This document shows positions 1-49,495 of a DNA stretch of 49,495 nucleotides, in pieces. The stretch's first letter is position 1, and each line of letters starts with the position of its first letter. The position numbers were made by a program, and so were the translations under genes. The notes beneath the pieces are model-generated. The model did not search any database, was not told the DNA's origin, and saw nothing but the letters and a program-made list of their open reading frames with translations. The stretch lies in IMG/VR virus record IMGVR_UViG_3300025098_000074, positions 1 to 49,495 of that record. One strand, 5' to 3'. The stretch is from a virus.

Positions 1-740
1 GTGATCTTAATACTCGTGTTACGTTAATTCAGGGTTATAAACCTAGTGAATATGAAGTTCTTGATCAGTCGGACGATATAGATTATATATCGGACAAAGA
101 GATAGAACTTCAAAAGTCTTATGGCTATAAGATTGATAGAAAGAAATATAAAAACCTTTTTAAGAAAATGAAAATAAACGTAACAGAACAAACTTCAACT
201 TTTGCAATACCTTTAAACAAACTTAAAGGCCATCTAATGGACAATATAGGAATGTCCTGGGAAACATCTCACGGCACATTTGAATTAGATATGCAAACAA
301 TCAAATGGATAACAGACAACGCAAAGATTTCAATGTATAATGATAAAAGATCATACATATACAACAAGGCTTTTGCAGAATATTTTAAAGCTGTAAGAAA
401 TTTAAAAAACAATAGTATTCAAATACCAGACTATAATAAAACTCAAATGATGTTCAATAAAATTAGAACATGGGCTGAAACTAGAGGTTTATATGAGAAA
501 GGAGATCCAATGGTACAATATGTTAAACTACAAGAAGAAGCTGGCGAGTTGGCTAAAGCTTTATTAAAAGATGATCAACCAGAGGTTATAGATGCTATTG
601 GTGATATGGTTGTAGTGTTAACTAACTTAGCTCATCAACGAGGTGTTTATATTGAAGAGTGTATACAGACTGCTTATGATGTTATAAACAAAAGAACAGG
701 TAAAATGATTAACGGAACATTTGTAAAAGATGAAGATTAA
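1..740 (+). CDS. MazG-like nucleotide pyrophosphohydrolase protein, 5' end outside window
   Basis: The reading frame is open from base 3 through the ATG at 168 to the stop at 738-740, so the gene either begins left of the window or starts at 168 (190 aa). Numbering from that ATG, residues 118-160 form a MazG-type all-alpha NTP-PPase core: E123, E124 and E127 (EExxE), then E139, D142 and D146 (ExxDxxxD). These acidic residues bind Mg2+ and the NTP. MazG-like enzymes hydrolyse (d)NTPs to monophosphates and pyrophosphate; phages may use them to adjust nucleotide pools or alarmones. The roughly 110 residues before the core, and the in-frame stretch upstream of 168, match nothing I recognise, so this could be a fusion. 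Its last 11 bases overlap the next gene. The domain call is fairly sure; substrate and true start are not. Confidence 0.75.
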   Translation, partial: DLNTRVTLIQGYKPSEYEVLDQSDDIDYISDKEIELQKSYGYKIDRKKYKNLFKKMKINVTEQTSTFAIPLNKLKGHLMDNIGMSWETSHGTFELDMQTIKWITDNAKISMYNDKRSYIYNKAFAEYFKAVRNLKNNSIQIPDYNKTQMMFNKIRTWAETRGLYEKGDPMVQYVKLQEEAGELAKALLKDDQPEVIDAIGDMVVVLTNLAHQRGVYIEECIQTAYDVINKRTGKMINGTFVKDED

Positions 741-1014
741 AACTCAAGATAAAATAGTTCAACAAGTCTTAAGAAAGATGGACGAACGAAGCCTTATAGG
801 CCAGAAAAAATACGGAGCTACAATGATGCAAGAGATTGAAGGTCAAGAAAAAGATCTTAATCGTTTCTTAATTGATGTACAAGAAGAATTAATGGACGCA
901 TTACTGTATATTGAAGCAGCTAAAAGATGTTTACAAGATGAGATAGAAGAGGTTGCATACAATAGGTTTACCAAAGATGTAACTAATATAAACGTAAATG
1001 AAGAAGTCTTATAA
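730..1014 (+). CDS. Small MazG/dATP-dGTP pyrophosphohydrolase-like protein
   Basis: This 94-aa protein overlaps the preceding MazG gene by 11 bases and the nuclease gene by 17. Residues 18-66 follow a pattern common in short phage NTP pyrophosphohydrolase-like proteins: a DERSxxGxKKYG segment, then an acidic helix with E52, E53 and D56 (EELMDALLYIE). In the all-alpha NTP-PPase superfamily such residues bind Mg2+. It may work with, or on different substrates from, the enzyme encoded just before it. The C-terminal 25 residues are acidic and unassigned. Homology is inferred from the motif only, and a catalytically dead or structural role remains possible. Confidence 0.55.
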   Translation: MKIKTQDKIVQQVLRKMDERSLIGQKKYGATMMQEIEGQEKDLNRFLIDVQEELMDALLYIEAAKRCLQDEIEEVAYNRFTKDVTNINVNEEVL

Positions 1015-1483
1015 ACGTAAAAGAGGACCAGTCCGAGCAAAAAAAGTAACATATGATGGTATTAAGTTTGCATCAGGATTAGAAGTATATATGTATAAAG
1101 CTTTGAAAGAAGCTAGAATCGTAGCAGAGTATGAGCCTACAAGCTATACTTTGCTTAACGGTTTTGATTACGAAGGTATATGCTTTGAAAAACAAGCTAA
1201 TGGCAAAGGTGAATATAAAGATAGAGGTTGTAAAAAGATTTTACCTATAAAATACAAACCAGATTTTGTAGGTAGAGATTTTATAATTGAATGTAAAGGT
1301 AGAGCTAACGAATCATTTCCATTAAGGTGGAAATTATTTAAATCATGGATAGCACAACATTCACCTGGTATAGCGTTGTTTAAACCTCAAAACCAAAAAG
1401 ACTGTGATGAGACTATTAAACAAATAGAACTCATGAGAAAAAATCTTAGAACAAATGCAAAGAAAAAACAAACTAGCCTCTAA
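998..1483 (+). CDS. PD-(D/E)XK family nuclease
   Basis: This 161-aa protein has a basic N-terminus (residues 1-16), then the nuclease signature: E29 in a SGLE helix, P88-D89, and E98-C-K100, giving PD-x8-ECK. That is the core of the PD-(D/E)XK fold, in which the acidic residues hold metal and the lysine aids catalysis. Small stand-alone members in phages are usually Holliday-junction resolvases, T7 endonuclease I-like enzymes or DUF1064-type nucleases; the spacing is closest to the last group as I remember it. The location beside nucleotide-pool genes suggests recombination, replication or degradation of host DNA. The ATG at 998 lies inside the previous gene. The fold is confident; the DNA substrate is not. 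Confidence 0.75.
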   Translation: MKKSYKRKRGPVRAKKVTYDGIKFASGLEVYMYKALKEARIVAEYEPTSYTLLNGFDYEGICFEKQANGKGEYKDRGCKKILPIKYKPDFVGRDFIIECKGRANESFPLRWKLFKSWIAQHSPGIALFKPQNQKDCDETIKQIELMRKNLRTNAKKKQTSL

Positions 1484-1619
1484 ACACATAGCTAGAACTA
1501 AATATAAAGAACGTAAGATCGATACTTATATTAAATGGACAGTTAATAAAAGAGGTTATTTAAAATGGAAGGATCTTATAGCGATCCATAATAAATATAA
1601 TATAAAATGCTATGGTTAA
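1455..1619 (+). CDS. Small basic hypothetical protein (54 aa)
   Basis: An ATG at 1455, inside the 3' end of the nuclease gene, opens a 54-codon frame ending in TAA at 1617-1619. The protein is strongly basic (Lys/Arg-rich over residues 1-40) with aromatic residues in the C-terminal half, compatible with a nucleic-acid-binding peptide. The next ORF starts at 1612 inside it. Tight overlap on both sides, in a region otherwise empty, is the main evidence that it is real. I do not recognise a family. Confidence 0.5.
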   Translation: MQRKNKLASKHIARTKYKERKIDTYIKWTVNKRGYLKWKDLIAIHNKYNIKCYG

Positions 1620-1767
1620 AAAATCAACAGGCTGGGAGTTATCTACAGGTATATTTCCAGGAATACTATTCGGTATAAGAAGTTATGAAGACGGCGAGTT
1701 TCAAATAGACCACGTTTTATATTTAGGATTTATAGATATATGTTTAACTTTATATTATGAAGAATAA
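1612..1767 (+). CDS. Small hypothetical protein (51 aa)
   Basis: The ATG at 1612 overlaps the end of the preceding ORF and the TAA at 1765-1767 overlaps the next start (TAATG), as in a translationally coupled string. The 51-aa product contains a STGIFPGILFGIRSYE segment and a hydrophobic C-terminal half ending YYEE. I have an impression of similar short proteins in T4-like and marine phages, but no function is known to me. The hydrophobic stretch at 35-48 is too broken by charged residues to call a membrane segment. Confidence 0.5.
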   Translation: MVKKSTGWELSTGIFPGILFGIRSYEDGEFQIDHVLYLGFIDICLTLYYEE

Positions 1768-1892
1768 TGGCTAAAATAGTATTAACAAATTATACAAGAA
1801 AACACAAAACAAGACGACCAGGTGTACACTCTAAAAACGCCTCAAAGGGACAAACTGGTTATAAGAAACAATATAGAGGCCAAGGACGCTAA
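1767..1892 (+). CDS. Very small basic protein (41 aa)
   Basis: This 41-codon ORF starts at TAATG (1765-1769) and its TAA (1890-1892) overlaps the nrdB start, so it is coupled on both sides. The peptide is highly basic, with a TRRPGVHSK motif at residues 15-23 and a YRGQGR C-terminus. Such short basic peptides are common between phage metabolic genes and I believe related ones occur in other marine phages. The function is unknown; RNA or DNA binding is only a guess from charge. Confidence 0.5.
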   Translation: MAKIVLTNYTRKHKTRRPGVHSKNASKGQTGYKKQYRGQGR

Positions 1893-2884
1893 TGGGAATA
1901 CCACTATTTACAGAGAGAATACCATATAAACCTTTTGAATACCCTGAGTATTATACAGAAGGTTGGTTGAAACAAGCACAAGCATTTTGGTTACATACAG
2001 AAATACCTATGAGCGGTGATGTTAAAGACTGGAATGAAAAATTAACTCCAGCAGAGAAAAACTTAGTAGGTAATATACTATTAGGCTTTGCACAAACAGA
2101 ATGTGCAGTGTCTGACTACTGGACACAAAACGTCGTATCATGGTTTCCTAAACATGAGATACAGCAAATGGCTATGATGTTCGGCTCACAAGAAACAATA
2201 CACGCTGTAGCTTATAGTTATTTAAATGAAACACTTGGGCTTGAAGATTACGAAGCTTTTTTACACGAGCCTGCAACCGCTGCAAGGTTTGATAACTTGG
2301 TTAGCTATGTCGGTTCCGATCCTGTTGGTATTGGTAAGTCTCTTGCTACTTTTTCTGCTTTTGCTGAAGGCGTTAGTTTATATTCTGCCTTTGCTGTATT
2401 ATACAGTTTTCAAATGAGAAATATGTTAAAAGGTATAGGGCAACAAATGAAATGGTCTGTAAGAGATGAATCATTACATAGTAAAATGGGTTGTCAATTA
2501 TTTAGACACATGTGTTCACAAATTCCTGGATTAAAGGAAGAGTGTGAACCTCATATATATTTAGCTGCATTAGAAATGCATAATGCAGAAATGTCATATA
2601 TCACTAAAATGTTTGAAGCGGGTGATATAGAAAATTTAACAGCTTATGATTTACAACACTTCATCAAAAAAAGAGTCGGAGACAAACTCGCAGAGCTTGG
2701 ATATACCGAAAGAAAATACAAGCAGTGGGACTGGACAGAAAAGTCTTATGACCAAAAGTCAATTGAAAAAATGGCTTGGTTCGATCATCTTACTGGGGGT
2801 CACACTCACACTGATTTCTTCGCTATTAGGCCGACTGACTATAGTAAAGCAAACGAAGGAGAAGATTTTGAAGACGTTTGGTAA
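1892..2884 (+). CDS. nrdB: Ribonucleoside-diphosphate reductase, beta subunit (class Ia)
   Basis: This 330-aa protein is the radical-generating subunit of class Ia ribonucleotide reductase, which with NrdA converts ribonucleoside diphosphates to deoxyribonucleotides. The di-iron ligand set is complete: E70, E101, H104, E159, E193 and H196 (E101-x2-H104 and RDESLH). The radical tyrosine is Y108, seven residues after E101 as in E. coli (E115/Y122). The acidic C-terminal tail (EDFEDVW) is where NrdB proteins dock on NrdA. It lies in the same operon as nrdA, 17 bases upstream of a small ORF. An intact active site and full length argue for a functional enzyme feeding phage DNA synthesis. Confidence 0.97.
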   Translation: MGIPLFTERIPYKPFEYPEYYTEGWLKQAQAFWLHTEIPMSGDVKDWNEKLTPAEKNLVGNILLGFAQTECAVSDYWTQNVVSWFPKHEIQQMAMMFGSQETIHAVAYSYLNETLGLEDYEAFLHEPATAARFDNLVSYVGSDPVGIGKSLATFSAFAEGVSLYSAFAVLYSFQMRNMLKGIGQQMKWSVRDESLHSKMGCQLFRHMCSQIPGLKEECEPHIYLAALEMHNAEMSYITKMFEAGDIENLTAYDLQHFIKKRVGDKLAELGYTERKYKQWDWTEKSYDQKSIEKMAWFDHLTGGHTHTDFFAIRPTDYSKANEGEDFEDVW

Positions 2885-2901
2885 AAATAAAATTAAATGA
2901 T

Positions 2902-3123
2902 ATGAAAGAAAACGAATTAATATTAATGAAGAAAAAGATTGAACAGTTGACTAATGTAACTAACGGTTTAATTCAAAAGCTTCAACAGGTTGATACAACT
3001 AGTAAAGGTACATTAACTGCTTTTCAATTATTTTTAGGTGAAGATAAGTGGAAAGAGTTAGTTGTTGAGTTACAAGAGTTGCAAAAACCTAAAGAAAAAA
3101 AGTTTGAAACAGATGTGGAATAA
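2902..3123 (+). CDS. Small hypothetical protein between nrdB and nrdA
   Basis: The ATG at 2902 gives a 73-aa product; an in-frame TTG at 2878 would overlap nrdB and is less likely. The protein is charged and mostly helical in appearance: residues 1-30 have heptad-like leucine spacing and the rest is Lys/Glu-rich. It has no cysteines, so it is not a glutaredoxin or thioredoxin, which sometimes sit at this place in phage RNR operons. Its last 11 bases overlap the nrdA start, so translation is probably coupled. A scaffold or regulator of the reductase is possible but unsupported. Confidence 0.6.
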   Translation: MKENELILMKKKIEQLTNVTNGLIQKLQQVDTTSKGTLTAFQLFLGEDKWKELVVELQELQKPKEKKFETDVE

Positions 3124-4837
3124 CGAATGGAAAAAAGGAGTTGATTACCCTTCGTGGGGTGATACTGACGTATATAAAAAAACAATTGGTGGTGGTTATC
3201 TTTTAAAAGGTGAAACACCAAAGGATGCATACCATAGAGTTTGTAATACTGTAGCAAGACGTTTAGAACGTCCTGAGATGGCCGAAAAGTTTTTTGAATA
3301 TATTTGGTCAGGTTGGTTGTGTCTTGCATCCCCTGTGTTGTCTAATACAGGAACAGACAGAGGTTTACCGATCAGTTGTTTCGGTATAGATGTTGCTGAC
3401 AGTATATACGATATAGGTAGTAAAAACCTAGAGATGATGCTACTCGCAAAGCACGGCGGTGGAGTAGGAATCGGAATTAATCAAATCAGACCCGCCAGTG
3501 CAAAAATTAAAGGAAATGGAACAAGTGATGGAGTTGTGCCTTTTTGTAAGATATACGATTCAACAATACTTGCCACTAATCAAGGATCTGTCCGACGAGG
3601 AGCTGCATCGGTTAATCTTAACATTGAACACCCCGATTTCGATGAGTGGCTCGAAATACGTGAACCTAAAGGAGACATTAACCGTCAATCGCTCAACCTG
3701 CACCAGTGCGCTGTGGTCGGCGACAAGTTTATGCGACGAGTTGAGTCAGGAGATAGAGAAGCTAGAAAACGTTGGGGAAAACTTCTTCAAAAGCGTAAAG
3801 CTACTGGAGAACCTTACGTGTTATTTAAAGGGAATACAAACAAGTGTAACCCACCAGCTTACAAAAAGCACGGTTTAAAAGTACATATGACTAATATATG
3901 TAGTGAAATTACATTACATACAGATGAGTCACACAGTTTTGTTTGTTGTCTATCTAGTTTAAATCTAGCTAAGTACGATGAATGGAAAGGAAGTAATCTA
4001 ATACATGATGCTATATGGTTTTTAGATGGTGTATTAGAAGAGTTTATACAGAGATCCAAAGGTAAAGTTGGATTTCATAATTCTGTAAGATCTGCTGAAA
4101 AAGGTAGAGCTTTAGGATTAGGCGTTTTAGGTTGGCACACGTATCTACAGGAAAAGGGCCTACCATTTGAAGGATTATTAGCACAATATGAAACAAGAAA
4201 AATTTTCTCACAAATTAAAATCGAGTCTGAAAGAGCTTCAATGTCTTTGGCTGAATCTTTTGGAGAACCTCTTTGGTGTGTCGGTACTGGTTTTCGCAAT
4301 ACCCATCTTCGCGCTATCGCTCCCACTGTATCTAACAGTAAGCTTAGTGGAAATGTATCGCCAGGGATAGAACCATGGGCTGCAAATGTATTTACAGAGC
4401 AGTCAGCTAAAGGTACGTTTATACGTAAAAACCCTACATTAAAAAAGTTATTAAGAAAACTTAAAATTGATAATGAAAAAACATGGGGTAAAATACTAAA
4501 AGACGGAGGATCAGTTCAAGGTTTAAAAGAACTAGATAAGGTAACATTAGGTCCTTATAATGATATACCAGCTAAAGATGTATTTAAGACATTTAAAGAG
4601 ATTAATCAATTAGAATTAATTAATCAAGCAGGTATTAGACAGCAGTATATAGATCAAAGCGTAAGTTTAAACTTAGCTTTCCCTAGTATTGCTACACCTA
4701 AGTGGATTAATAAAGTACATTTTGAAGCTTGGAAGAAAGGTATTAAAACCTTATACTATACTAGAACTGAGTCAGTGTTGCGTGGAGATATTGCTGAACA
4801 AGCAATGGATGACGGCTGTCTTAGTTGCGACGGATAA
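3113..4837 (+). CDS. nrdA: Ribonucleoside-diphosphate reductase, alpha subunit, compact form without ATP cone
   Basis: From the ATG at 3113 the protein is 574 aa; an upstream in-frame TTG at 3062 would lie deep in the previous gene. It is the catalytic subunit that reduces ribonucleoside diphosphates. All key residues are visible: C89 and C278 (active-site redox pair), N261-C263-E265 (radical cysteine and its partners, in TNICSEITL), Y548-Y549 (radical transfer) and a C-terminal C569-x2-C572 pair that passes electrons from thioredoxin. The protein begins about where the ten-stranded barrel starts, so the N-terminal ATP cone that gives dATP feedback inhibition in larger NrdA proteins (E. coli 761 aa) is absent. 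That suggests an enzyme less sensitive to dATP shut-off. Confidence 0.96.
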   Translation: MWNNEWKKGVDYPSWGDTDVYKKTIGGGYLLKGETPKDAYHRVCNTVARRLERPEMAEKFFEYIWSGWLCLASPVLSNTGTDRGLPISCFGIDVADSIYDIGSKNLEMMLLAKHGGGVGIGINQIRPASAKIKGNGTSDGVVPFCKIYDSTILATNQGSVRRGAASVNLNIEHPDFDEWLEIREPKGDINRQSLNLHQCAVVGDKFMRRVESGDREARKRWGKLLQKRKATGEPYVLFKGNTNKCNPPAYKKHGLKVHMTNICSEITLHTDESHSFVCCLSSLNLAKYDEWKGSNLIHDAIWFLDGVLEEFIQRSKGKVGFHNSVRSAEKGRALGLGVLGWHTYLQEKGLPFEGLLAQYETRKIFSQIKIESERASMSLAESFGEPLWCVGTGFRNTHLRAIAPTVSNSKLSGNVSPGIEPWAANVFTEQSAKGTFIRKNPTLKKLLRKLKIDNEKTWGKILKDGGSVQGLKELDKVTLGPYNDIPAKDVFKTFKEINQLELINQAGIRQQYIDQSVSLNLAFPSIATPKWINKVHFEAWKKGIKTLYYTRTESVLRGDIAEQAMDDGCLSCDG

Positions 4838-4842
4838 TAAAA

Positions 4843-4870
4843 AAAGGGGGCTATTTTCATAGCTCCCTTT
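4843..4870 (-). terminator. Intrinsic terminator at the convergence of early and late operons
   Basis: An 11-bp stem (AAAGGGGGCTA with TAGCTCCCTTT, one G-T wobble) encloses a six-base loop. Read on the minus strand it is followed by an uninterrupted T run and TATT (complement of 4834-4842), a strong rho-independent terminator for the 44-kb late operon. Read on the plus strand the tail is only CTTGTT, so it may also stop nrdA transcripts, less efficiently. A weaker inverted repeat (AGGAAT...ATTCCT, 4879-4915) follows. Confidence 0.85.
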
Positions 4871-4914
4871 CTTGTTACAGGAATGTTTGGGTATGGTGCC
4901 CATTTTATTATTCC

Positions 4915-5244
4915 TTACTGTGTGGTTATCATTATTAACTCGGCTCGCGCGTAATAACTACCACTTTTCTTTGCCCAATCCATAGCGTTATAGCCTTCAT
5001 CACACATGTCTACATAAGGCTGCGCTCCTCTTAAACATAATAAGTAAACAATATTAGCTTTATCCGCTATAATAGCATGAATTAGCAATGGTTTACCATC
5101 AATTTTTTCTGTGGCGTGGATTTGGTTTACTATCAACATTGAGTTTACTTTGTTGTAATCTCCTTCATTAATAGCGTTTAATAGTTCAGTTTCAATATCA
5201 GTTGAGATATTAAAAAATAACAAGAAAGATAAAATTAAGTTCAT
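4915..5244 (-). CDS. Small ankyrin-repeat-like protein, possibly secreted
   Basis: This 109-aa protein is the last gene of the late operon, just before the terminator. Residues 1-13 are hydrophobic (MNLILSFLLFFNI) and could be a signal peptide or anchor. Residues 16-105 show about two and a half ankyrin-like repeats: helices with LLNAINEGDYNKV, then GKPLLIHAIIADKANIVYLL, then GYNAMDWAKKSG. Ankyrin repeats mediate protein-protein contact. Placement at the far end of the lysis/secreted cluster suggests an accessory function such as binding a host envelope protein, but nothing in the sequence specifies the partner. The 81 bases upstream (5245-5325) hold no gene. Confidence 0.6.
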   Translation of the reverse strand: MNLILSFLLFFNISTDIETELLNAINEGDYNKVNSMLIVNQIHATEKIDGKPLLIHAIIADKANIVYLLCLRGAQPYVDMCDEGYNAMDWAKKSGSYYARAELIMITTQ

Positions 5245-5325
5245 TTATAATAATTAAAGTGTTACATTATTATAATCACTTGGTTTCCTGTTATTTACAC
5301 CTTTAAAATCACTTTTGCAAATGTC

Positions 5326-5679
5326 TTAATTTGTTGATCTTCTTCTTAAGGGTATATCAGAATCACGCACTATAAGTTGATCAAGTACAGACTGAACATC
5401 ATCTTTTGTTATGTTTAATTTTAATGCAATTCCTCCACTCCAAATCATTTTTGTTTTCTTATCTTCACCTATTATTAACACTGTTGGTACAGACTTTATT
5501 TGTTGCTTTAAAGATGGTGTTAAATTATCTAATAAAGTATACTGAACTTTAGCGTTTTTTATACCTTGTAAATCTACATTATGTTTTGTGTTCCACGAAG
5601 AATTTATATGCAATACAGTGTATTGAGCGCTCGAAAAGTATCCACATGCTAAAGTAAATATAATTAAAAGCTTTTTCAT
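5326..5679 (-). CDS. Exported thioredoxin-fold-like protein lacking the CxxC motif
   Basis: This 117-aa protein starts with a clear signal peptide: MKK, a hydrophobic core to residue 15, and a likely cut in SSAQ, typical of Flavobacteriia. The mature part looks like a thioredoxin fold: a VLHINSSW strand where the catalytic strand would be, then SVPTVLII with the cis-proline-type VPT motif, then a strand ending IWSGG. The usual CxxC after the first strand is replaced by SSWN, so it should not act as a dithiol oxidoreductase. A periplasmic binding, chaperone-like or superinfection-related role is possible. The fold call rests on pattern only. It lies one base after the upstream gene. Confidence 0.55.
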   Translation of the reverse strand: MKKLLIIFTLACGYFSSAQYTVLHINSSWNTKHNVDLQGIKNAKVQYTLLDNLTPSLKQQIKSVPTVLIIGEDKKTKMIWSGGIALKLNITKDDVQSVLDQLIVRDSDIPLRRRSTN

Positions 5680-5680
5680 T

Positions 5681-5965
5681 TTATTTTTTATTTATAATTT
5701 CAAACAGTTTATCATCTATTTTGTCTAGTTTTTCACTATTATCTTGAACCTTTTCATCAATGTCCATAATAGTCGATCTCACCAGCTCGTCTTTAAGATC
5801 ATACTCTGTTCTACTTACCTCTGGTTTAGGTAATTCTTTTGCAAGATCAATATCTTTTTGCAAAGTAAAATACATAGCAGCTAAACTAACTGCACCTGCC
5901 ACTAGCATGCCAATTGTTTTAAGATCTAATTGTATCTCTGTGTTCTCTGAAATTTTTTGAGCCAT
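5681..5965 (-). CDS. Membrane-anchored coiled-coil protein (possible inner spanin or holin-associated)
   Basis: This 94-aa protein has a short polar N-terminus, one transmembrane segment at about residues 15-34 (IGMLVAGAVSLAAMYFTL) and a charged C-terminal half with coiled-coil spacing (residues 60-94, KVQDNSEKLDKIDDKL). It directly abuts the lipoprotein gene upstream (stop codon then ATG). An inner-membrane coiled coil next to a small lipoprotein is the layout of two-component spanins that fuse inner and outer membranes at lysis. That reading is inference. I recall similar conserved proteins in marine phages annotated only as hypothetical. Confidence 0.55.
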   Translation of the reverse strand: MAQKISENTEIQLDLKTIGMLVAGAVSLAAMYFTLQKDIDLAKELPKPEVSRTEYDLKDELVRSTIMDIDEKVQDNSEKLDKIDDKLFEIINKK

Positions 5966-6337
5966 TTAATTTTTCATTTTTACTTTAGTAGCATTAACAT
6001 CTAGTCTTGATATATCTTTAGATTCAACAGAGCCTTTGCTACTACTGTTGTTGTTATTGTTGTTAGAACTGTTATTGCTAGGTACATAAATAGGTTCACT
6101 CCTATGTCTGTAGTAGCCTTCATTGTACCAGTTGCTATAATATCTAGGATAACTGGGATACGATACAATATTATAATAAACATTTGGTTTAATCATGTTT
6201 ATAGGTAATCTCAAGGTGTCACCTTGCTCTGTTACAGCTAACACATGGGTTATCTGTATTTTAGGTTTTTTAGTGTGTGTTCCACAACTACTTACAGCAG
6301 CAGCTAGAACAAAAAGGGCAATTTTCCATAATTTCAT
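5966..6337 (-). CDS. Small outer-membrane lipoprotein (possible outer spanin)
   Basis: This 123-aa protein has a lipoprotein signal peptide: MKLWK, a hydrophobic stretch and the lipobox AVSSC with the lipidated cysteine at residue 18. The mature part contains a Tyr/Pro-rich segment (about residues 54-84) and an Asn/Ser tract at 88-100, an extended linker rather than a globular domain. Lipidation places it in an envelope leaflet. With the adjoining membrane coiled-coil gene it could form a spanin pair. It could also be a superinfection-exclusion lipoprotein. The lipoprotein call is good; the role is a guess. Confidence 0.65.
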   Translation of the reverse strand: MKLWKIALFVLAAAVSSCGTHTKKPKIQITHVLAVTEQGDTLRLPINMIKPNVYYNIVSYPSYPRYYSNWYNEGYYRHRSEPIYVPSNNSSNNNNNNSSSKGSVESKDISRLDVNATKVKMKN

Positions 6338-6346
6338 ATTTTAATT

Positions 6347-6706
6347 TTATTCTCCACATTTTTTACTTGGGTCACCAACTTGTCTCCAGTCTTGCTTAAC
6401 CCAGTCTTTTAAATTTTTACTAGCAGTACCACTTACGTTGCTTTTGCTAGATCTTTTATATTTACCTTTACTAGCAGCAGATCTTTTAGCGTTTATAACA
6501 GCTTGTCTTTCAGATTTGCTCATACTTGCTATTTTAGCTTTAGGTAAACATACTTTTCTAGTTCCACCACCTTTAGTACCTTTCTTTGGACCACAGCTTT
6601 TTTTTGCAGGTGCACTACTTTTAACACAACTACCTTTAGAAAATCTACTAGTACCTGGTTTTCTTTTGTAACCTTTCCAACAGGTTAATGGTGATTTATA
6701 TTCCAT
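6347..6706 (-). CDS. Lys/Cys-rich basic protein, DUF5872-like
   Basis: Starting at the ATG at 6706 (a GTG two codons upstream is the alternative), the protein is 119 aa and very basic, with six cysteines. The C-terminal end reads SKNLKDWVKQDWRQVGDP...KKCGE, a pattern I associate with the DUF5872 family of small proteins in phages and large eukaryotic DNA viruses. A second element, SERQAVINAKRSA, is a Lys-rich helix. These features suggest nucleic-acid binding, perhaps packaged with DNA. Its start overlaps the stop of the preceding 45-aa gene (TAATG), and that partner appears related in style. Family assignment is from memory of the motif. Confidence 0.5.
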   Translation of the reverse strand: MEYKSPLTCWKGYKRKPGTSRFSKGSCVKSSAPAKKSCGPKKGTKGGGTRKVCLPKAKIASMSKSERQAVINAKRSAASKGKYKRSSKSNVSGTASKNLKDWVKQDWRQVGDPSKKCGE

Positions 6707-6843
6707 TAGCACTTACCTTTACCTTGTTGTTTTGAAGCCCACATGTTAGCATAAGCGGATGGGTATACATCGAATTTTCTTTTAGCAGCAGCTTTGCAAC
6801 TAGCGCTTAGCTTTCTTAACAATGGTGATTTTGATTTTTCCAT
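6706..6843 (-). CDS. 45-aa basic protein with KFDVYPSAYAN motif
   Basis: A 45-codon ORF starts at the CAT at 6841-6843 and stops at 6706-6708, overlapping the next ATG. It contains AKRKFDVYPSAYANMWASKQ, a motif that I believe recurs in small proteins of phages and giant algal viruses, usually beside DUF5872-type sequences. It ends KGKC. The basic composition points to DNA or RNA binding. It lies four bases downstream of the giant internal protein gene, so it is probably a late product. The motif and tight packing support a real gene. Confidence 0.65.
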   Translation of the reverse strand: MEKSKSPLLRKLSASCKAAAKRKFDVYPSAYANMWASKQQGKGKC

Positions 6844-6846
6844 ATT

Positions 6847-9800
6847 TTAAAATTTTGGTAAAGTTATTTTTGGTATATTAATTTTAGGTGTTTTGAAAAA
6901 TGATTTAGTTTTTCCTTTTTTAGGTTTATCTTTTTGCCACTCTAACTCCCATTTAGCCCAACCTAAAGCATTTGCAACTCGCATCCACTCTTCATTTTCA
7001 GCATCAGAAGCATCTTTTAAATTTTGTAACTTTCTTATACCTCTATCAAGTGGTACGTTTGTAGCAGCACTAATAACTTGGCCAGCAGCTAAATAAGCTG
7101 GATTATCAAGTGACCAACCTTTTTCCATTATTTCTTTTTTATTCCAGTCCCATGTTCTACCTGCAGATTTTAATTTACCTATTTTAGAAGATATAGGAGG
7201 TGAAATATCTAGTAATTCTATAGCTGCGTCTTGAGCTTCTTTGCCTTCAGCTAATTTCATTACCACGTTTTTAAGTGTAGATATAGCGGCACCGTGAAAA
7301 CCAACACCTCTTAACAATGAATCAGCCATACCGTTTGCTATACCTGTATATTTTTTATTTAGTTTTTCTTCATCAGGCTCTTCATCTCCAAACGCCATAG
7401 CAAATAAAGCTTGCTGTAACGCATTAAATATAACATTTTGTATAGCTCCGTAATATAATATCTTAGATATATTAGTTTTGTCGTCCCCTCGGCGATTCTT
7501 AAGATCACTAGCGGCTTTTTGCATCAATCTAGCGTATTGGGCTGGGGTGTTTGCAAAAGCTAATATAATACGTCCCATTGGACCCGCTTGTTGTTGACTA
7601 ATTCTATCAGGTCTGCTTGATTGTTGTGACTCTTCAGCTATTTCTCTAAAATCTTGAAACGCTTGCGCTTCAGCTTCTTTGTCAGATAAACCCTCTTTCT
7701 TTAAACTTTTATATCTGTTTCTATAAAATGTAGCACCACCTGAAGCGATAGCAAAACTATCTGCTATTTGTGTAGGTAAAAAACCTAGTTTTAATATTTT
7801 ACTTATAAAAGCTTTAGCTTTGTTTTTAGACTCAGCGGCAATCTCAGCAATATCAGCTTCACTAACATTTATTTTTAAACCATTACGTCTTTCAATTAAG
7901 TAATCAGAGTTCATAAGTTTCATCACGTCTTTCCAATACTGCGGTTGGTTTGCGAATGCAGCAGATGCTTTTAATGGATTATTATCAGACCAATTCACAA
8001 AGTTAACAGCTGATATAGTTTGTAATACAGCAGATCTCATATTAAAGAACATAATAGCTCCAACAGAATTATTTATCCAATCAATAAATCTACCAGTCAA
8101 TGTATCACCTTTAAATCCTCTATTGCTACCAGTTTTCATACGACCAAGCATATTTTCCAAAGCATCTCTGTAACCTTTACCATAAGCTGCTTCAAGCTTG
8201 TTCATATTAGTTTCGCTAAATACTTCATCAACATTGTTTTGCCATTGTTTTAAATATTTAGCTCTAACAACAGTGTTTAAACTTGATAGTAAATCAGTTG
8301 TAATAGTACCGGCTAACCAACCATCAGTAGGCTTAGGATAACCATTATCTTTGTTTATAGCTATAAGCTCGTTAGCAAATGTGACTAAGTTTTCATCTGC
8401 AGTAACATAGTCTTCTAGTATTTTTTGATCAGCTTTAGATAAACCTGGTATAGTCATACCTTGTTGTACCCATGTGTAAACTCTAACAGCGTTACCCACA
8501 GTATAGGGTTCACCAGTTATTTTTTTATTTAAGTCTTTAGGACTAACGCCTAATAGCTTTTTTAAAGCTTTAAAGTCATTAGCTAAAGCAACTCTAGCGT
8601 TTGATATATCTATGTTAGCTCTAGCAAACGGATCTAAAAAGTTTTCTTTTACCCAAGCTATAGTTTTATCACCTTGTTTACTTTTACCAGCAAAATATCT
8701 AGTTAAGCCTACAAAGTCTTGAGCAGATGGTGGTATACCTAGTAAATTAAATTTACCTTTATCCGCGCCTACAGCTCTAGCTTTAGTTTGGCCATATCTT
8801 TTTTCTGTACCAATACCTGTAGCTTTTTCAATTATATCATTAAAATCTTTATTAAGATCTTTTGATTTACTAAATTTAATTCTAGCATCTTGAGCCTCAG
8901 TGTCTAAACGTTGCATTTCATTAAGAACGTTTTGATTACTACTTGTTTTAGAAAATTTTGTTTGTATTTTAGACGGTAACGAATTTATGTTTTTAGCTTT
9001 AGCTGCTTGAACTTCTTTATAAGCTTGTGGTGCAAAAGCTCCTAAAACTTTTGTTTTATAATTTCCATTATTTTGTTTTTCATAAACAGTCATTGAAAAA
9101 GGAAATCTACCAAAAGTAAAAGAATTATAATATCTTGAACCCACTAAGGGGCTAGAATCTTTATATCTTTCGTTTATAACATCATCCATTTGTTTAGGTA
9201 TAATAGAAACAGTATAGTTATCAAAACCTTTTTTTAATTCTTCTAAAGTCATTTGGCCATTAACATACTTAGCCATATTAACTAAAATTGTTCTAGCTGG
9301 TGGATTATGTTCGTATCTATAATCTTTTTTGTTTTTAGAGTTTGACTTTGCAAAGCTATCAACTCTAGCGGCTGCTCTAACTAAAGCTGTCATATCGCCA
9401 TTTGAAGCCGCAAAAAACATAGCTAAATCATTAATAGTTATTTCGCTTTCTTTATTTAAGCCTTTATAAAAATCTAATATATCAATTATGGCATTTTGAT
9501 TTTTCTTTGCATAATCAGCAGAATCATCTAACATATTTTTCGAAATACCTCCGGTTTTATTTAAAGATGTAACGTAAGTGTCTACTTTTTGAGCAACTTT
9601 AGGTTTTAACAACGGTTTACCGTTATATTGAGGAGCATTTCCTTTGTAAGTAAGTAATTCAGGTTTTTTTAAAAAAGGTTTAATTAAAACTTCACTCATT
9701 TCTTTTTGATTACCAAAAATACTAGTTCTTAAACTACTGCTTCTTTTTAATGTACTTGGAACTAAGTGTAACAAATCTGTTTCTTTGTTTAATTCCCACA

Positions 9801-12800
9801 TAAAATTATTACCTCCAACTTTTGCACCAGCGCTAAGAGTGGGACCTAAAATATTTACAACATAATCAGCTATTTTTAAATCATTACCTTTAAATTCTTG
9901 CATTTTAGAGCCAACAAGTTCATTCATAAAGTTGACATAACCCATTATTTGTTTATCGTCTCTAAAATTTACACCACCTTTAGTCACGCCTAATATATTT
10001 CTTACAACTTCTGTTTCTGTTTGCTCTTCAAAAGCCTGTGTTAAATAATCGTTTATATTTATTTTTTTTGGTTTTCCAGTTTTAAAATCTTTTTGATTTT
10101 TAATAATACTTTTTCTAACTTTCTTCCATTCACTTATTATTTCTTCTCTTTTTTTACTAGGTGTTCCATCACTTTTGTTTAGAAAATTACCAAAAACACT
10201 TTGAAAAGCGGCGTCAACATTATAATTATCAACTGCAATTGAACTTATAAATTCAGGTAATAAACCTCGGTATACAGTTTGCTCTTCTGGTTTTAAACTT
10301 CTTAAACTTTTGTTTAAATTTTGATTGTTACTAGCGGTTTTACTAAACTTTAAATCAATAGGTCTTTTGATTGCTTCAGAAACTTTTTCAGTGGTTTGTG
10401 TTTTATCTACAAACTCTCTTTTTTCTATAACTTCTGGTTTTTGTATAGTTTCCATTGTAGCATCAAAAGCAAACTCTTCTGCTAAAGCTTCAGCTAATGC
10501 GTCTTTTCTAGTACCTTTAGTCGATGTACCTACATCTCTACCTAAAAAGTAATTAATAAATTCAGCTTTAGTAATATCTTTTTTCTTAAATATCTTTTTA
10601 CCTTCTTTAGTTTTTTCTCTTTTACCAGTGTCTTCTGCAAATGGTCTAAATCTTTTATTTATAATTTCTTGAGGTATAGCTTCATAAATGTTTTCAAAGT
10701 TATCTCTTAAAAAAGTTTCGTAAGCAGCTCTTGATCCTAAAACATCTTTAGCTATAGTAGTTTTAAGTTCTGTTCTAAAACCTTTTTGTAAAGCTTTTTT
10801 AAACTGAGGCGAATCTACAGGTGGTAGTTTAGTACCAAATGTTTTTGTAACAGCATCAATAACTTTTTGTGTAGTAGCTTTATCTAGTTTAATTTTTTTC
10901 CTTAAACTTTCTTTTGCTTTAGTAGGTTTTTCTGCAACCTGTTCAGTAACTTCTTCTGTTGTAGTATCTGTAACACCTCTAGCTTCTGTGACATCTAGTT
11001 TAAACTCAGTGTCTAAAACTCTATTAGAAGCTTCTATAGCTCTTGCTGGTAAAAACTTATTTATATAAGCAGCTAATGGAACTCCACTTTCTGGTTTATA
11101 TTCTGATATTAAATCTAATATACCACGTTTACCAGTTTCTATTTCATCGGTTAACAACTGTCTATCAAATCCAGGAGCTTCACTTCTTCTTTGTACAATT
11201 CTATTTGTAATAGGTTTAAACTTTTCTATTATTTCAAAAGCACCTTCTTTACCTTTTTGTTCAAATATAGTTTGAACAGCATCAGAATCAGATTTAGATT
11301 CTTTTATAATAGTTTCAATTTCTTGTTCTTGTTGCTTGGGCGTAACTAATCTACCTTCAACACCTCTAGCCGCAGCTTTAACTTGAGCTAAACTTAAATC
11401 TCCTTTTGCAATACTAGCATTATAATCTTTTACAAAGTTGTATACATCTCTACCATTGTTAAATTTAATATTGACACCTAGTTTTTGTAAAGATCTTCTT
11501 ATAACATCACCCATTTTAGTGAATACATTTTCACTAAATTTAATATCACCTGTAGCTATAGCATCAGAAAATAAAGTTAAAGCTTCTTCCATTTGAACAT
11601 CTTTGCTTTGATCAGCATACTGTTCCATTCGTTTTTTAAACTTACTATCTTTTATTTGGCTAGCATCTATTTTATTTAATTCATTTAACAATGCATTACC
11701 TAAGTTTACGGAAGTTTCAGGACTATCTTTTACTGTTTTATATAATATAGCGTGTAAAAACTCATGAGCAGCAACGTTAACAGCTTTTTCTTGTTTAGCA
11801 ACTTCTTTATTAATAACTATAGTTTGTTCTCCAGTGTTAGGGTTTTGAACTATAAAACCTTGTTGTTCAGAAGCTTTAGTAGTGTCTTGATCAGGGTTTT
11901 GTTGTTTAACAAAGTCTTCAACTTCTTTTGTTGTTTCAAAATCTTTAACTTTAACTCCTTTTATTTCACCAGCTTTTTCCTTTATAGTTTCAGTTGATTG
12001 AGTTATTTTTTCAGCTGTGTTTCTTATGTTATATATTTCTTGATTTGCTTTATCAATATTTTGTCTTAAATTTTTAACTATAATATTTTTAGTTTCATCA
12101 GTATATTTATCAGAATTTATAGTTTCTTGTATTTTAGATTCTGAACTTTCTATTATATTAAAGTTTTTGTTAACCTCGTTTATTTCATTTTGATTTAAAA
12201 CGTTTATTAATTTTTTGTTTTTTTCAAATCCAACAATTAAATCTGCTCTAAGACTATTTTGTGCTGCATTTATTTCACCTATTTCATCTGGTGTTAAATT
12301 TTTCTTAAATTTACTAGCTTCTAGCTCAGAAATTTGTTGAACTTTATTTATTATATTTTTATTTTCTCCATCATTTCTTATTGCTAATGCGGCTTTAACA
12401 TTGCCACCACCAACACTCATAGCTCCACCACCAAAAAAACCTTGTAAAGCTATTTCAAAACCTTCTTTTGATGTCATAAAATCCCAAACTTTAAAACCTA
12501 TGTTTGCTGTTTTTTCGCCTTTAGCAATAAGATTATTTAATTTATCTAAACCACCTTGCAGCCATTCAGTCCAACCTTCTGTTCTTCCAGAATTTAAAAA
12601 AGTAAATAAAGCTTTTTTCTTTCCAACAGCCATAGCATTAATAGCTTTACTAGCACCATCAATACCTCTTTTTTCTAAAGCAAAACCTAAAGCACCTATA
12701 GTTCCTGGTATTAAAGTTTCACCTTGCCCTGTTTCAATTAATTCACTTGTTGATATACCTAGGGTTTCTGCTTTTTGATCATTATAATCTTTAATAGAGC

Positions 12801-13677
12801 CACCTATCATATCTGTTGCTAAACCAGTACCAAAAGTAGCATAACTAGTTAACATAGAGGCACCGAATGAACTTACAGCACCAAATAAAGCGGCTAATCC
12901 TCCTGTTACTTTTTCAATACCTTTTTTTTCAGGTAAATCAGTAAACCCTATGGTTGCTTTAGCCATTGAATTTAACCTATCCATTTCAGCATTTGCTTCA
13001 GCTAATCTTTTATCTGAGCTTTCTGTTGATAAACCCATTTCTTTTTGCAACCAAGCAAATGTAAATTTTGCTCTATCATCAACACCTGCTAATTGATTTA
13101 AAAAGTTTTCAGCGCTAGCTATAGAGCTTTCTGCAGCTGTTTGATCTATTTCACCAGAAGCAATGCCTTTGTTAATTTTTTTTCTTTTTTCCCTAGCTTC
13201 TTTTTCAGATTTAGATATTCTCTGAGCTTCTTCAAATACACTTATTTCAGTAAATTCTCCTTCATCTTTACCAGCTTCACCGGGTTTAATGCCTTTTAAA
13301 GTTAAGTATTCATTTATAGTTGCCCTAGCTGCGTCATTTTCAGCTTTTTTTAATATTTCAATTTCTTGCTCAGCTGTTTTAGCGGCTTCAGGACTTTCAA
13401 AAGGAATAAAGCTTGTATCAACCTTAGGTGTTTCACTTGGACCTACTAAATCCGATAAACCAGGATCCGAAGGTAATACCGTATCGGATGCTATCTCTTC
13501 TCCTGCAACCGCATCCGGAACTACAGGTGTTGTCTTTACTTCTTCTATTGGCTTTTCTTTAGCAACCTCTGTAATCTCAGGATTAGCAGATAAATACTCT
13601 TGCAATGTTAAACCTTTTTCTTTAGCCCTTTGTTCTATCTGGTCTAAAGTAAATTGTGATCCTTTATATTCAAACAT
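6847..13677 (-). CDS. Giant polyvalent internal virion (cargo) protein with zincin motif
   Basis: At 2276 aa this is the largest gene. Visible parts, in order: a short N-terminal helical domain (FTLDQIEQRAKEKGLTLQEYL); a region with hydrophobic helices (about 250-330); a zincin motif H638-E-x2-H642 (AAHEFLHAI) with a later acidic helix (MEEALTLFSDA) that could give the third ligand; a helical stretch near 770-860 (IEKFKPITNRI ... LTDEIETGKRGILDLI) resembling sigma-70 region 2-like segments of large phage proteins; and a C-terminal 670 residues with hydrophobic patches. KFSK occurs at 1110, 1574 and 1601, near apparent domain borders. Such proteins are carried in the virion and ejected into the host, as with T7 gp16 or crAss cargo proteins. 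The position after other internal proteins fits. Activity beyond the peptidase motif is unknown. Confidence 0.75.
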   Translation of the reverse strand: MFEYKGSQFTLDQIEQRAKEKGLTLQEYLSANPEITEVAKEKPIEEVKTTPVVPDAVAGEEIASDTVLPSDPGLSDLVGPSETPKVDTSFIPFESPEAAKTAEQEIEILKKAENDAARATINEYLTLKGIKPGEAGKDEGEFTEISVFEEAQRISKSEKEAREKRKKINKGIASGEIDQTAAESSIASAENFLNQLAGVDDRAKFTFAWLQKEMGLSTESSDKRLAEANAEMDRLNSMAKATIGFTDLPEKKGIEKVTGGLAALFGAVSSFGASMLTSYATFGTGLATDMIGGSIKDYNDQKAETLGISTSELIETGQGETLIPGTIGALGFALEKRGIDGASKAINAMAVGKKKALFTFLNSGRTEGWTEWLQGGLDKLNNLIAKGEKTANIGFKVWDFMTSKEGFEIALQGFFGGGAMSVGGGNVKAALAIRNDGENKNIINKVQQISELEASKFKKNLTPDEIGEINAAQNSLRADLIVGFEKNKKLINVLNQNEINEVNKNFNIIESSESKIQETINSDKYTDETKNIIVKNLRQNIDKANQEIYNIRNTAEKITQSTETIKEKAGEIKGVKVKDFETTKEVEDFVKQQNPDQDTTKASEQQGFIVQNPNTGEQTIVINKEVAKQEKAVNVAAHEFLHAILYKTVKDSPETSVNLGNALLNELNKIDASQIKDSKFKKRMEQYADQSKDVQMEEALTLFSDAIATGDIKFSENVFTKMGDVIRRSLQKLGVNIKFNNGRDVYNFVKDYNASIAKGDLSLAQVKAAARGVEGRLVTPKQQEQEIETIIKESKSDSDAVQTIFEQKGKEGAFEIIEKFKPITNRIVQRRSEAPGFDRQLLTDEIETGKRGILDLISEYKPESGVPLAAYINKFLPARAIEASNRVLDTEFKLDVTEARGVTDTTTEEVTEQVAEKPTKAKESLRKKIKLDKATTQKVIDAVTKTFGTKLPPVDSPQFKKALQKGFRTELKTTIAKDVLGSRAAYETFLRDNFENIYEAIPQEIINKRFRPFAEDTGKREKTKEGKKIFKKKDITKAEFINYFLGRDVGTSTKGTRKDALAEALAEEFAFDATMETIQKPEVIEKREFVDKTQTTEKVSEAIKRPIDLKFSKTASNNQNLNKSLRSLKPEEQTVYRGLLPEFISSIAVDNYNVDAAFQSVFGNFLNKSDGTPSKKREEIISEWKKVRKSIIKNQKDFKTGKPKKININDYLTQAFEEQTETEVVRNILGVTKGGVNFRDDKQIMGYVNFMNELVGSKMQEFKGNDLKIADYVVNILGPTLSAGAKVGGNNFMWELNKETDLLHLVPSTLKRSSSLRTSIFGNQKEMSEVLIKPFLKKPELLTYKGNAPQYNGKPLLKPKVAQKVDTYVTSLNKTGGISKNMLDDSADYAKKNQNAIIDILDFYKGLNKESEITINDLAMFFAASNGDMTALVRAAARVDSFAKSNSKNKKDYRYEHNPPARTILVNMAKYVNGQMTLEELKKGFDNYTVSIIPKQMDDVINERYKDSSPLVGSRYYNSFTFGRFPFSMTVYEKQNNGNYKTKVLGAFAPQAYKEVQAAKAKNINSLPSKIQTKFSKTSSNQNVLNEMQRLDTEAQDARIKFSKSKDLNKDFNDIIEKATGIGTEKRYGQTKARAVGADKGKFNLLGIPPSAQDFVGLTRYFAGKSKQGDKTIAWVKENFLDPFARANIDISNARVALANDFKALKKLLGVSPKDLNKKITGEPYTVGNAVRVYTWVQQGMTIPGLSKADQKILEDYVTADENLVTFANELIAINKDNGYPKPTDGWLAGTITTDLLSSLNTVVRAKYLKQWQNNVDEVFSETNMNKLEAAYGKGYRDALENMLGRMKTGSNRGFKGDTLTGRFIDWINNSVGAIMFFNMRSAVLQTISAVNFVNWSDNNPLKASAAFANQPQYWKDVMKLMNSDYLIERRNGLKINVSEADIAEIAAESKNKAKAFISKILKLGFLPTQIADSFAIASGGATFYRNRYKSLKKEGLSDKEAEAQAFQDFREIAEESQQSSRPDRISQQQAGPMGRIILAFANTPAQYARLMQKAASDLKNRRGDDKTNISKILYYGAIQNVIFNALQQALFAMAFGDEEPDEEKLNKKYTGIANGMADSLLRGVGFHGAAISTLKNVVMKLAEGKEAQDAAIELLDISPPISSKIGKLKSAGRTWDWNKKEIMEKGWSLDNPAYLAAGQVISAATNVPLDRGIRKLQNLKDASDAENEEWMRVANALGWAKWELEWQKDKPKKGKTKSFFKTPKINIPKITLPKF

Positions 13678-13688
13678 AATTTAATTAT

Positions 13689-15401
13689 TTATGGTAACAT
13701 AGTTGTGCTTAATCTTTCTTTTGTTTTGCTTCCAAAACCACCATATTCATTTAATATAGGTAATAAGCTTTCGTTACTATCAGGATTGTAACTAGGTAGT
13801 TCATATTGTTTTTTGTTTTCAGCATCATAAACATATAAATCTTGAGCCATGTTTTTAAAGTTTTCTATATAGTCATCATCTATTTTATTACCATCTCCAT
13901 CTTTTGTTCCTTTGACTTTTTCTAGTTGACTAATTAAATCAGCTTTAGATTTAGCGTTTATACCTTTAGATCTTAAATACGTTTTGTGTTTTTCTATATT
14001 TTTATTTCTTACTATATCTGCGTTTGTTTTATCTTTTGCTTCATTACCAGATAAATTACTAACCGCTTGTATAGGTGTTATTGGAATTTTAATAACTTCA
14101 TTAACAATTTGATCACCTAAAGTTGCTACATAACTGCTAGAAGGAATATCTTTACCACTTCCAATAGTTTCTACGTAAATAGGTTGACCAACTTTAACAT
14201 TTTTACCCAATGCCCTTAGGTTTTTAACATCTTGTGGTGTAGCTTTTCTTTGCTCTAAGTCAGAAAGTTTAGTATTTTTAAAATCTTCTATTAAAGCATT
14301 AACAACCTCTTGCTCTTGTTGAGGTGTTGTTTGTTTTTTAAATTCATTTACATTAAAACTACCATCTCTCATTTTGTAAGTCATAAAAGAACTTAACTGA
14401 CCATTGCCTCGAGCTAAATAACTAGTAGCTTTACCAAACATGTCTTTTTGAAAAGACTGTGAGTTAATAAAACCATCTACATCAATATACTTTGCATCAA
14501 ATATTTTTCCGTTTGAAATTATTTTAGAAACACCTGTCTCGCCACCTATAATATATTTTGGTGTTATACTACCTTCTTTAGATTCAAACCCGTTAGTTAT
14601 AGACATTTGATTATAATCTGCTTTTTCAGGTATTTCATCAATAAGACCTTCGTTCCATTCGTTTATATTTTTTTTCCACTCTAATTTATAATCATTATTT
14701 TTTAAAAATTCTTTAGTTTCTTCGTCTAAGTTTTTAAATAAATCAGAATTTTCATCTACAGTAGAAGTAACTTTAACTATCATAGAGCCGTTTTCACCAG
14801 GTATAAGCTCTTTACCACCAGTTAAACCGTCAGCTTTTTTACCACCTAAAACATAAGATGTTAACATAGATGTGTCTTTTTCTAATTCATTAGAACCAAC
14901 CCAAGCATGCGTACTAGCTATATCTTGTGCTAATATACCTTGCTGATCTTCTAAATCTGCTAAAATTTTTCCACCACCTTCCACTGCTGATATTTGAAAA
15001 GTTTGAGCTCTATTTACTATGTTTCTATAGTTTTGTCTTTCTTCTTGGGTTAAATCGTTTTGAGTTGCTAATAAAGTTTGTGCTTTTATAGCGCCAATGT
15101 TTTCACCACTTCCTCTTAACAAAAGCTCTGTTTGTTTTTTAAACTGATCTACCAATGAAGGATCTTTAGACGCTAATTCAGCATAGTTTTTATTAGCTTG
15201 CGCATAAGCTTTGTCTTCAATATCATAAGCTATTCTTTGCTGTCTTTCTATTTTTTCTTGAGCTTTTCTATTTGCTTCTTGTACTTTTTGCCCATAAATA
15301 GATATGCCTTTAGCTATAGACTGGCCAAAACTAGCTATAGCTTGACCGTATATCTGACCTGAGGTATCTCGTATTATTGCTGGATTTTCGTATGCTCCCA
15401 T
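13689..15401 (-). CDS. Internal virion protein (cargo-like), 570 aa
   Basis: The N-terminal 100 residues are long amphipathic helices rich in Ala, Gln and Lys (IASFGQSIAKGISIYGQKVQEANRKAQEK), a pattern of phage internal virion proteins that line the ejection channel. The rest is mixed and soluble with no catalytic motif that I see. It lies between the helical protein with the frameshift site and the giant cargo protein, so it probably belongs to the same ejected complex. It starts 10 bases beyond the end of the frameshifted reading frame of the upstream gene. The role is inferred from order and composition. Confidence 0.6.
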   Translation of the reverse strand: MGAYENPAIIRDTSGQIYGQAIASFGQSIAKGISIYGQKVQEANRKAQEKIERQQRIAYDIEDKAYAQANKNYAELASKDPSLVDQFKKQTELLLRGSGENIGAIKAQTLLATQNDLTQEERQNYRNIVNRAQTFQISAVEGGGKILADLEDQQGILAQDIASTHAWVGSNELEKDTSMLTSYVLGGKKADGLTGGKELIPGENGSMIVKVTSTVDENSDLFKNLDEETKEFLKNNDYKLEWKKNINEWNEGLIDEIPEKADYNQMSITNGFESKEGSITPKYIIGGETGVSKIISNGKIFDAKYIDVDGFINSQSFQKDMFGKATSYLARGNGQLSSFMTYKMRDGSFNVNEFKKQTTPQQEQEVVNALIEDFKNTKLSDLEQRKATPQDVKNLRALGKNVKVGQPIYVETIGSGKDIPSSSYVATLGDQIVNEVIKIPITPIQAVSNLSGNEAKDKTNADIVRNKNIEKHKTYLRSKGINAKSKADLISQLEKVKGTKDGDGNKIDDDYIENFKNMAQDLYVYDAENKKQYELPSYNPDSNESLLPILNEYGGFGSKTKERLSTTMLP

Positions 15402-15410
15402 GCGTTTATA

Positions 15411-15508
15411 TTAATTATTAAATAAATTTCCATAAAAACCTACGGTATCATTAGGTTTGTATCGTGTATTAAAAGTAGACGTATTTGTTTGCCCCGTCGG
15501 GCTATTTA
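15411..15508 (-). other. Minus-one frame extension of the 15506-16240 gene (32 codons)
   Basis: Reading past the TAA of the upstream gene in the -1 frame gives 32 sense codons (LNSPTGQTNTSTFNTRYKPN, then DTVGFYGNLFNN) before a TAA at 15411-15413. No ATG, GTG or TTG in this frame lies between the slip site and the protein-like part, so it could only be expressed by frameshifting or as part of a mutated longer gene. The extension ends just before the next gene's start and fills what would otherwise be an empty 104-base gap. A decayed fragment or assembly error is the alternative. Confidence 0.55.
15491..15502 (-). promoter_or_regulatory. GC hairpin downstream of the slippery site
   Basis: On the minus strand GCCC-GACG-GGGC forms a four-pair all-GC stem, six bases after the GGGAAAC heptamer, within the five-to-nine-base spacing usual for frameshift stimulators. 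It is short, so by itself it is a modest stimulator. It stands out in an AT-rich genome. Confidence 0.45.
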
Positions 15509-16240
15509 GTTTCCCGGCGCGTATGCTCCAATAGCTGCGCCCGCTATATTTCCTACACCACTTAAAGCTCCACCCCAAGCTGCTGCTTGAGCGGATTTTG
15601 CATCAGCCTCTTGTTGTTGCGCTTGTGATATTTGACCCGCGGCTCTATTAAGATCCATATTTGTTCTATTTTCTTTAGCTTGAAACATAAACTGTTTACC
15701 TGCTGCTTGAGCTGATTGAACCCTTTGCCCTTCTGAAATAGCAATACTTTGTAATCTTTGTTGCTCAGACATTTTCATTTGCTGAAGTTGTTGTTCACCT
15801 TGAGCTTTAAGTTTTTCGTTTTGAGCCTCTTGTTGTTCTATACTTGCGGCAACACCTTTTTTGCTTTGTAAAGCAGCTTGCGCTAAAGCAGTAGCACCTC
15901 CAGCGCTAGCACCTGTAGCTCTTAATGTGTCTAATGTATTTGCTAAAGCTATATCAGCTTGCTCAATTTGTATTTCAGCGGCACTAGTAGCAACACCTAA
16001 GTTAGCGTAAGGATTAGAAATCATACCGCTTAAATCTTCTGCTGAAGCAGATAAATCTGTTACTCCAGAATAAGGATTTATTATAGTTTGTCTACTTGCT
16101 TTTATAGAATCTAGCTCGCGCTGTGCTGCGTTTTTATTTCTCTGAGCTCTACCCGCTGCTTTTTTTGCTTGATTAGCACTAACAGCTCCTCCTAACAAAG
16201 AAGCTCCTGCGCCAACGGCTAATGCTGTTACTAATCCCAT
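15506..16240 (-). CDS. Ala/Gln-rich helical internal virion protein, probable frameshift gene
   Basis: The 244-aa zero-frame product begins with a glycine/alanine hydrophobic segment (residues 1-25, LVTALAVGAGASLLGGAVSA), continues as long Ala/Gln-rich helices (about 25-210), and ends with a second Gly/Ala segment (AAAWGGALSGVGNIAGAAIGA). T7 gp14-type internal proteins have a similar make-up: small, helical and able to enter membranes during ejection. Its last two sense codons and the preceding G form GGGAAAC, so a fraction of ribosomes may slip to the -1 frame and add 32 residues (see the separate entries). It sits between a GNAT gene and two further internal proteins. Confidence 0.65.
   Translation of the reverse strand: MGLVTALAVGAGASLLGGAVSANQAKKAAGRAQRNKNAAQRELDSIKASRQTIINPYSGVTDLSASAEDLSGMISNPYANLGVATSAAEIQIEQADIALANTLDTLRATGASAGGATALAQAALQSKKGVAASIEQQEAQNEKLKAQGEQQLQQMKMSEQQRLQSIAISEGQRVQSAQAAGKQFMFQAKENRTNMDLNRAAGQISQAQQQEADAKSAQAAAWGGALSGVGNIAGAAIGAYAPGN
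15509..15515 (-). promoter_or_regulatory. Candidate -1 ribosomal frameshift heptamer GGGAAAC
   Basis: In the zero frame the bases read ..G GGA AAC followed directly by TAA. This is the X-XXY-YYZ form needed for simultaneous P/A-site slippage, and differs only in the last base from lambda's GGGAAAG used for gpG/gpGT. A stop codon immediately after the A-site codon and a hairpin six bases on are typical accompaniments. Confidence 0.55.
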
Positions 16241-16241
16241 A

Positions 16242-16649
16242 TTATATTGTTTTTACTATTTCATGTGAAGGCTTGTCATCTACATGATAACCTAATTTTT
16301 TATGTGTATTTATTAATTGCTTGGTTCTTCCTATACTAAATATATATTTTATACCTTGTTTTTTACAAACGCTTTCAGCGCCTTCTATTAAAAGCTCTAT
16401 AGCTTGCTGCCTATCATCTTCTCTATATTTAGGATTAGAAACAATCCACTCAAGTAAAGCTGCTTTAGAATTTGTTGTATATAAAAATCCAGCAACTATA
16501 GGTTGATCTTGTTTTTCAACAATAAAACCTCCTGTACCATTTTCTGGTAAAAAATCTTTTGCAGGTGCTTGCCACTCAGGCCAAGCATCCCACCATTCTA
16601 CTAAAGTATTCCAATCAGAATCTTTTAGCATTCTTATATTTAATTCCAT
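16242..16649 (-). CDS. GNAT-family N-acetyltransferase-like protein
   Basis: This 135-aa protein follows the GNAT layout: an N-terminal strand and helix (NIRMLKDSDWNTLVEWW), a hydrophobic central strand region (GGFIVEKQDQPIVAGFLY), then ALLEWIVSNPKYREDDRQQAIELLIEGAE, where the motif A strand and acetyl-CoA helix would lie, and a C-terminal HKKLGYHV, the usual xxxGF/Y end. The canonical Q/RxxGxG/A pyrophosphate loop is replaced by REDDRQQA, so it is a divergent member. GNAT genes in the virion region are frequent in marine podoviruses; targets are unknown. It might modify a virion or host protein. Confidence 0.7.
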   Translation of the reverse strand: MELNIRMLKDSDWNTLVEWWDAWPEWQAPAKDFLPENGTGGFIVEKQDQPIVAGFLYTTNSKAALLEWIVSNPKYREDDRQQAIELLIEGAESVCKKQGIKYIFSIGRTKQLINTHKKLGYHVDDKPSHEIVKTI

Positions 16650-16654
16650 TTAAT

Positions 16655-18052
16655 TTAATATGATGATTCTACAATATCAGATGATACTGCAAATAATTCT
16701 TTTTTAGTTGTTGGATAATCACTATTAACAAGTTTTATTTTAGCCTCTGTAAAGAAACCTTTTAAACCCGTAGATGAAGCTCCCCAAAGTACTTCACCTC
16801 CAGTTGCAGGTGAATTATTTATTAAATTTGCAAAAAACTTATTTTCTTTTCTTTTAAAATTATTCACAAATAAATCTGATTCTAAGGAGCTTAATGTTGT
16901 TTGTAATGTATATGCACCAACTGGAACAGAAATGTCACCAGAGCTAGTTACCATGCTTTCTAGCTGCCAACCATCGCCTCCTTCATAGTTAATTGTTTTA
17001 AAGTTTTTAACTAAAGATGGTTCTTTGTTTAGTATTACAGTTACATCTGAATTATAAGTTTGTTCGTAAAACTTACCATAAGCTGCACCTGTATCAACTC
17101 CATTTATTTTAACTGGGGCATTTTGAAGCCAAACACCTTGACCGTTGTTTGTTGTAATTTTTAAACTATAAAAATTATTTTTTAAACTTGTTATAAAATC
17201 TGGTTTATAATTAAAAAAGCTTGTCCAACCTAAAACACCTTCATCAAAAGAAACAGTTTTATAAGATCCATTATCTTTTTGTATAGATAATATATAGTTT
17301 TTAGTATGAGCATCCCAACCGCCTCTTATTTGTTTTACAGGTTCTAAAGCGTTGGTCTCATTATTTATACCAGTTAATTCATCTCTAAAAAAGTCGTGCA
17401 TACCATAAGATGATATTTCTGTAATACCATCAGCAGATAATCTTAAAACACATCCTTTTTTTCTATCTGTAAAATATTTTCTATAACCATATACAGCGAA
17501 ACTAAATGGATCTGTAGAAATACCGTATTCACCTGCATAAGCTACTATTTGGCCTATAACTAAATTACTAGAAGTTACAGCTCCATTACCTTCAGCTGAA
17601 TATATAGCATCTTTATCTATTAAAGCTCTACTAACTTTATCTTCTTGGAATATAATTAAATTAGTATCCTCAGCATATAATTTTATTATTTTACCGTTAG
17701 CAGGATCTGTTGATCTAGTAATATCTTGACCAACCGAAAATTGATTAGTATTATTTATACCTGTTCTAGAATTAAATACACCAGAGTATATTAAAGTATT
17801 AAATCTATCTTGTTGTAAAGGCTCTAATTCATCTAAATAAGCCTTCACACCTAAATCAACTATAGTGTTATTATAACCACCTCTAATTCTAGATTCTTCT
17901 ATATACCAATCGTGAGTTAAATCAGTATTCGAAATATAATCTGAAGGAACATTAGCAAACGGCGCTGTAGGCTTCGTGTTGGCCTCAACAATGTCTTTTA
18001 GCTTTTTAATTAAAAAAGTATTAAAATATTTAATCTCTATAGTAGCTGCCAT
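16655..18052 (-). CDS. Tail nozzle/muzzle-associated structural protein
   Basis: This 465-aa protein is beta-rich with repeated short strands (for example SFAVYGYRKYFTDRKKGCVLRLSADGITEIS), consistent with a propeller, and contains DSRTGINNTNQF-type turns around residues 95-110. The segment AYGKFYEQTYNSDVTVILNKEP (about 320-341, quoted in part) resembles C-terminal parts of large nozzle or tail-stabilisation proteins as I remember them. It lies 19 bases after the 1210-aa nozzle-like protein, so the pair may be one ancestral protein split in two, or two layers of the tail tip. No enzymatic motif was seen. Confidence 0.55.
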   Translation of the reverse strand: MAATIEIKYFNTFLIKKLKDIVEANTKPTAPFANVPSDYISNTDLTHDWYIEESRIRGGYNNTIVDLGVKAYLDELEPLQQDRFNTLIYSGVFNSRTGINNTNQFSVGQDITRSTDPANGKIIKLYAEDTNLIIFQEDKVSRALIDKDAIYSAEGNGAVTSSNLVIGQIVAYAGEYGISTDPFSFAVYGYRKYFTDRKKGCVLRLSADGITEISSYGMHDFFRDELTGINNETNALEPVKQIRGGWDAHTKNYILSIQKDNGSYKTVSFDEGVLGWTSFFNYKPDFITSLKNNFYSLKITTNNGQGVWLQNAPVKINGVDTGAAYGKFYEQTYNSDVTVILNKEPSLVKNFKTINYEGGDGWQLESMVTSSGDISVPVGAYTLQTTLSSLESDLFVNNFKRKENKFFANLINNSPATGGEVLWGASSTGLKGFFTEAKIKLVNSDYPTTKKELFAVSSDIVESSY

Positions 18053-18071
18053 AATTTTATTATCACTTATT

Positions 18072-21000
18072 TTAACATGTACTTACAATAGTTATTATAC
18101 CATTAGCACCTACTTTAAAAAAATTTCTATTACTAAGACCTGTATTATTACAGTTATAAGAATAATAAAATGCTGGAGCTAAAGGTGAACTACTTCCGTT
18201 GGGACCAACTCTTATTTCATCACCAACTGTAGGGGTAGAGCTTGTTTGGTTGTAATAAACAGATTGACCGCACGTGGAATTTACAGATCCACTAAAATGA
18301 CATGATTGTGATTGTACTCCAGGATCACTAGCATAAAATAGAGTGCCTATAACTGTAGAATTTACAACAACTTGTTGATTTGCTGTAGAGCTTAATGAAC
18401 CATTTGTTGTGTTCCCGTTTGCATCTTCTAATTTTATTGTTAAATTAAAAGTACCTGAAGGAGTAGAGGCATTAGGTCTAGACAACACGCCTGTGGTTTC
18501 GTTTATTGAAAATGAATTTAAAGTGTTACCTGCTATAATACTCCATTTTAACTGTTCTGTATTATCACCAGGAAGATTTGAAGAAGAACCATTAGTGCCT
18601 GTTATTGTGCCTATAGTTCCAGTGTCTGCTGTAGTTATAGTTATAGTTGGTAAAGAATTTCCACTATTTATTATTGGCGCAATGTTAGACAAATTACCTC
18701 CAAGATATATTCGTGAAGACTCAACAAAATCAGGAGCAGGACCTACTATTATACAACCTATTGTAAATTCTCTAATGTTTACAGTTTCATTAAAAACAAA
18801 ATTACCATTAGTAGGGTCAGTTATAAAACTATAACCAGAACCAGAATCGGGTACAAAACCAAATAAACCAGTTACATTATTACGAGCATTATCAAAAACA
18901 CTAAATGATCCAGGCTTTATAGTAGTTCCTGTTATTGGAACACCACTATTGTCAACTGGAAAAACACCTGACGCAAAAGCAGCGCCTTTAGCTAAATTTT
19001 CTGGTTGATTCCAAGTATACGATGCCCAACCAACCGCACCTGTAAAATTAGTTAATACAGCTGCATTTAAATCAGCTATTAAACCAGTAGTAGGTGTTTC
19101 CCAAAATATATCTAATAAAGACTCTACAGGGTTTGTTTCATATATAGCTAAAACTGGAAAATCATCATCACCTGATTGAGTGTCTTGTCTACCTATAGTT
19201 TGATTTCTAGTGCTTATCCTCATTAAATAAGGATCAGTTTCATTTTGATATATGCTAGGATGTTTGCTTAATGCAGCTTCACCGGTTAAAGTAGATTCTA
19301 CACCTATAGCGTCTACATCATGTGTTTTTATTCCAGGATAAAACTGTTGATTTAAATTTACAAAAGTACCCTTATTTAGGTTTTTATTTTCAACTCTTCC
19401 AGATAGCTTAATACTGCTTCTATATTGTTTTTGTTCTGGTCCAACTTCTGATAAATCTCTAGGTATTTTATTTATATTATCTCCAAATAAAGTAGAAAAA
19501 GCTGTTTCTCCTAATTCTTCACCAAAATACTCTGTATGACCAAAATATCCGTTTACTATACCTGGCAAATATGCGTTGTAATAATCTTGTTCTTGTTGTT
19601 TTACTACAATTTTATATGAATACCAACCAATTGGATTCAAATTATATGCAAATTTAACATCAGCTCCAGAATTGCCACTGTCATCATATATTTCTTTATT
19701 TATATTTCCGTCACATGTTACGGTATATTTACCCGCAGAAGGTGTATTAGCCTCAACGTTAGTGACTTTGACAAAATCTTTATATTCACCTCTAAGATAA
19801 TCATTTTCTTGAGGAATATTAGTCGTTGCAGTTGGTATAAAAACATAAGAAGAACCTGTTACAAGAGCATCAAAAGCATTATCAACATCAAAACCACTTC
19901 CTCGTGGAATAGCATATAAACCAGGCTGCCCTATTGATGGACCTGATTCTTTAGGCAAGCTATTTGCTCCACCAGAATCTATAGTACTTTCTAATTGTAT
20001 TTTTAACGAATCACCAAACCATTCTTTAATAGCATAATTAGCTGCATCTGTTGCTGTATAAAACGGATTAAAAACAGTGTCGCCACCATAGTTATTAGGA
20101 GGTTCAGATATACTTTCTGGCTGAACATTTGAAAGTATAACATCAGATTGTCTACCATATTTATCCGCTAAAACAAAACCAACTTGATAATTTCTATTTT
20201 GTTTAAGAGAATGATTTGGATATTCAGCCCAAGAGTTATAGTTTTTAACAGTGCTTTTAGGCCCTGCAGCTACCCTATAATTTAAATGAAGAGGCGGAGT
20301 GTATTTATCTTTAAAATTACCGTATATAACTCTATTACCAGCTGTTTCTTGTGCAAAAGCTTTTACAGGAACTTTATCATACACTCTTGTTGTTTGATCT
20401 TGTGGTAGTGTTCTAAATGGTTTTCTTGATTGATAATCATAATAAAAAACAGATGAAGTGCCAAACCAATCTGAATCTTCTTCATTTATAGTATCTAAAA
20501 CCTTTACGCTAAGTCCATCTGATTCTTTGTATAAAATATCAACAGAAGAAATTTTATAATTAGCATCAACACTGGTGTTAACATTATCTATAGCATCTGG
20601 AAAAGGTATTAATAAACCTACGTCTTGCACACCGTTTTCCATAAACTGAAGAATTGTGCTTCTGAACGCGTTATCTTCATCTAAAGGCGTTGGTGTAGCA
20701 CCAGTACCAAGATCTCCACTACCTAAAAAATAACCTTTTTGTTTAGGTATAAAAGCAGCCTGTGTAAAAGGTGCCATTAAAGAATATTCTCCATCGTTAA
20801 ATCTAAACCTATAGCTAAATCTAACAAACTTGTCTTCTAAAAAATCCGGATCACCAGGCCAAGTACTAGCGCTGCCGTTATTAAAATTATCTGTAATATC
20901 TACACCAGTCATAGTTGTTGCTAAAAATGTAACGTCTCCAGCAATAATATTACTTGACTTATTAATTGTAATTGTAGTTCCAGAAACATTTGTTACATAT

Positions 21001-21704
21001 ATATAATCTTTAGCTTCTAAAGCAACATTATTATATTGAACCACAGTCATACCTTGATATATACCAGTAGCATCTGCTACTGCAATAGTTGTAGAAGCGC
21101 CTGCAGTTGTGGTTGTGGTTGTAACTTTGTTTAATAAACTTATAGCTTGATAAGGATTATATTTAGCAACAGAAATATTACTTTCTTCTTTATAATAACC
21201 TGGGTTTTCTTTAGCTTTTTTTACATTTATTTTTCTAGGCTGATTCCTATCATCAGTGAAAAATAATAAATTTTCTATAGAGCTAACACCTGTTATAAAA
21301 TGTGTTGTTGAAAAATTTAAAAACGAACCTGAAACCAATAATTTCCAAGTGTTTTGAGCAGATGTAGGGCCTAAAAAAAATTCATAAATATAACACTTTG
21401 CTGATAAAGGCGCATACGCTGGATTTCCATCATCATATGGATCAGTATAATTCGTTAAAAAAACAACTATAGTATTATTTTCTTCGTTGGTATGTTGGCC
21501 AATTATACTTAAACTATTATCATTAAGAGATGTTATATCAACTAAATCATTTCCTAAAACAGTTTCTAAAGCACCTATATCATCAGCTTCAGATTTACCT
21601 ACAGATATGTTCTGCGCATCTCTATATTCACCATTAGGTATTAATCTATCATCCAAGTCTTTATTCATCTTGGATCTTAGAAAACTATTTTTAATTTCAG
21701 CCAT
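18072..21704 (-). CDS. Large tail nozzle/muzzle-like protein with C-terminal cadherin-like domain
   Basis: This 1210-aa protein begins KMNKDLDDRLIPNGEYRDAQNISV, the kind of N-terminus found on podovirus tail tubular B/nozzle and crAss muzzle proteins. Most of it is beta-structured. Around residues 1050-1145 is an immunoglobulin/cadherin-like unit (WSIIAGNTLNSFSINETTGVL, then LTIKLEDANGN), the pattern of bacterial cadherin-like repeats that bind sugars or proteins. A short Cys-containing end follows (four cysteines in the last 80 residues). Its place directly after the ring/connector genes fits a tail tube or tip protein that closes the DNA channel and may touch the receptor. Confidence 0.65.
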   Translation of the reverse strand: MAEIKNSFLRSKMNKDLDDRLIPNGEYRDAQNISVGKSEADDIGALETVLGNDLVDITSLNDNSLSIIGQHTNEENNTIVVFLTNYTDPYDDGNPAYAPLSAKCYIYEFFLGPTSAQNTWKLLVSGSFLNFSTTHFITGVSSIENLLFFTDDRNQPRKINVKKAKENPGYYKEESNISVAKYNPYQAISLLNKVTTTTTTAGASTTIAVADATGIYQGMTVVQYNNVALEAKDYIYVTNVSGTTITINKSSNIIAGDVTFLATTMTGVDITDNFNNGSASTWPGDPDFLEDKFVRFSYRFRFNDGEYSLMAPFTQAAFIPKQKGYFLGSGDLGTGATPTPLDEDNAFRSTILQFMENGVQDVGLLIPFPDAIDNVNTSVDANYKISSVDILYKESDGLSVKVLDTINEEDSDWFGTSSVFYYDYQSRKPFRTLPQDQTTRVYDKVPVKAFAQETAGNRVIYGNFKDKYTPPLHLNYRVAAGPKSTVKNYNSWAEYPNHSLKQNRNYQVGFVLADKYGRQSDVILSNVQPESISEPPNNYGGDTVFNPFYTATDAANYAIKEWFGDSLKIQLESTIDSGGANSLPKESGPSIGQPGLYAIPRGSGFDVDNAFDALVTGSSYVFIPTATTNIPQENDYLRGEYKDFVKVTNVEANTPSAGKYTVTCDGNINKEIYDDSGNSGADVKFAYNLNPIGWYSYKIVVKQQEQDYYNAYLPGIVNGYFGHTEYFGEELGETAFSTLFGDNINKIPRDLSEVGPEQKQYRSSIKLSGRVENKNLNKGTFVNLNQQFYPGIKTHDVDAIGVESTLTGEAALSKHPSIYQNETDPYLMRISTRNQTIGRQDTQSGDDDFPVLAIYETNPVESLLDIFWETPTTGLIADLNAAVLTNFTGAVGWASYTWNQPENLAKGAAFASGVFPVDNSGVPITGTTIKPGSFSVFDNARNNVTGLFGFVPDSGSGYSFITDPTNGNFVFNETVNIREFTIGCIIVGPAPDFVESSRIYLGGNLSNIAPIINSGNSLPTITITTADTGTIGTITGTNGSSSNLPGDNTEQLKWSIIAGNTLNSFSINETTGVLSRPNASTPSGTFNLTIKLEDANGNTTNGSLSSTANQQVVVNSTVIGTLFYASDPGVQSQSCHFSGSVNSTCGQSVYYNQTSSTPTVGDEIRVGPNGSSSPLAPAFYYSYNCNNTGLSNRNFFKVGANGIITIVSTC

Positions 21705-21709
21705 GTTTG

Positions 21710-23104
21710 TTATTTAATCCATTTAGATTTACCTCTCATAACTTGAATCACTTGATCAAGCTTAAGATTAGACAATCTTATTTTAGCATTTCTTAATTTA
21801 GCACTTCTTTCTTGTTTAAATCTTCTTACAACATACTCTTGTATTCCTACACGCGTAGACAATATAGCATGTAATATATGAGCATATAAAGCTTCTTCAG
21901 CTAGTTTTGGTATTTTAATATCAATGTCGTAAGCATTGCCATCTGATATGTATTCAAATATTATTAGTTTACCTTTTAAATTACTACTAAAAGATATTTT
22001 ACCTTCTCTTTCGTTTATTGTAAACCATCCGTTTTTTTGACTAGTTTGTGGTTGTAATCCATATCTTTGACCCAATATTCCATCGTTATAATTGTGATCT
22101 ATTGTGTTAATATTGCTTAAGTTTTCACTAAGCGCTTCATTTGTATTAGTAGACCAAGCTTCTTCAGTTTGTGATGTACCTTGAATATTTGAATCAAAAT
22201 TATCTTGAGTAGGCGTCCCAGTATTATCCTGAACAGGATTAGCGTAAGGGTTAGTTGTTAACTCATTAGCTGGATATATAGTGTGTTGAATACCTAATTT
22301 ATCAACCCATGAAAACCTAACATAATTAACATAGTCTTGTGGTATAATAACATTTAATGCGCTGTTTATAGAAAGCTCTTGTGATTTAACACTTTTTAAT
22401 GTATCATAACTAAACTCTTGTAAACCACGCCTTGCATGAAAAATAACATCAGTTCTTTCTACGCTAGGTATAAGTTTACCAACACCTACGTAACCTACAA
22501 TAAAATTGTTAATAACATCTGTTAATTTAGTATAAGAATAGTTATTATAGTTTTCTTCTATAGCTGACTCTATTAATTGTATTTTTATATAAGAGTTAGC
22601 TGCTAAATAAGATTTTACTGTTACAACATTGTTAGCTTCTGTAAAAGGTTCTATAAATTTAAAAACTAAATCAACATTTGCTGGTATTTGAATAGTTATA
22701 GTACATACAAAAGTTGTTGTAGTTAATACTTGTTTTACGGTTCCGTAAATTTGTGTTCCAGCAGTATTTTGTATTGTCATACCAGCTGCAATATTTACAT
22801 TAGCCGATGTAATAGTTAGTGTTTGTTCACCTGTAGAAACATTAGAATTAATATTTACCGCTGTTGTTTTAGAATTATTAGGTGTTAGTTCTAACCAATT
22901 AAGTCCATCTGCACTAGAATATATTTTAAAATTATTTAAACCATATTGCGTGTTAGCATTATCTGAACTACCATATATTAAATTAGTGTTAAAAGTACTA
23001 GTAAAAGTTTGACCAGCACCTGCAGATGATATATAAAACTGCTGAGCTCCAGCGTAATATTGTCTATTAGTTTCGGTTATTAAACCGCCGTCAGGTCTTG
23101 GCAT
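21710..23104 (-). CDS. Ring/connector protein B2 with 190-aa N-terminal extension
   Basis: Residues 194-240 (DVINNFIVGYVGVGKLIP, then VIFHARRGLQEFSYDTLKS) match the 196-aa protein at 24071-24661 almost position by position, and both share IPKLAEEALYA-type C-terminal helices. The first 190 residues are extra: beta-rich with a Thr/Asn-rich strand pattern, probably an outward-facing domain. Such proteins form head-to-tail ring layers in podoviruses and crAss-like phages. Order in the cluster is A1-B1-A2-B2, this being B2. It lies just before the nozzle-like gene. The paralogy is visible; the exact ring position is inference. Confidence 0.65.
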   Translation of the reverse strand: MPRPDGGLITETNRQYYAGAQQFYISSAGAGQTFTSTFNTNLIYGSSDNANTQYGLNNFKIYSSADGLNWLELTPNNSKTTAVNINSNVSTGEQTLTITSANVNIAAGMTIQNTAGTQIYGTVKQVLTTTTFVCTITIQIPANVDLVFKFIEPFTEANNVVTVKSYLAANSYIKIQLIESAIEENYNNYSYTKLTDVINNFIVGYVGVGKLIPSVERTDVIFHARRGLQEFSYDTLKSVKSQELSINSALNVIIPQDYVNYVRFSWVDKLGIQHTIYPANELTTNPYANPVQDNTGTPTQDNFDSNIQGTSQTEEAWSTNTNEALSENLSNINTIDHNYNDGILGQRYGLQPQTSQKNGWFTINEREGKISFSSNLKGKLIIFEYISDGNAYDIDIKIPKLAEEALYAHILHAILSTRVGIQEYVVRRFKQERSAKLRNAKIRLSNLKLDQVIQVMRGKSKWIK

Positions 23105-23110
23105 AATTTA

Positions 23111-24058
23111 TTATCTTTGTTGGTTAATATTTTCTTGAGCAACTTGTTGAGCCGCTACTTGCACTATTTCAGGACTTTTGACTACAACACCAGCATACAG
23201 TAATATTTTTAATATTAATTCAGTTTGCTCTGCTGAGTGTAATTCAAAATTAAATGAAGTTGAAGCGTTAAAAATGTATTGATTATTTAATCCAGCTGTA
23301 AAATTCCATATTGGTGCAATAGGCTTTCTAACATACGCTACTTCAATATCATCTACTATAGTTGTAGGGTAAACAGTAAGTTGAGAATTTTCGTATAAAT
23401 AAATAGGGTTTGTTGTGCTAGGAACTGTTAGATCAGATTTTAATAAATGATATAATTCTTCTCTTAAAACTCTTTGTAACTCTTCTGCAATAGGAAAACT
23501 ACTTGGTTTATATAAAACTTGTCCTAATTTATAAAATTGTTTAGGATATATATTAACAATTAATGTTTGACCAGTCGTTGGTTGTGAAAAGAAATTTATT
23601 GTTGTCCCAGATATACTATACAAAGTGTCTGATAGCAAAACACCATTAGCAAAAACTTCTACTACTCCATTAGTTATTTGATCGGCTGTAGCTGTTTGTA
23701 TAACATAAGCTGTAGTCGCATTAGCTGTAGCAGCTGGTGAGGTTGTTGTTGCTATTGATCCTGAGCCTGAAAATTGCTGTGGTAAATTAAAAACGTTACT
23801 GGAAGATATTGACGTAGCGTTTCCAAACTCTTTAAATATTGATAACTTTTCATCAAGACTCACTACTCTATTAGAGTAATCTGCATCAGTCTGTGGTATA
23901 CGTATTTGCTGGTTTAAGCTATCAAAATATGTTTCAAATATATCTAATTGAGCTTGTGCACCTGTTTTATTAAACTCAACAGGCGTCATATAACCTCTCT
24001 GTTCTTTGTTTAATATTAATAAAACGGTTTGATATACAGTATTTACGTTTATTGCCAT
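23111..24058 (-). CDS. Ring/connector protein A2
   Basis: The 315-aa product starts MAINVNTVYQTVLLILNKEQ and continues with TPVEFNK, a DxFETYFDSLNQ helix, IPQT and SLDEKLSIFKEF, closely matching the 240-aa protein at 24668-25390. Relative to that copy it has an inserted Ala/Thr/Ser-rich segment at about residues 95-165 with a beta-hairpin pattern (TNGVVEVFANGVLLSD). A head-tail adaptor or ring component is likely from its place between the capsid and tail genes. Gene spacing to its neighbours is 5-12 bases. Confidence 0.65.
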   Translation of the reverse strand: MAINVNTVYQTVLLILNKEQRGYMTPVEFNKTGAQAQLDIFETYFDSLNQQIRIPQTDADYSNRVVSLDEKLSIFKEFGNATSISSSNVFNLPQQFSGSGSIATTTSPAATANATTAYVIQTATADQITNGVVEVFANGVLLSDTLYSISGTTINFFSQPTTGQTLIVNIYPKQFYKLGQVLYKPSSFPIAEELQRVLREELYHLLKSDLTVPSTTNPIYLYENSQLTVYPTTIVDDIEVAYVRKPIAPIWNFTAGLNNQYIFNASTSFNFELHSAEQTELILKILLYAGVVVKSPEIVQVAAQQVAQENINQQR

Positions 24059-24070
24059 CTTTTGTTTTAT

Positions 24071-24661
24071 TTAAGAAAAATTAGTGAATACTAGTCTTGA
24101 TTTAGCTTTTTCTAATTTATCAGTTTTTTCTATTAATAACCTCTGTAGTGTATTTGGGTTTGAGTTTTCTCTATTAGCAAGTATTGCATATACCATGCAA
24201 GCGTACATAGCTTCTTCTGCTAACTTTGGAATAGCAGCTGATTCATCTGTAGTAAGTGCATTTGATAAATACGTTAGAGTAGCGTTACCAGTATCACCAT
24301 AAACAATTGTCTTAGCTACAAAGTCTATATAAAATTTACCACTACCAAGAGGATTAGCTAATGTAGAAACTTCAGTAAGTTTTTCAGTTGCAGAAAAACC
24401 GCTATTTATCGCTGATATTACAGCAACAAAATCCGTTGGTAAAGGTCTTGCTTGGTTGGCTGTTACAGCTGTAGGCCCTTCTATAAATTGACTTTTTAAT
24501 GTTTCATAAGCAAACTCTTGTAAGCATCTTCTTGCGTGAAATATTATCTCTGTTCTTTTACTATCCGGTATTATTTTACCTGGTCCAGTGTATGATATAA
24601 TAAAGTTATTTACAATATCATTTACCGATATAAAAGCGTTACTTAAAGGTGTTGTGCTCAT
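24071..24661 (-). CDS. Ring/connector protein B1
   Basis: This 196-aa protein carries the core shared with 21710-23104: DIVNNFIISYTGPGKIIP, then IIFHARRCLQEFAYETLKS (residues 15-57), and a C-terminal IPKLAEEAMYA helix. It lacks that protein's N-terminal extension, so it probably represents the basic fold. By position it is a head-completion or ring layer between portal and nozzle. No enzymatic residues were seen. The assignment rests on paralogy and order. Confidence 0.65.
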   Translation of the reverse strand: MSTTPLSNAFISVNDIVNNFIISYTGPGKIIPDSKRTEIIFHARRCLQEFAYETLKSQFIEGPTAVTANQARPLPTDFVAVISAINSGFSATEKLTEVSTLANPLGSGKFYIDFVAKTIVYGDTGNATLTYLSNALTTDESAAIPKLAEEAMYACMVYAILANRENSNPNTLQRLLIEKTDKLEKAKSRLVFTNFS

Positions 24662-24667
24662 TTTTTT

Positions 24668-25390
24668 TTATTTTTGATTATCTACGTTTATTTGTTGTTC
24701 TTTTCCTGTGGCCAATGATAAAGCTAATTGATCTTTAGTCATTACACCAGCGTAACCTAATATTTTATCAACTAATAAAGGTTGATCTGATTGATGTATT
24801 TCAAAATTTACTGAGTTTTGAGCATTATAAATATAGTTACCTAAGTTAGGTTCTATTTCAAAACCCCACACGGGATCAACAGGAAAAGCTAAATAATTTA
24901 CACTTATATTAGCTCCAAGAGGTAAAGTGCTAGGATAAAAAGTTAATACATTGTTTTCATAAGTATATACAGGATAAAAAGCTGTTGGCGCTGTTAGAGG
25001 AGATTCATTAACAGTATAAACATCTTGTTTTTGTATTCTTTGAACTTCTCTACCAGGAGTAGTGCCTCCTGCTAAATAAATAACAGAACCTAATTCATTA
25101 ACATTACTAAGTGTTGTTGTTGGAAATCCACCAACAGCAGCTGTAGTCTTTGTTTCTACTCTTTTAAATATTTGTATTTTTTCATCTAATAAAGCCATAC
25201 GATCTGCATAAGCTAGGGAAGTCTGTGGCATTCTTAATAATTGATTTAACTCATCAAAATATGAAGTGTATATTTCTTGCTGGGATTGTGCAGCTATTTT
25301 GTTAAATTCAACGGGTGTAAGCACACCTCTTTTTTCTTGTTGTAAAACAACTAATACCGCTTTGTAAACTGAGTTTATATTTATTGCCAT
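24668..25390 (-). CDS. Ring/connector protein A1
   Basis: This 240-aa protein begins MAININSVYKAVLVVLQQEK, followed by TPVEFNK, a SYFDELNQLLRMPQT segment and LLDEKIQIFK; it is the shorter paralogue of the protein at 23111-24058. The rest alternates strands and turns and ends in a helix (YAGVMTKDQLALSLA). It is the first connector gene after the capsid and the 254-aa protein, so it may form the layer next to the portal. A long hairpin (25407-25442) lies just upstream. Confidence 0.65.
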   Translation of the reverse strand: MAININSVYKAVLVVLQQEKRGVLTPVEFNKIAAQSQQEIYTSYFDELNQLLRMPQTSLAYADRMALLDEKIQIFKRVETKTTAAVGGFPTTTLSNVNELGSVIYLAGGTTPGREVQRIQKQDVYTVNESPLTAPTAFYPVYTYENNVLTFYPSTLPLGANISVNYLAFPVDPVWGFEIEPNLGNYIYNAQNSVNFEIHQSDQPLLVDKILGYAGVMTKDQLALSLATGKEQQINVDNQK

Positions 25391-25406
25391 TTTAATATTT
25401 TAGTTA

Positions 25407-25442
25407 ATAGTGATTAGGGCCACCAAAGTGACCCTTCACTAT
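25407..25442 (-). promoter_or_regulatory. Long intergenic hairpin
   Basis: A stem of 7 + 4 + 3 bp (ATAGTGA...TCACTAT outside, AGGG...CCCT and CAC...GTG inside, with a TT bulge and one mismatch) fills the gap between two late genes. There is no T run on either strand, so it is not a normal terminator. It may protect a 3' end, be a processing site or attenuate expression of the connector genes. Confidence 0.5.
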
Positions 25443-25457
25443 AATTATAGTCACATG

Positions 25458-26222
25458 TTATTGTAACTTTTTCTTAATTGTTTTGAAAACTTCAACACCT
25501 TCATCAGTTTTAAACCAAGCGGCTAATGCTGAGTAAGGGTTTTCATCAAAAGGTATAGTCATTAGTTTTCTATCATTAGATCCCCAATGGAACGTTCTTT
25601 GATCTTGAGCTAGTTTTATTATATGTTGTTCGGTAGCTCTTATACCTATATTTCTTAAACCTACGTTTTCATCACTTGCTACAGATAAAAATGCTGATGG
25701 ATTTCTTCTTGCCATAAGTAGTAAATCTCTTCTTAGCTCTTTAGAACTTAACGTAGAAACTTTAGATCCTAGTTCAACTCTTAATACAGCTTCAGCGTGA
25801 TCTATATCCATTTCTTTAGCTGCAATCATTGCATCTAGTTCTATATTAATATCTTCAAGTTCATCTTCAGCAACCACCTCAGCTTCCCATTCAGAATATA
25901 TAACACCTTTTTTAGGGTGATATAGTGATAATAGTTTTTGTAAGTTTTGTTTTTGTTTTGGAACAGCTAAAACACCATCTTCAAATACAATGTGTCCTAG
26001 TGTTACTTCTCCTTTTTGTTCATTTACAAATGGAGAATTTTGATTTGTAGCATATCTTAATTCTTTTTGTTCACCTGATTTTTCATCAAACCATAATAAT
26101 GGATGTCTACTAGTGTTTTTAGAATTTAAAGTATATGTTAATGGTTCTTTATCGTGTAATAGAAAATATCTTCTATCTTTAATCTCCCATTTAGGGGCTA
26201 TTGTTTCTTTTGTTTTTGACAT
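25458..26222 (-). CDS. Conserved late structural-region protein of unknown function (254 aa)
   Basis: The ATG at 26222 is chosen because the longer frame starting at a TTG (26276) would translate straight through the capsid-gene terminator hairpin. The product is soluble, beta-rich in its first 100 residues (RRYFLLHDKEPLTYTL, then ELRYATNQNSPFVNEQ) and helical after about residue 115, ending WFKTDEGVEVFKTIKKKL. I have a strong impression of the same protein next to capsid genes in many marine phage genomes, always unnamed. A head-related role is likely from position. Confidence 0.6.
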   Translation of the reverse strand: MSKTKETIAPKWEIKDRRYFLLHDKEPLTYTLNSKNTSRHPLLWFDEKSGEQKELRYATNQNSPFVNEQKGEVTLGHIVFEDGVLAVPKQKQNLQKLLSLYHPKKGVIYSEWEAEVVAEDELEDINIELDAMIAAKEMDIDHAEAVLRVELGSKVSTLSSKELRRDLLLMARRNPSAFLSVASDENVGLRNIGIRATEQHIIKLAQDQRTFHWGSNDRKLMTIPFDENPYSALAAWFKTDEGVEVFKTIKKKLQ

Positions 26223-26249
26223 GATATAATATAATATAATTAATAAAAA

Positions 26250-26282
26250 TAAAGGGCTGGGTGCCGAAGCACCCAACTCTTT
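26250..26282 (-). terminator. UUCG-loop terminator downstream of the major capsid gene
   Basis: On the minus strand TGGGTGC-TTCG-GCACCCA is a seven-pair stem closed by the very stable cUUCGg tetraloop (26258-26275), followed by GCCC and TTTATTTTTATT. It lies 16 bases after the capsid stop codon. Genes beyond it must be reached by read-through or another promoter, which would make capsid mRNA more abundant than connector mRNA. Confidence 0.85.
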
Positions 26283-26291
26283 AAAGCAATC

Positions 26292-27770
26292 TTATTGTTG
26301 GAATAATACGAAATTATTCGCGGCTTGAGTAACCAAACATCTTTCAGATAACCAGTTAACTTGCATCGCATCAATGTTAGTAGTGTAAGCACCACCAGCA
26401 GATCCTGTGATCCAGTTTTTGTATCTTCTGTCTTCTGTTTGTGAAGCTCTATATCTAACGTGTAAGAATGGTCTTCTTATGTTAGTACCTAATTGTTGGT
26501 CATACACAGTTGATGTTCCAGCAGGTATTAATACACCTTCTATTCCACTTACTGCAACTCCACCTCTTGTAGAAGCGTCGTTTAAGTATTTCCAGCTAGT
26601 TTTGTAGAAGTCATAAGAACCTCTTCTGAAACCAGAGAAACCTAAATTAAGTGCCATGTCTTCAGAATTTTCAAATAAACCGTAAGCAGTTCCACCTACA
26701 GCTCCACCTGAAATTTGTCCTAGCATGTCATCAAAATCTAAATCAAGTCCTCTGTTTAAGAAAAGCATGTTTTCTTCAATAGCTCCTTGAGTATCTAGAT
26801 TTTTAAGCACTTGATCAAAGTCAGAAATTCCAGTACCAGCTGAGAATCCAGACATTACATTACCTCTTGCTTGGATAGCAGAGAAAAGACCTTGAGATCC
26901 ATAAGCGTTGATACCGCCTCCAAATCCTTGGACATTAGCTTGTTGTGCAGCAAAGCTTACGCCTCCAGCTCCACTAGCTAATTCACCTTCAACCATTGCC
27001 ATTTCTAAGTAATCGTCGAAACGTAATCTTGTTTCAGACTCAGACTTTAAATACCATAAGTATCCTGATGTTCCATCTTCTGTAGCAACTTCTACCCATC
27101 CAATTTGAGCCATATCAGAACCATTGATTTGGAATGAATCTTTTATGATAATTGGGTTGTTAGAATATTGTGTAAATGAAGGTTGGATAGATTTGTAAGA
27201 CCCAGCACCTAAGCCGTTATCTACAGGTCCAACAGTTCCTTTAGCAAAGATAGAACCGTATACAAATAGTTTAAGATTTGTAGCTCCAACTCCTAAAGCA
27301 TCCCAGTTAGCAGCTGTAAAAGGGTAAGCAATAACTTGCTGTCCTAAACCACCTGGTAAACTTGTTTTTACCACACCTTTTAATGTAACACCTGTAGTAG
27401 GGTTCATTACAACTATAGTGTCATTTGGAAAAATAGCATTTGATACAGCTGGGTTTCCACCTAGAGCAAACTCTAATGTAGCAGAACCTGCACCACCTGT
27501 TTGAGCTACATTTTCATAAGAAACGTGTAGTCTGTTTTGTTCAGACCAAATTACTTGATCAGATGTCATTGGCATTTCAGCGCCAACCATTCTAAGGAAA
27601 CCATTTAATGTTCTGTTTCCATATCTTTCTACCTCAGCTTCATAAACTTCAGGTAGGTATTGCTGAGCAAAGTCATTAGCTCCAGCGTTAAACGCTAGAT
27701 AATTGTTTTGCAAAGCTAATTGTTGTTGAGAAGGCACAATGCTTCCAAACACAGGATTAATTTGTCCCAT
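26292..27770 (-). CDS. Major capsid protein (HK97-fold, crAss-like)
   Basis: This 492-aa protein follows the scaffold-like gene and precedes a terminator, the standard place and length for the capsid protein of crAss-like and similar podoviruses. The N-terminal part has LPEVYEAEVERYGNRTLNGF, MVGAEMPMTSDQVIWSEQNR and other segments I associate with these capsid proteins. A Gly/Ala-rich loop region (about 255-320) and a C-terminal beta segment ending WLSERCLVTQAANNFVLF complete it. Copies of it form the shell; the portal takes one vertex. Fold and identity are confident from context, the crAss link from remembered motifs. Confidence 0.85.
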   Translation of the reverse strand: MGQINPVFGSIVPSQQQLALQNNYLAFNAGANDFAQQYLPEVYEAEVERYGNRTLNGFLRMVGAEMPMTSDQVIWSEQNRLHVSYENVAQTGGAGSATLEFALGGNPAVSNAIFPNDTIVVMNPTTGVTLKGVVKTSLPGGLGQQVIAYPFTAANWDALGVGATNLKLFVYGSIFAKGTVGPVDNGLGAGSYKSIQPSFTQYSNNPIIIKDSFQINGSDMAQIGWVEVATEDGTSGYLWYLKSESETRLRFDDYLEMAMVEGELASGAGGVSFAAQQANVQGFGGGINAYGSQGLFSAIQARGNVMSGFSAGTGISDFDQVLKNLDTQGAIEENMLFLNRGLDLDFDDMLGQISGGAVGGTAYGLFENSEDMALNLGFSGFRRGSYDFYKTSWKYLNDASTRGGVAVSGIEGVLIPAGTSTVYDQQLGTNIRRPFLHVRYRASQTEDRRYKNWITGSAGGAYTTNIDAMQVNWLSERCLVTQAANNFVLFQQ

Positions 27771-27787
27771 AATAATTAATTTTGTTT

Positions 27788-28951
27788 TTAGTTAAATTTT
27801 CTTGTTTTAATCTTCAGTTTCGAAGAATCAAGACCGCTTATAGCTTTAACTTTTAATCCACCAACAAATACGTCTCCGGTAGGCGCTGGCCTAACATCCT
27901 CGGATATGTTTTTAGACTTAGCAACAAGATCTTTAGTAGCATCGGATTTACCTTGCTCATAAAAATGTTGCGCTATTTTGTCAACGTTTTCAGCGGCATA
28001 CATAGCTTTGTGATAACCTTTAACATCTTTTACATTACCTTTATCATCTAAGAACCTCTTAATTGTGTTTGTAATATTCGATTGTTTAGTTGCAACTTCA
28101 TTAGGATTTTTAACTCCGTATCTAAATTTTTTTTCACCAACTTGAAAATCAAAACCTTTGAATTCATTAGTAAAATAGTTTTTAGTATTAGACTTAAAGT
28201 CCTCATGTTGTTGTTGAGCTGTGTTTTGCTCTTCATTATAGCGATTGAAAAAGTCCATTGCTTTTTGTTGGTCTTGTGTCACACCAGGTCTCAACTTGAT
28301 TTCCTCGTAATATTGACTTTTTAAACCATCTAAATGCTTTCGGGCTTTAGCAACCTCTTCTTTATACGCAAGTTTCTTTTTACGAATCTCACGCTCCTCG
28401 TCCACTTCTTCATCATATGAAAAATTATCTTCAATTAAAAAGTTAATTTCACTTGAATCTAAGTGTGATTTGGCTTGTTTATAATACTCTCTTAAAAGAG
28501 TATCGTTATCTACATTAGAATAATCAGCATTTAATCTTACATAATCTTCTAATGTTCCACCTGTTTCTTTCATAAAGTCTACGACTTTTTCAATGTTCTC
28601 AGGTAATTTAGCTACTTCTCTTACCTCTTCAGGTGTAGGAGCAATAACTTTTTCTTCGATTTTTTCACCTATTTCTTGTATTTCTTCTTCAACTTTTTCT
28701 TCAATAGGTTTTACTTCTTCTTCTTCTTTAATTTCAGAAACTGGGCTGGGCTCTGGTATTTGTTCGTCCACTTTAGGGCTATCTCCGGTTTGTTCTTCCA
28801 CAACCACCTTCTTTGTTTCTCCGACTTGAATGGCATCTGTTTCTTCTGTTTTAGGTTTTGATAAATCGACTTTAATAACATCGTCTTTTACCAATTGTTT
28901 AGGCTTACGTTTAATTTTAAACGTGCCTTCTTCTTTTACTTGTTCTGACAT
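27788..28951 (-). CDS. Scaffold-like assembly protein
   Basis: This 387-aa protein lies between portal and capsid genes. Residues 1-115 are acidic, disordered and Glu/Lys/Val/Pro-rich. Residues 120-260 are highly charged helices and coiled coil, and the C-terminus is basic (LKIKTRKFN), as expected of a scaffold that contacts the capsid. Scaffolds template procapsid assembly and then leave or are degraded. The leader just upstream (28952-28981) is AT-only. Identity is based on place and composition. Confidence 0.65.
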   Translation of the reverse strand: MSEQVKEEGTFKIKRKPKQLVKDDVIKVDLSKPKTEETDAIQVGETKKVVVEEQTGDSPKVDEQIPEPSPVSEIKEEEEVKPIEEKVEEEIQEIGEKIEEKVIAPTPEEVREVAKLPENIEKVVDFMKETGGTLEDYVRLNADYSNVDNDTLLREYYKQAKSHLDSSEINFLIEDNFSYDEEVDEEREIRKKKLAYKEEVAKARKHLDGLKSQYYEEIKLRPGVTQDQQKAMDFFNRYNEEQNTAQQQHEDFKSNTKNYFTNEFKGFDFQVGEKKFRYGVKNPNEVATKQSNITNTIKRFLDDKGNVKDVKGYHKAMYAAENVDKIAQHFYEQGKSDATKDLVAKSKNISEDVRPAPTGDVFVGGLKVKAISGLDSSKLKIKTRKFN

Positions 28952-28981
28952 AATATAATATAATAAAAATTAATAAATAGT

Positions 28982-31390
28982 TTATTGCGGTTCAAACTGC
29001 TCTAAACCAAATCCGCCTAAATTATCCATACCCGCTGATTCAAAATCTGTAGGTAACAAGTCATTTTGACGTTGCTCAATCATTTTAGATTGTTGCGTTG
29101 CTTGTATTTTAGTTCTTTTATCTTTACGATCTTCTATAAATTGTTCTTTTTGTCTATCTGTATCTACTTTAGCTTTTGCTAATTGCAGTTGATAATTAAA
29201 CTCTTCAGCCATTAATTGTTTTTTAATTAATGCTTCTTGCTCCATTCTTTGTATTTCAAATTGAGATTTAGCTTGTTCGATTTGTATTTCAGTATTAGCT
29301 AAAGCTTCTTGTTTTTGAACTTCATTTAAAGCAGCTTGCTCCGACTGTTGCATGTTTGCTTGAGCTTGCGCTTGAATCATTTGTTGCTTTTGTGCTTGAT
29401 CTCTTTCTTGTTTTTGTTTTCTCTTAAGTTTTAACATTTGATTGGCTAACTTAAGATTTTTTATTTGTCTAATATCTATAGCATCTTCTAAATCTATTCC
29501 TTGATTTTGTAAAGCTATTTGTATGTTTTGCTCTAACTGAGCTTTTTCTTCATCATCAGGTTCAAGTTCTAAATATATACCAAAATCATGCAAATTTAAT
29601 TTACTTATTTCTTTTAAAGTTTCTACATTATAAGTAGATATACTTTGTTTTAAAGAATTAGCTGTTAATGGAAACATCAAAGCATCTGCAACTCTTAAAG
29701 AAATGTTTTCACAATTTCTAACTGTAAGATATAATATAGCATCTAATATGTGTTTAGTCGCTATATTAGAAGCATTGGCAGCCATTTTTTGCAATCCCAC
29801 TAACGCGTCTTTGTCTGGTAAACTGCCGTCTCGTGCTTCATTGAGACCTGTTACGTCTCTTATCATTTGTAAATAATACTGATATGTATTTATAAGTGAT
29901 GCTATTTTTCCGTTTGAACTAGATGTTTGTAATTCTTGAATAGGTACTTTACCTCTGTTAGGATCACCGTCTTGTGTTAAACTTCTACCAACTATACTAC
30001 CAGTTTGGAAATACATATTTAACGCTTCCTGTGGATTATAATTAGTACCATTACCTAAATCAACTTCTGCTAAACCATCAACATCTACGAATACACCATC
30101 TGGAACCATACGTTGAATTACTTGTTGTAATTTTAACGATGTTAATTGTATCATATCCGCAAAACTAGTAACACGACTTACTAGGGATTCTATACGCCCT
30201 TGGTACAAGTTAGGCGCACAAATATTATAGTTCATTTTAACTTTTGTAGAGTCAGAAGTAGGTCTTGTCATGTTTTCAGCTAATTTCCACTCTAACATTT
30301 GTGGAACACCCATTACTTTAGCGCCGCTAAATAAAACTTCTATAGACCTTGATACTCTATCAAAATTATCACTTTCAGGCGGGTTAAATGTATCAGGCTT
30401 TTCTAATGTTTTTTCTAAACCTGTGTCTGTTTTTTTGATTTTAAAAACTTGATCAATAAATGTTTTGTATTCAAAAAATAATATTTGAACTAAATCGTTA
30501 TCATAATTAGGATTTGCTATATAACCGTCGCGACCAGGATACCTAACCATTTGCTCTAATTCTTTATCTGTAAGATATGGAAATCTTTTCTTTATTTCAG
30601 CTAAAGTCATAGATTTTATTTCACCTACGTAATAAGTGTCTTCAAAATTAGGATCATTAGTGTACGAATAAACTAAATTAGCAGGATCTACATAATCAAC
30701 AACAACTCCGTTAGCTTTGTTAAAACTCGTTTTAGAAGCGCCTATACCAATAGTTACTATATCTTCTATTATTCTTTTTTTAGTTAAATTATATTTATTA
30801 TTAGCTAAAACATTATTAATAACTTCTTCTTCGGCTATTTCAATAGCTTGCTTGTAGCTCAATTGCATGTGCAATTCTAATTCTTCTTGTGTTTTAGGTA
30901 AATTAGCTGGAGCGATATTAGATGCAGAAAAATCTTGACCTGTTGTTTCTTTAGCTTGTTGTATAAGTTCTTGACCATACATATCTTCCATTAAATTAGT
31001 AACGTATGTTGTTCTTTCTTTTAAAGAACCAGGGTCTTGAGAATAAGCTTTTATATCATATTCTTTAGCCGCAATACCATTTACTACTATATCTACAAAT
31101 TTAGGTATAATAGGTACTGGTTTCCAGTCTAAATTTAAATAAGATAAATCACCGTTTATAGATAATTCATCTTTATATTTTTGTACGTTTTGCTCTCCTC
31201 TAGCATATAATCTAAGATTATGAAAATTTTGGTAACCTGTATTCCATCTGCTTCCATTAACTCTACCGCCTCTAAACCATTCATATTCAATAGCTTGCCC
31301 AACTAATAATCCATATTCTAACGTTTTCTTTTCCTGTTCAGATACCATCTGATCTGGAAACGCACTATTAATACCAGTGTTTAATTTCAT
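28982..31390 (-). CDS. Portal protein
   Basis: This 802-aa protein starts four bases inside the end of the large-terminase gene (ATGA overlap), and terminase then portal is the usual order. The central part contains portal-like elements (KFVDIVVNGIAAKEYDIKAY; SKTSFNKANGVVVDYVDP; helices near LQQVIQRM). The last 150 residues are a Gln-rich coiled coil (QKQEALANTEIQIEQAKSQF), the long helical barrel or crown that portals extend into the capsid. The dodecameric ring admits and releases DNA. The size is close to crAss-like portals. Confidence 0.85.
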   Translation of the reverse strand: MKLNTGINSAFPDQMVSEQEKKTLEYGLLVGQAIEYEWFRGGRVNGSRWNTGYQNFHNLRLYARGEQNVQKYKDELSINGDLSYLNLDWKPVPIIPKFVDIVVNGIAAKEYDIKAYSQDPGSLKERTTYVTNLMEDMYGQELIQQAKETTGQDFSASNIAPANLPKTQEELELHMQLSYKQAIEIAEEEVINNVLANNKYNLTKKRIIEDIVTIGIGASKTSFNKANGVVVDYVDPANLVYSYTNDPNFEDTYYVGEIKSMTLAEIKKRFPYLTDKELEQMVRYPGRDGYIANPNYDNDLVQILFFEYKTFIDQVFKIKKTDTGLEKTLEKPDTFNPPESDNFDRVSRSIEVLFSGAKVMGVPQMLEWKLAENMTRPTSDSTKVKMNYNICAPNLYQGRIESLVSRVTSFADMIQLTSLKLQQVIQRMVPDGVFVDVDGLAEVDLGNGTNYNPQEALNMYFQTGSIVGRSLTQDGDPNRGKVPIQELQTSSSNGKIASLINTYQYYLQMIRDVTGLNEARDGSLPDKDALVGLQKMAANASNIATKHILDAILYLTVRNCENISLRVADALMFPLTANSLKQSISTYNVETLKEISKLNLHDFGIYLELEPDDEEKAQLEQNIQIALQNQGIDLEDAIDIRQIKNLKLANQMLKLKRKQKQERDQAQKQQMIQAQAQANMQQSEQAALNEVQKQEALANTEIQIEQAKSQFEIQRMEQEALIKKQLMAEEFNYQLQLAKAKVDTDRQKEQFIEDRKDKRTKIQATQQSKMIEQRQNDLLPTDFESAGMDNLGGFGLEQFEPQ

Positions 31391-33594
31391 CTATTAATTA
31401 TTTTTGATTCATTGCCTCTATTGTCATACTTAGAAAAGTTTAAATTTACAGGTTGTTTTATAACCTCAGCAACGGGTCTATATTTGTTTTTATTGCAAGC
31501 CATGATTGCTAAACCAGAGCTTATTGATGCATCATGTTTTGTTCTATTGTTTATATCAAAAGCAGCCCAATCTTCTAATGTACGTTGAAAGTACATTGTT
31601 CCATATTGTTCATTGTTATACCCAATAAACATCTCTATATAAGCTTCAATAGCAGCAGCATGTGCTTGTTTAACGTCTTCGCTTGAATTAGGTATACCAC
31701 CTATTTCTTTTTCTGTTACAGATAATTTATGTATTGTTTTATCTGGTCTGTTCATAGAATAACCTCTATAACCTCTTCGTTTAAAATGATATAATAATCT
31801 AGGTTTGTTATTCTCTGCAAGTATAGGCATACCATAAAATACACAAGCCATAAGTACATCTTCAAAAAATATTTCAGCAGTCTGAGGTCTAGCTATGTAT
31901 TCTAAAAAAAATAAATTAGGTGGAGCGTCTTCCATGCTAAACTTAGTTAATCCATGCAGTGATCCTTTTGATCCTCTTCCATCAACAGTTCCAGATATAT
32001 CGTAGCTATCACAACCAAAAGCTCCCATATGATCATTACCAGGAAACTTTCTACCATTTTTTATAAGAACTCTATTTTGTTGATCTTTGTTTGGAACCCA
32101 TGAAATATAAAACCTACCTTGGTTACTTGGAACAAATATAACGCTTGTATCTTTAATCCCACCTTCCCATTGAAAATTACCCTGCGTAACAACATTAGAA
32201 TGTTTTAAATCTTCATTGTAATCTATTTGTTCATAGATCTTTGTAAGATTAAACAGTGATTGTTTTGTTTCATCTCTGAACGCATGTTTCTCAGTACGTG
32301 GAAATTGTCTATATAATTCATTAAGCGCATCAGGATCGTCCTTAAGGCCTTCTACTTCATTCTCCCAGTGTTCTATTACACCTATTTCAATCGGGAAGCC
32401 ATCAGGTCCCGTCTTTTTTTCTTTGGGTGTCTCGAAGACAGGTAAGCCATAAGAATCAATGTATCCTTCGTAATTCCACTCCATAGGAATGAACAGGCTA
32501 TATAATCCCGAGCTAGTCTGTCCGTTGCGGTTTCTTCTGGTAACGTCTGAATCATCATATATTTTTTTATAATTTCTACCCCCTTTGTCTAAAGCATTTG
32601 ACGTTGAACCCATCATACACTTACCTATAATTCTAGAACCTAATCGTAAACAAGTTTTTGTAACCCTCCAGTTGTTTAATATATTATCAGGTTTTTCCCA
32701 TTTACCAGATTCATCGTGTACAAGTAGTTTTAATTTTTCACCATCATAACTGTTGTCTCCAGTGTTTTTCCAGTCAATAGTTGTATCTAATCCTTCTAGT
32801 TCTTCTAATTGTTCGTTACTATCTAGTTTACGTCTCGTAAATCTACTAGCAGGAACTCTGTATGCAAGTTCTGTTTTTGGTCGATCCATACCGTCTTGAA
32901 TCGGTTTGAAGAAAAATGGATAGTTGACGGAAATTGGTACGATTTTATCGGTAAACATTTTCTTTGCATCAGCCCCAGACTTTGATAAGACACCGTATCT
33001 AGCATCACTAGAGATAGTGGCAAGGTTGACAGTTTCGCCTGATGCCATGAATGAAAAACCAGACCGTCTGTTTTTAAGGTAGCACATTCCGTAACAACGT
33101 GTATCTGCTTTACAAGCTTCCCAGAATATATAGAATAATCTGTTTGCTTCCCTAAAATCTGCTTGCCCAACATCAATCTTGGACCACTGCAAGTACATGT
33201 AATGAGTACCAGTAATATAAGTAGCTTTACCTTTATTAGTGAACCAATAGCCTTCGTGGCGCCTAGCAAATTCTCTATCAATATATGCATACCATTTTTC
33301 TTTAAAATCATCTGGATATTGTTTCCAATCAAATATTGTTTTAATTTTTTTTAAAGCTTTAGGATATTCGTGGGTTTGCCACTTATTAGCTTCAGTAAAA
33401 ACTTCTTTTTCTTTTGGTAGTGCTATTTTTAAGTTTTGTATTTCATATACTTCACCAATCTGACCTGTTTTAGATATAACAACAACATCATATTCTTTAT
33501 TATATCCATAATCCCACTTTTTAGATTTGTTTAATCTTTTTATAACATGTGGCTTTATATGATCAATTACTTTGTATAAAGTTTGCTTGTACAT
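31387..33594 (-). CDS. terL: Terminase large subunit
   Basis: This 735-aa protein is the ATP-driven packaging motor and headful nuclease. In the ATPase half, KNRRSGFSF (174-182) sits where the P-loop should be, though degenerate, and L290-V-H-D294-E295 is a clear Walker B. The nuclease half has GCD529, a downstream E594 and D688 (KHDASISSG), the acidic metal-binding residues. Motifs such as LYRQFPRTEKHAFRDETKQSLFNL match remembered crAss-like terminases. The gene overlaps its upstream neighbour at TAATG and the portal gene at ATGA, so the three are coupled. Confidence 0.9.
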   Translation of the reverse strand: MYKQTLYKVIDHIKPHVIKRLNKSKKWDYGYNKEYDVVVISKTGQIGEVYEIQNLKIALPKEKEVFTEANKWQTHEYPKALKKIKTIFDWKQYPDDFKEKWYAYIDREFARRHEGYWFTNKGKATYITGTHYMYLQWSKIDVGQADFREANRLFYIFWEACKADTRCYGMCYLKNRRSGFSFMASGETVNLATISSDARYGVLSKSGADAKKMFTDKIVPISVNYPFFFKPIQDGMDRPKTELAYRVPASRFTRRKLDSNEQLEELEGLDTTIDWKNTGDNSYDGEKLKLLVHDESGKWEKPDNILNNWRVTKTCLRLGSRIIGKCMMGSTSNALDKGGRNYKKIYDDSDVTRRNRNGQTSSGLYSLFIPMEWNYEGYIDSYGLPVFETPKEKKTGPDGFPIEIGVIEHWENEVEGLKDDPDALNELYRQFPRTEKHAFRDETKQSLFNLTKIYEQIDYNEDLKHSNVVTQGNFQWEGGIKDTSVIFVPSNQGRFYISWVPNKDQQNRVLIKNGRKFPGNDHMGAFGCDSYDISGTVDGRGSKGSLHGLTKFSMEDAPPNLFFLEYIARPQTAEIFFEDVLMACVFYGMPILAENNKPRLLYHFKRRGYRGYSMNRPDKTIHKLSVTEKEIGGIPNSSEDVKQAHAAAIEAYIEMFIGYNNEQYGTMYFQRTLEDWAAFDINNRTKHDASISSGLAIMACNKNKYRPVAEVIKQPVNLNFSKYDNRGNESKIINR

Positions 33595-33869
33595 TACTTG
33601 GATCTTCTTTCTGCAAAACCTCCAAAAGCTTTAGCTTTAACTTCTTCTTTTGGTTTTTCATTTATCATATCTTCTTCTTCTTTAATACGGTTTAGTATTT
33701 CAAAAGCATCAAATATAGCTAACTTTTTAGTTGCAGCAGCGTTCTTTAATCTATCAGCAGATATATCGTCATCAGAATCTACAATAGCTTCTTTAGCTAC
33801 CTTAATTAATTCTTCAACCGCTATGTGCCCAGCGTGGATTATATTCTTCTTCGTTTCCTTGACGTTCAT
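33594..33869 (-). CDS. Possible small terminase or terminase-associated protein
   Basis: This 91-aa protein is coupled to terL by TAATG. It is all-helical and charged: residues 10-35 are acidic, followed by ISADRLKNAAATKKLAIFDAFEILNRIKEEE and a basic C-terminus (KAFGGFAERRSK). Small terminases are short helical DNA-binding proteins encoded immediately upstream of terL, so this is the best candidate in the window. No helix-turn-helix is evident. Its first 56 bases overlap the preceding gene in another frame. Confidence 0.5.
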   Translation of the reverse strand: MNVKETKKNIIHAGHIAVEELIKVAKEAIVDSDDDISADRLKNAAATKKLAIFDAFEILNRIKEEEDMINEKPKEEVKAKAFGGFAERRSK

Positions 33870-34419
33870 GTTTAATTACAATATCATTTGATTTCATACA
33901 ATAGAGACGTTTGCCATCAACGACAAAGTCATATTCTCCATTAGGTGTGTAACCCACAAGGTCTCCCTCGTTGATTCCTAGCACTTCTAATGCACTATTA
34001 CCGTATTTTAATATACCAATAAGATATCGCTCTTGATCAGACACTGTATTGTCATTACTTTTGATTGGACTTATAAAGCATCTATCATTAATAGTTTGCC
34101 ATTTATCCTTTCTTTTATATAAATACACTTGATCTAATTGAACAAAATATAAACCATCTTTAAAATAAGACTTACTATTCTTTTCTTCACCTCTTACATT
34201 ATACCATCTTCTAAAAACATTGTGGTGAATCATTATTAAATCACCTTTTTTAATATCAGTTTTAAATGATAAAGGTGTTTCTATAACTTTAGCTATATTA
34301 TTTACGGATTTAAAAGTTTCTACTTGTGTGTTAATTATAAGGCTTTTGTCACCTACTTTAACATCATTATTATATCGCTGGCCAACAGGCTCAACGATAA
34401 AGTCAAATAAACTTTTCAC
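33814..34419 (-). CDS. Double GroES-like barrel protein near the terminase
   Basis: The 201-aa product starts with GTG just after a TAG stop (TAGTG). It appears to contain two GroES-type barrels. The first, residues 4-107, has an FIVEPVG strand, VIETPLSFKTDIKKGDLIMIHH, and YFVQLDQVYLY. The second, 112-185, has LIGILKYGN, INEGDLVGYTPNGEYDFVVDG and RLYCMKSNDIVIKHE, which follows the C-terminal signature of chaperonin-10 proteins (a GDxVxY...G-x-E-x-x-V-DG-x-x-Y-x-x-x-x-x-xDI). A canonical GroES is also encoded at 39173. The place just before terminase suggests a role in capsid assembly or packaging. The call rests on visual alignment. Confidence 0.55.
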   Translation of the reverse strand: MKSLFDFIVEPVGQRYNNDVKVGDKSLIINTQVETFKSVNNIAKVIETPLSFKTDIKKGDLIMIHHNVFRRWYNVRGEEKNSKSYFKDGLYFVQLDQVYLYKRKDKWQTINDRCFISPIKSNDNTVSDQERYLIGILKYGNSALEVLGINEGDLVGYTPNGEYDFVVDGKRLYCMKSNDIVIKHERQGNEEEYNPRWAHSG

Positions 34420-34646
34420 TAATACTCTAAATCATACTCAACTGATATTGCCATGTTAGAATTAAATTTCTTCCACGGCAATACTTCGTCTCGTTTTTTG
34501 ATGTAGATATTATAGGAATTATCTGTTTTATCAGAAAGTATATGTGATATTGTATGTCCACCATATACCGACTGCCCTAACGAATAGTGCATAGCATCAG
34601 TTTTATAGTCAGAACCAATACTTATCTTTCTAATTACAGACGACAT
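34419..34646 (-). CDS. Small conserved phage protein (75 aa)
   Basis: This 75-aa beta-rich protein begins SVIRKISIGSDYKTDAMHYSLGQ and ends WKKFNSNMAISVEYDLEY, a pattern I have seen in T4-like and marine phage proteins of unknown function. It is the only gene here that I found ending in TAG. Its stop overlaps the GTG start of the next gene and its start abuts the preceding one, so it belongs to the coupled string before terminase. No membrane or catalytic features are visible. Confidence 0.6.
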   Translation of the reverse strand: MSSVIRKISIGSDYKTDAMHYSLGQSVYGGHTISHILSDKTDNSYNIYIKKRDEVLPWKKFNSNMAISVEYDLEY

Positions 34647-34888
34647 TATTCCTTTTTATCTTCTTCTTTTTCAATTGGAGTATATGTTCCATCTTCTAAA
34701 TTAATGTTGATAGATCCATACTCTTCTTCTAACTCTTTTTTAAAGTCTTCAGTCTCTTTATTTACTTCGTGAAACTTACCTAATACTGAGGTTTTCTGGG
34801 CTTCTAAAAATCCTACTTCGTTTAATAACTTGTTTAGGTCTTTTTGAAAGTTTTGGATTTTTTCTAATTGGTCTTTTTTGATATTCAT
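34646..34888 (-). CDS. Small coiled-coil protein (80 aa)
   Basis: Residues 1-55 are a continuous charged helix with regular leucines (KIQNFQKDLNKLLNEVGFLE), and the rest (SININLEDGTYTPIEKEEDKKE) looks like a strand with an acidic tail. That architecture suggests an oligomerising accessory protein. It lies after the holin-like gene and before the 75-aa protein. I do not recognise the family. Confidence 0.55.
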   Translation of the reverse strand: MNIKKDQLEKIQNFQKDLNKLLNEVGFLEAQKTSVLGKFHEVNKETEDFKKELEEEYGSININLEDGTYTPIEKEEDKKE

Positions 34889-34903
34889 ATTAATTAAATT
34901 TGA

Positions 34904-35356
34904 TTATTTGCCTATTGATTTAAATTTTTCTGCACCACGCGAACCGAAATAGGCAACATAAACGGTTATAAGTAGTGACTTTAAAAGATCTATCCAACCG
35001 GTATCTATACCAAATGATATATTAAACCCGTCTAATAGAATAAAAATTACAAGTGATATTGTTAAGAATATTAATGTCATTGGCCTTGTATTTTTTGAGA
35101 GCCATGAATCCGATTTCATATCGCTTTGCCAGCGTTTCGATATCTCTTGTAGTTCTATAGTATCTTGCTCTAATAATTTAAGAGCTGTTTCTTTGTCTTG
35201 TGGTGGTAAGTCTGGATCTTTATCTATAAGATTTTTAACCATACTTAATACGCCTTGATCAGGCAATATATCTCCTATTACATTTATAATACCTGATTTA
35301 CCTAGTAGAAATTTTCCTACCTTAGTATCTTTAAATTTCTTTTTTGGTTGTGACAT
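34904..35356 (-). CDS. Holin-like membrane protein (GTA/3TM holin type)
   Basis: This 150-aa protein has a soluble helical N-terminus with amphipathic helices (residues 10-80), then SDSWLSKNTRP and two predicted membrane spans at about 92-109 and 122-138, separated by a short loop with WIDLL. The KRWxSDMxSDSWLSKNxRP segment before two TM helices is the pattern of holins of the 3TM group that I associate with Bacteroidota and gene-transfer-agent systems. Holins disrupt the inner membrane to start lysis. The M15 peptidase about 2 kb upstream in the operon would be its endolysin partner. Confidence 0.7.
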   Translation of the reverse strand: MSQPKKKFKDTKVGKFLLGKSGIINVIGDILPDQGVLSMVKNLIDKDPDLPPQDKETALKLLEQDTIELQEISKRWQSDMKSDSWLSKNTRPMTLIFLTISLVIFILLDGFNISFGIDTGWIDLLKSLLITVYVAYFGSRGAEKFKSIGK

Positions 35357-35358
35357 AA

Positions 35359-35667
35359 TTATCCTGCTTTATAAGCTTCTACCTCCCACGGTAAATTTTT
35401 ATTTGATTCATCAAACTCTTTTCTTAAGAATTTTTTTCCTTTAAAATAAACAGCTTGTTCATCATAATCTAATTCACCAGATGCCATTTGCTCTATGTGA
35501 ACGTTTTCATGATTAATAGTGTCTTGTATTTGCTTAGGATCTTTTAAATCTTTATTAATTAAAATATTTCCTCTTTTATCAGCCCTACCCATAACATTTT
35601 CTTCCATAGGCATGTTAACTATTGGAGTAGCGTGTTTTTTAAATGGTGATGTAAGTTTAAAGCTCAT
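35359..35667 (-). CDS. Minimal HExxH zinc-metalloprotease-like protein
   Basis: This 102-aa protein contains H53-E-N-V-H57 (INHENVHIEQ), a canonical zincin motif, and a C-terminal PWEVEAY where E95 or E97 could be the third zinc ligand. Before the helix is a short beta sheet (GRADKRGNILIN), as in minimal SprT- or DUF4157-type domains. Such small zincins are frequent in phages with no assigned substrate; maturation of the capsid or lysis are both possible. It lies next to the holin-like gene and overlaps the preceding 50-aa gene by four bases. Confidence 0.65.
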   Translation of the reverse strand: MSFKLTSPFKKHATPIVNMPMEENVMGRADKRGNILINKDLKDPKQIQDTINHENVHIEQMASGELDYDEQAVYFKGKKFLRKEFDESNKNLPWEVEAYKAG

Positions 35668-35816
35668 TTTCCTGGAAACATTTTATTTAATATATTTTTT
35701 CGTTGTTGGCAACCACAGGGTATATTTAAACCCTGTGATATACCGTCCACAACTTTTTTAATTCCAGTGGCCTTAGTGAAAGACTCTATTTTATCACCTA
35801 AACCTTTTGGTTTCAT
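35664..35816 (-). CDS. Small protein with CGC...RK...LN..FP motif (50 aa)
   Basis: A 50-codon ORF runs from the CAT at 35814-35816 to TGA at 35664-35666, coupled to both neighbours (TAATG upstream, ATGA downstream). It has the form KPKGLGDKIESFTKATGIKK, then IPCGCQQRKNILNKMFPGK. The CGCxxRKxxLNxxFP ending recurs, as far as I remember, in short proteins of many phages and could bind metal through its two cysteines. The function is unknown. The DNA at 35714-35744 also forms alternative hairpins. Confidence 0.7.
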   Translation of the reverse strand: MKPKGLGDKIESFTKATGIKKVVDGISQGLNIPCGCQQRKNILNKMFPGK

Positions 35817-36103
35817 TAAGAGAATGCTACCTCTGAAACAGTTATTCCTGATGGAAGCTTAACTTTAGCTTTAATACCACCTGGGTTAGCTGTCAATGCA
35901 TAAATAATTGCGTCTCTTACAGAAGGAGTAGTTCCTGTTGATCCATGAGTAACAGTTACAAGATCTCCTGAAGCACCACCTTTCAAGTAGATAAGTGTTT
36001 CAGTTCCTGAATTAGCTACAACTCCTGTTGCTTCTCCACTTACTAGAATGTCTCCACCAGCAAGCCCTGCTCCTGATGAATAAATTGAGATAAATTTTGC
36101 CAT
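35816..36103 (-). CDS. Small beta-rich hypothetical protein
   Basis: This 95-aa Gly/Ser/Thr/Val-rich protein has alternating strands (DILVSGEATGVVANSGTETLIYLKGG) and no hydrophobic signal. It could be a capsid decoration or fibre-base protein from composition, but nothing identifies it. Its leader (36104-36152) is made of repeated GTT/GAT units (AAC/ATC on the coding strand) and is Shine-Dalgarno-free. Confidence 0.45.
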   Translation of the reverse strand: MAKFISIYSSGAGLAGGDILVSGEATGVVANSGTETLIYLKGGASGDLVTVTHGSTGTTPSVRDAIIYALTANPGGIKAKVKLPSGITVSEVAFS

Positions 36104-36152
36104 AATTTTGATTTTTGTTTGTTGTTAATGATTGTTGATTGTTGTTGATTAT

Positions 36153-36698
36153 TTATTTTTTATGTTTTTTTCCGTACATTTTCATACCTTCAGACTCTCT
36201 TTTTTCTTTATCATCTTGAAAGATTTTCTTTTTATCATTTTTTATTTGAATTCTTTCTTCAGCCATGTCTTTATCGTAGTTAGCTTTTTTGGGTCCTTTT
36301 TTATGTCCATATTTTCCTGGAGCAGCTTCTATTTTTTTCTTAAGTTCTTCAGGTAAATTTTTTTGTTTACCAACTAGTTCTTTTTCAGGTCCCATATGTT
36401 TACCATATTTACCAGCCCCTTGCTCAGCTTTACTAGCGTGAACTGCTTTTCTTTGAGCGTCTGATTTATATTTAGGCGTTGACATAAACTTTCCTTTTGA
36501 ATGACCTCCTGAAATTATTTTAGCTGATCCCATAGAGTTATTTTCCATTTTAGTTTCTTTTCCAGATAAAACATCATCTTGTGACTGACTTATTTTACCC
36601 ATACCTTTTTCTATTTTAACACCGCCTCCATGAGCTTTACCACCCATTTTTGGTCCTAAAGACGAAAGACCATTTACTGTTTTACCACCGTATCCCAT
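36153..36698 (-). CDS. Gly/Lys-rich basic protein with SDAQRKAVHASKA motif
   Basis: This 181-aa protein is very basic and low in hydrophobics, with glycine-rich (GKTVNGLSSLGPKMGGKAHG) and lysine-rich halves, so it is probably disordered. The central KSDAQRKAVHASKAEQ motif occurs in small phage proteins that I recall as unannotated. Repeated GKYG(K)HMGP/GKYGHKKGP at about 95-135 looks like an internal duplication. DNA condensation inside the capsid is one option; no function is shown. Confidence 0.5.
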   Translation of the reverse strand: MGYGGKTVNGLSSLGPKMGGKAHGGGVKIEKGMGKISQSQDDVLSGKETKMENNSMGSAKIISGGHSKGKFMSTPKYKSDAQRKAVHASKAEQGAGKYGKHMGPEKELVGKQKNLPEELKKKIEAAPGKYGHKKGPKKANYDKDMAEERIQIKNDKKKIFQDDKEKRESEGMKMYGKKHKK

Positions 36699-36733
36699 AA
36701 TAATAATTTTTAAATTGTTTTTTTTTGTTTATT

Positions 36734-37252
36734 TTAACTTAAAGCTACTAGGTCTGAAATACCTCCAGCTGTATCTGTAGCATATACTTGAACAACACTA
36801 ACTGGTAATATAGATCCTTGTATAGGATTTACGAACTCTATCACTTCGTTATTTATTGTATGTACTTTTATTTTAGCCTCTGAATCGTAACTGTATGTTA
36901 AAGTTGAATTAACAGCTATGCTTTGAGACGATGCTAGCACATAGTTACTTGAATCAGTAACTGATGCTATTAAAATTCCTGCAGCTGGTAGCGTACCACC
37001 TGTTACTCTCATACCGGCTTTAATTAAAGGATTAGGCGAAGCTAAGCCTACGTTAGTAGAATTACTAACCACAGAGTTATTACTTGTTGTTGTCGCTGGT
37101 AAACTACTCGGCGAGTTACCAACATATATATTGTATTGTACCCAAGCCCCTTGTGGAGTTGTTGATTTTGTTCTACCATCTATCAATAGCGTATCGCTAG
37201 GTGTAACTGGTATTGCAGACTTGTAAGAGTCAGTGTAATAATTTCTAATCAT
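36734..37252 (-). CDS. Beta-rich structural protein, possible head decoration or spike
   Basis: This 172-aa protein is rich in Ser, Thr, Asn and Val, with short strands and turns throughout (YNIYVGNSPSSLPATTT; KIKVHTINNEVIEFVNP). There is no signal peptide and there are no cysteines. The composition matches exposed phage surface proteins. It lies between two basic small proteins in the late operon. The function is not recognisable. Confidence 0.45.
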   Translation of the reverse strand: MIRNYYTDSYKSAIPVTPSDTLLIDGRTKSTTPQGAWVQYNIYVGNSPSSLPATTTSNNSVVSNSTNVGLASPNPLIKAGMRVTGGTLPAAGILIASVTDSSNYVLASSQSIAVNSTLTYSYDSEAKIKVHTINNEVIEFVNPIQGSILPVSVVQVYATDTAGGISDLVALS

Positions 37253-37272
37253 TTTTTATTTTTTTTTTTTAT

Positions 37273-37551
37273 TTAACATTTCCATCTACGTCTAGCAGCT
37301 TTTCCTCTTTCACCAGTCCAACCTTTTGATCTAGCACAAAACGATTTTCTTCTTTTAGCAGCTTTACTTCCAGGTTTAACATCACCTGTAACTGCAGTTT
37401 TTAGTTTACTACCAGGATTTTGTTTTTTATATTCCTTGACACCTTTAGCTGTCATACCTGCACCTTCTTTAGTGCTTCTAAAATTTCTTCCTTTACCTTT
37501 AGTAGTTTTTCTAATTTTAGCAAAAGGAGAGTTAGGTTGAGTATAAGCCAT
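37273..37551 (-). CDS. DUF6321-like basic protein ending in RRWKC
   Basis: This 92-aa protein is strongly basic and contains GMTAKGVKEYKKQNPGSKLKT, KRRKSFCARSKGW and a terminal RRRWKC. The AKGxxxYxxxxGSxLK...RRKSFCAR...RWKC pattern is what I remember as DUF6321, found in phages and giant viruses. Two cysteines near basic clusters suggest nucleic-acid binding. It directly precedes a late gene and overlaps the M15 peptidase gene by one base. Confidence 0.65.
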   Translation of the reverse strand: MAYTQPNSPFAKIRKTTKGKGRNFRSTKEGAGMTAKGVKEYKKQNPGSKLKTAVTGDVKPGSKAAKRRKSFCARSKGWTGERGKAARRRWKC

Positions 37552-38015
37552 TATATTACTTTATATTTTGTTTTACCATTTTCTTTATAAGCTTGTAAAC
37601 ATCTTCTTCTATTAGCATCTTCAGATACATAGCTTACGTGCACCCAGTTAGGGTTTTCATCTGTACCAAATTCCCAAATAATCTGATCAAAATCTAAATT
37701 ATTTTTTATATACTCATACATCTCTGCATTAGTTTTATGACCATAGTTATCATCTAGGTCAAGTGCACAACCGATACAATGTTGAGAGGTTGTACTTCCG
37801 CCAATAGCAGAATTGAGTTGGGGCGAGCGATAGAAACTATTAATAGCGATTGGACCACCCACCCATTTACGTAGAGGTTCAAACACTTGTTCTGCAATAG
37901 TTTTCATGTTAACTAAATCTATTTCTCTAGGTGTATTATTAATACCAAGCCTAGTAGCTGTGTGAGATTTAATCCCTTCTTTAAGCGAAATGTGTTCACT
38001 TATTCTATCACTCAT
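37551..38015 (-). CDS. Peptidase M15 (D-Ala-D-Ala carboxypeptidase-type) endolysin
   Basis: This 154-aa protein is a compact M15_3-type peptidase. H79 in SQHCIGCALD, D86 and H126 in NWVHVSY form the zinc site (SxHxxGxAxD ... WxH). NSFYRSPQLNSAIGG upstream is the substrate-loop pattern of this family. It has no signal peptide or cell-wall-binding domain, so it needs a holin to reach peptidoglycan; the holin-like gene is close by. It may instead be a virion-associated peptidoglycan hydrolase. Catalytic residues look complete. Confidence 0.9.
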   Translation of the reverse strand: MSDRISEHISLKEGIKSHTATRLGINNTPREIDLVNMKTIAEQVFEPLRKWVGGPIAINSFYRSPQLNSAIGGSTTSQHCIGCALDLDDNYGHKTNAEMYEYIKNNLDFDQIIWEFGTDENPNWVHVSYVSEDANRRRCLQAYKENGKTKYKVI

Positions 38016-38027
38016 TTTAGTGAGTTT

Positions 38028-38198
38028 TTACTTTGCTAATGAACTTATAGGTCCAGCTTTATAAGGCACATCTGCTTTCATAACTTGAATACAGCCATCA
38101 CCGCATCTTGAGTTACCTTTTACTAATGTTCTACCTTCTTTAGGTAAACCTGATACCCATATCGCATTTTGCCCGTATTGTCCTGGTTGTTTTGCCAT
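38028..38198 (-). CDS. Small hypothetical protein (56 aa)
   Basis: The frame from CAT at 38196-38198 to TTA at 38028-38030 gives a 56-aa protein, MAKQPGQYGQNAIWVSGLPK and onward, with two cysteines in SRCGDGC. It fills a gap between the M15 gene and the 135-aa gene and has an AT-rich leader like its neighbours. The GDGC(I)QV segment may bind metal. I do not recognise a family. Confidence 0.6.
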   Translation of the reverse strand: MAKQPGQYGQNAIWVSGLPKEGRTLVKGNSRCGDGCIQVMKADVPYKAGPISSLAK

Positions 38199-38215
38199 AA
38201 TATTTATTTTTAAAA

Positions 38216-38623
38216 TTATTTATATAAACTATTAATTCCTTTTTCATCTATATCTACTGGCGTAGCCATAGGTGGATTCATAGCAGGTTCAATACCTACT
38301 GGATCCAGCGAATCAGGACTAATAGCTCTACCACCTCTATCAAGCTCTGTTTTAGGATTTGTTAAAGCTTCAAAAGATTGTTGTTGTCTTCCACCCATAA
38401 AACTTGATAATGATCCTACATTTTTTTCTTGATTTTTTGAATCAGAACTATGAGTGTGATCTGTAGCTACAGGTTTACTAGAACCTCCGCCAATAGCATT
38501 GCCGATAGCACTAAATGTATTACCCGTACCAATAATAGAGCCAAGACCAGCATCGCCATCTGAGTTTTTGTTGTCTGCTATTTTTTTACCTAAAGCTGCA
38601 ACAGCAGAACCAAAAATATTCAT
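38216..38623 (-). CDS. Gly/Ser-rich hypothetical protein (135 aa)
   Basis: The N-terminal 20 residues form a mildly hydrophobic helix (MNIFGSAVAALGKKIAD), followed by Gly/Ser/Thr-rich low-complexity sequence (GSIIGTGNTFSAIGNAIGGG) and a Pro/Asp-rich C-terminal third. It looks flexible and could be a minor structural protein. The start overlaps the stop of the 35-aa ORF upstream (TAATG). No known domain. Confidence 0.45.
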   Translation of the reverse strand: MNIFGSAVAALGKKIADNKNSDGDAGLGSIIGTGNTFSAIGNAIGGGSSKPVATDHTHSSDSKNQEKNVGSLSSFMGGRQQQSFEALTNPKTELDRGGRAISPDSLDPVGIEPAMNPPMATPVDIDEKGINSLYK

Positions 38624-38730
38624 TATTTTTTAGATTTTAAATTGTCAATAAGCTTTTGTAGTTTAGCTATTTTTTTATCAATTGCTGAAACTGGTTTTTC
38701 TATTTTTACTTTTTTTTCTTTTTTTCCCAT
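38623..38730 (-). CDS. Tiny Lys-rich helical peptide (35 aa)
   Basis: This 35-codon ORF (CAT at 38728-38730, TTA at 38623-38625) encodes MGKKEKKVKIEKPVSAIDKK and a short leucine-repeat helix (IAKLQKLIDNLK). It shares TAATG with the next gene. The position and coupling favour a real peptide; the function is unknown. Confidence 0.45.
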   Translation of the reverse strand: MGKKEKKVKIEKPVSAIDKKIAKLQKLIDNLKSKK

Positions 38731-38732
38731 GA

Positions 38733-39176
38733 TTATCGGTTTTTATCTTTATTAACATTATTTATAGACGTAATCATAACTTTGTCTATATAGGTTTTAC
38801 CCTTCATTATTTTGTTTCTTGCGGTAGAGGTTGGTATATCCTCTGTACCAAGCATGATACGGTACATTCGACTTATTAGTTGTTTACACTTAAAGGAAAC
38901 TTTATAAATATTATACTTTTGGGTTGTGCGGTTATGTTTTCTCCAAACCAGTATCCAACCTTCTTTAAGTAATCTGTTCCAGCGTCTGTTATCCCAACTA
39001 TAAGAATATGTACCGATTTTAAAATCTTCTCTAGTAAAAAGATCCATGCAATCGAAGTATATAAGTAATTCTAAATCTGCATCGTTTAAATCATTATTTT
39101 TACAAGCCCATTTTCTTATAATCCTATAATGCTTTAAAAGATTTAGATCTCTAATGTCACTAGCTTCTAATCTCAC
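38733..39176 (-). CDS. Possible winged-helix DNA-binding protein
   Basis: This 147-aa protein begins with GTG inside the end of groES (GTGA overlap). The first half is helical (DLNLLKHYRIIRKWACKNN, LELLIYFDCMDLF), then TREDFKIGTYSYSWDNRRWNRLLKEGWILVWRK has the helix-helix-strand-wing order of MarR-like winged helices. The basic C-terminal third ends NKDKNR. It could regulate late genes or recognise packaging DNA. I recall similar unnamed proteins in marine phages. The winged-helix call is from pattern only. Confidence 0.5.
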   Translation of the reverse strand: MRLEASDIRDLNLLKHYRIIRKWACKNNDLNDADLELLIYFDCMDLFTREDFKIGTYSYSWDNRRWNRLLKEGWILVWRKHNRTTQKYNIYKVSFKCKQLISRMYRIMLGTEDIPTSTARNKIMKGKTYIDKVMITSINNVNKDKNR

Positions 39177-39433
39177 AGCACAACTACTACATTGGCCATG
39201 TTAACAACTTGATATATCTCTTTATTAATTTCTATTTGATGGCAGTTATTTTTATCAAAATAAATAACATCATTTTCATTAATTCCAATAACATTGCTTC
39301 CAGCTGATAATACAGTACCTTCAGCATATCTTATATCCTCTCGTTGTTTTTCTGCTAAGAAAAGACCTCCTTTTGTTTCAGAGACGCCTTGCTTAGTCAT
39401 ATTAACTATTAAATTATTCCCTATTGCCTTCAT
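39173..39433 (-). CDS. groES: Co-chaperonin GroES (phage-encoded)
   Basis: This 86-aa protein has the chaperonin-10 layout: NNLIVNMT first strand, a mobile loop VSETKGGLFLAE with the GroEL-binding hydrophobic tripeptide after GG, then AEGTVLSAGSN and INENDVIYFDKNN, and a terminal strand pair ending VVVVL. It begins inside the last codons of groEL (20-base overlap), so translation is coupled. It should cap the phage GroEL, as T4 gp31 caps the host chaperonin. Sequence is divergent but structural landmarks are in order. Confidence 0.85.
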   Translation of the reverse strand: MKAIGNNLIVNMTKQGVSETKGGLFLAEKQREDIRYAEGTVLSAGSNVIGINENDVIYFDKNNCHQIEINKEIYQVVNMANVVVVL

Positions 39434-40973
39434 TAACTCTTAAATTATTAATTACACAATTGGTTGATAAAATAGTTGATGCTACAGATGCCGCGTTTTT
39501 TAATGCACTTTTTGTGACAAGTAAAGGATCGATAATCCCTGACTCAATCATATTAACCATATTTCCTGTAACTACATCTAAGCCTTTTCCTTCAGTTAAA
39601 GATGTTTTATAGTTAACTATACCTGCGTTGCTTAAAATAGTCTTAAAAGGCGCTTGAATAGCTCTTAAGAGTATGTTTTCATAAGCGTTAGAAGTTTTGA
39701 CTTGCTGTGCAGCATTTAATAATGCAATACCACCTCCTGGAACAATACCTTCTTTTATAGCAGCTTTAGTTGCACATATTGCATCTTCAACTCTATCTTT
39801 CTTTTCTTTTAATTCAACTTCTGAATTAGCCCCTACTTTTACCACAGCAACTTTACCTGACAACCTGGCTAATCTTTTTTCAATATTAACCACTATACCA
39901 GGATGCTTAGCTGTTTTAAGTTTGGCTTTTAAATCTTTTATTATTTCTTTAACCTCATTACATACTTCACCAACATGTAGTATAGTTTCAGTTTGGCTTG
40001 TTACACTTTTTTGTATTTCACCTAAATGTTCTGGCCCTATTAAATCAATGTCATCACCTAAATCTTCATTTATAACAGTGGCTCCAGTAAGTAAAGCTAA
40101 ATCTTCTAATGTTTCTTTTTTATTAACCCCATAGACAGGTGCATCAATTAAGTTAACCTTTATATTACCTTTTAATTTATTCATTGCTAAAGCAGACATA
40201 ACTTGTTGGTCTACATCGGCTATAATAAGTAATGATCTATTTTGTTTTATAACGTGTTCTAAAACACTTTGTATTTTTCTAACGTTTTCAACTTCAGACT
40301 CAATAATTAAAACTAATGGTTTTTCTAATTCAGCTGTATTAGTTTCTTTATTTGTTACAAAATGTATATTCTTTAATCCTCTATCGTATTGTATACCATC
40401 AATAGTTTCAAACTTTGTTTCTGGTAAGTCTGATACTTCAAGTATAACAACACCTGTTTCGTCAACTGATCTAAAAGCATTTGCAATAATTTTACCAAGT
40501 TCAGGATCGTTATTAGTAGATATAGTAGCTACTTGATCAATCATATCTCCTTTTACTGTAGTAACTATTGAGTTTAAATAATCAACAACTTTATCTGTTG
40601 ATGTTTCTATAGCTTTTTTTAAATCTCTAGAGTTTTCTTTTGTTGCAACTTTATAAGCCTCTTCTAAAATAGCATGAGCTAGCACTGTAGCAGTAGTGGT
40701 ACCGTCTCCAGCTTCTCTAACTGTTTTTCTAGCCGCTTGTCTTAATAATGTTGCTCCCATATTTTCTACAGGATCTAATAGTGTTATAGCATCTGCTACT
40801 GTTACACCATCTTTTGTAATAATTGGTTCACCGGTTTGATCTTCTAACATAACACACTTACCACTAGCCCCAAGAGTGGAGCTAACGGCTTGTGTAAGTT
40901 TTGTAATACCAGCAAACACATTGTTTTTAGCATCTGAACCGAAGCTCAGATTTTTTACAATTGCATTTGACAT
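39414..40973 (-). CDS. groEL: Chaperonin GroEL (phage-encoded)
   Basis: This 519-aa chaperonin has the ATP site intact: GDGTTTAT at 89-96, catalytic D397 in RVEDA, and PGGG near 412-415. Apical, intermediate and equatorial domains are all represented. It is shorter than E. coli GroEL (548 aa) and lacks the flexible GGM repeat tail, ending NEGNRE. Phage chaperonins usually help fold capsid or other virion proteins. Gene order is groEL then groES, the reverse of most bacterial operons. A leader of TTTGA repeats lies upstream. Confidence 0.95.
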   Translation of the reverse strand: MSNAIVKNLSFGSDAKNNVFAGITKLTQAVSSTLGASGKCVMLEDQTGEPIITKDGVTVADAITLLDPVENMGATLLRQAARKTVREAGDGTTTATVLAHAILEEAYKVATKENSRDLKKAIETSTDKVVDYLNSIVTTVKGDMIDQVATISTNNDPELGKIIANAFRSVDETGVVILEVSDLPETKFETIDGIQYDRGLKNIHFVTNKETNTAELEKPLVLIIESEVENVRKIQSVLEHVIKQNRSLLIIADVDQQVMSALAMNKLKGNIKVNLIDAPVYGVNKKETLEDLALLTGATVINEDLGDDIDLIGPEHLGEIQKSVTSQTETILHVGEVCNEVKEIIKDLKAKLKTAKHPGIVVNIEKRLARLSGKVAVVKVGANSEVELKEKKDRVEDAICATKAAIKEGIVPGGGIALLNAAQQVKTSNAYENILLRAIQAPFKTILSNAGIVNYKTSLTEGKGLDVVTGNMVNMIESGIIDPLLVTKSALKNAASVASTILSTNCVINNLRVNEGNRE

Positions 40974-40980
40974 AATTTAA

Positions 40981-41004
40981 TTTGATTTGATTTGATTGAT
41001 TGAT
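40981..41004 (-). repeat. Short TTTGA-type repeat in the groEL leader
   Basis: The 32 bases before groEL contain consecutive TTTGA/TTGATTGA units, which on the coding strand read as repeated AATCA. The leader is A/C-rich with no Shine-Dalgarno sequence and could act as an unstructured translation enhancer typical of Bacteroidota. It is too short to call a regulatory element. Confidence 0.4.
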
Positions 41005-41005
41005 A

Positions 41006-41305
41006 TTATTTGAACGTTTTAACTACTTTAGGTCCTTTAATAAAATCGACTTTCTTTTGATAGTGATCAACACTACCGTCAATAGCGATTTCAGCGGCTT
41101 CAATAGTTTCACGCCTTGTTACATCGTACCATTTGTCTTCTAACTCTAGGTCACGGTGTTCGGTTTGAAAATAACCATTAGGTAACTGAACTATTCTCCA
41201 GTTTTTCTTTTCAGCTAAATGCTTCCAAGCTTTAATAGTTTCTTCGGAAATTTGTGGTGTTTTGGGTTGACCCATTGAAGAGGTCAACGAATAAAAATAA
41301 GTCAT
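41006..41305 (-). CDS. Small hypothetical protein upstream of groEL (99 aa)
   Basis: Starting at ATG 41305, or perhaps at the internal ATG eleven codons in (MGQPKTPQ), this soluble protein has a helix-strand pattern (ISEETIKAWKHLAEKKNW, IVQLPNGYFQTEHRD) and a basic C-terminus. No domain is recognisable. It precedes groEL by about 30 bases and follows the palindromic hairpin, so a promoter or processing site may separate it from the fibre genes. Confidence 0.5.
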   Translation of the reverse strand: MTYFYSLTSSMGQPKTPQISEETIKAWKHLAEKKNWRIVQLPNGYFQTEHRDLELEDKWYDVTRRETIEAAEIAIDGSVDHYQKKVDFIKGPKVVKTFK

Positions 41306-41343
41306 CGTTTTTTGGTTTTAAGGGTTAAACATTATTTTTGGTT

Positions 41344-41366
41344 TATATCACTACCACAGTGATATA
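41344..41366. promoter_or_regulatory. Nine-base palindromic hairpin between appendage genes and the groEL block
   Basis: TATATCACT and AGTGATATA form a perfect nine-pair inverted repeat around a five-base loop, in the 101-base gap 41306-41406. No T tract follows directly on either strand. It could be an operator, an RNA-processing site or a 3'-end stabiliser. Part of the motif (TATCACT) recurs at about 41379. Confidence 0.5.
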
Positions 41367-41406
41367 GGTTTAGTTATACTATCACTTGTTTTTTACAAAA
41401 CTTACA

Positions 41407-41766
41407 CTATTCAACTAGTGGTATAGGTGGATTTTGCCATGTAAAGTATAAATCTTTATTTACAGGTGTAATTTGTTTTTGTATTTGAGCTTCAATACTA
41501 GCCGCCATTGCTGCCACATCTAAAGCATCTTCAAGCCATCCGATCACTACGTTTTCAAAAGCTTCAGTGTCTTCGTAAGGGATAAAAAGTTCTTCAGCTA
41601 CATAAGTAAAGCTTTGAGCACCTATTTGACTTGCGTAATAAATTTGCCCTCTATACTCTTCTGATCCAGAATAAGTCCAGTGTACTTTAAATATAACATT
41701 GTCCTTGCCTTCAGCTTGGATATGCGCATTCATTTGGTTAATTGTCCATTTGTAAGTAATTGCCAT
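41407..41766 (-). CDS. Small protein common in marine phages (DUF7936-like)
   Basis: This 119-aa protein starts ITYKWTINQM and continues with VIFKVHWTYSGSEEYRGQ, then a helical C-terminal half. The IxYxWxIxxM...VxxxxWxxxGxx opening is typical of short proteins beside fibre genes in cyanophages and other marine phages. It may be a tail-region accessory protein or chaperone. Family naming is tentative; no catalytic residues were seen. Confidence 0.55.
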   Translation of the reverse strand: MAITYKWTINQMNAHIQAEGKDNVIFKVHWTYSGSEEYRGQIYYASQIGAQSFTYVAEELFIPYEDTEAFENVVIGWLEDALDVAAMAASIEAQIQKQITPVNKDLYFTWQNPPIPLVE

Positions 41767-41785
41767 TTTTTTTTTTAGTTTTTAA

Positions 41786-42724
41786 TTATGTATATTTAGT
41801 CCAAGTAGGATTTATTCCATATTGGTTGCTTACTGTGTTGTTTAAGTCTGTAAACTCTAATGATTCTGAAACAGTTACAATATTACTACTACCACTAGTA
41901 TATGTTGTTGTTAAATTATATGATGTTCCACTAACCTGTTGATACCCTCCTAATGAAGAAGAATTAGGCATTGTTGCTGATGTTGATAATCCAGGCGAAC
42001 CTGCAACATCGCCATTTGCTGGGTTTATTTTTAAATAATCATATCCTGTATTTTTTAAAGTACCTTCACTGGTTGTTTCAGGTACAGAGATTGAAGCATA
42101 TAAAGCAGAATTTGATAAAGTTATTTTAGTTATTCCTTTGGCACTTTGAAAACTTCCAGTACTGCCAAACGTAAATTTTTTAATCCACATTATAGCTCCA
42201 TCACTTATTCTAAATTTAGCAACAGCAGCGTACATAGGTCCTGAAGTTGTATATTGATTGTCTGATAATGCATTATTGCTGATAACCATTCTATAACCTC
42301 TTGTTGCAGTATATATGTATTCGGTGTCCATTTCTATATGTTCCCAACCTGGGTTTAATCCTGGATTTGTAGATCCAGTATTCCAAAGATTTAATCTTAT
42401 AATTTTATTCCAATCAGTTGTTAGCACACCACTAGTATTTCTATTAAAACACAAAATAAAAGAATAATTTAAATAATTATTTGTTCCTAATGTATTCATT
42501 CCTACAACACAAACTTTATCTGGACTATAAGATCCAGGGTTACCGTTGTAATCAATACCCCTTAAATTCATACTCCAAACACCTTGTGGTCCAGTAGATG
42601 AATTTAATCTCATGGTGTATCTTGCAGTCATTACTAAATCATGATCCCACGAAACTATTGTTCCTTCAGTGTGTGAAGAAGTATTGGTTGGCATTATAGT
42701 TCCTACTGTATAAACACTACTCAT
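41786..42724 (-). CDS. Appendage/tail-associated protein, beta-rich
   Basis: The ATG at 42724 (MSSVYTVGT) is chosen over a TTG at 42775 that would overlap the upstream gene by 41 bases. The 312-aa product is rich in Ser, Thr, Asn and Tyr and in short beta strands (IMWIKKFTFGSTGSFQSAKG). It might be a propeller or fibre-bound adhesin. It shares style with its upstream neighbour. No known domain. Confidence 0.5.
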   Translation of the reverse strand: MSSVYTVGTIMPTNTSSHTEGTIVSWDHDLVMTARYTMRLNSSTGPQGVWSMNLRGIDYNGNPGSYSPDKVCVVGMNTLGTNNYLNYSFILCFNRNTSGVLTTDWNKIIRLNLWNTGSTNPGLNPGWEHIEMDTEYIYTATRGYRMVISNNALSDNQYTTSGPMYAAVAKFRISDGAIMWIKKFTFGSTGSFQSAKGITKITLSNSALYASISVPETTSEGTLKNTGYDYLKINPANGDVAGSPGLSTSATMPNSSSLGGYQQVSGTSYNLTTTYTSGSSNIVTVSESLEFTDLNNTVSNQYGINPTWTKYT

Positions 42725-42734
42725 ATGATTTAAT

Positions 42735-43811
42735 TTAAAATTGTTGTTGGTCTCCCATAACACATATGTCAGCAAATGTTGTCATGTCTGACGTGCCCCA
42801 AACAGAACCGTTTGTTCCTGGATTTTGTTGATAAACTTTAAAAATAGGTGATGACAATATAGGTACAATTCCTCCTTTATATTCATCTGTATCACAAGTT
42901 ATACGCACAACACCTCCATTATACTCTTGAGCATCACCAAGATTTTCATTTTTTATTTGATTACAAACATAAACATACCATTTTGTTGAAGTACTAGGAA
43001 AAGGATCTAGATTAGTAAAACTTACTGATGCTATTTTAGGTGATGAATAAAAATAACCTTGTTGATAAGTAGAATTATCTATTCTGCTAATAAAATTAGC
43101 ATATTGATAAAGCTCAGGATAATTTGTGTTTACACCAGAAAAAACAGCTGAAGTTAATACTGGAAATACAAAACCATATCTTCTTCTATTGGTAGCTCCA
43201 TCATTGTCAGTGGCTTTTTCTTGATCAACCCAAAAAATACCATCACTACCGTCTAATATATGTATGTCCGAAGTCCAATGATAAACTGAACCTGTAAAAT
43301 TATATGTTGTAGACATTTCGGGCACCCCAGCTGTTTGATCAAATTGAGTAAGCAAAGGCCATCTTTCGCCACTTACTGTTCCAGAGCTAGATACACTACC
43401 ACCTATAATTAAAGTTTCAGCTTCTGAGCCAACTTGTATTACAGCTAAACCACTACCTCCATACGGTGATAAAGTTGTGTTGTAAGATGTTGGCAACGCC
43501 GCATTATTATCTTGTACTACAGGACGGCCAGAAGAAGTACCATTGTATTTATAAGCTTTACCAATAGAAGGTGTATTTGTAGTATTAACAAACCAATAAG
43601 GGCTTGGTGGAGCAACATAAGTTTTACTATAAAACTCAGAATACTTATGTGGGGCAACTTGATTAACGCCAGAACTAACATATAGACCTACTAAAGATGT
43701 TGTTGTAGGAACTACGTTTCCTGACAAGGGCGCATTAGTTGTGCCTGTTCTTTGGGCTTCAATATTTATTAAAGTTGCAGATATAGGATTTCCTGGTGCT
43801 GGTAATGCCAT
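42735..43811 (-). CDS. Appendage/tail-fibre-associated protein with attachment-type N-terminus
   Basis: The 358-aa product begins MALPAPGNPISATLINIEAQ and has SLVGLYVSS around residue 40, resembling the short MALPxxGxIS...LYG-type N-termini that join phage fibre proteins to the virion. The rest is beta- and Trp/Tyr-rich (VYHWTSDIHILDGSDGIFWV), a composition of receptor-binding or sugar-binding proteins. It follows the large S74 fibre and overlaps it by one base. Receptor binding is a reasonable inference. Confidence 0.6.
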   Translation of the reverse strand: MALPAPGNPISATLINIEAQRTGTTNAPLSGNVVPTTTSLVGLYVSSGVNQVAPHKYSEFYSKTYVAPPSPYWFVNTTNTPSIGKAYKYNGTSSGRPVVQDNNAALPTSYNTTLSPYGGSGLAVIQVGSEAETLIIGGSVSSSGTVSGERWPLLTQFDQTAGVPEMSTTYNFTGSVYHWTSDIHILDGSDGIFWVDQEKATDNDGATNRRRYGFVFPVLTSAVFSGVNTNYPELYQYANFISRIDNSTYQQGYFYSSPKIASVSFTNLDPFPSTSTKWYVYVCNQIKNENLGDAQEYNGGVVRITCDTDEYKGGIVPILSSPIFKVYQQNPGTNGSVWGTSDMTTFADICVMGDQQQF

Positions 43812-46800
43812 TACTTATTACAATTACAGTTATTTAATTTTAATTCTTCTATTTCAGCTTTTAATTCTTTTATAGCTTCTAGTAATATTGGTGTTATACC
43901 TTGATGTCTCATTGAAAGCATCCCATTGTTATTTTCTCTAACAAGTTCTGGTAAAACTTTTTGAACATCTTGAGCTATAAACCCTATATCTTCTTTTATA
44001 TCAAGTATATCTTCTGATTTATTTTTCCAATCAAATGTTACACCTTGTAGTTTACTTACTTTATCTAAAGCTGATTCAATTGGTTTAATGTTTTCTTTTA
44101 ATCTAACATCAGATGGTGAACCATAAGCTACAATATCTCCAGAAACCGTAAAAGTACCACTTGAATTTAACTTACCTGTTTGAGCTGGTGTTGATCCTGT
44201 TCTAAAACAAACTGCAAGACCAGATATTGTAGGTCCTTGACCTGATTGATCATAGAAAGTTGCAGCAGTATTGCTTGGATTACTATGATTTCCTATTAAA
44301 GTATATTTATTTGCTGTTAAATAAGAGGTTGCACCAGAGTTAGTAAGAATAGTTGTTCCTTGAGCAGAAACATTACCTTTAAAATCTACTAATTTATTTC
44401 CATGTATTCTTATTACTTCTGTAGCAGCTGTACCATTGTAACTTTGTATGCGAAGTTGGTTATTAGCGTGATCTGTTGTATTACCTTTAAAAAATAAATT
44501 AGCCTCAGCACTTCCATTACTGTAATTCCAACCTAAAGCTGTACCTTGTGATAATGGTGGATTATGGCTACCAACATTTCCTTGAGCTGTTAACCAAGCG
44601 CTACCACCACTTGCTGTTATATCTCCAGTTACAGTAAAATTACCAGTATAAGAACCTGACATTGTAAGCGTACCAGTAGAAGTAATAGTTCCACCTGAAA
44701 GACCATTTCCAGTAGCTACAGAAGTTACACCAGAAGATGTTACGTATCTACCATCTAAATCAACACTAAATCCAGCACTACCAACTCCAGTTCCAGTTAA
44801 TATACCATTACCAGTATTAAAGGTTGCAGCGTTTATATAATCAATATCATTATCATCAGTCCAAGGCACGTTAACGTAAGCTTTTTCACTACTTAACTTA
44901 ACTGGATAGTTTTTACCAGATTCAGTATAACCTATTTTAATACCACCACGTACAGTGTTACTAGCTAAAGGTACTGTATAAGATGTTAAATACCTACCAT
45001 CTAAATCAACTGTTACATCACTTTGATTTTGTACGGTTGCTGTTAAAACGCCATTAGCTGTATTAAAAGCTAAACTTGTTAAATAATCATTATCATTACC
45101 ATCTGCATAGTTAGGTATATTTAAAACACCTGCGTTACTAAGTGTTGCAGCCCCTGAAGTTCCAGTTGTTGTTAAACTTTCCACAACTCCGTCTCCAGTT
45201 CCAGCACCAATTTCTGTTCTAATAGTAGCAGCTGTTACATTAGCATTACCAAATGACATGTTTCCAGCGGTGTCATCTACTATTATAGCTGGTAAACCTG
45301 TGTCACGATCTGTGTTTGTAATAGTTATTGTATCATTATTTCCAGCAATACTAATACCAGTTCCATCAGCTAAAGTAACTGCTGTTCTTGTTTTAAAAGA
45401 AAATGGTGTATTATTTGATACACTAACAGCTTGGTTTAATGTTAATATTCTTATGCCTCCAAACACTTGTATATTTGTTATAAATACACCTGCAGGAATA
45501 CCAGAGCCTTCAATTAAATAACCGTTTGCAATCGCTCCTACTACAGTGTCCACTTGTATAACATTAGTATTAAAATATCCACCAGCTGCGCTAGCTGTAC
45601 CCGATACATCACTCGGTATTAAACTTATTTGTTTACTGTTTGCACTTTCTATAGTATATGTTGTGTTTGTGTTTGTATCAGTTGGAACTACCCATGTTGC
45701 ATCCGCACGTAAAAACTTAGCTTGATCACCAGCAGCAGAAGCAGGAACAGCTCCTTTCGTTCCAGCTGCATTTGCAGTTGCTGCACCCATAGTGTCTATA
45801 TCTATAGTTGCAATACCACTTGTCGCTGCACCTGTTATAGGTGCTGTAGTTTTTATTTCTGTAATGTTACCTTGAGGTGTTGCTGCCCAAGTCCCATCAC
45901 CTTTTAAAAACTTTCCATTATCTGTAGCCGCAGGAGCAGGAACTAAACCTGATGTACCAGCATTTGTACCATCAGCACCTGTGAACGTATTGTATGTTGT
46001 TTCATTTACCCATGTTGCATCTCCTCTTAAAAATTTACCTTGTGCACCAGTAGGTGGAGCAACAACAAGACCGCTAACGCCTGCAGTTTGAGCTGTAGCA
46101 GCTGTAAAATCACTATATGTTGTGTTAGGTGATGTCAATGTCATTACAAAATTACCAGCTGAAGGTTCTGTTAAAGTTGTACCTAAAACACCTGTAGCCG
46201 TAACAAATTGTATTGATTCTCCATCATCTACTACACTTGAACCAGTTGAACTATCTTTTATAGTCCAGTCATAAGTTCCACCACTTGACCAAGGTACATT
46301 GACAACCATTTTTCTATCAGCAGCAGTAGAATTATTATCAAGTTGAACTGCGTAATATCTTCCAGTATCATTCGATAAATTATTAGTTGCTGAATCAGCA
46401 GCGGTTGTATCTATATCTGCTGAAAACACAAAATTAGACACACTTAAACCTGCACCTGCTGTATACGTGTTTTGAGTATTCGTAGCTGCAATAGTAAAGT
46501 TATTTGCATCGGTATATGTAAAAGTTATATTAGCACCTTTAACTATTTTTATATCTTGTGTTCCACTTCCAGCGCCGCTTTCTGTTAATCTTAATAATAT
46601 ATCATCAGTAGATTCAACCCATGATGTAGCGTATTCATTTTGAGTGTTAGTATCAGTTGCGGCTATATCTATTGTGCTTGCATCTGTTCTTGATAATGTA
46701 ACATTAGTTCCACCTGTTAACACGATAGCATCGTCTGTACCATCACTACCTTTTAAATTTATACTAGTTGTAGCTGTAGGCACATCAACAGTATAAGTTG

Positions 46801-48439
46801 TGTTAGTATCTGTAGTATAACTAGGAACATCCCAAGTGTTATCTTTACTTAAAAACTTTGTAGTAGTGTCAGAAGTACCGTCTTGTGCGCTTAGATCAGC
46901 TGTAACAGTAACAGCACCAGTTGTAGCAATATTGGGTGTTAAATTAACAAAAGTACCATTAGTTGTTGTTAAACTAGTTACACCTGAATTTGTAGCAGGT
47001 ACTCTAGTCCAAGCAGTTCCGTCATAAACAGCCCAATCTCCTAAGGCCCAAGTGCTAGGTGGGTTTGTTCCACTATTAGGATATGCAGTTCCAGCAACAT
47101 CACATATCCATAAAAAACCATCACCTTTATTAGCCGCTTGTGTTAAATCTGGAGTTCCACCACCACCACCTGAAGCATCCCAAGTTCCTTTAAATTGTAA
47201 ACCAGTAGGTATTGCTTCCCAAGTTCCATCTCCTTTTAAATATAAATCACTAGTTCCACCTTCTGGTACGTAACCTACGTTAGCACCACCAACATATTTG
47301 TGTGATGTTAAAGTTAACTCTCTATTTGTTATACTTTCTGAAAGAGGTGCACCTGTTGAATCTGCCGTAGCTAAAGTTACTCCAGTTACACCGGTGTCTG
47401 TACCAGTTAATGTTATAGTATTACCACTTTGTGCAGCTGTAACACTACCAGAACCTAATATTAAAACAGTTCCACCACTATCACTTAATAATATACCAGA
47501 ATCGGTATTATCTGATCCAGTACCTGTTATTGTTTGAACAGTCTGCGTATCTGTCCAAGGCACATTGACAAACATTTTATCTGAGTCAAGCTCTACAGGA
47601 TAGTTTTTAGCATTTTCTGTATAACCAATTTTAACACCACCTAAATCTGCTGCTGTAGCAACCGGTAATACATAAGGCGTGTCAGTCCAAGGGACGTTAA
47701 CAAACATTTTTTCATTATCTAACTCGACTGGATAATTTTTTGCGTTTTCCGCATAACCTATTTGTACACCACCTCTTGTACCATTAGCAGCTAAAGGTAA
47801 AACATATGGCGTGTCAGTCCAAGGCACATTTACATAAGCTTGTTCATTACTTAACGCAACAGGATAGTTTTTTGCATTTTGAGTGTAACCTATTTTTATT
47901 CCACCAAGCGCTACGGTTGTTGCAGCTGGTAAAACATATTGAGTAGGTATCGTTGGAAAAGTAACTAAGTTACCTAAACCATTTATATATTGTGTTGCAC
48001 TTCCTTGCATTTCTATAGCAAGTGTTCCTGAACTAGTAATAGGACTTCCAGTTACTGAAAAAGCATCGCCTTCATGTGACTGTGCGACGCTTGTTACACC
48101 TTGAGGGCCAACACTAATCCATTGTGTTCCTGTAGCTGTTGAACTAAGTAATTGACCTGATGCCCCTGGTTGATTACTTGAATCATAGTATCCACCTGCA
48201 ACTTTTAAATCATTAGATATAATAACGCAATTAGTTGTAGTGCTGCCTATATCAGTAACTTGTTGTAAATTTTGAGCAGCGCCTTGAGCTTCAACTAAAT
48301 TAATCAATGAACCTACTGTGAAACTAACCGTAGGATTACCAACAACTGAATCTTGATCACACTCATCGTAAGTTACCGTACCTATAAGTAAATCATCTCT
48401 TTTCGGTGTTTTTAAAGGATACGAATATATTACTGCCAT
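43811..48439 (-). CDS. Large tail fibre with tandem repeats and C-terminal S74 autochaperone
   Basis: This 1542-aa protein is a long beta-structured fibre. Residues 168-299 are three tandem 44-residue repeats (YVLP...GGxxIGY...NYPVxL...VNVPWTDT), with a fourth copy near 44852-44980. Spacers such as KFLxxDxTW recur. The last 100 residues are a peptidase S74 intramolecular chaperone: S1443-D-V-R-L-K-E-N, in which Ser and Lys form the self-cleavage dyad after trimerisation, followed by a coiled-coil tail (ELKAEIEELKL) and a Cys-rich end. Such chaperones assemble the trimeric fibre and are then cut off. Confidence 0.9.
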   Translation of the reverse strand: MAVIYSYPLKTPKRDDLLIGTVTYDECDQDSVVGNPTVSFTVGSLINLVEAQGAAQNLQQVTDIGSTTTNCVIISNDLKVAGGYYDSSNQPGASGQLLSSTATGTQWISVGPQGVTSVAQSHEGDAFSVTGSPITSSGTLAIEMQGSATQYINGLGNLVTFPTIPTQYVLPAATTVALGGIKIGYTQNAKNYPVALSNEQAYVNVPWTDTPYVLPLAANGTRGGVQIGYAENAKNYPVELDNEKMFVNVPWTDTPYVLPVATAADLGGVKIGYTENAKNYPVELDSDKMFVNVPWTDTQTVQTITGTGSDNTDSGILLSDSGGTVLILGSGSVTAAQSGNTITLTGTDTGVTGVTLATADSTGAPLSESITNRELTLTSHKYVGGANVGYVPEGGTSDLYLKGDGTWEAIPTGLQFKGTWDASGGGGGTPDLTQAANKGDGFLWICDVAGTAYPNSGTNPPSTWALGDWAVYDGTAWTRVPATNSGVTSLTTTNGTFVNLTPNIATTGAVTVTADLSAQDGTSDTTTKFLSKDNTWDVPSYTTDTNTTYTVDVPTATTSINLKGSDGTDDAIVLTGGTNVTLSRTDASTIDIAATDTNTQNEYATSWVESTDDILLRLTESGAGSGTQDIKIVKGANITFTYTDANNFTIAATNTQNTYTAGAGLSVSNFVFSADIDTTAADSATNNLSNDTGRYYAVQLDNNSTAADRKMVVNVPWSSGGTYDWTIKDSSTGSSVVDDGESIQFVTATGVLGTTLTEPSAGNFVMTLTSPNTTYSDFTAATAQTAGVSGLVVAPPTGAQGKFLRGDATWVNETTYNTFTGADGTNAGTSGLVPAPAATDNGKFLKGDGTWAATPQGNITEIKTTAPITGAATSGIATIDIDTMGAATANAAGTKGAVPASAAGDQAKFLRADATWVVPTDTNTNTTYTIESANSKQISLIPSDVSGTASAAGGYFNTNVIQVDTVVGAIANGYLIEGSGIPAGVFITNIQVFGGIRILTLNQAVSVSNNTPFSFKTRTAVTLADGTGISIAGNNDTITITNTDRDTGLPAIIVDDTAGNMSFGNANVTAATIRTEIGAGTGDGVVESLTTTGTSGAATLSNAGVLNIPNYADGNDNDYLTSLAFNTANGVLTATVQNQSDVTVDLDGRYLTSYTVPLASNTVRGGIKIGYTESGKNYPVKLSSEKAYVNVPWTDDNDIDYINAATFNTGNGILTGTGVGSAGFSVDLDGRYVTSSGVTSVATGNGLSGGTITSTGTLTMSGSYTGNFTVTGDITASGGSAWLTAQGNVGSHNPPLSQGTALGWNYSNGSAEANLFFKGNTTDHANNQLRIQSYNGTAATEVIRIHGNKLVDFKGNVSAQGTTILTNSGATSYLTANKYTLIGNHSNPSNTAATFYDQSGQGPTISGLAVCFRTGSTPAQTGKLNSSGTFTVSGDIVAYGSPSDVRLKENIKPIESALDKVSKLQGVTFDWKNKSEDILDIKEDIGFIAQDVQKVLPELVRENNNGMLSMRHQGITPILLEAIKELKAEIEELKLNNCNCNK
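44852..44980 (-). repeat. Fourth copy of the 44-residue fibre repeat
   Basis: Separated by about 2.6 kb from the tandem array, this unit encodes VPLASNTVRGGIKIGY, NYPVKL and AYVNVPWTD, the same pattern as the three tandem copies. Its position in the fibre suggests repeated duplication and shuffling of one structural unit. Confidence 0.7.
47543..47938 (-). repeat. Three tandem 132-bp (44-residue) fibre repeats
   Basis: Three consecutive units encode GGxxIGYxxxxKNYPVxL...VNVPWTDT with only a few differences between copies. The DNA copies also agree (for example the repeated GTGTCAGTCCAAGG-type block), which would permit recombination and length variation of the fibre. Confidence 0.85.
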
Positions 48440-48440
48440 A

Positions 48441-49495
48441 TTAATTATTTTCTAACGTTTCGATTCTAGCTTTTAAACTATCGTTATCTGCTTTTAATTC
48501 TTGTATTGACTTAATTAAGGTAGGAACAATTTCTTGGTATCTTATCGCCCAACCATCATCGTCATAATTTTCAGGTTTGTGAACAAACTCACCATGGTCT
48601 TCGTATATTTCTTGAGCAACCATACCAACTGTTCTACCTTTTTCTCTTTTCCAATCTTCATCAATCCAATCAAACTTCTTAACATGATCCGCTAAGGAAA
48701 CAATTTTATTTAAACATTCATTTGTTTGTACGTCACTAAAGTTTTCTTTAGATTTTACATCTGAAATACTTACACTAATTAATCCCTGTCCAATATAACT
48801 AGGATTACTACCAGAGCTTGTAGATGCATTTGTTAATTGTGCATTACCTTGTAAAGCAGTAATATATAAACCACCTACTCTCATACCACCTACAAAATAT
48901 CCTTGTCCATTACCATCAATACTAAATTTCTGTGTAGCAACAGTATTATTAGCAGAGGCAGTCATAAATTTAATAGTTGAGCCACCACTTGGTCCTGACA
49001 AACTTATTCTTGCGTGTGATTTAGCTGTGTCTGAAAAAGCACCTGTATTAGGATCTCTGTTTACATCTAATTCTAAATCCGTGCTATTAAAATTAATAAA
49101 ACCATCATTTCCAAGACGTGGCAACGCTAAAGCTCCATTACTGTCTATACGCATATATTCTGTACCAGAATTACTATTTGTAAATACGTGGTTATTAAAT
49201 GAATAATAAAAAGCATCTTGTCCTGAATTATTACCTATAGAACCGTAATTTGTGCTACCATTATTACTATTCCATTGAATAAAGAAGTTGTTGTCACTTG
49301 AACGCCCTTGTAATCTCAAACCTGTTGTAATTCCATCTGGTTTTAAAGTCACAGCGCCATCAGAAGCAATACGCATTCTTTCTGCAACAGTTTCGTTTGA
49401 AATTGTACTAAATGCTAAATAGCTGTCAACTGTACTTGGAGTTCCTGTCCATTGTTGTTCTGCACCAAAAGTTATTGCTTTTACTTGTCTTACAA
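48441..49495 (-). CDS. Second S74-chaperone fibre protein, 5' end outside window
   Basis: The frame is open to the right edge; the ATG at 49376 is internal, because coding sequence without a stop continues upstream to 49495. The visible 350 residues are Ser/Gly/Asn-rich fibre sequence with repeated RI(A/D)SDG/N units. The C-terminal 107 residues are an S74-type autochaperone (SDVKSKENFSDVQ, later TVGMVAQEIYEDHGEFV) with a coiled-coil end (ELKADNDSLKARIETLE). Its SDxK-S-K version of the SDxRLK motif is altered, so cleavage efficiency may differ. It lies one base before the large fibre gene. Confidence 0.75.
   Translation of the reverse strand, partial: VRQVKAITFGAEQQWTGTPSTVDSYLAFSTISNETVAERMRIASDGAVTLKPDGITTGLRLQGRSSDNNFFIQWNSNNGSTNYGSIGNNSGQDAFYYSFNNHVFTNSNSGTEYMRIDSNGALALPRLGNDGFINFNSTDLELDVNRDPNTGAFSDTAKSHARISLSGPSGGSTIKFMTASANNTVATQKFSIDGNGQGYFVGGMRVGGLYITALQGNAQLTNASTSSGSNPSYIGQGLISVSISDVKSKENFSDVQTNECLNKIVSLADHVKKFDWIDEDWKREKGRTVGMVAQEIYEDHGEFVHKPENYDDDGWAIRYQEIVPTLIKSIQELKADNDSLKARIETLENN

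Follow-up and report, generated by a model that had tools for sequence, protein, structure and literature searches.

Frameshifting that adds a C-terminal extension to a phage structural protein has been described in several systems. Gene 10 of phages T7 and T3 yields the 10A/10B pair: ribosomes that shift to -1 close to the 3' end of this virion gene make a minor particle protein with a longer C-terminus (PMC5009743). In Listeria phages PSA, A118 and A500 and in Lactobacillus phage A2, -1 or +1 shifts extend capsid or tail-shaft proteins; the +1 shifts occur beside the stop codon, and it seems to matter little whether the extension is reached by -1, +1 or in-frame decoding (PMC5009743). Of the slip sites relevant here, G_GGA_AAG is highly shift-prone in Escherichia coli and G_GGA_AAC is a phage-type g-t shift site in the archaeal virus HCTV-1 (PMC5009743). 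A cellular case, the A_CGA_AAG frameshift that yields an extended cytidine deaminase from Bacillus subtilis cdd, has been described as incidental (PMC5009743).

The locus analysed here lies in a 49,495-nucleotide stretch of viral DNA, the whole of which is referred to as the window. Judging from the sequence comparisons below, it very probably encodes a programmed -1 ribosomal frameshift, by which a virion protein with a swappable C-terminus, probably of ejection type, is also made in a minor form extended at that end. As such it would join the known cases of programmed frameshifting behind minor extended virion proteins, with a different class of gene. The product would resemble T7/T3 10B in being a particle protein lengthened at its C-terminus in a minority of copies, but 10B derives from the major capsid protein whereas the gene here encodes a helical protein near muzzle and giant internal genes, and the T7 slip site, unlike that of the window, is not G_GGA_AAN. 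The Listeria and Lactobacillus cases share the C-terminal extension of a virion protein and the mixed decoding routes; they differ in affecting capsid and tail-tube genes with often Ig-like extensions, as opposed to an ejection-type protein with short tails that are not Ig-like. With lambda gpG/gpGT the locus shares a GGGAAAG-type heptamer and a -1 shift near the 3' end, but it is a virion gene in a genome of podovirus type, without a T-gene overlap or a tail-length ruler, and the tails are 16-45 aa long. A slip sequence resembling that of cdd, A_AAG near the gene end, was found in relative L051 (CTA_AAG_TAA); unlike in cdd, the extension of L051 is shared between phages (L051 and L192). Known phage frameshifts are concentrated in tail chaperone, capsid and tail-tube genes. 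This locus adds another class of virion gene, with a conserved recoding site, in a large group of uncultivated Bacteroidota viruses; searches of open-access text found no relevant earlier report of frameshifting, whether in ejection or internal proteins of the virion or in phages that infect Bacteroidota. The features of the locus are as follows.

15506..16240, minus strand: zero-frame gene of 244 aa, an ORF with hundreds of IMG/VR relatives
15509..15515, minus strand: slippery heptamer G_GGA_AAC, read directly from the sequence
15506..15508, minus strand: zero-frame stop TAA, immediately 3' of the heptamer
15491..15502, minus strand: hairpin GCCC-GACG-GGGC, candidate stimulator, 6 nt past the heptamer
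15411..15509, minus strand: -1 frame extension, 32 sense codons and a stop, with a homologous -1 tail in relative L241
13689..15401, minus strand: next gene, 570 aa, the anchor for gap measurement in relatives

The original prediction had placed the slippery heptamer GGGAAAC on the stop codon of the 15506-16240 gene, a GC stem six bases past it and a 32-codon -1 frame in the gap before the next gene, and all three are present as described. The 244-aa gene, read on the minus strand, closes with GCG CCG GGA AAC TAA, and its heptamer (15515-15509) is correctly framed as X_XXY_YYZ. Among 14,323 in-frame positions in the window, G_GGA_AAN occurs once, at this stop; an A_AAA_AAA run was also observed near the stop of one other window gene (36153-36698). 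The -1 frame from 15509 has 32 sense codons, LNSPTGQTNTSTFNTRYKPNDTVGFYGNLFNN, and its stop (15413-15411) lies 9 nt ahead of the ATG of the 570-aa gene at 15401, giving a predicted long product of 244 + 32 = 276 aa. An open -1 frame arises in 8 % of shuffled versions of the gap (p = 0.08), which is too weak to serve as stand-alone evidence. The GC stem (15502-15491) has 4 bp and -6.8 kcal/mol, a value equalled by 0.5 % of dinucleotide shuffles (p = 0.005), and its 6-nt spacing falls within the 5-9 nt or so expected for a stimulatory structure. Larger RNA folds of the region were unremarkable (z = -0.2 for 119 nt and -1.55 for 101 nt), so that strong extended RNA structure is unsupported past the small hairpin. 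A second IMG/VR contig, 3300025070_000164 (L002), is identical to the window across 10,732 nt; this identity and the recurrence of the pattern across many phages rule out an assembly error, and chance is ruled out by the pattern of heptamers and gaps in relatives.

Scans of IMG/VR gave several hundred loci encoding a protein of the 244-aa type, and 11 further loci were found in bacterial or archaeal assemblies, seven of them labelled Bacteroidota. Three relatives (L326, L330 and L332) sit in MAG contigs labelled Woesearchaeota and Ilumatobacteraceae, which are probably misbinned virus contigs. After near-copies were collapsed, 225 distinct 3' ends were retained. Most of these leave no more than about 40 nt before the next gene, and in 31 of the 225 the gene is followed by a gap of 50-160 nt (long-gap relatives). 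Scoring canonical heptamers at up to five codons from the stop, it was found that 24 of the 31 long-gap relatives carry one compared with 9 of 190 short-gap relatives (Fisher 9e-19). The long-gap heptamers comprise 21 G_GGA_AAN and 3 A_AAA_AAG; the nine short-gap heptamers consist of A and T only, and G_GGA_AAN at the stop was found in none of the 190 short-gap relatives. Across the relatives' genes, G_GGA_AAN occurs 23 times in the last five codons versus five times at all other positions. The -1 frames behind the long-gap heptamers stay open for 16-42 codons and end just ahead of the next gene, and two loci in which the next gene could not be placed (L249 and L398) have the same arrangement.

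Seven of the 31 long-gap loci have no canonical -1 heptamer at the stop (L051, L076, L341, L342, L411 and two +1 candidates, L083 and L090). Less canonical -1 options are present in four of them, namely A_AAG (L051), G_GGG_AAG (L076), G_GGG_GAG (L341) and T_TTT before TAA (L411). In L342 an in-frame TGA lies a few bases 5' of an otherwise intact GGGGGAAAG-TAG site, so that the zero frame stops ahead of the heptamer; a recent mutation or a recoded TGA is possible. The zero-frame stop is UAG in 19 of 33 long-gap loci versus 16 of 192 others (p = 6e-10), and slow termination at UAG may help slippage.

The heptamer and the -1 extension are conserved together in more than 20 distinct relatives, which supports, at the level of sequence, the original prediction that a programmed -1 frameshift in an ejection-type virion gene could produce a minor tagged form. 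Relatives with a closed -1 frame and no intact heptamer, which had been raised as a contrary case, were found to have no gap either: the whole cassette is missing, not broken. A dedicated scan for the other contrary case, the window tail fused in frame 0, matched only the window phage and L241 and found no such fusion. In L241 the window tail (KPNDTVGFY..LF) is matched by KYKPNDTVGFYSSLFDD, likewise in the -1 frame, behind a G_GGA_AAG heptamer one codon ahead of the stop, so the tail is retained even though the stop has moved by one codon. Tails of the DTWAVND type are found behind GGGAAAG in L349 and behind AAAAAAG in L163 and L168. The slip property is retained while the letters of the slip site change.

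Selection on the extensions was estimated from ten homologous tail pairs (302 codons), one of which (L084/L083) compares a -1 tail with a candidate +1 tail. The pN/pS ratio was 0.45, somewhat flattered by the protein-guided alignments, compared with 1.03 (SD 0.14) in simulations without selection and with the same number of changes, in which 0.45 was never reached. Differences between tails fell at codon positions 1, 2 and 3 in the numbers 73, 48 and 106. By these measures the extensions evolve as protein.

Hairpins were scored if they had at least 4 bp, started 3-10 nt past the slip site and reached -3 kcal/mol or better. Such a hairpin was found in 20 of 31 scored -1 loci, compared with 13 % of positions drawn at random from these genes, and a clear hairpin is missing in the other 11, two of which (L249 and L398) are outside the long-gap class. 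The stems are unrelated in sequence (for example GCCC/GGGC, AACCCC/GGGGTT, GCCCTC/GAGGGC and AGGGGC/GCCCCT), which fits pairing being what is kept. A near-identical stretch, GGCAACTCCTAGTGTAAGTCC, was also observed 3' of the stop in L051, L076, L084, L324, L342 and L411; it encodes ATPSVSP in the -1 frame, and its loci differ greatly in slip site and have no clear hairpin. On the comparative evidence as a whole, site, spacing, hairpin and protein-coding extension are conserved or re-acquired across relatives.

The 244-aa protein was examined by sequence, profile and structure. Its core gave no family match and no direct PHROG match, tblastn found no named phage encoding it, and a PDB profile search returned only an insignificant match. 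The AlphaFold model is all-helical with a 127-residue helix (mean pLDDT 75, pTM 0.41), and a fold search with it gave no match (best E 2.2). Hydrophobic Gly-rich segments are present at both ends of the protein. Terminase and portal are followed by the head genes, the muzzle-like proteins and then the 135-aa, 244-aa, 570-aa and 2276-aa genes, and matches to these first two were found in phages of Flavobacterium, Cellulophaga, Maribacter and Tenacibaculum. The muzzle-like genes are as follows.

18072-21704, minus strand: muzzle-like gene, 1210 aa
16655-18052, minus strand: muzzle-like gene, 465 aa

The crAssphage-type muzzle protein seems to be split between these two, with the N-terminal part in the 1210-aa gene and the C-terminal domain in the 465-aa gene.

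In Cellulophaga phage phi38:1 (gp099) and Flavobacterium phage elemoF (gp20), the same position, between a gene of the 135-aa type and mid-size and giant genes, is occupied by annotated virion structural proteins of phrog_13764. Profile-profile comparison with cultivated members gave a weakly positive result (probability 95 % over 74 columns). These two genes differ from the window gene in abutting the next gene, in having no frameshift cassette in their records and in giving no direct HMM match to the core. The gene order also recalls the small, medium and giant internal gene trio of T7-type phages; in the comparison with T7 gp14 the 244-570-2276 aa order fits, without a family, PDB-sequence or fold match. 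Gene position, the all-helical model and the virion-protein counterparts in cultivated phages suggest that the 244-aa protein is probably an internal or ejection-type virion protein. Two other identities were rejected. A major capsid protein is at odds with the long, all-helical, strand-free model and with a gene that lies past the head genes, over 12 kb downstream from the portal. A G/GT tail assembly chaperone is at odds with the neighbouring 135-aa and 570-aa genes that follow the muzzle-like proteins and with a tail of 32 aa.

In the proposed mechanism, most ribosomes would terminate at the TAA, which gives the 244-aa protein. The downstream hairpin and the stop codon would hold up a minority of ribosomes, and these would slip one base back on G_GGA_AAC with both tRNAs re-pairing on GGG AAA and read 32 further codons. 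In the resulting 276-aa form, the hydrophobic Gly-rich segment at the C-terminus of the short form would be followed by a polar tail of 32 residues. In E. coli the second codon of a slip site is usually less effective as AAC than as AAG, so that slip efficiency at the window site may be low. Bacteroidota hosts hardly use Shine-Dalgarno pairing, which would leave the hairpin and the stop codon as the stimulators. We infer slippage, its rate and the entry of both forms into the virion, which would then contain mostly untailed subunits and a few tailed ones, as T7 virions do with 10B, their dose and role being likewise putative.

The frequent gain and loss of tails, and the occurrence of a frame-0 tail in relative L029 related to the tail of L034, raise the alternative that the gap contains what is left of a tail once read in frame 0, which indels have turned into an out-of-frame remnant that is untranslated or adventitiously translated. 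Reviewers have suggested that out-of-frame cassettes are sometimes rescued by frameshifting (PMC5009743). Remnants, however, would lose their stop-free frames, a pN/pS of 0.45 and a heptamer at the stop in more than 20 loci, and L241 has retained the window tail in an out-of-frame position; we regard decay as improbable. The hairpins just 3' of the stop in most long-gap loci, and the nucleotide stretch common to a subgroup, would also be expected if the conserved element were DNA or RNA, with a hairpin acting in transcript processing, termination or translation of the next gene and the open -1 frame incidental. That reading is very improbable: amino-acid constraint reaches the last tail codons, far past the hairpin, 190 short-gap relatives dispense with any such element, and the in-frame heptamers are left unexplained.

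An extended form could also arise by transcriptional rather than ribosomal slippage, and the A_AAA_AAG runs in L009, L045, L163 and L168 can promote polymerase slippage too. The window and most relatives, however, have GGGAAA without a long homopolymer, and heptamer framing and downstream hairpins suit ribosomal slippage, so that we give the transcriptional route very little weight.

Only one case was found in which related tails are decoded in frame 0 and in -1, with L029 and L031 (frame 0) set against L034 (-1). L034 has PPVEVGEEWGSYTPSL in the -1 frame behind G_GGA_AAG_TAA, and in the related L029 PPTEVGETWGSYTPTL is read in frame 0; the comparison shows that the peptide is real. A possible +1 route was also found. 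L084 has VNTVSTLTPQGYSF in the -1 frame behind G_GGA_AAT_TAA, and the homologous tail VSTVSTLTPQGYSF of L083 and L086 lies in the +1 frame behind TTT_GGG_TAA_C. The same motif is present in L090, but with a different tail. It is plausible that TTT_GGG_TAA_C is a +1 frameshift site, and the candidates are as follows.

L083, 3660-3730: candidate +1 site, TTT_GGG_TAA_C
L086, 3660-3730: candidate +1 site, TTT_GGG_TAA_C
L090, 3600-3724: candidate +1 site, TTT_GGG_TAA_C

In six further relatives (L010, L052, L054, L063, L067 and L169) the C-terminus is a frame-0 domain resembling the endosialidase chaperone (Peptidase_S74), here joined to a protein that is not a fibre; the Pfam cut-off is passed by L169, and two others are just below it. 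Sister pairs were observed in which one member has the whole cassette and the other has none. The presence of frameshifted tails needs at least 17 state changes on a quick tree, a count that serves only as a guide since the tree is poorly resolved at depth. By these comparisons the C-terminus of this family is a swappable cassette: some members lack a tail, and others have one in frame 0, in -1 or probably in +1, or else an S74-like domain in frame 0.

The extension has been overlooked by annotation because the gap reads as empty. Slip site, stop codon, spacer and stem all occur in many natural versions among the relatives, within a single setting, and the idea that phages hold the dose of a tailed isoform constant irrespective of how it is decoded becomes testable. 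More tentatively, and with considerable doubt on our part, a clade of Bacteroidota podoviruses may systematically make a minor tailed isoform of an ejection-type protein, with the dose, a small share of subunits, under selection, the tail a rapidly exchanged cassette and lineages switching between -1, +1 and frame-0 decoding. If this were true, the tail would serve the genome-ejection apparatus as a targeting or gating element present in limited copies.

Elsewhere in the window, the gene at 48441-49376 also has an S74 match, and the phage encodes its own GroEL-type chaperonin at 39414-40973 on the minus strand (Pfam Cpn60_TCP1, E 8e-56; phrog_5725).
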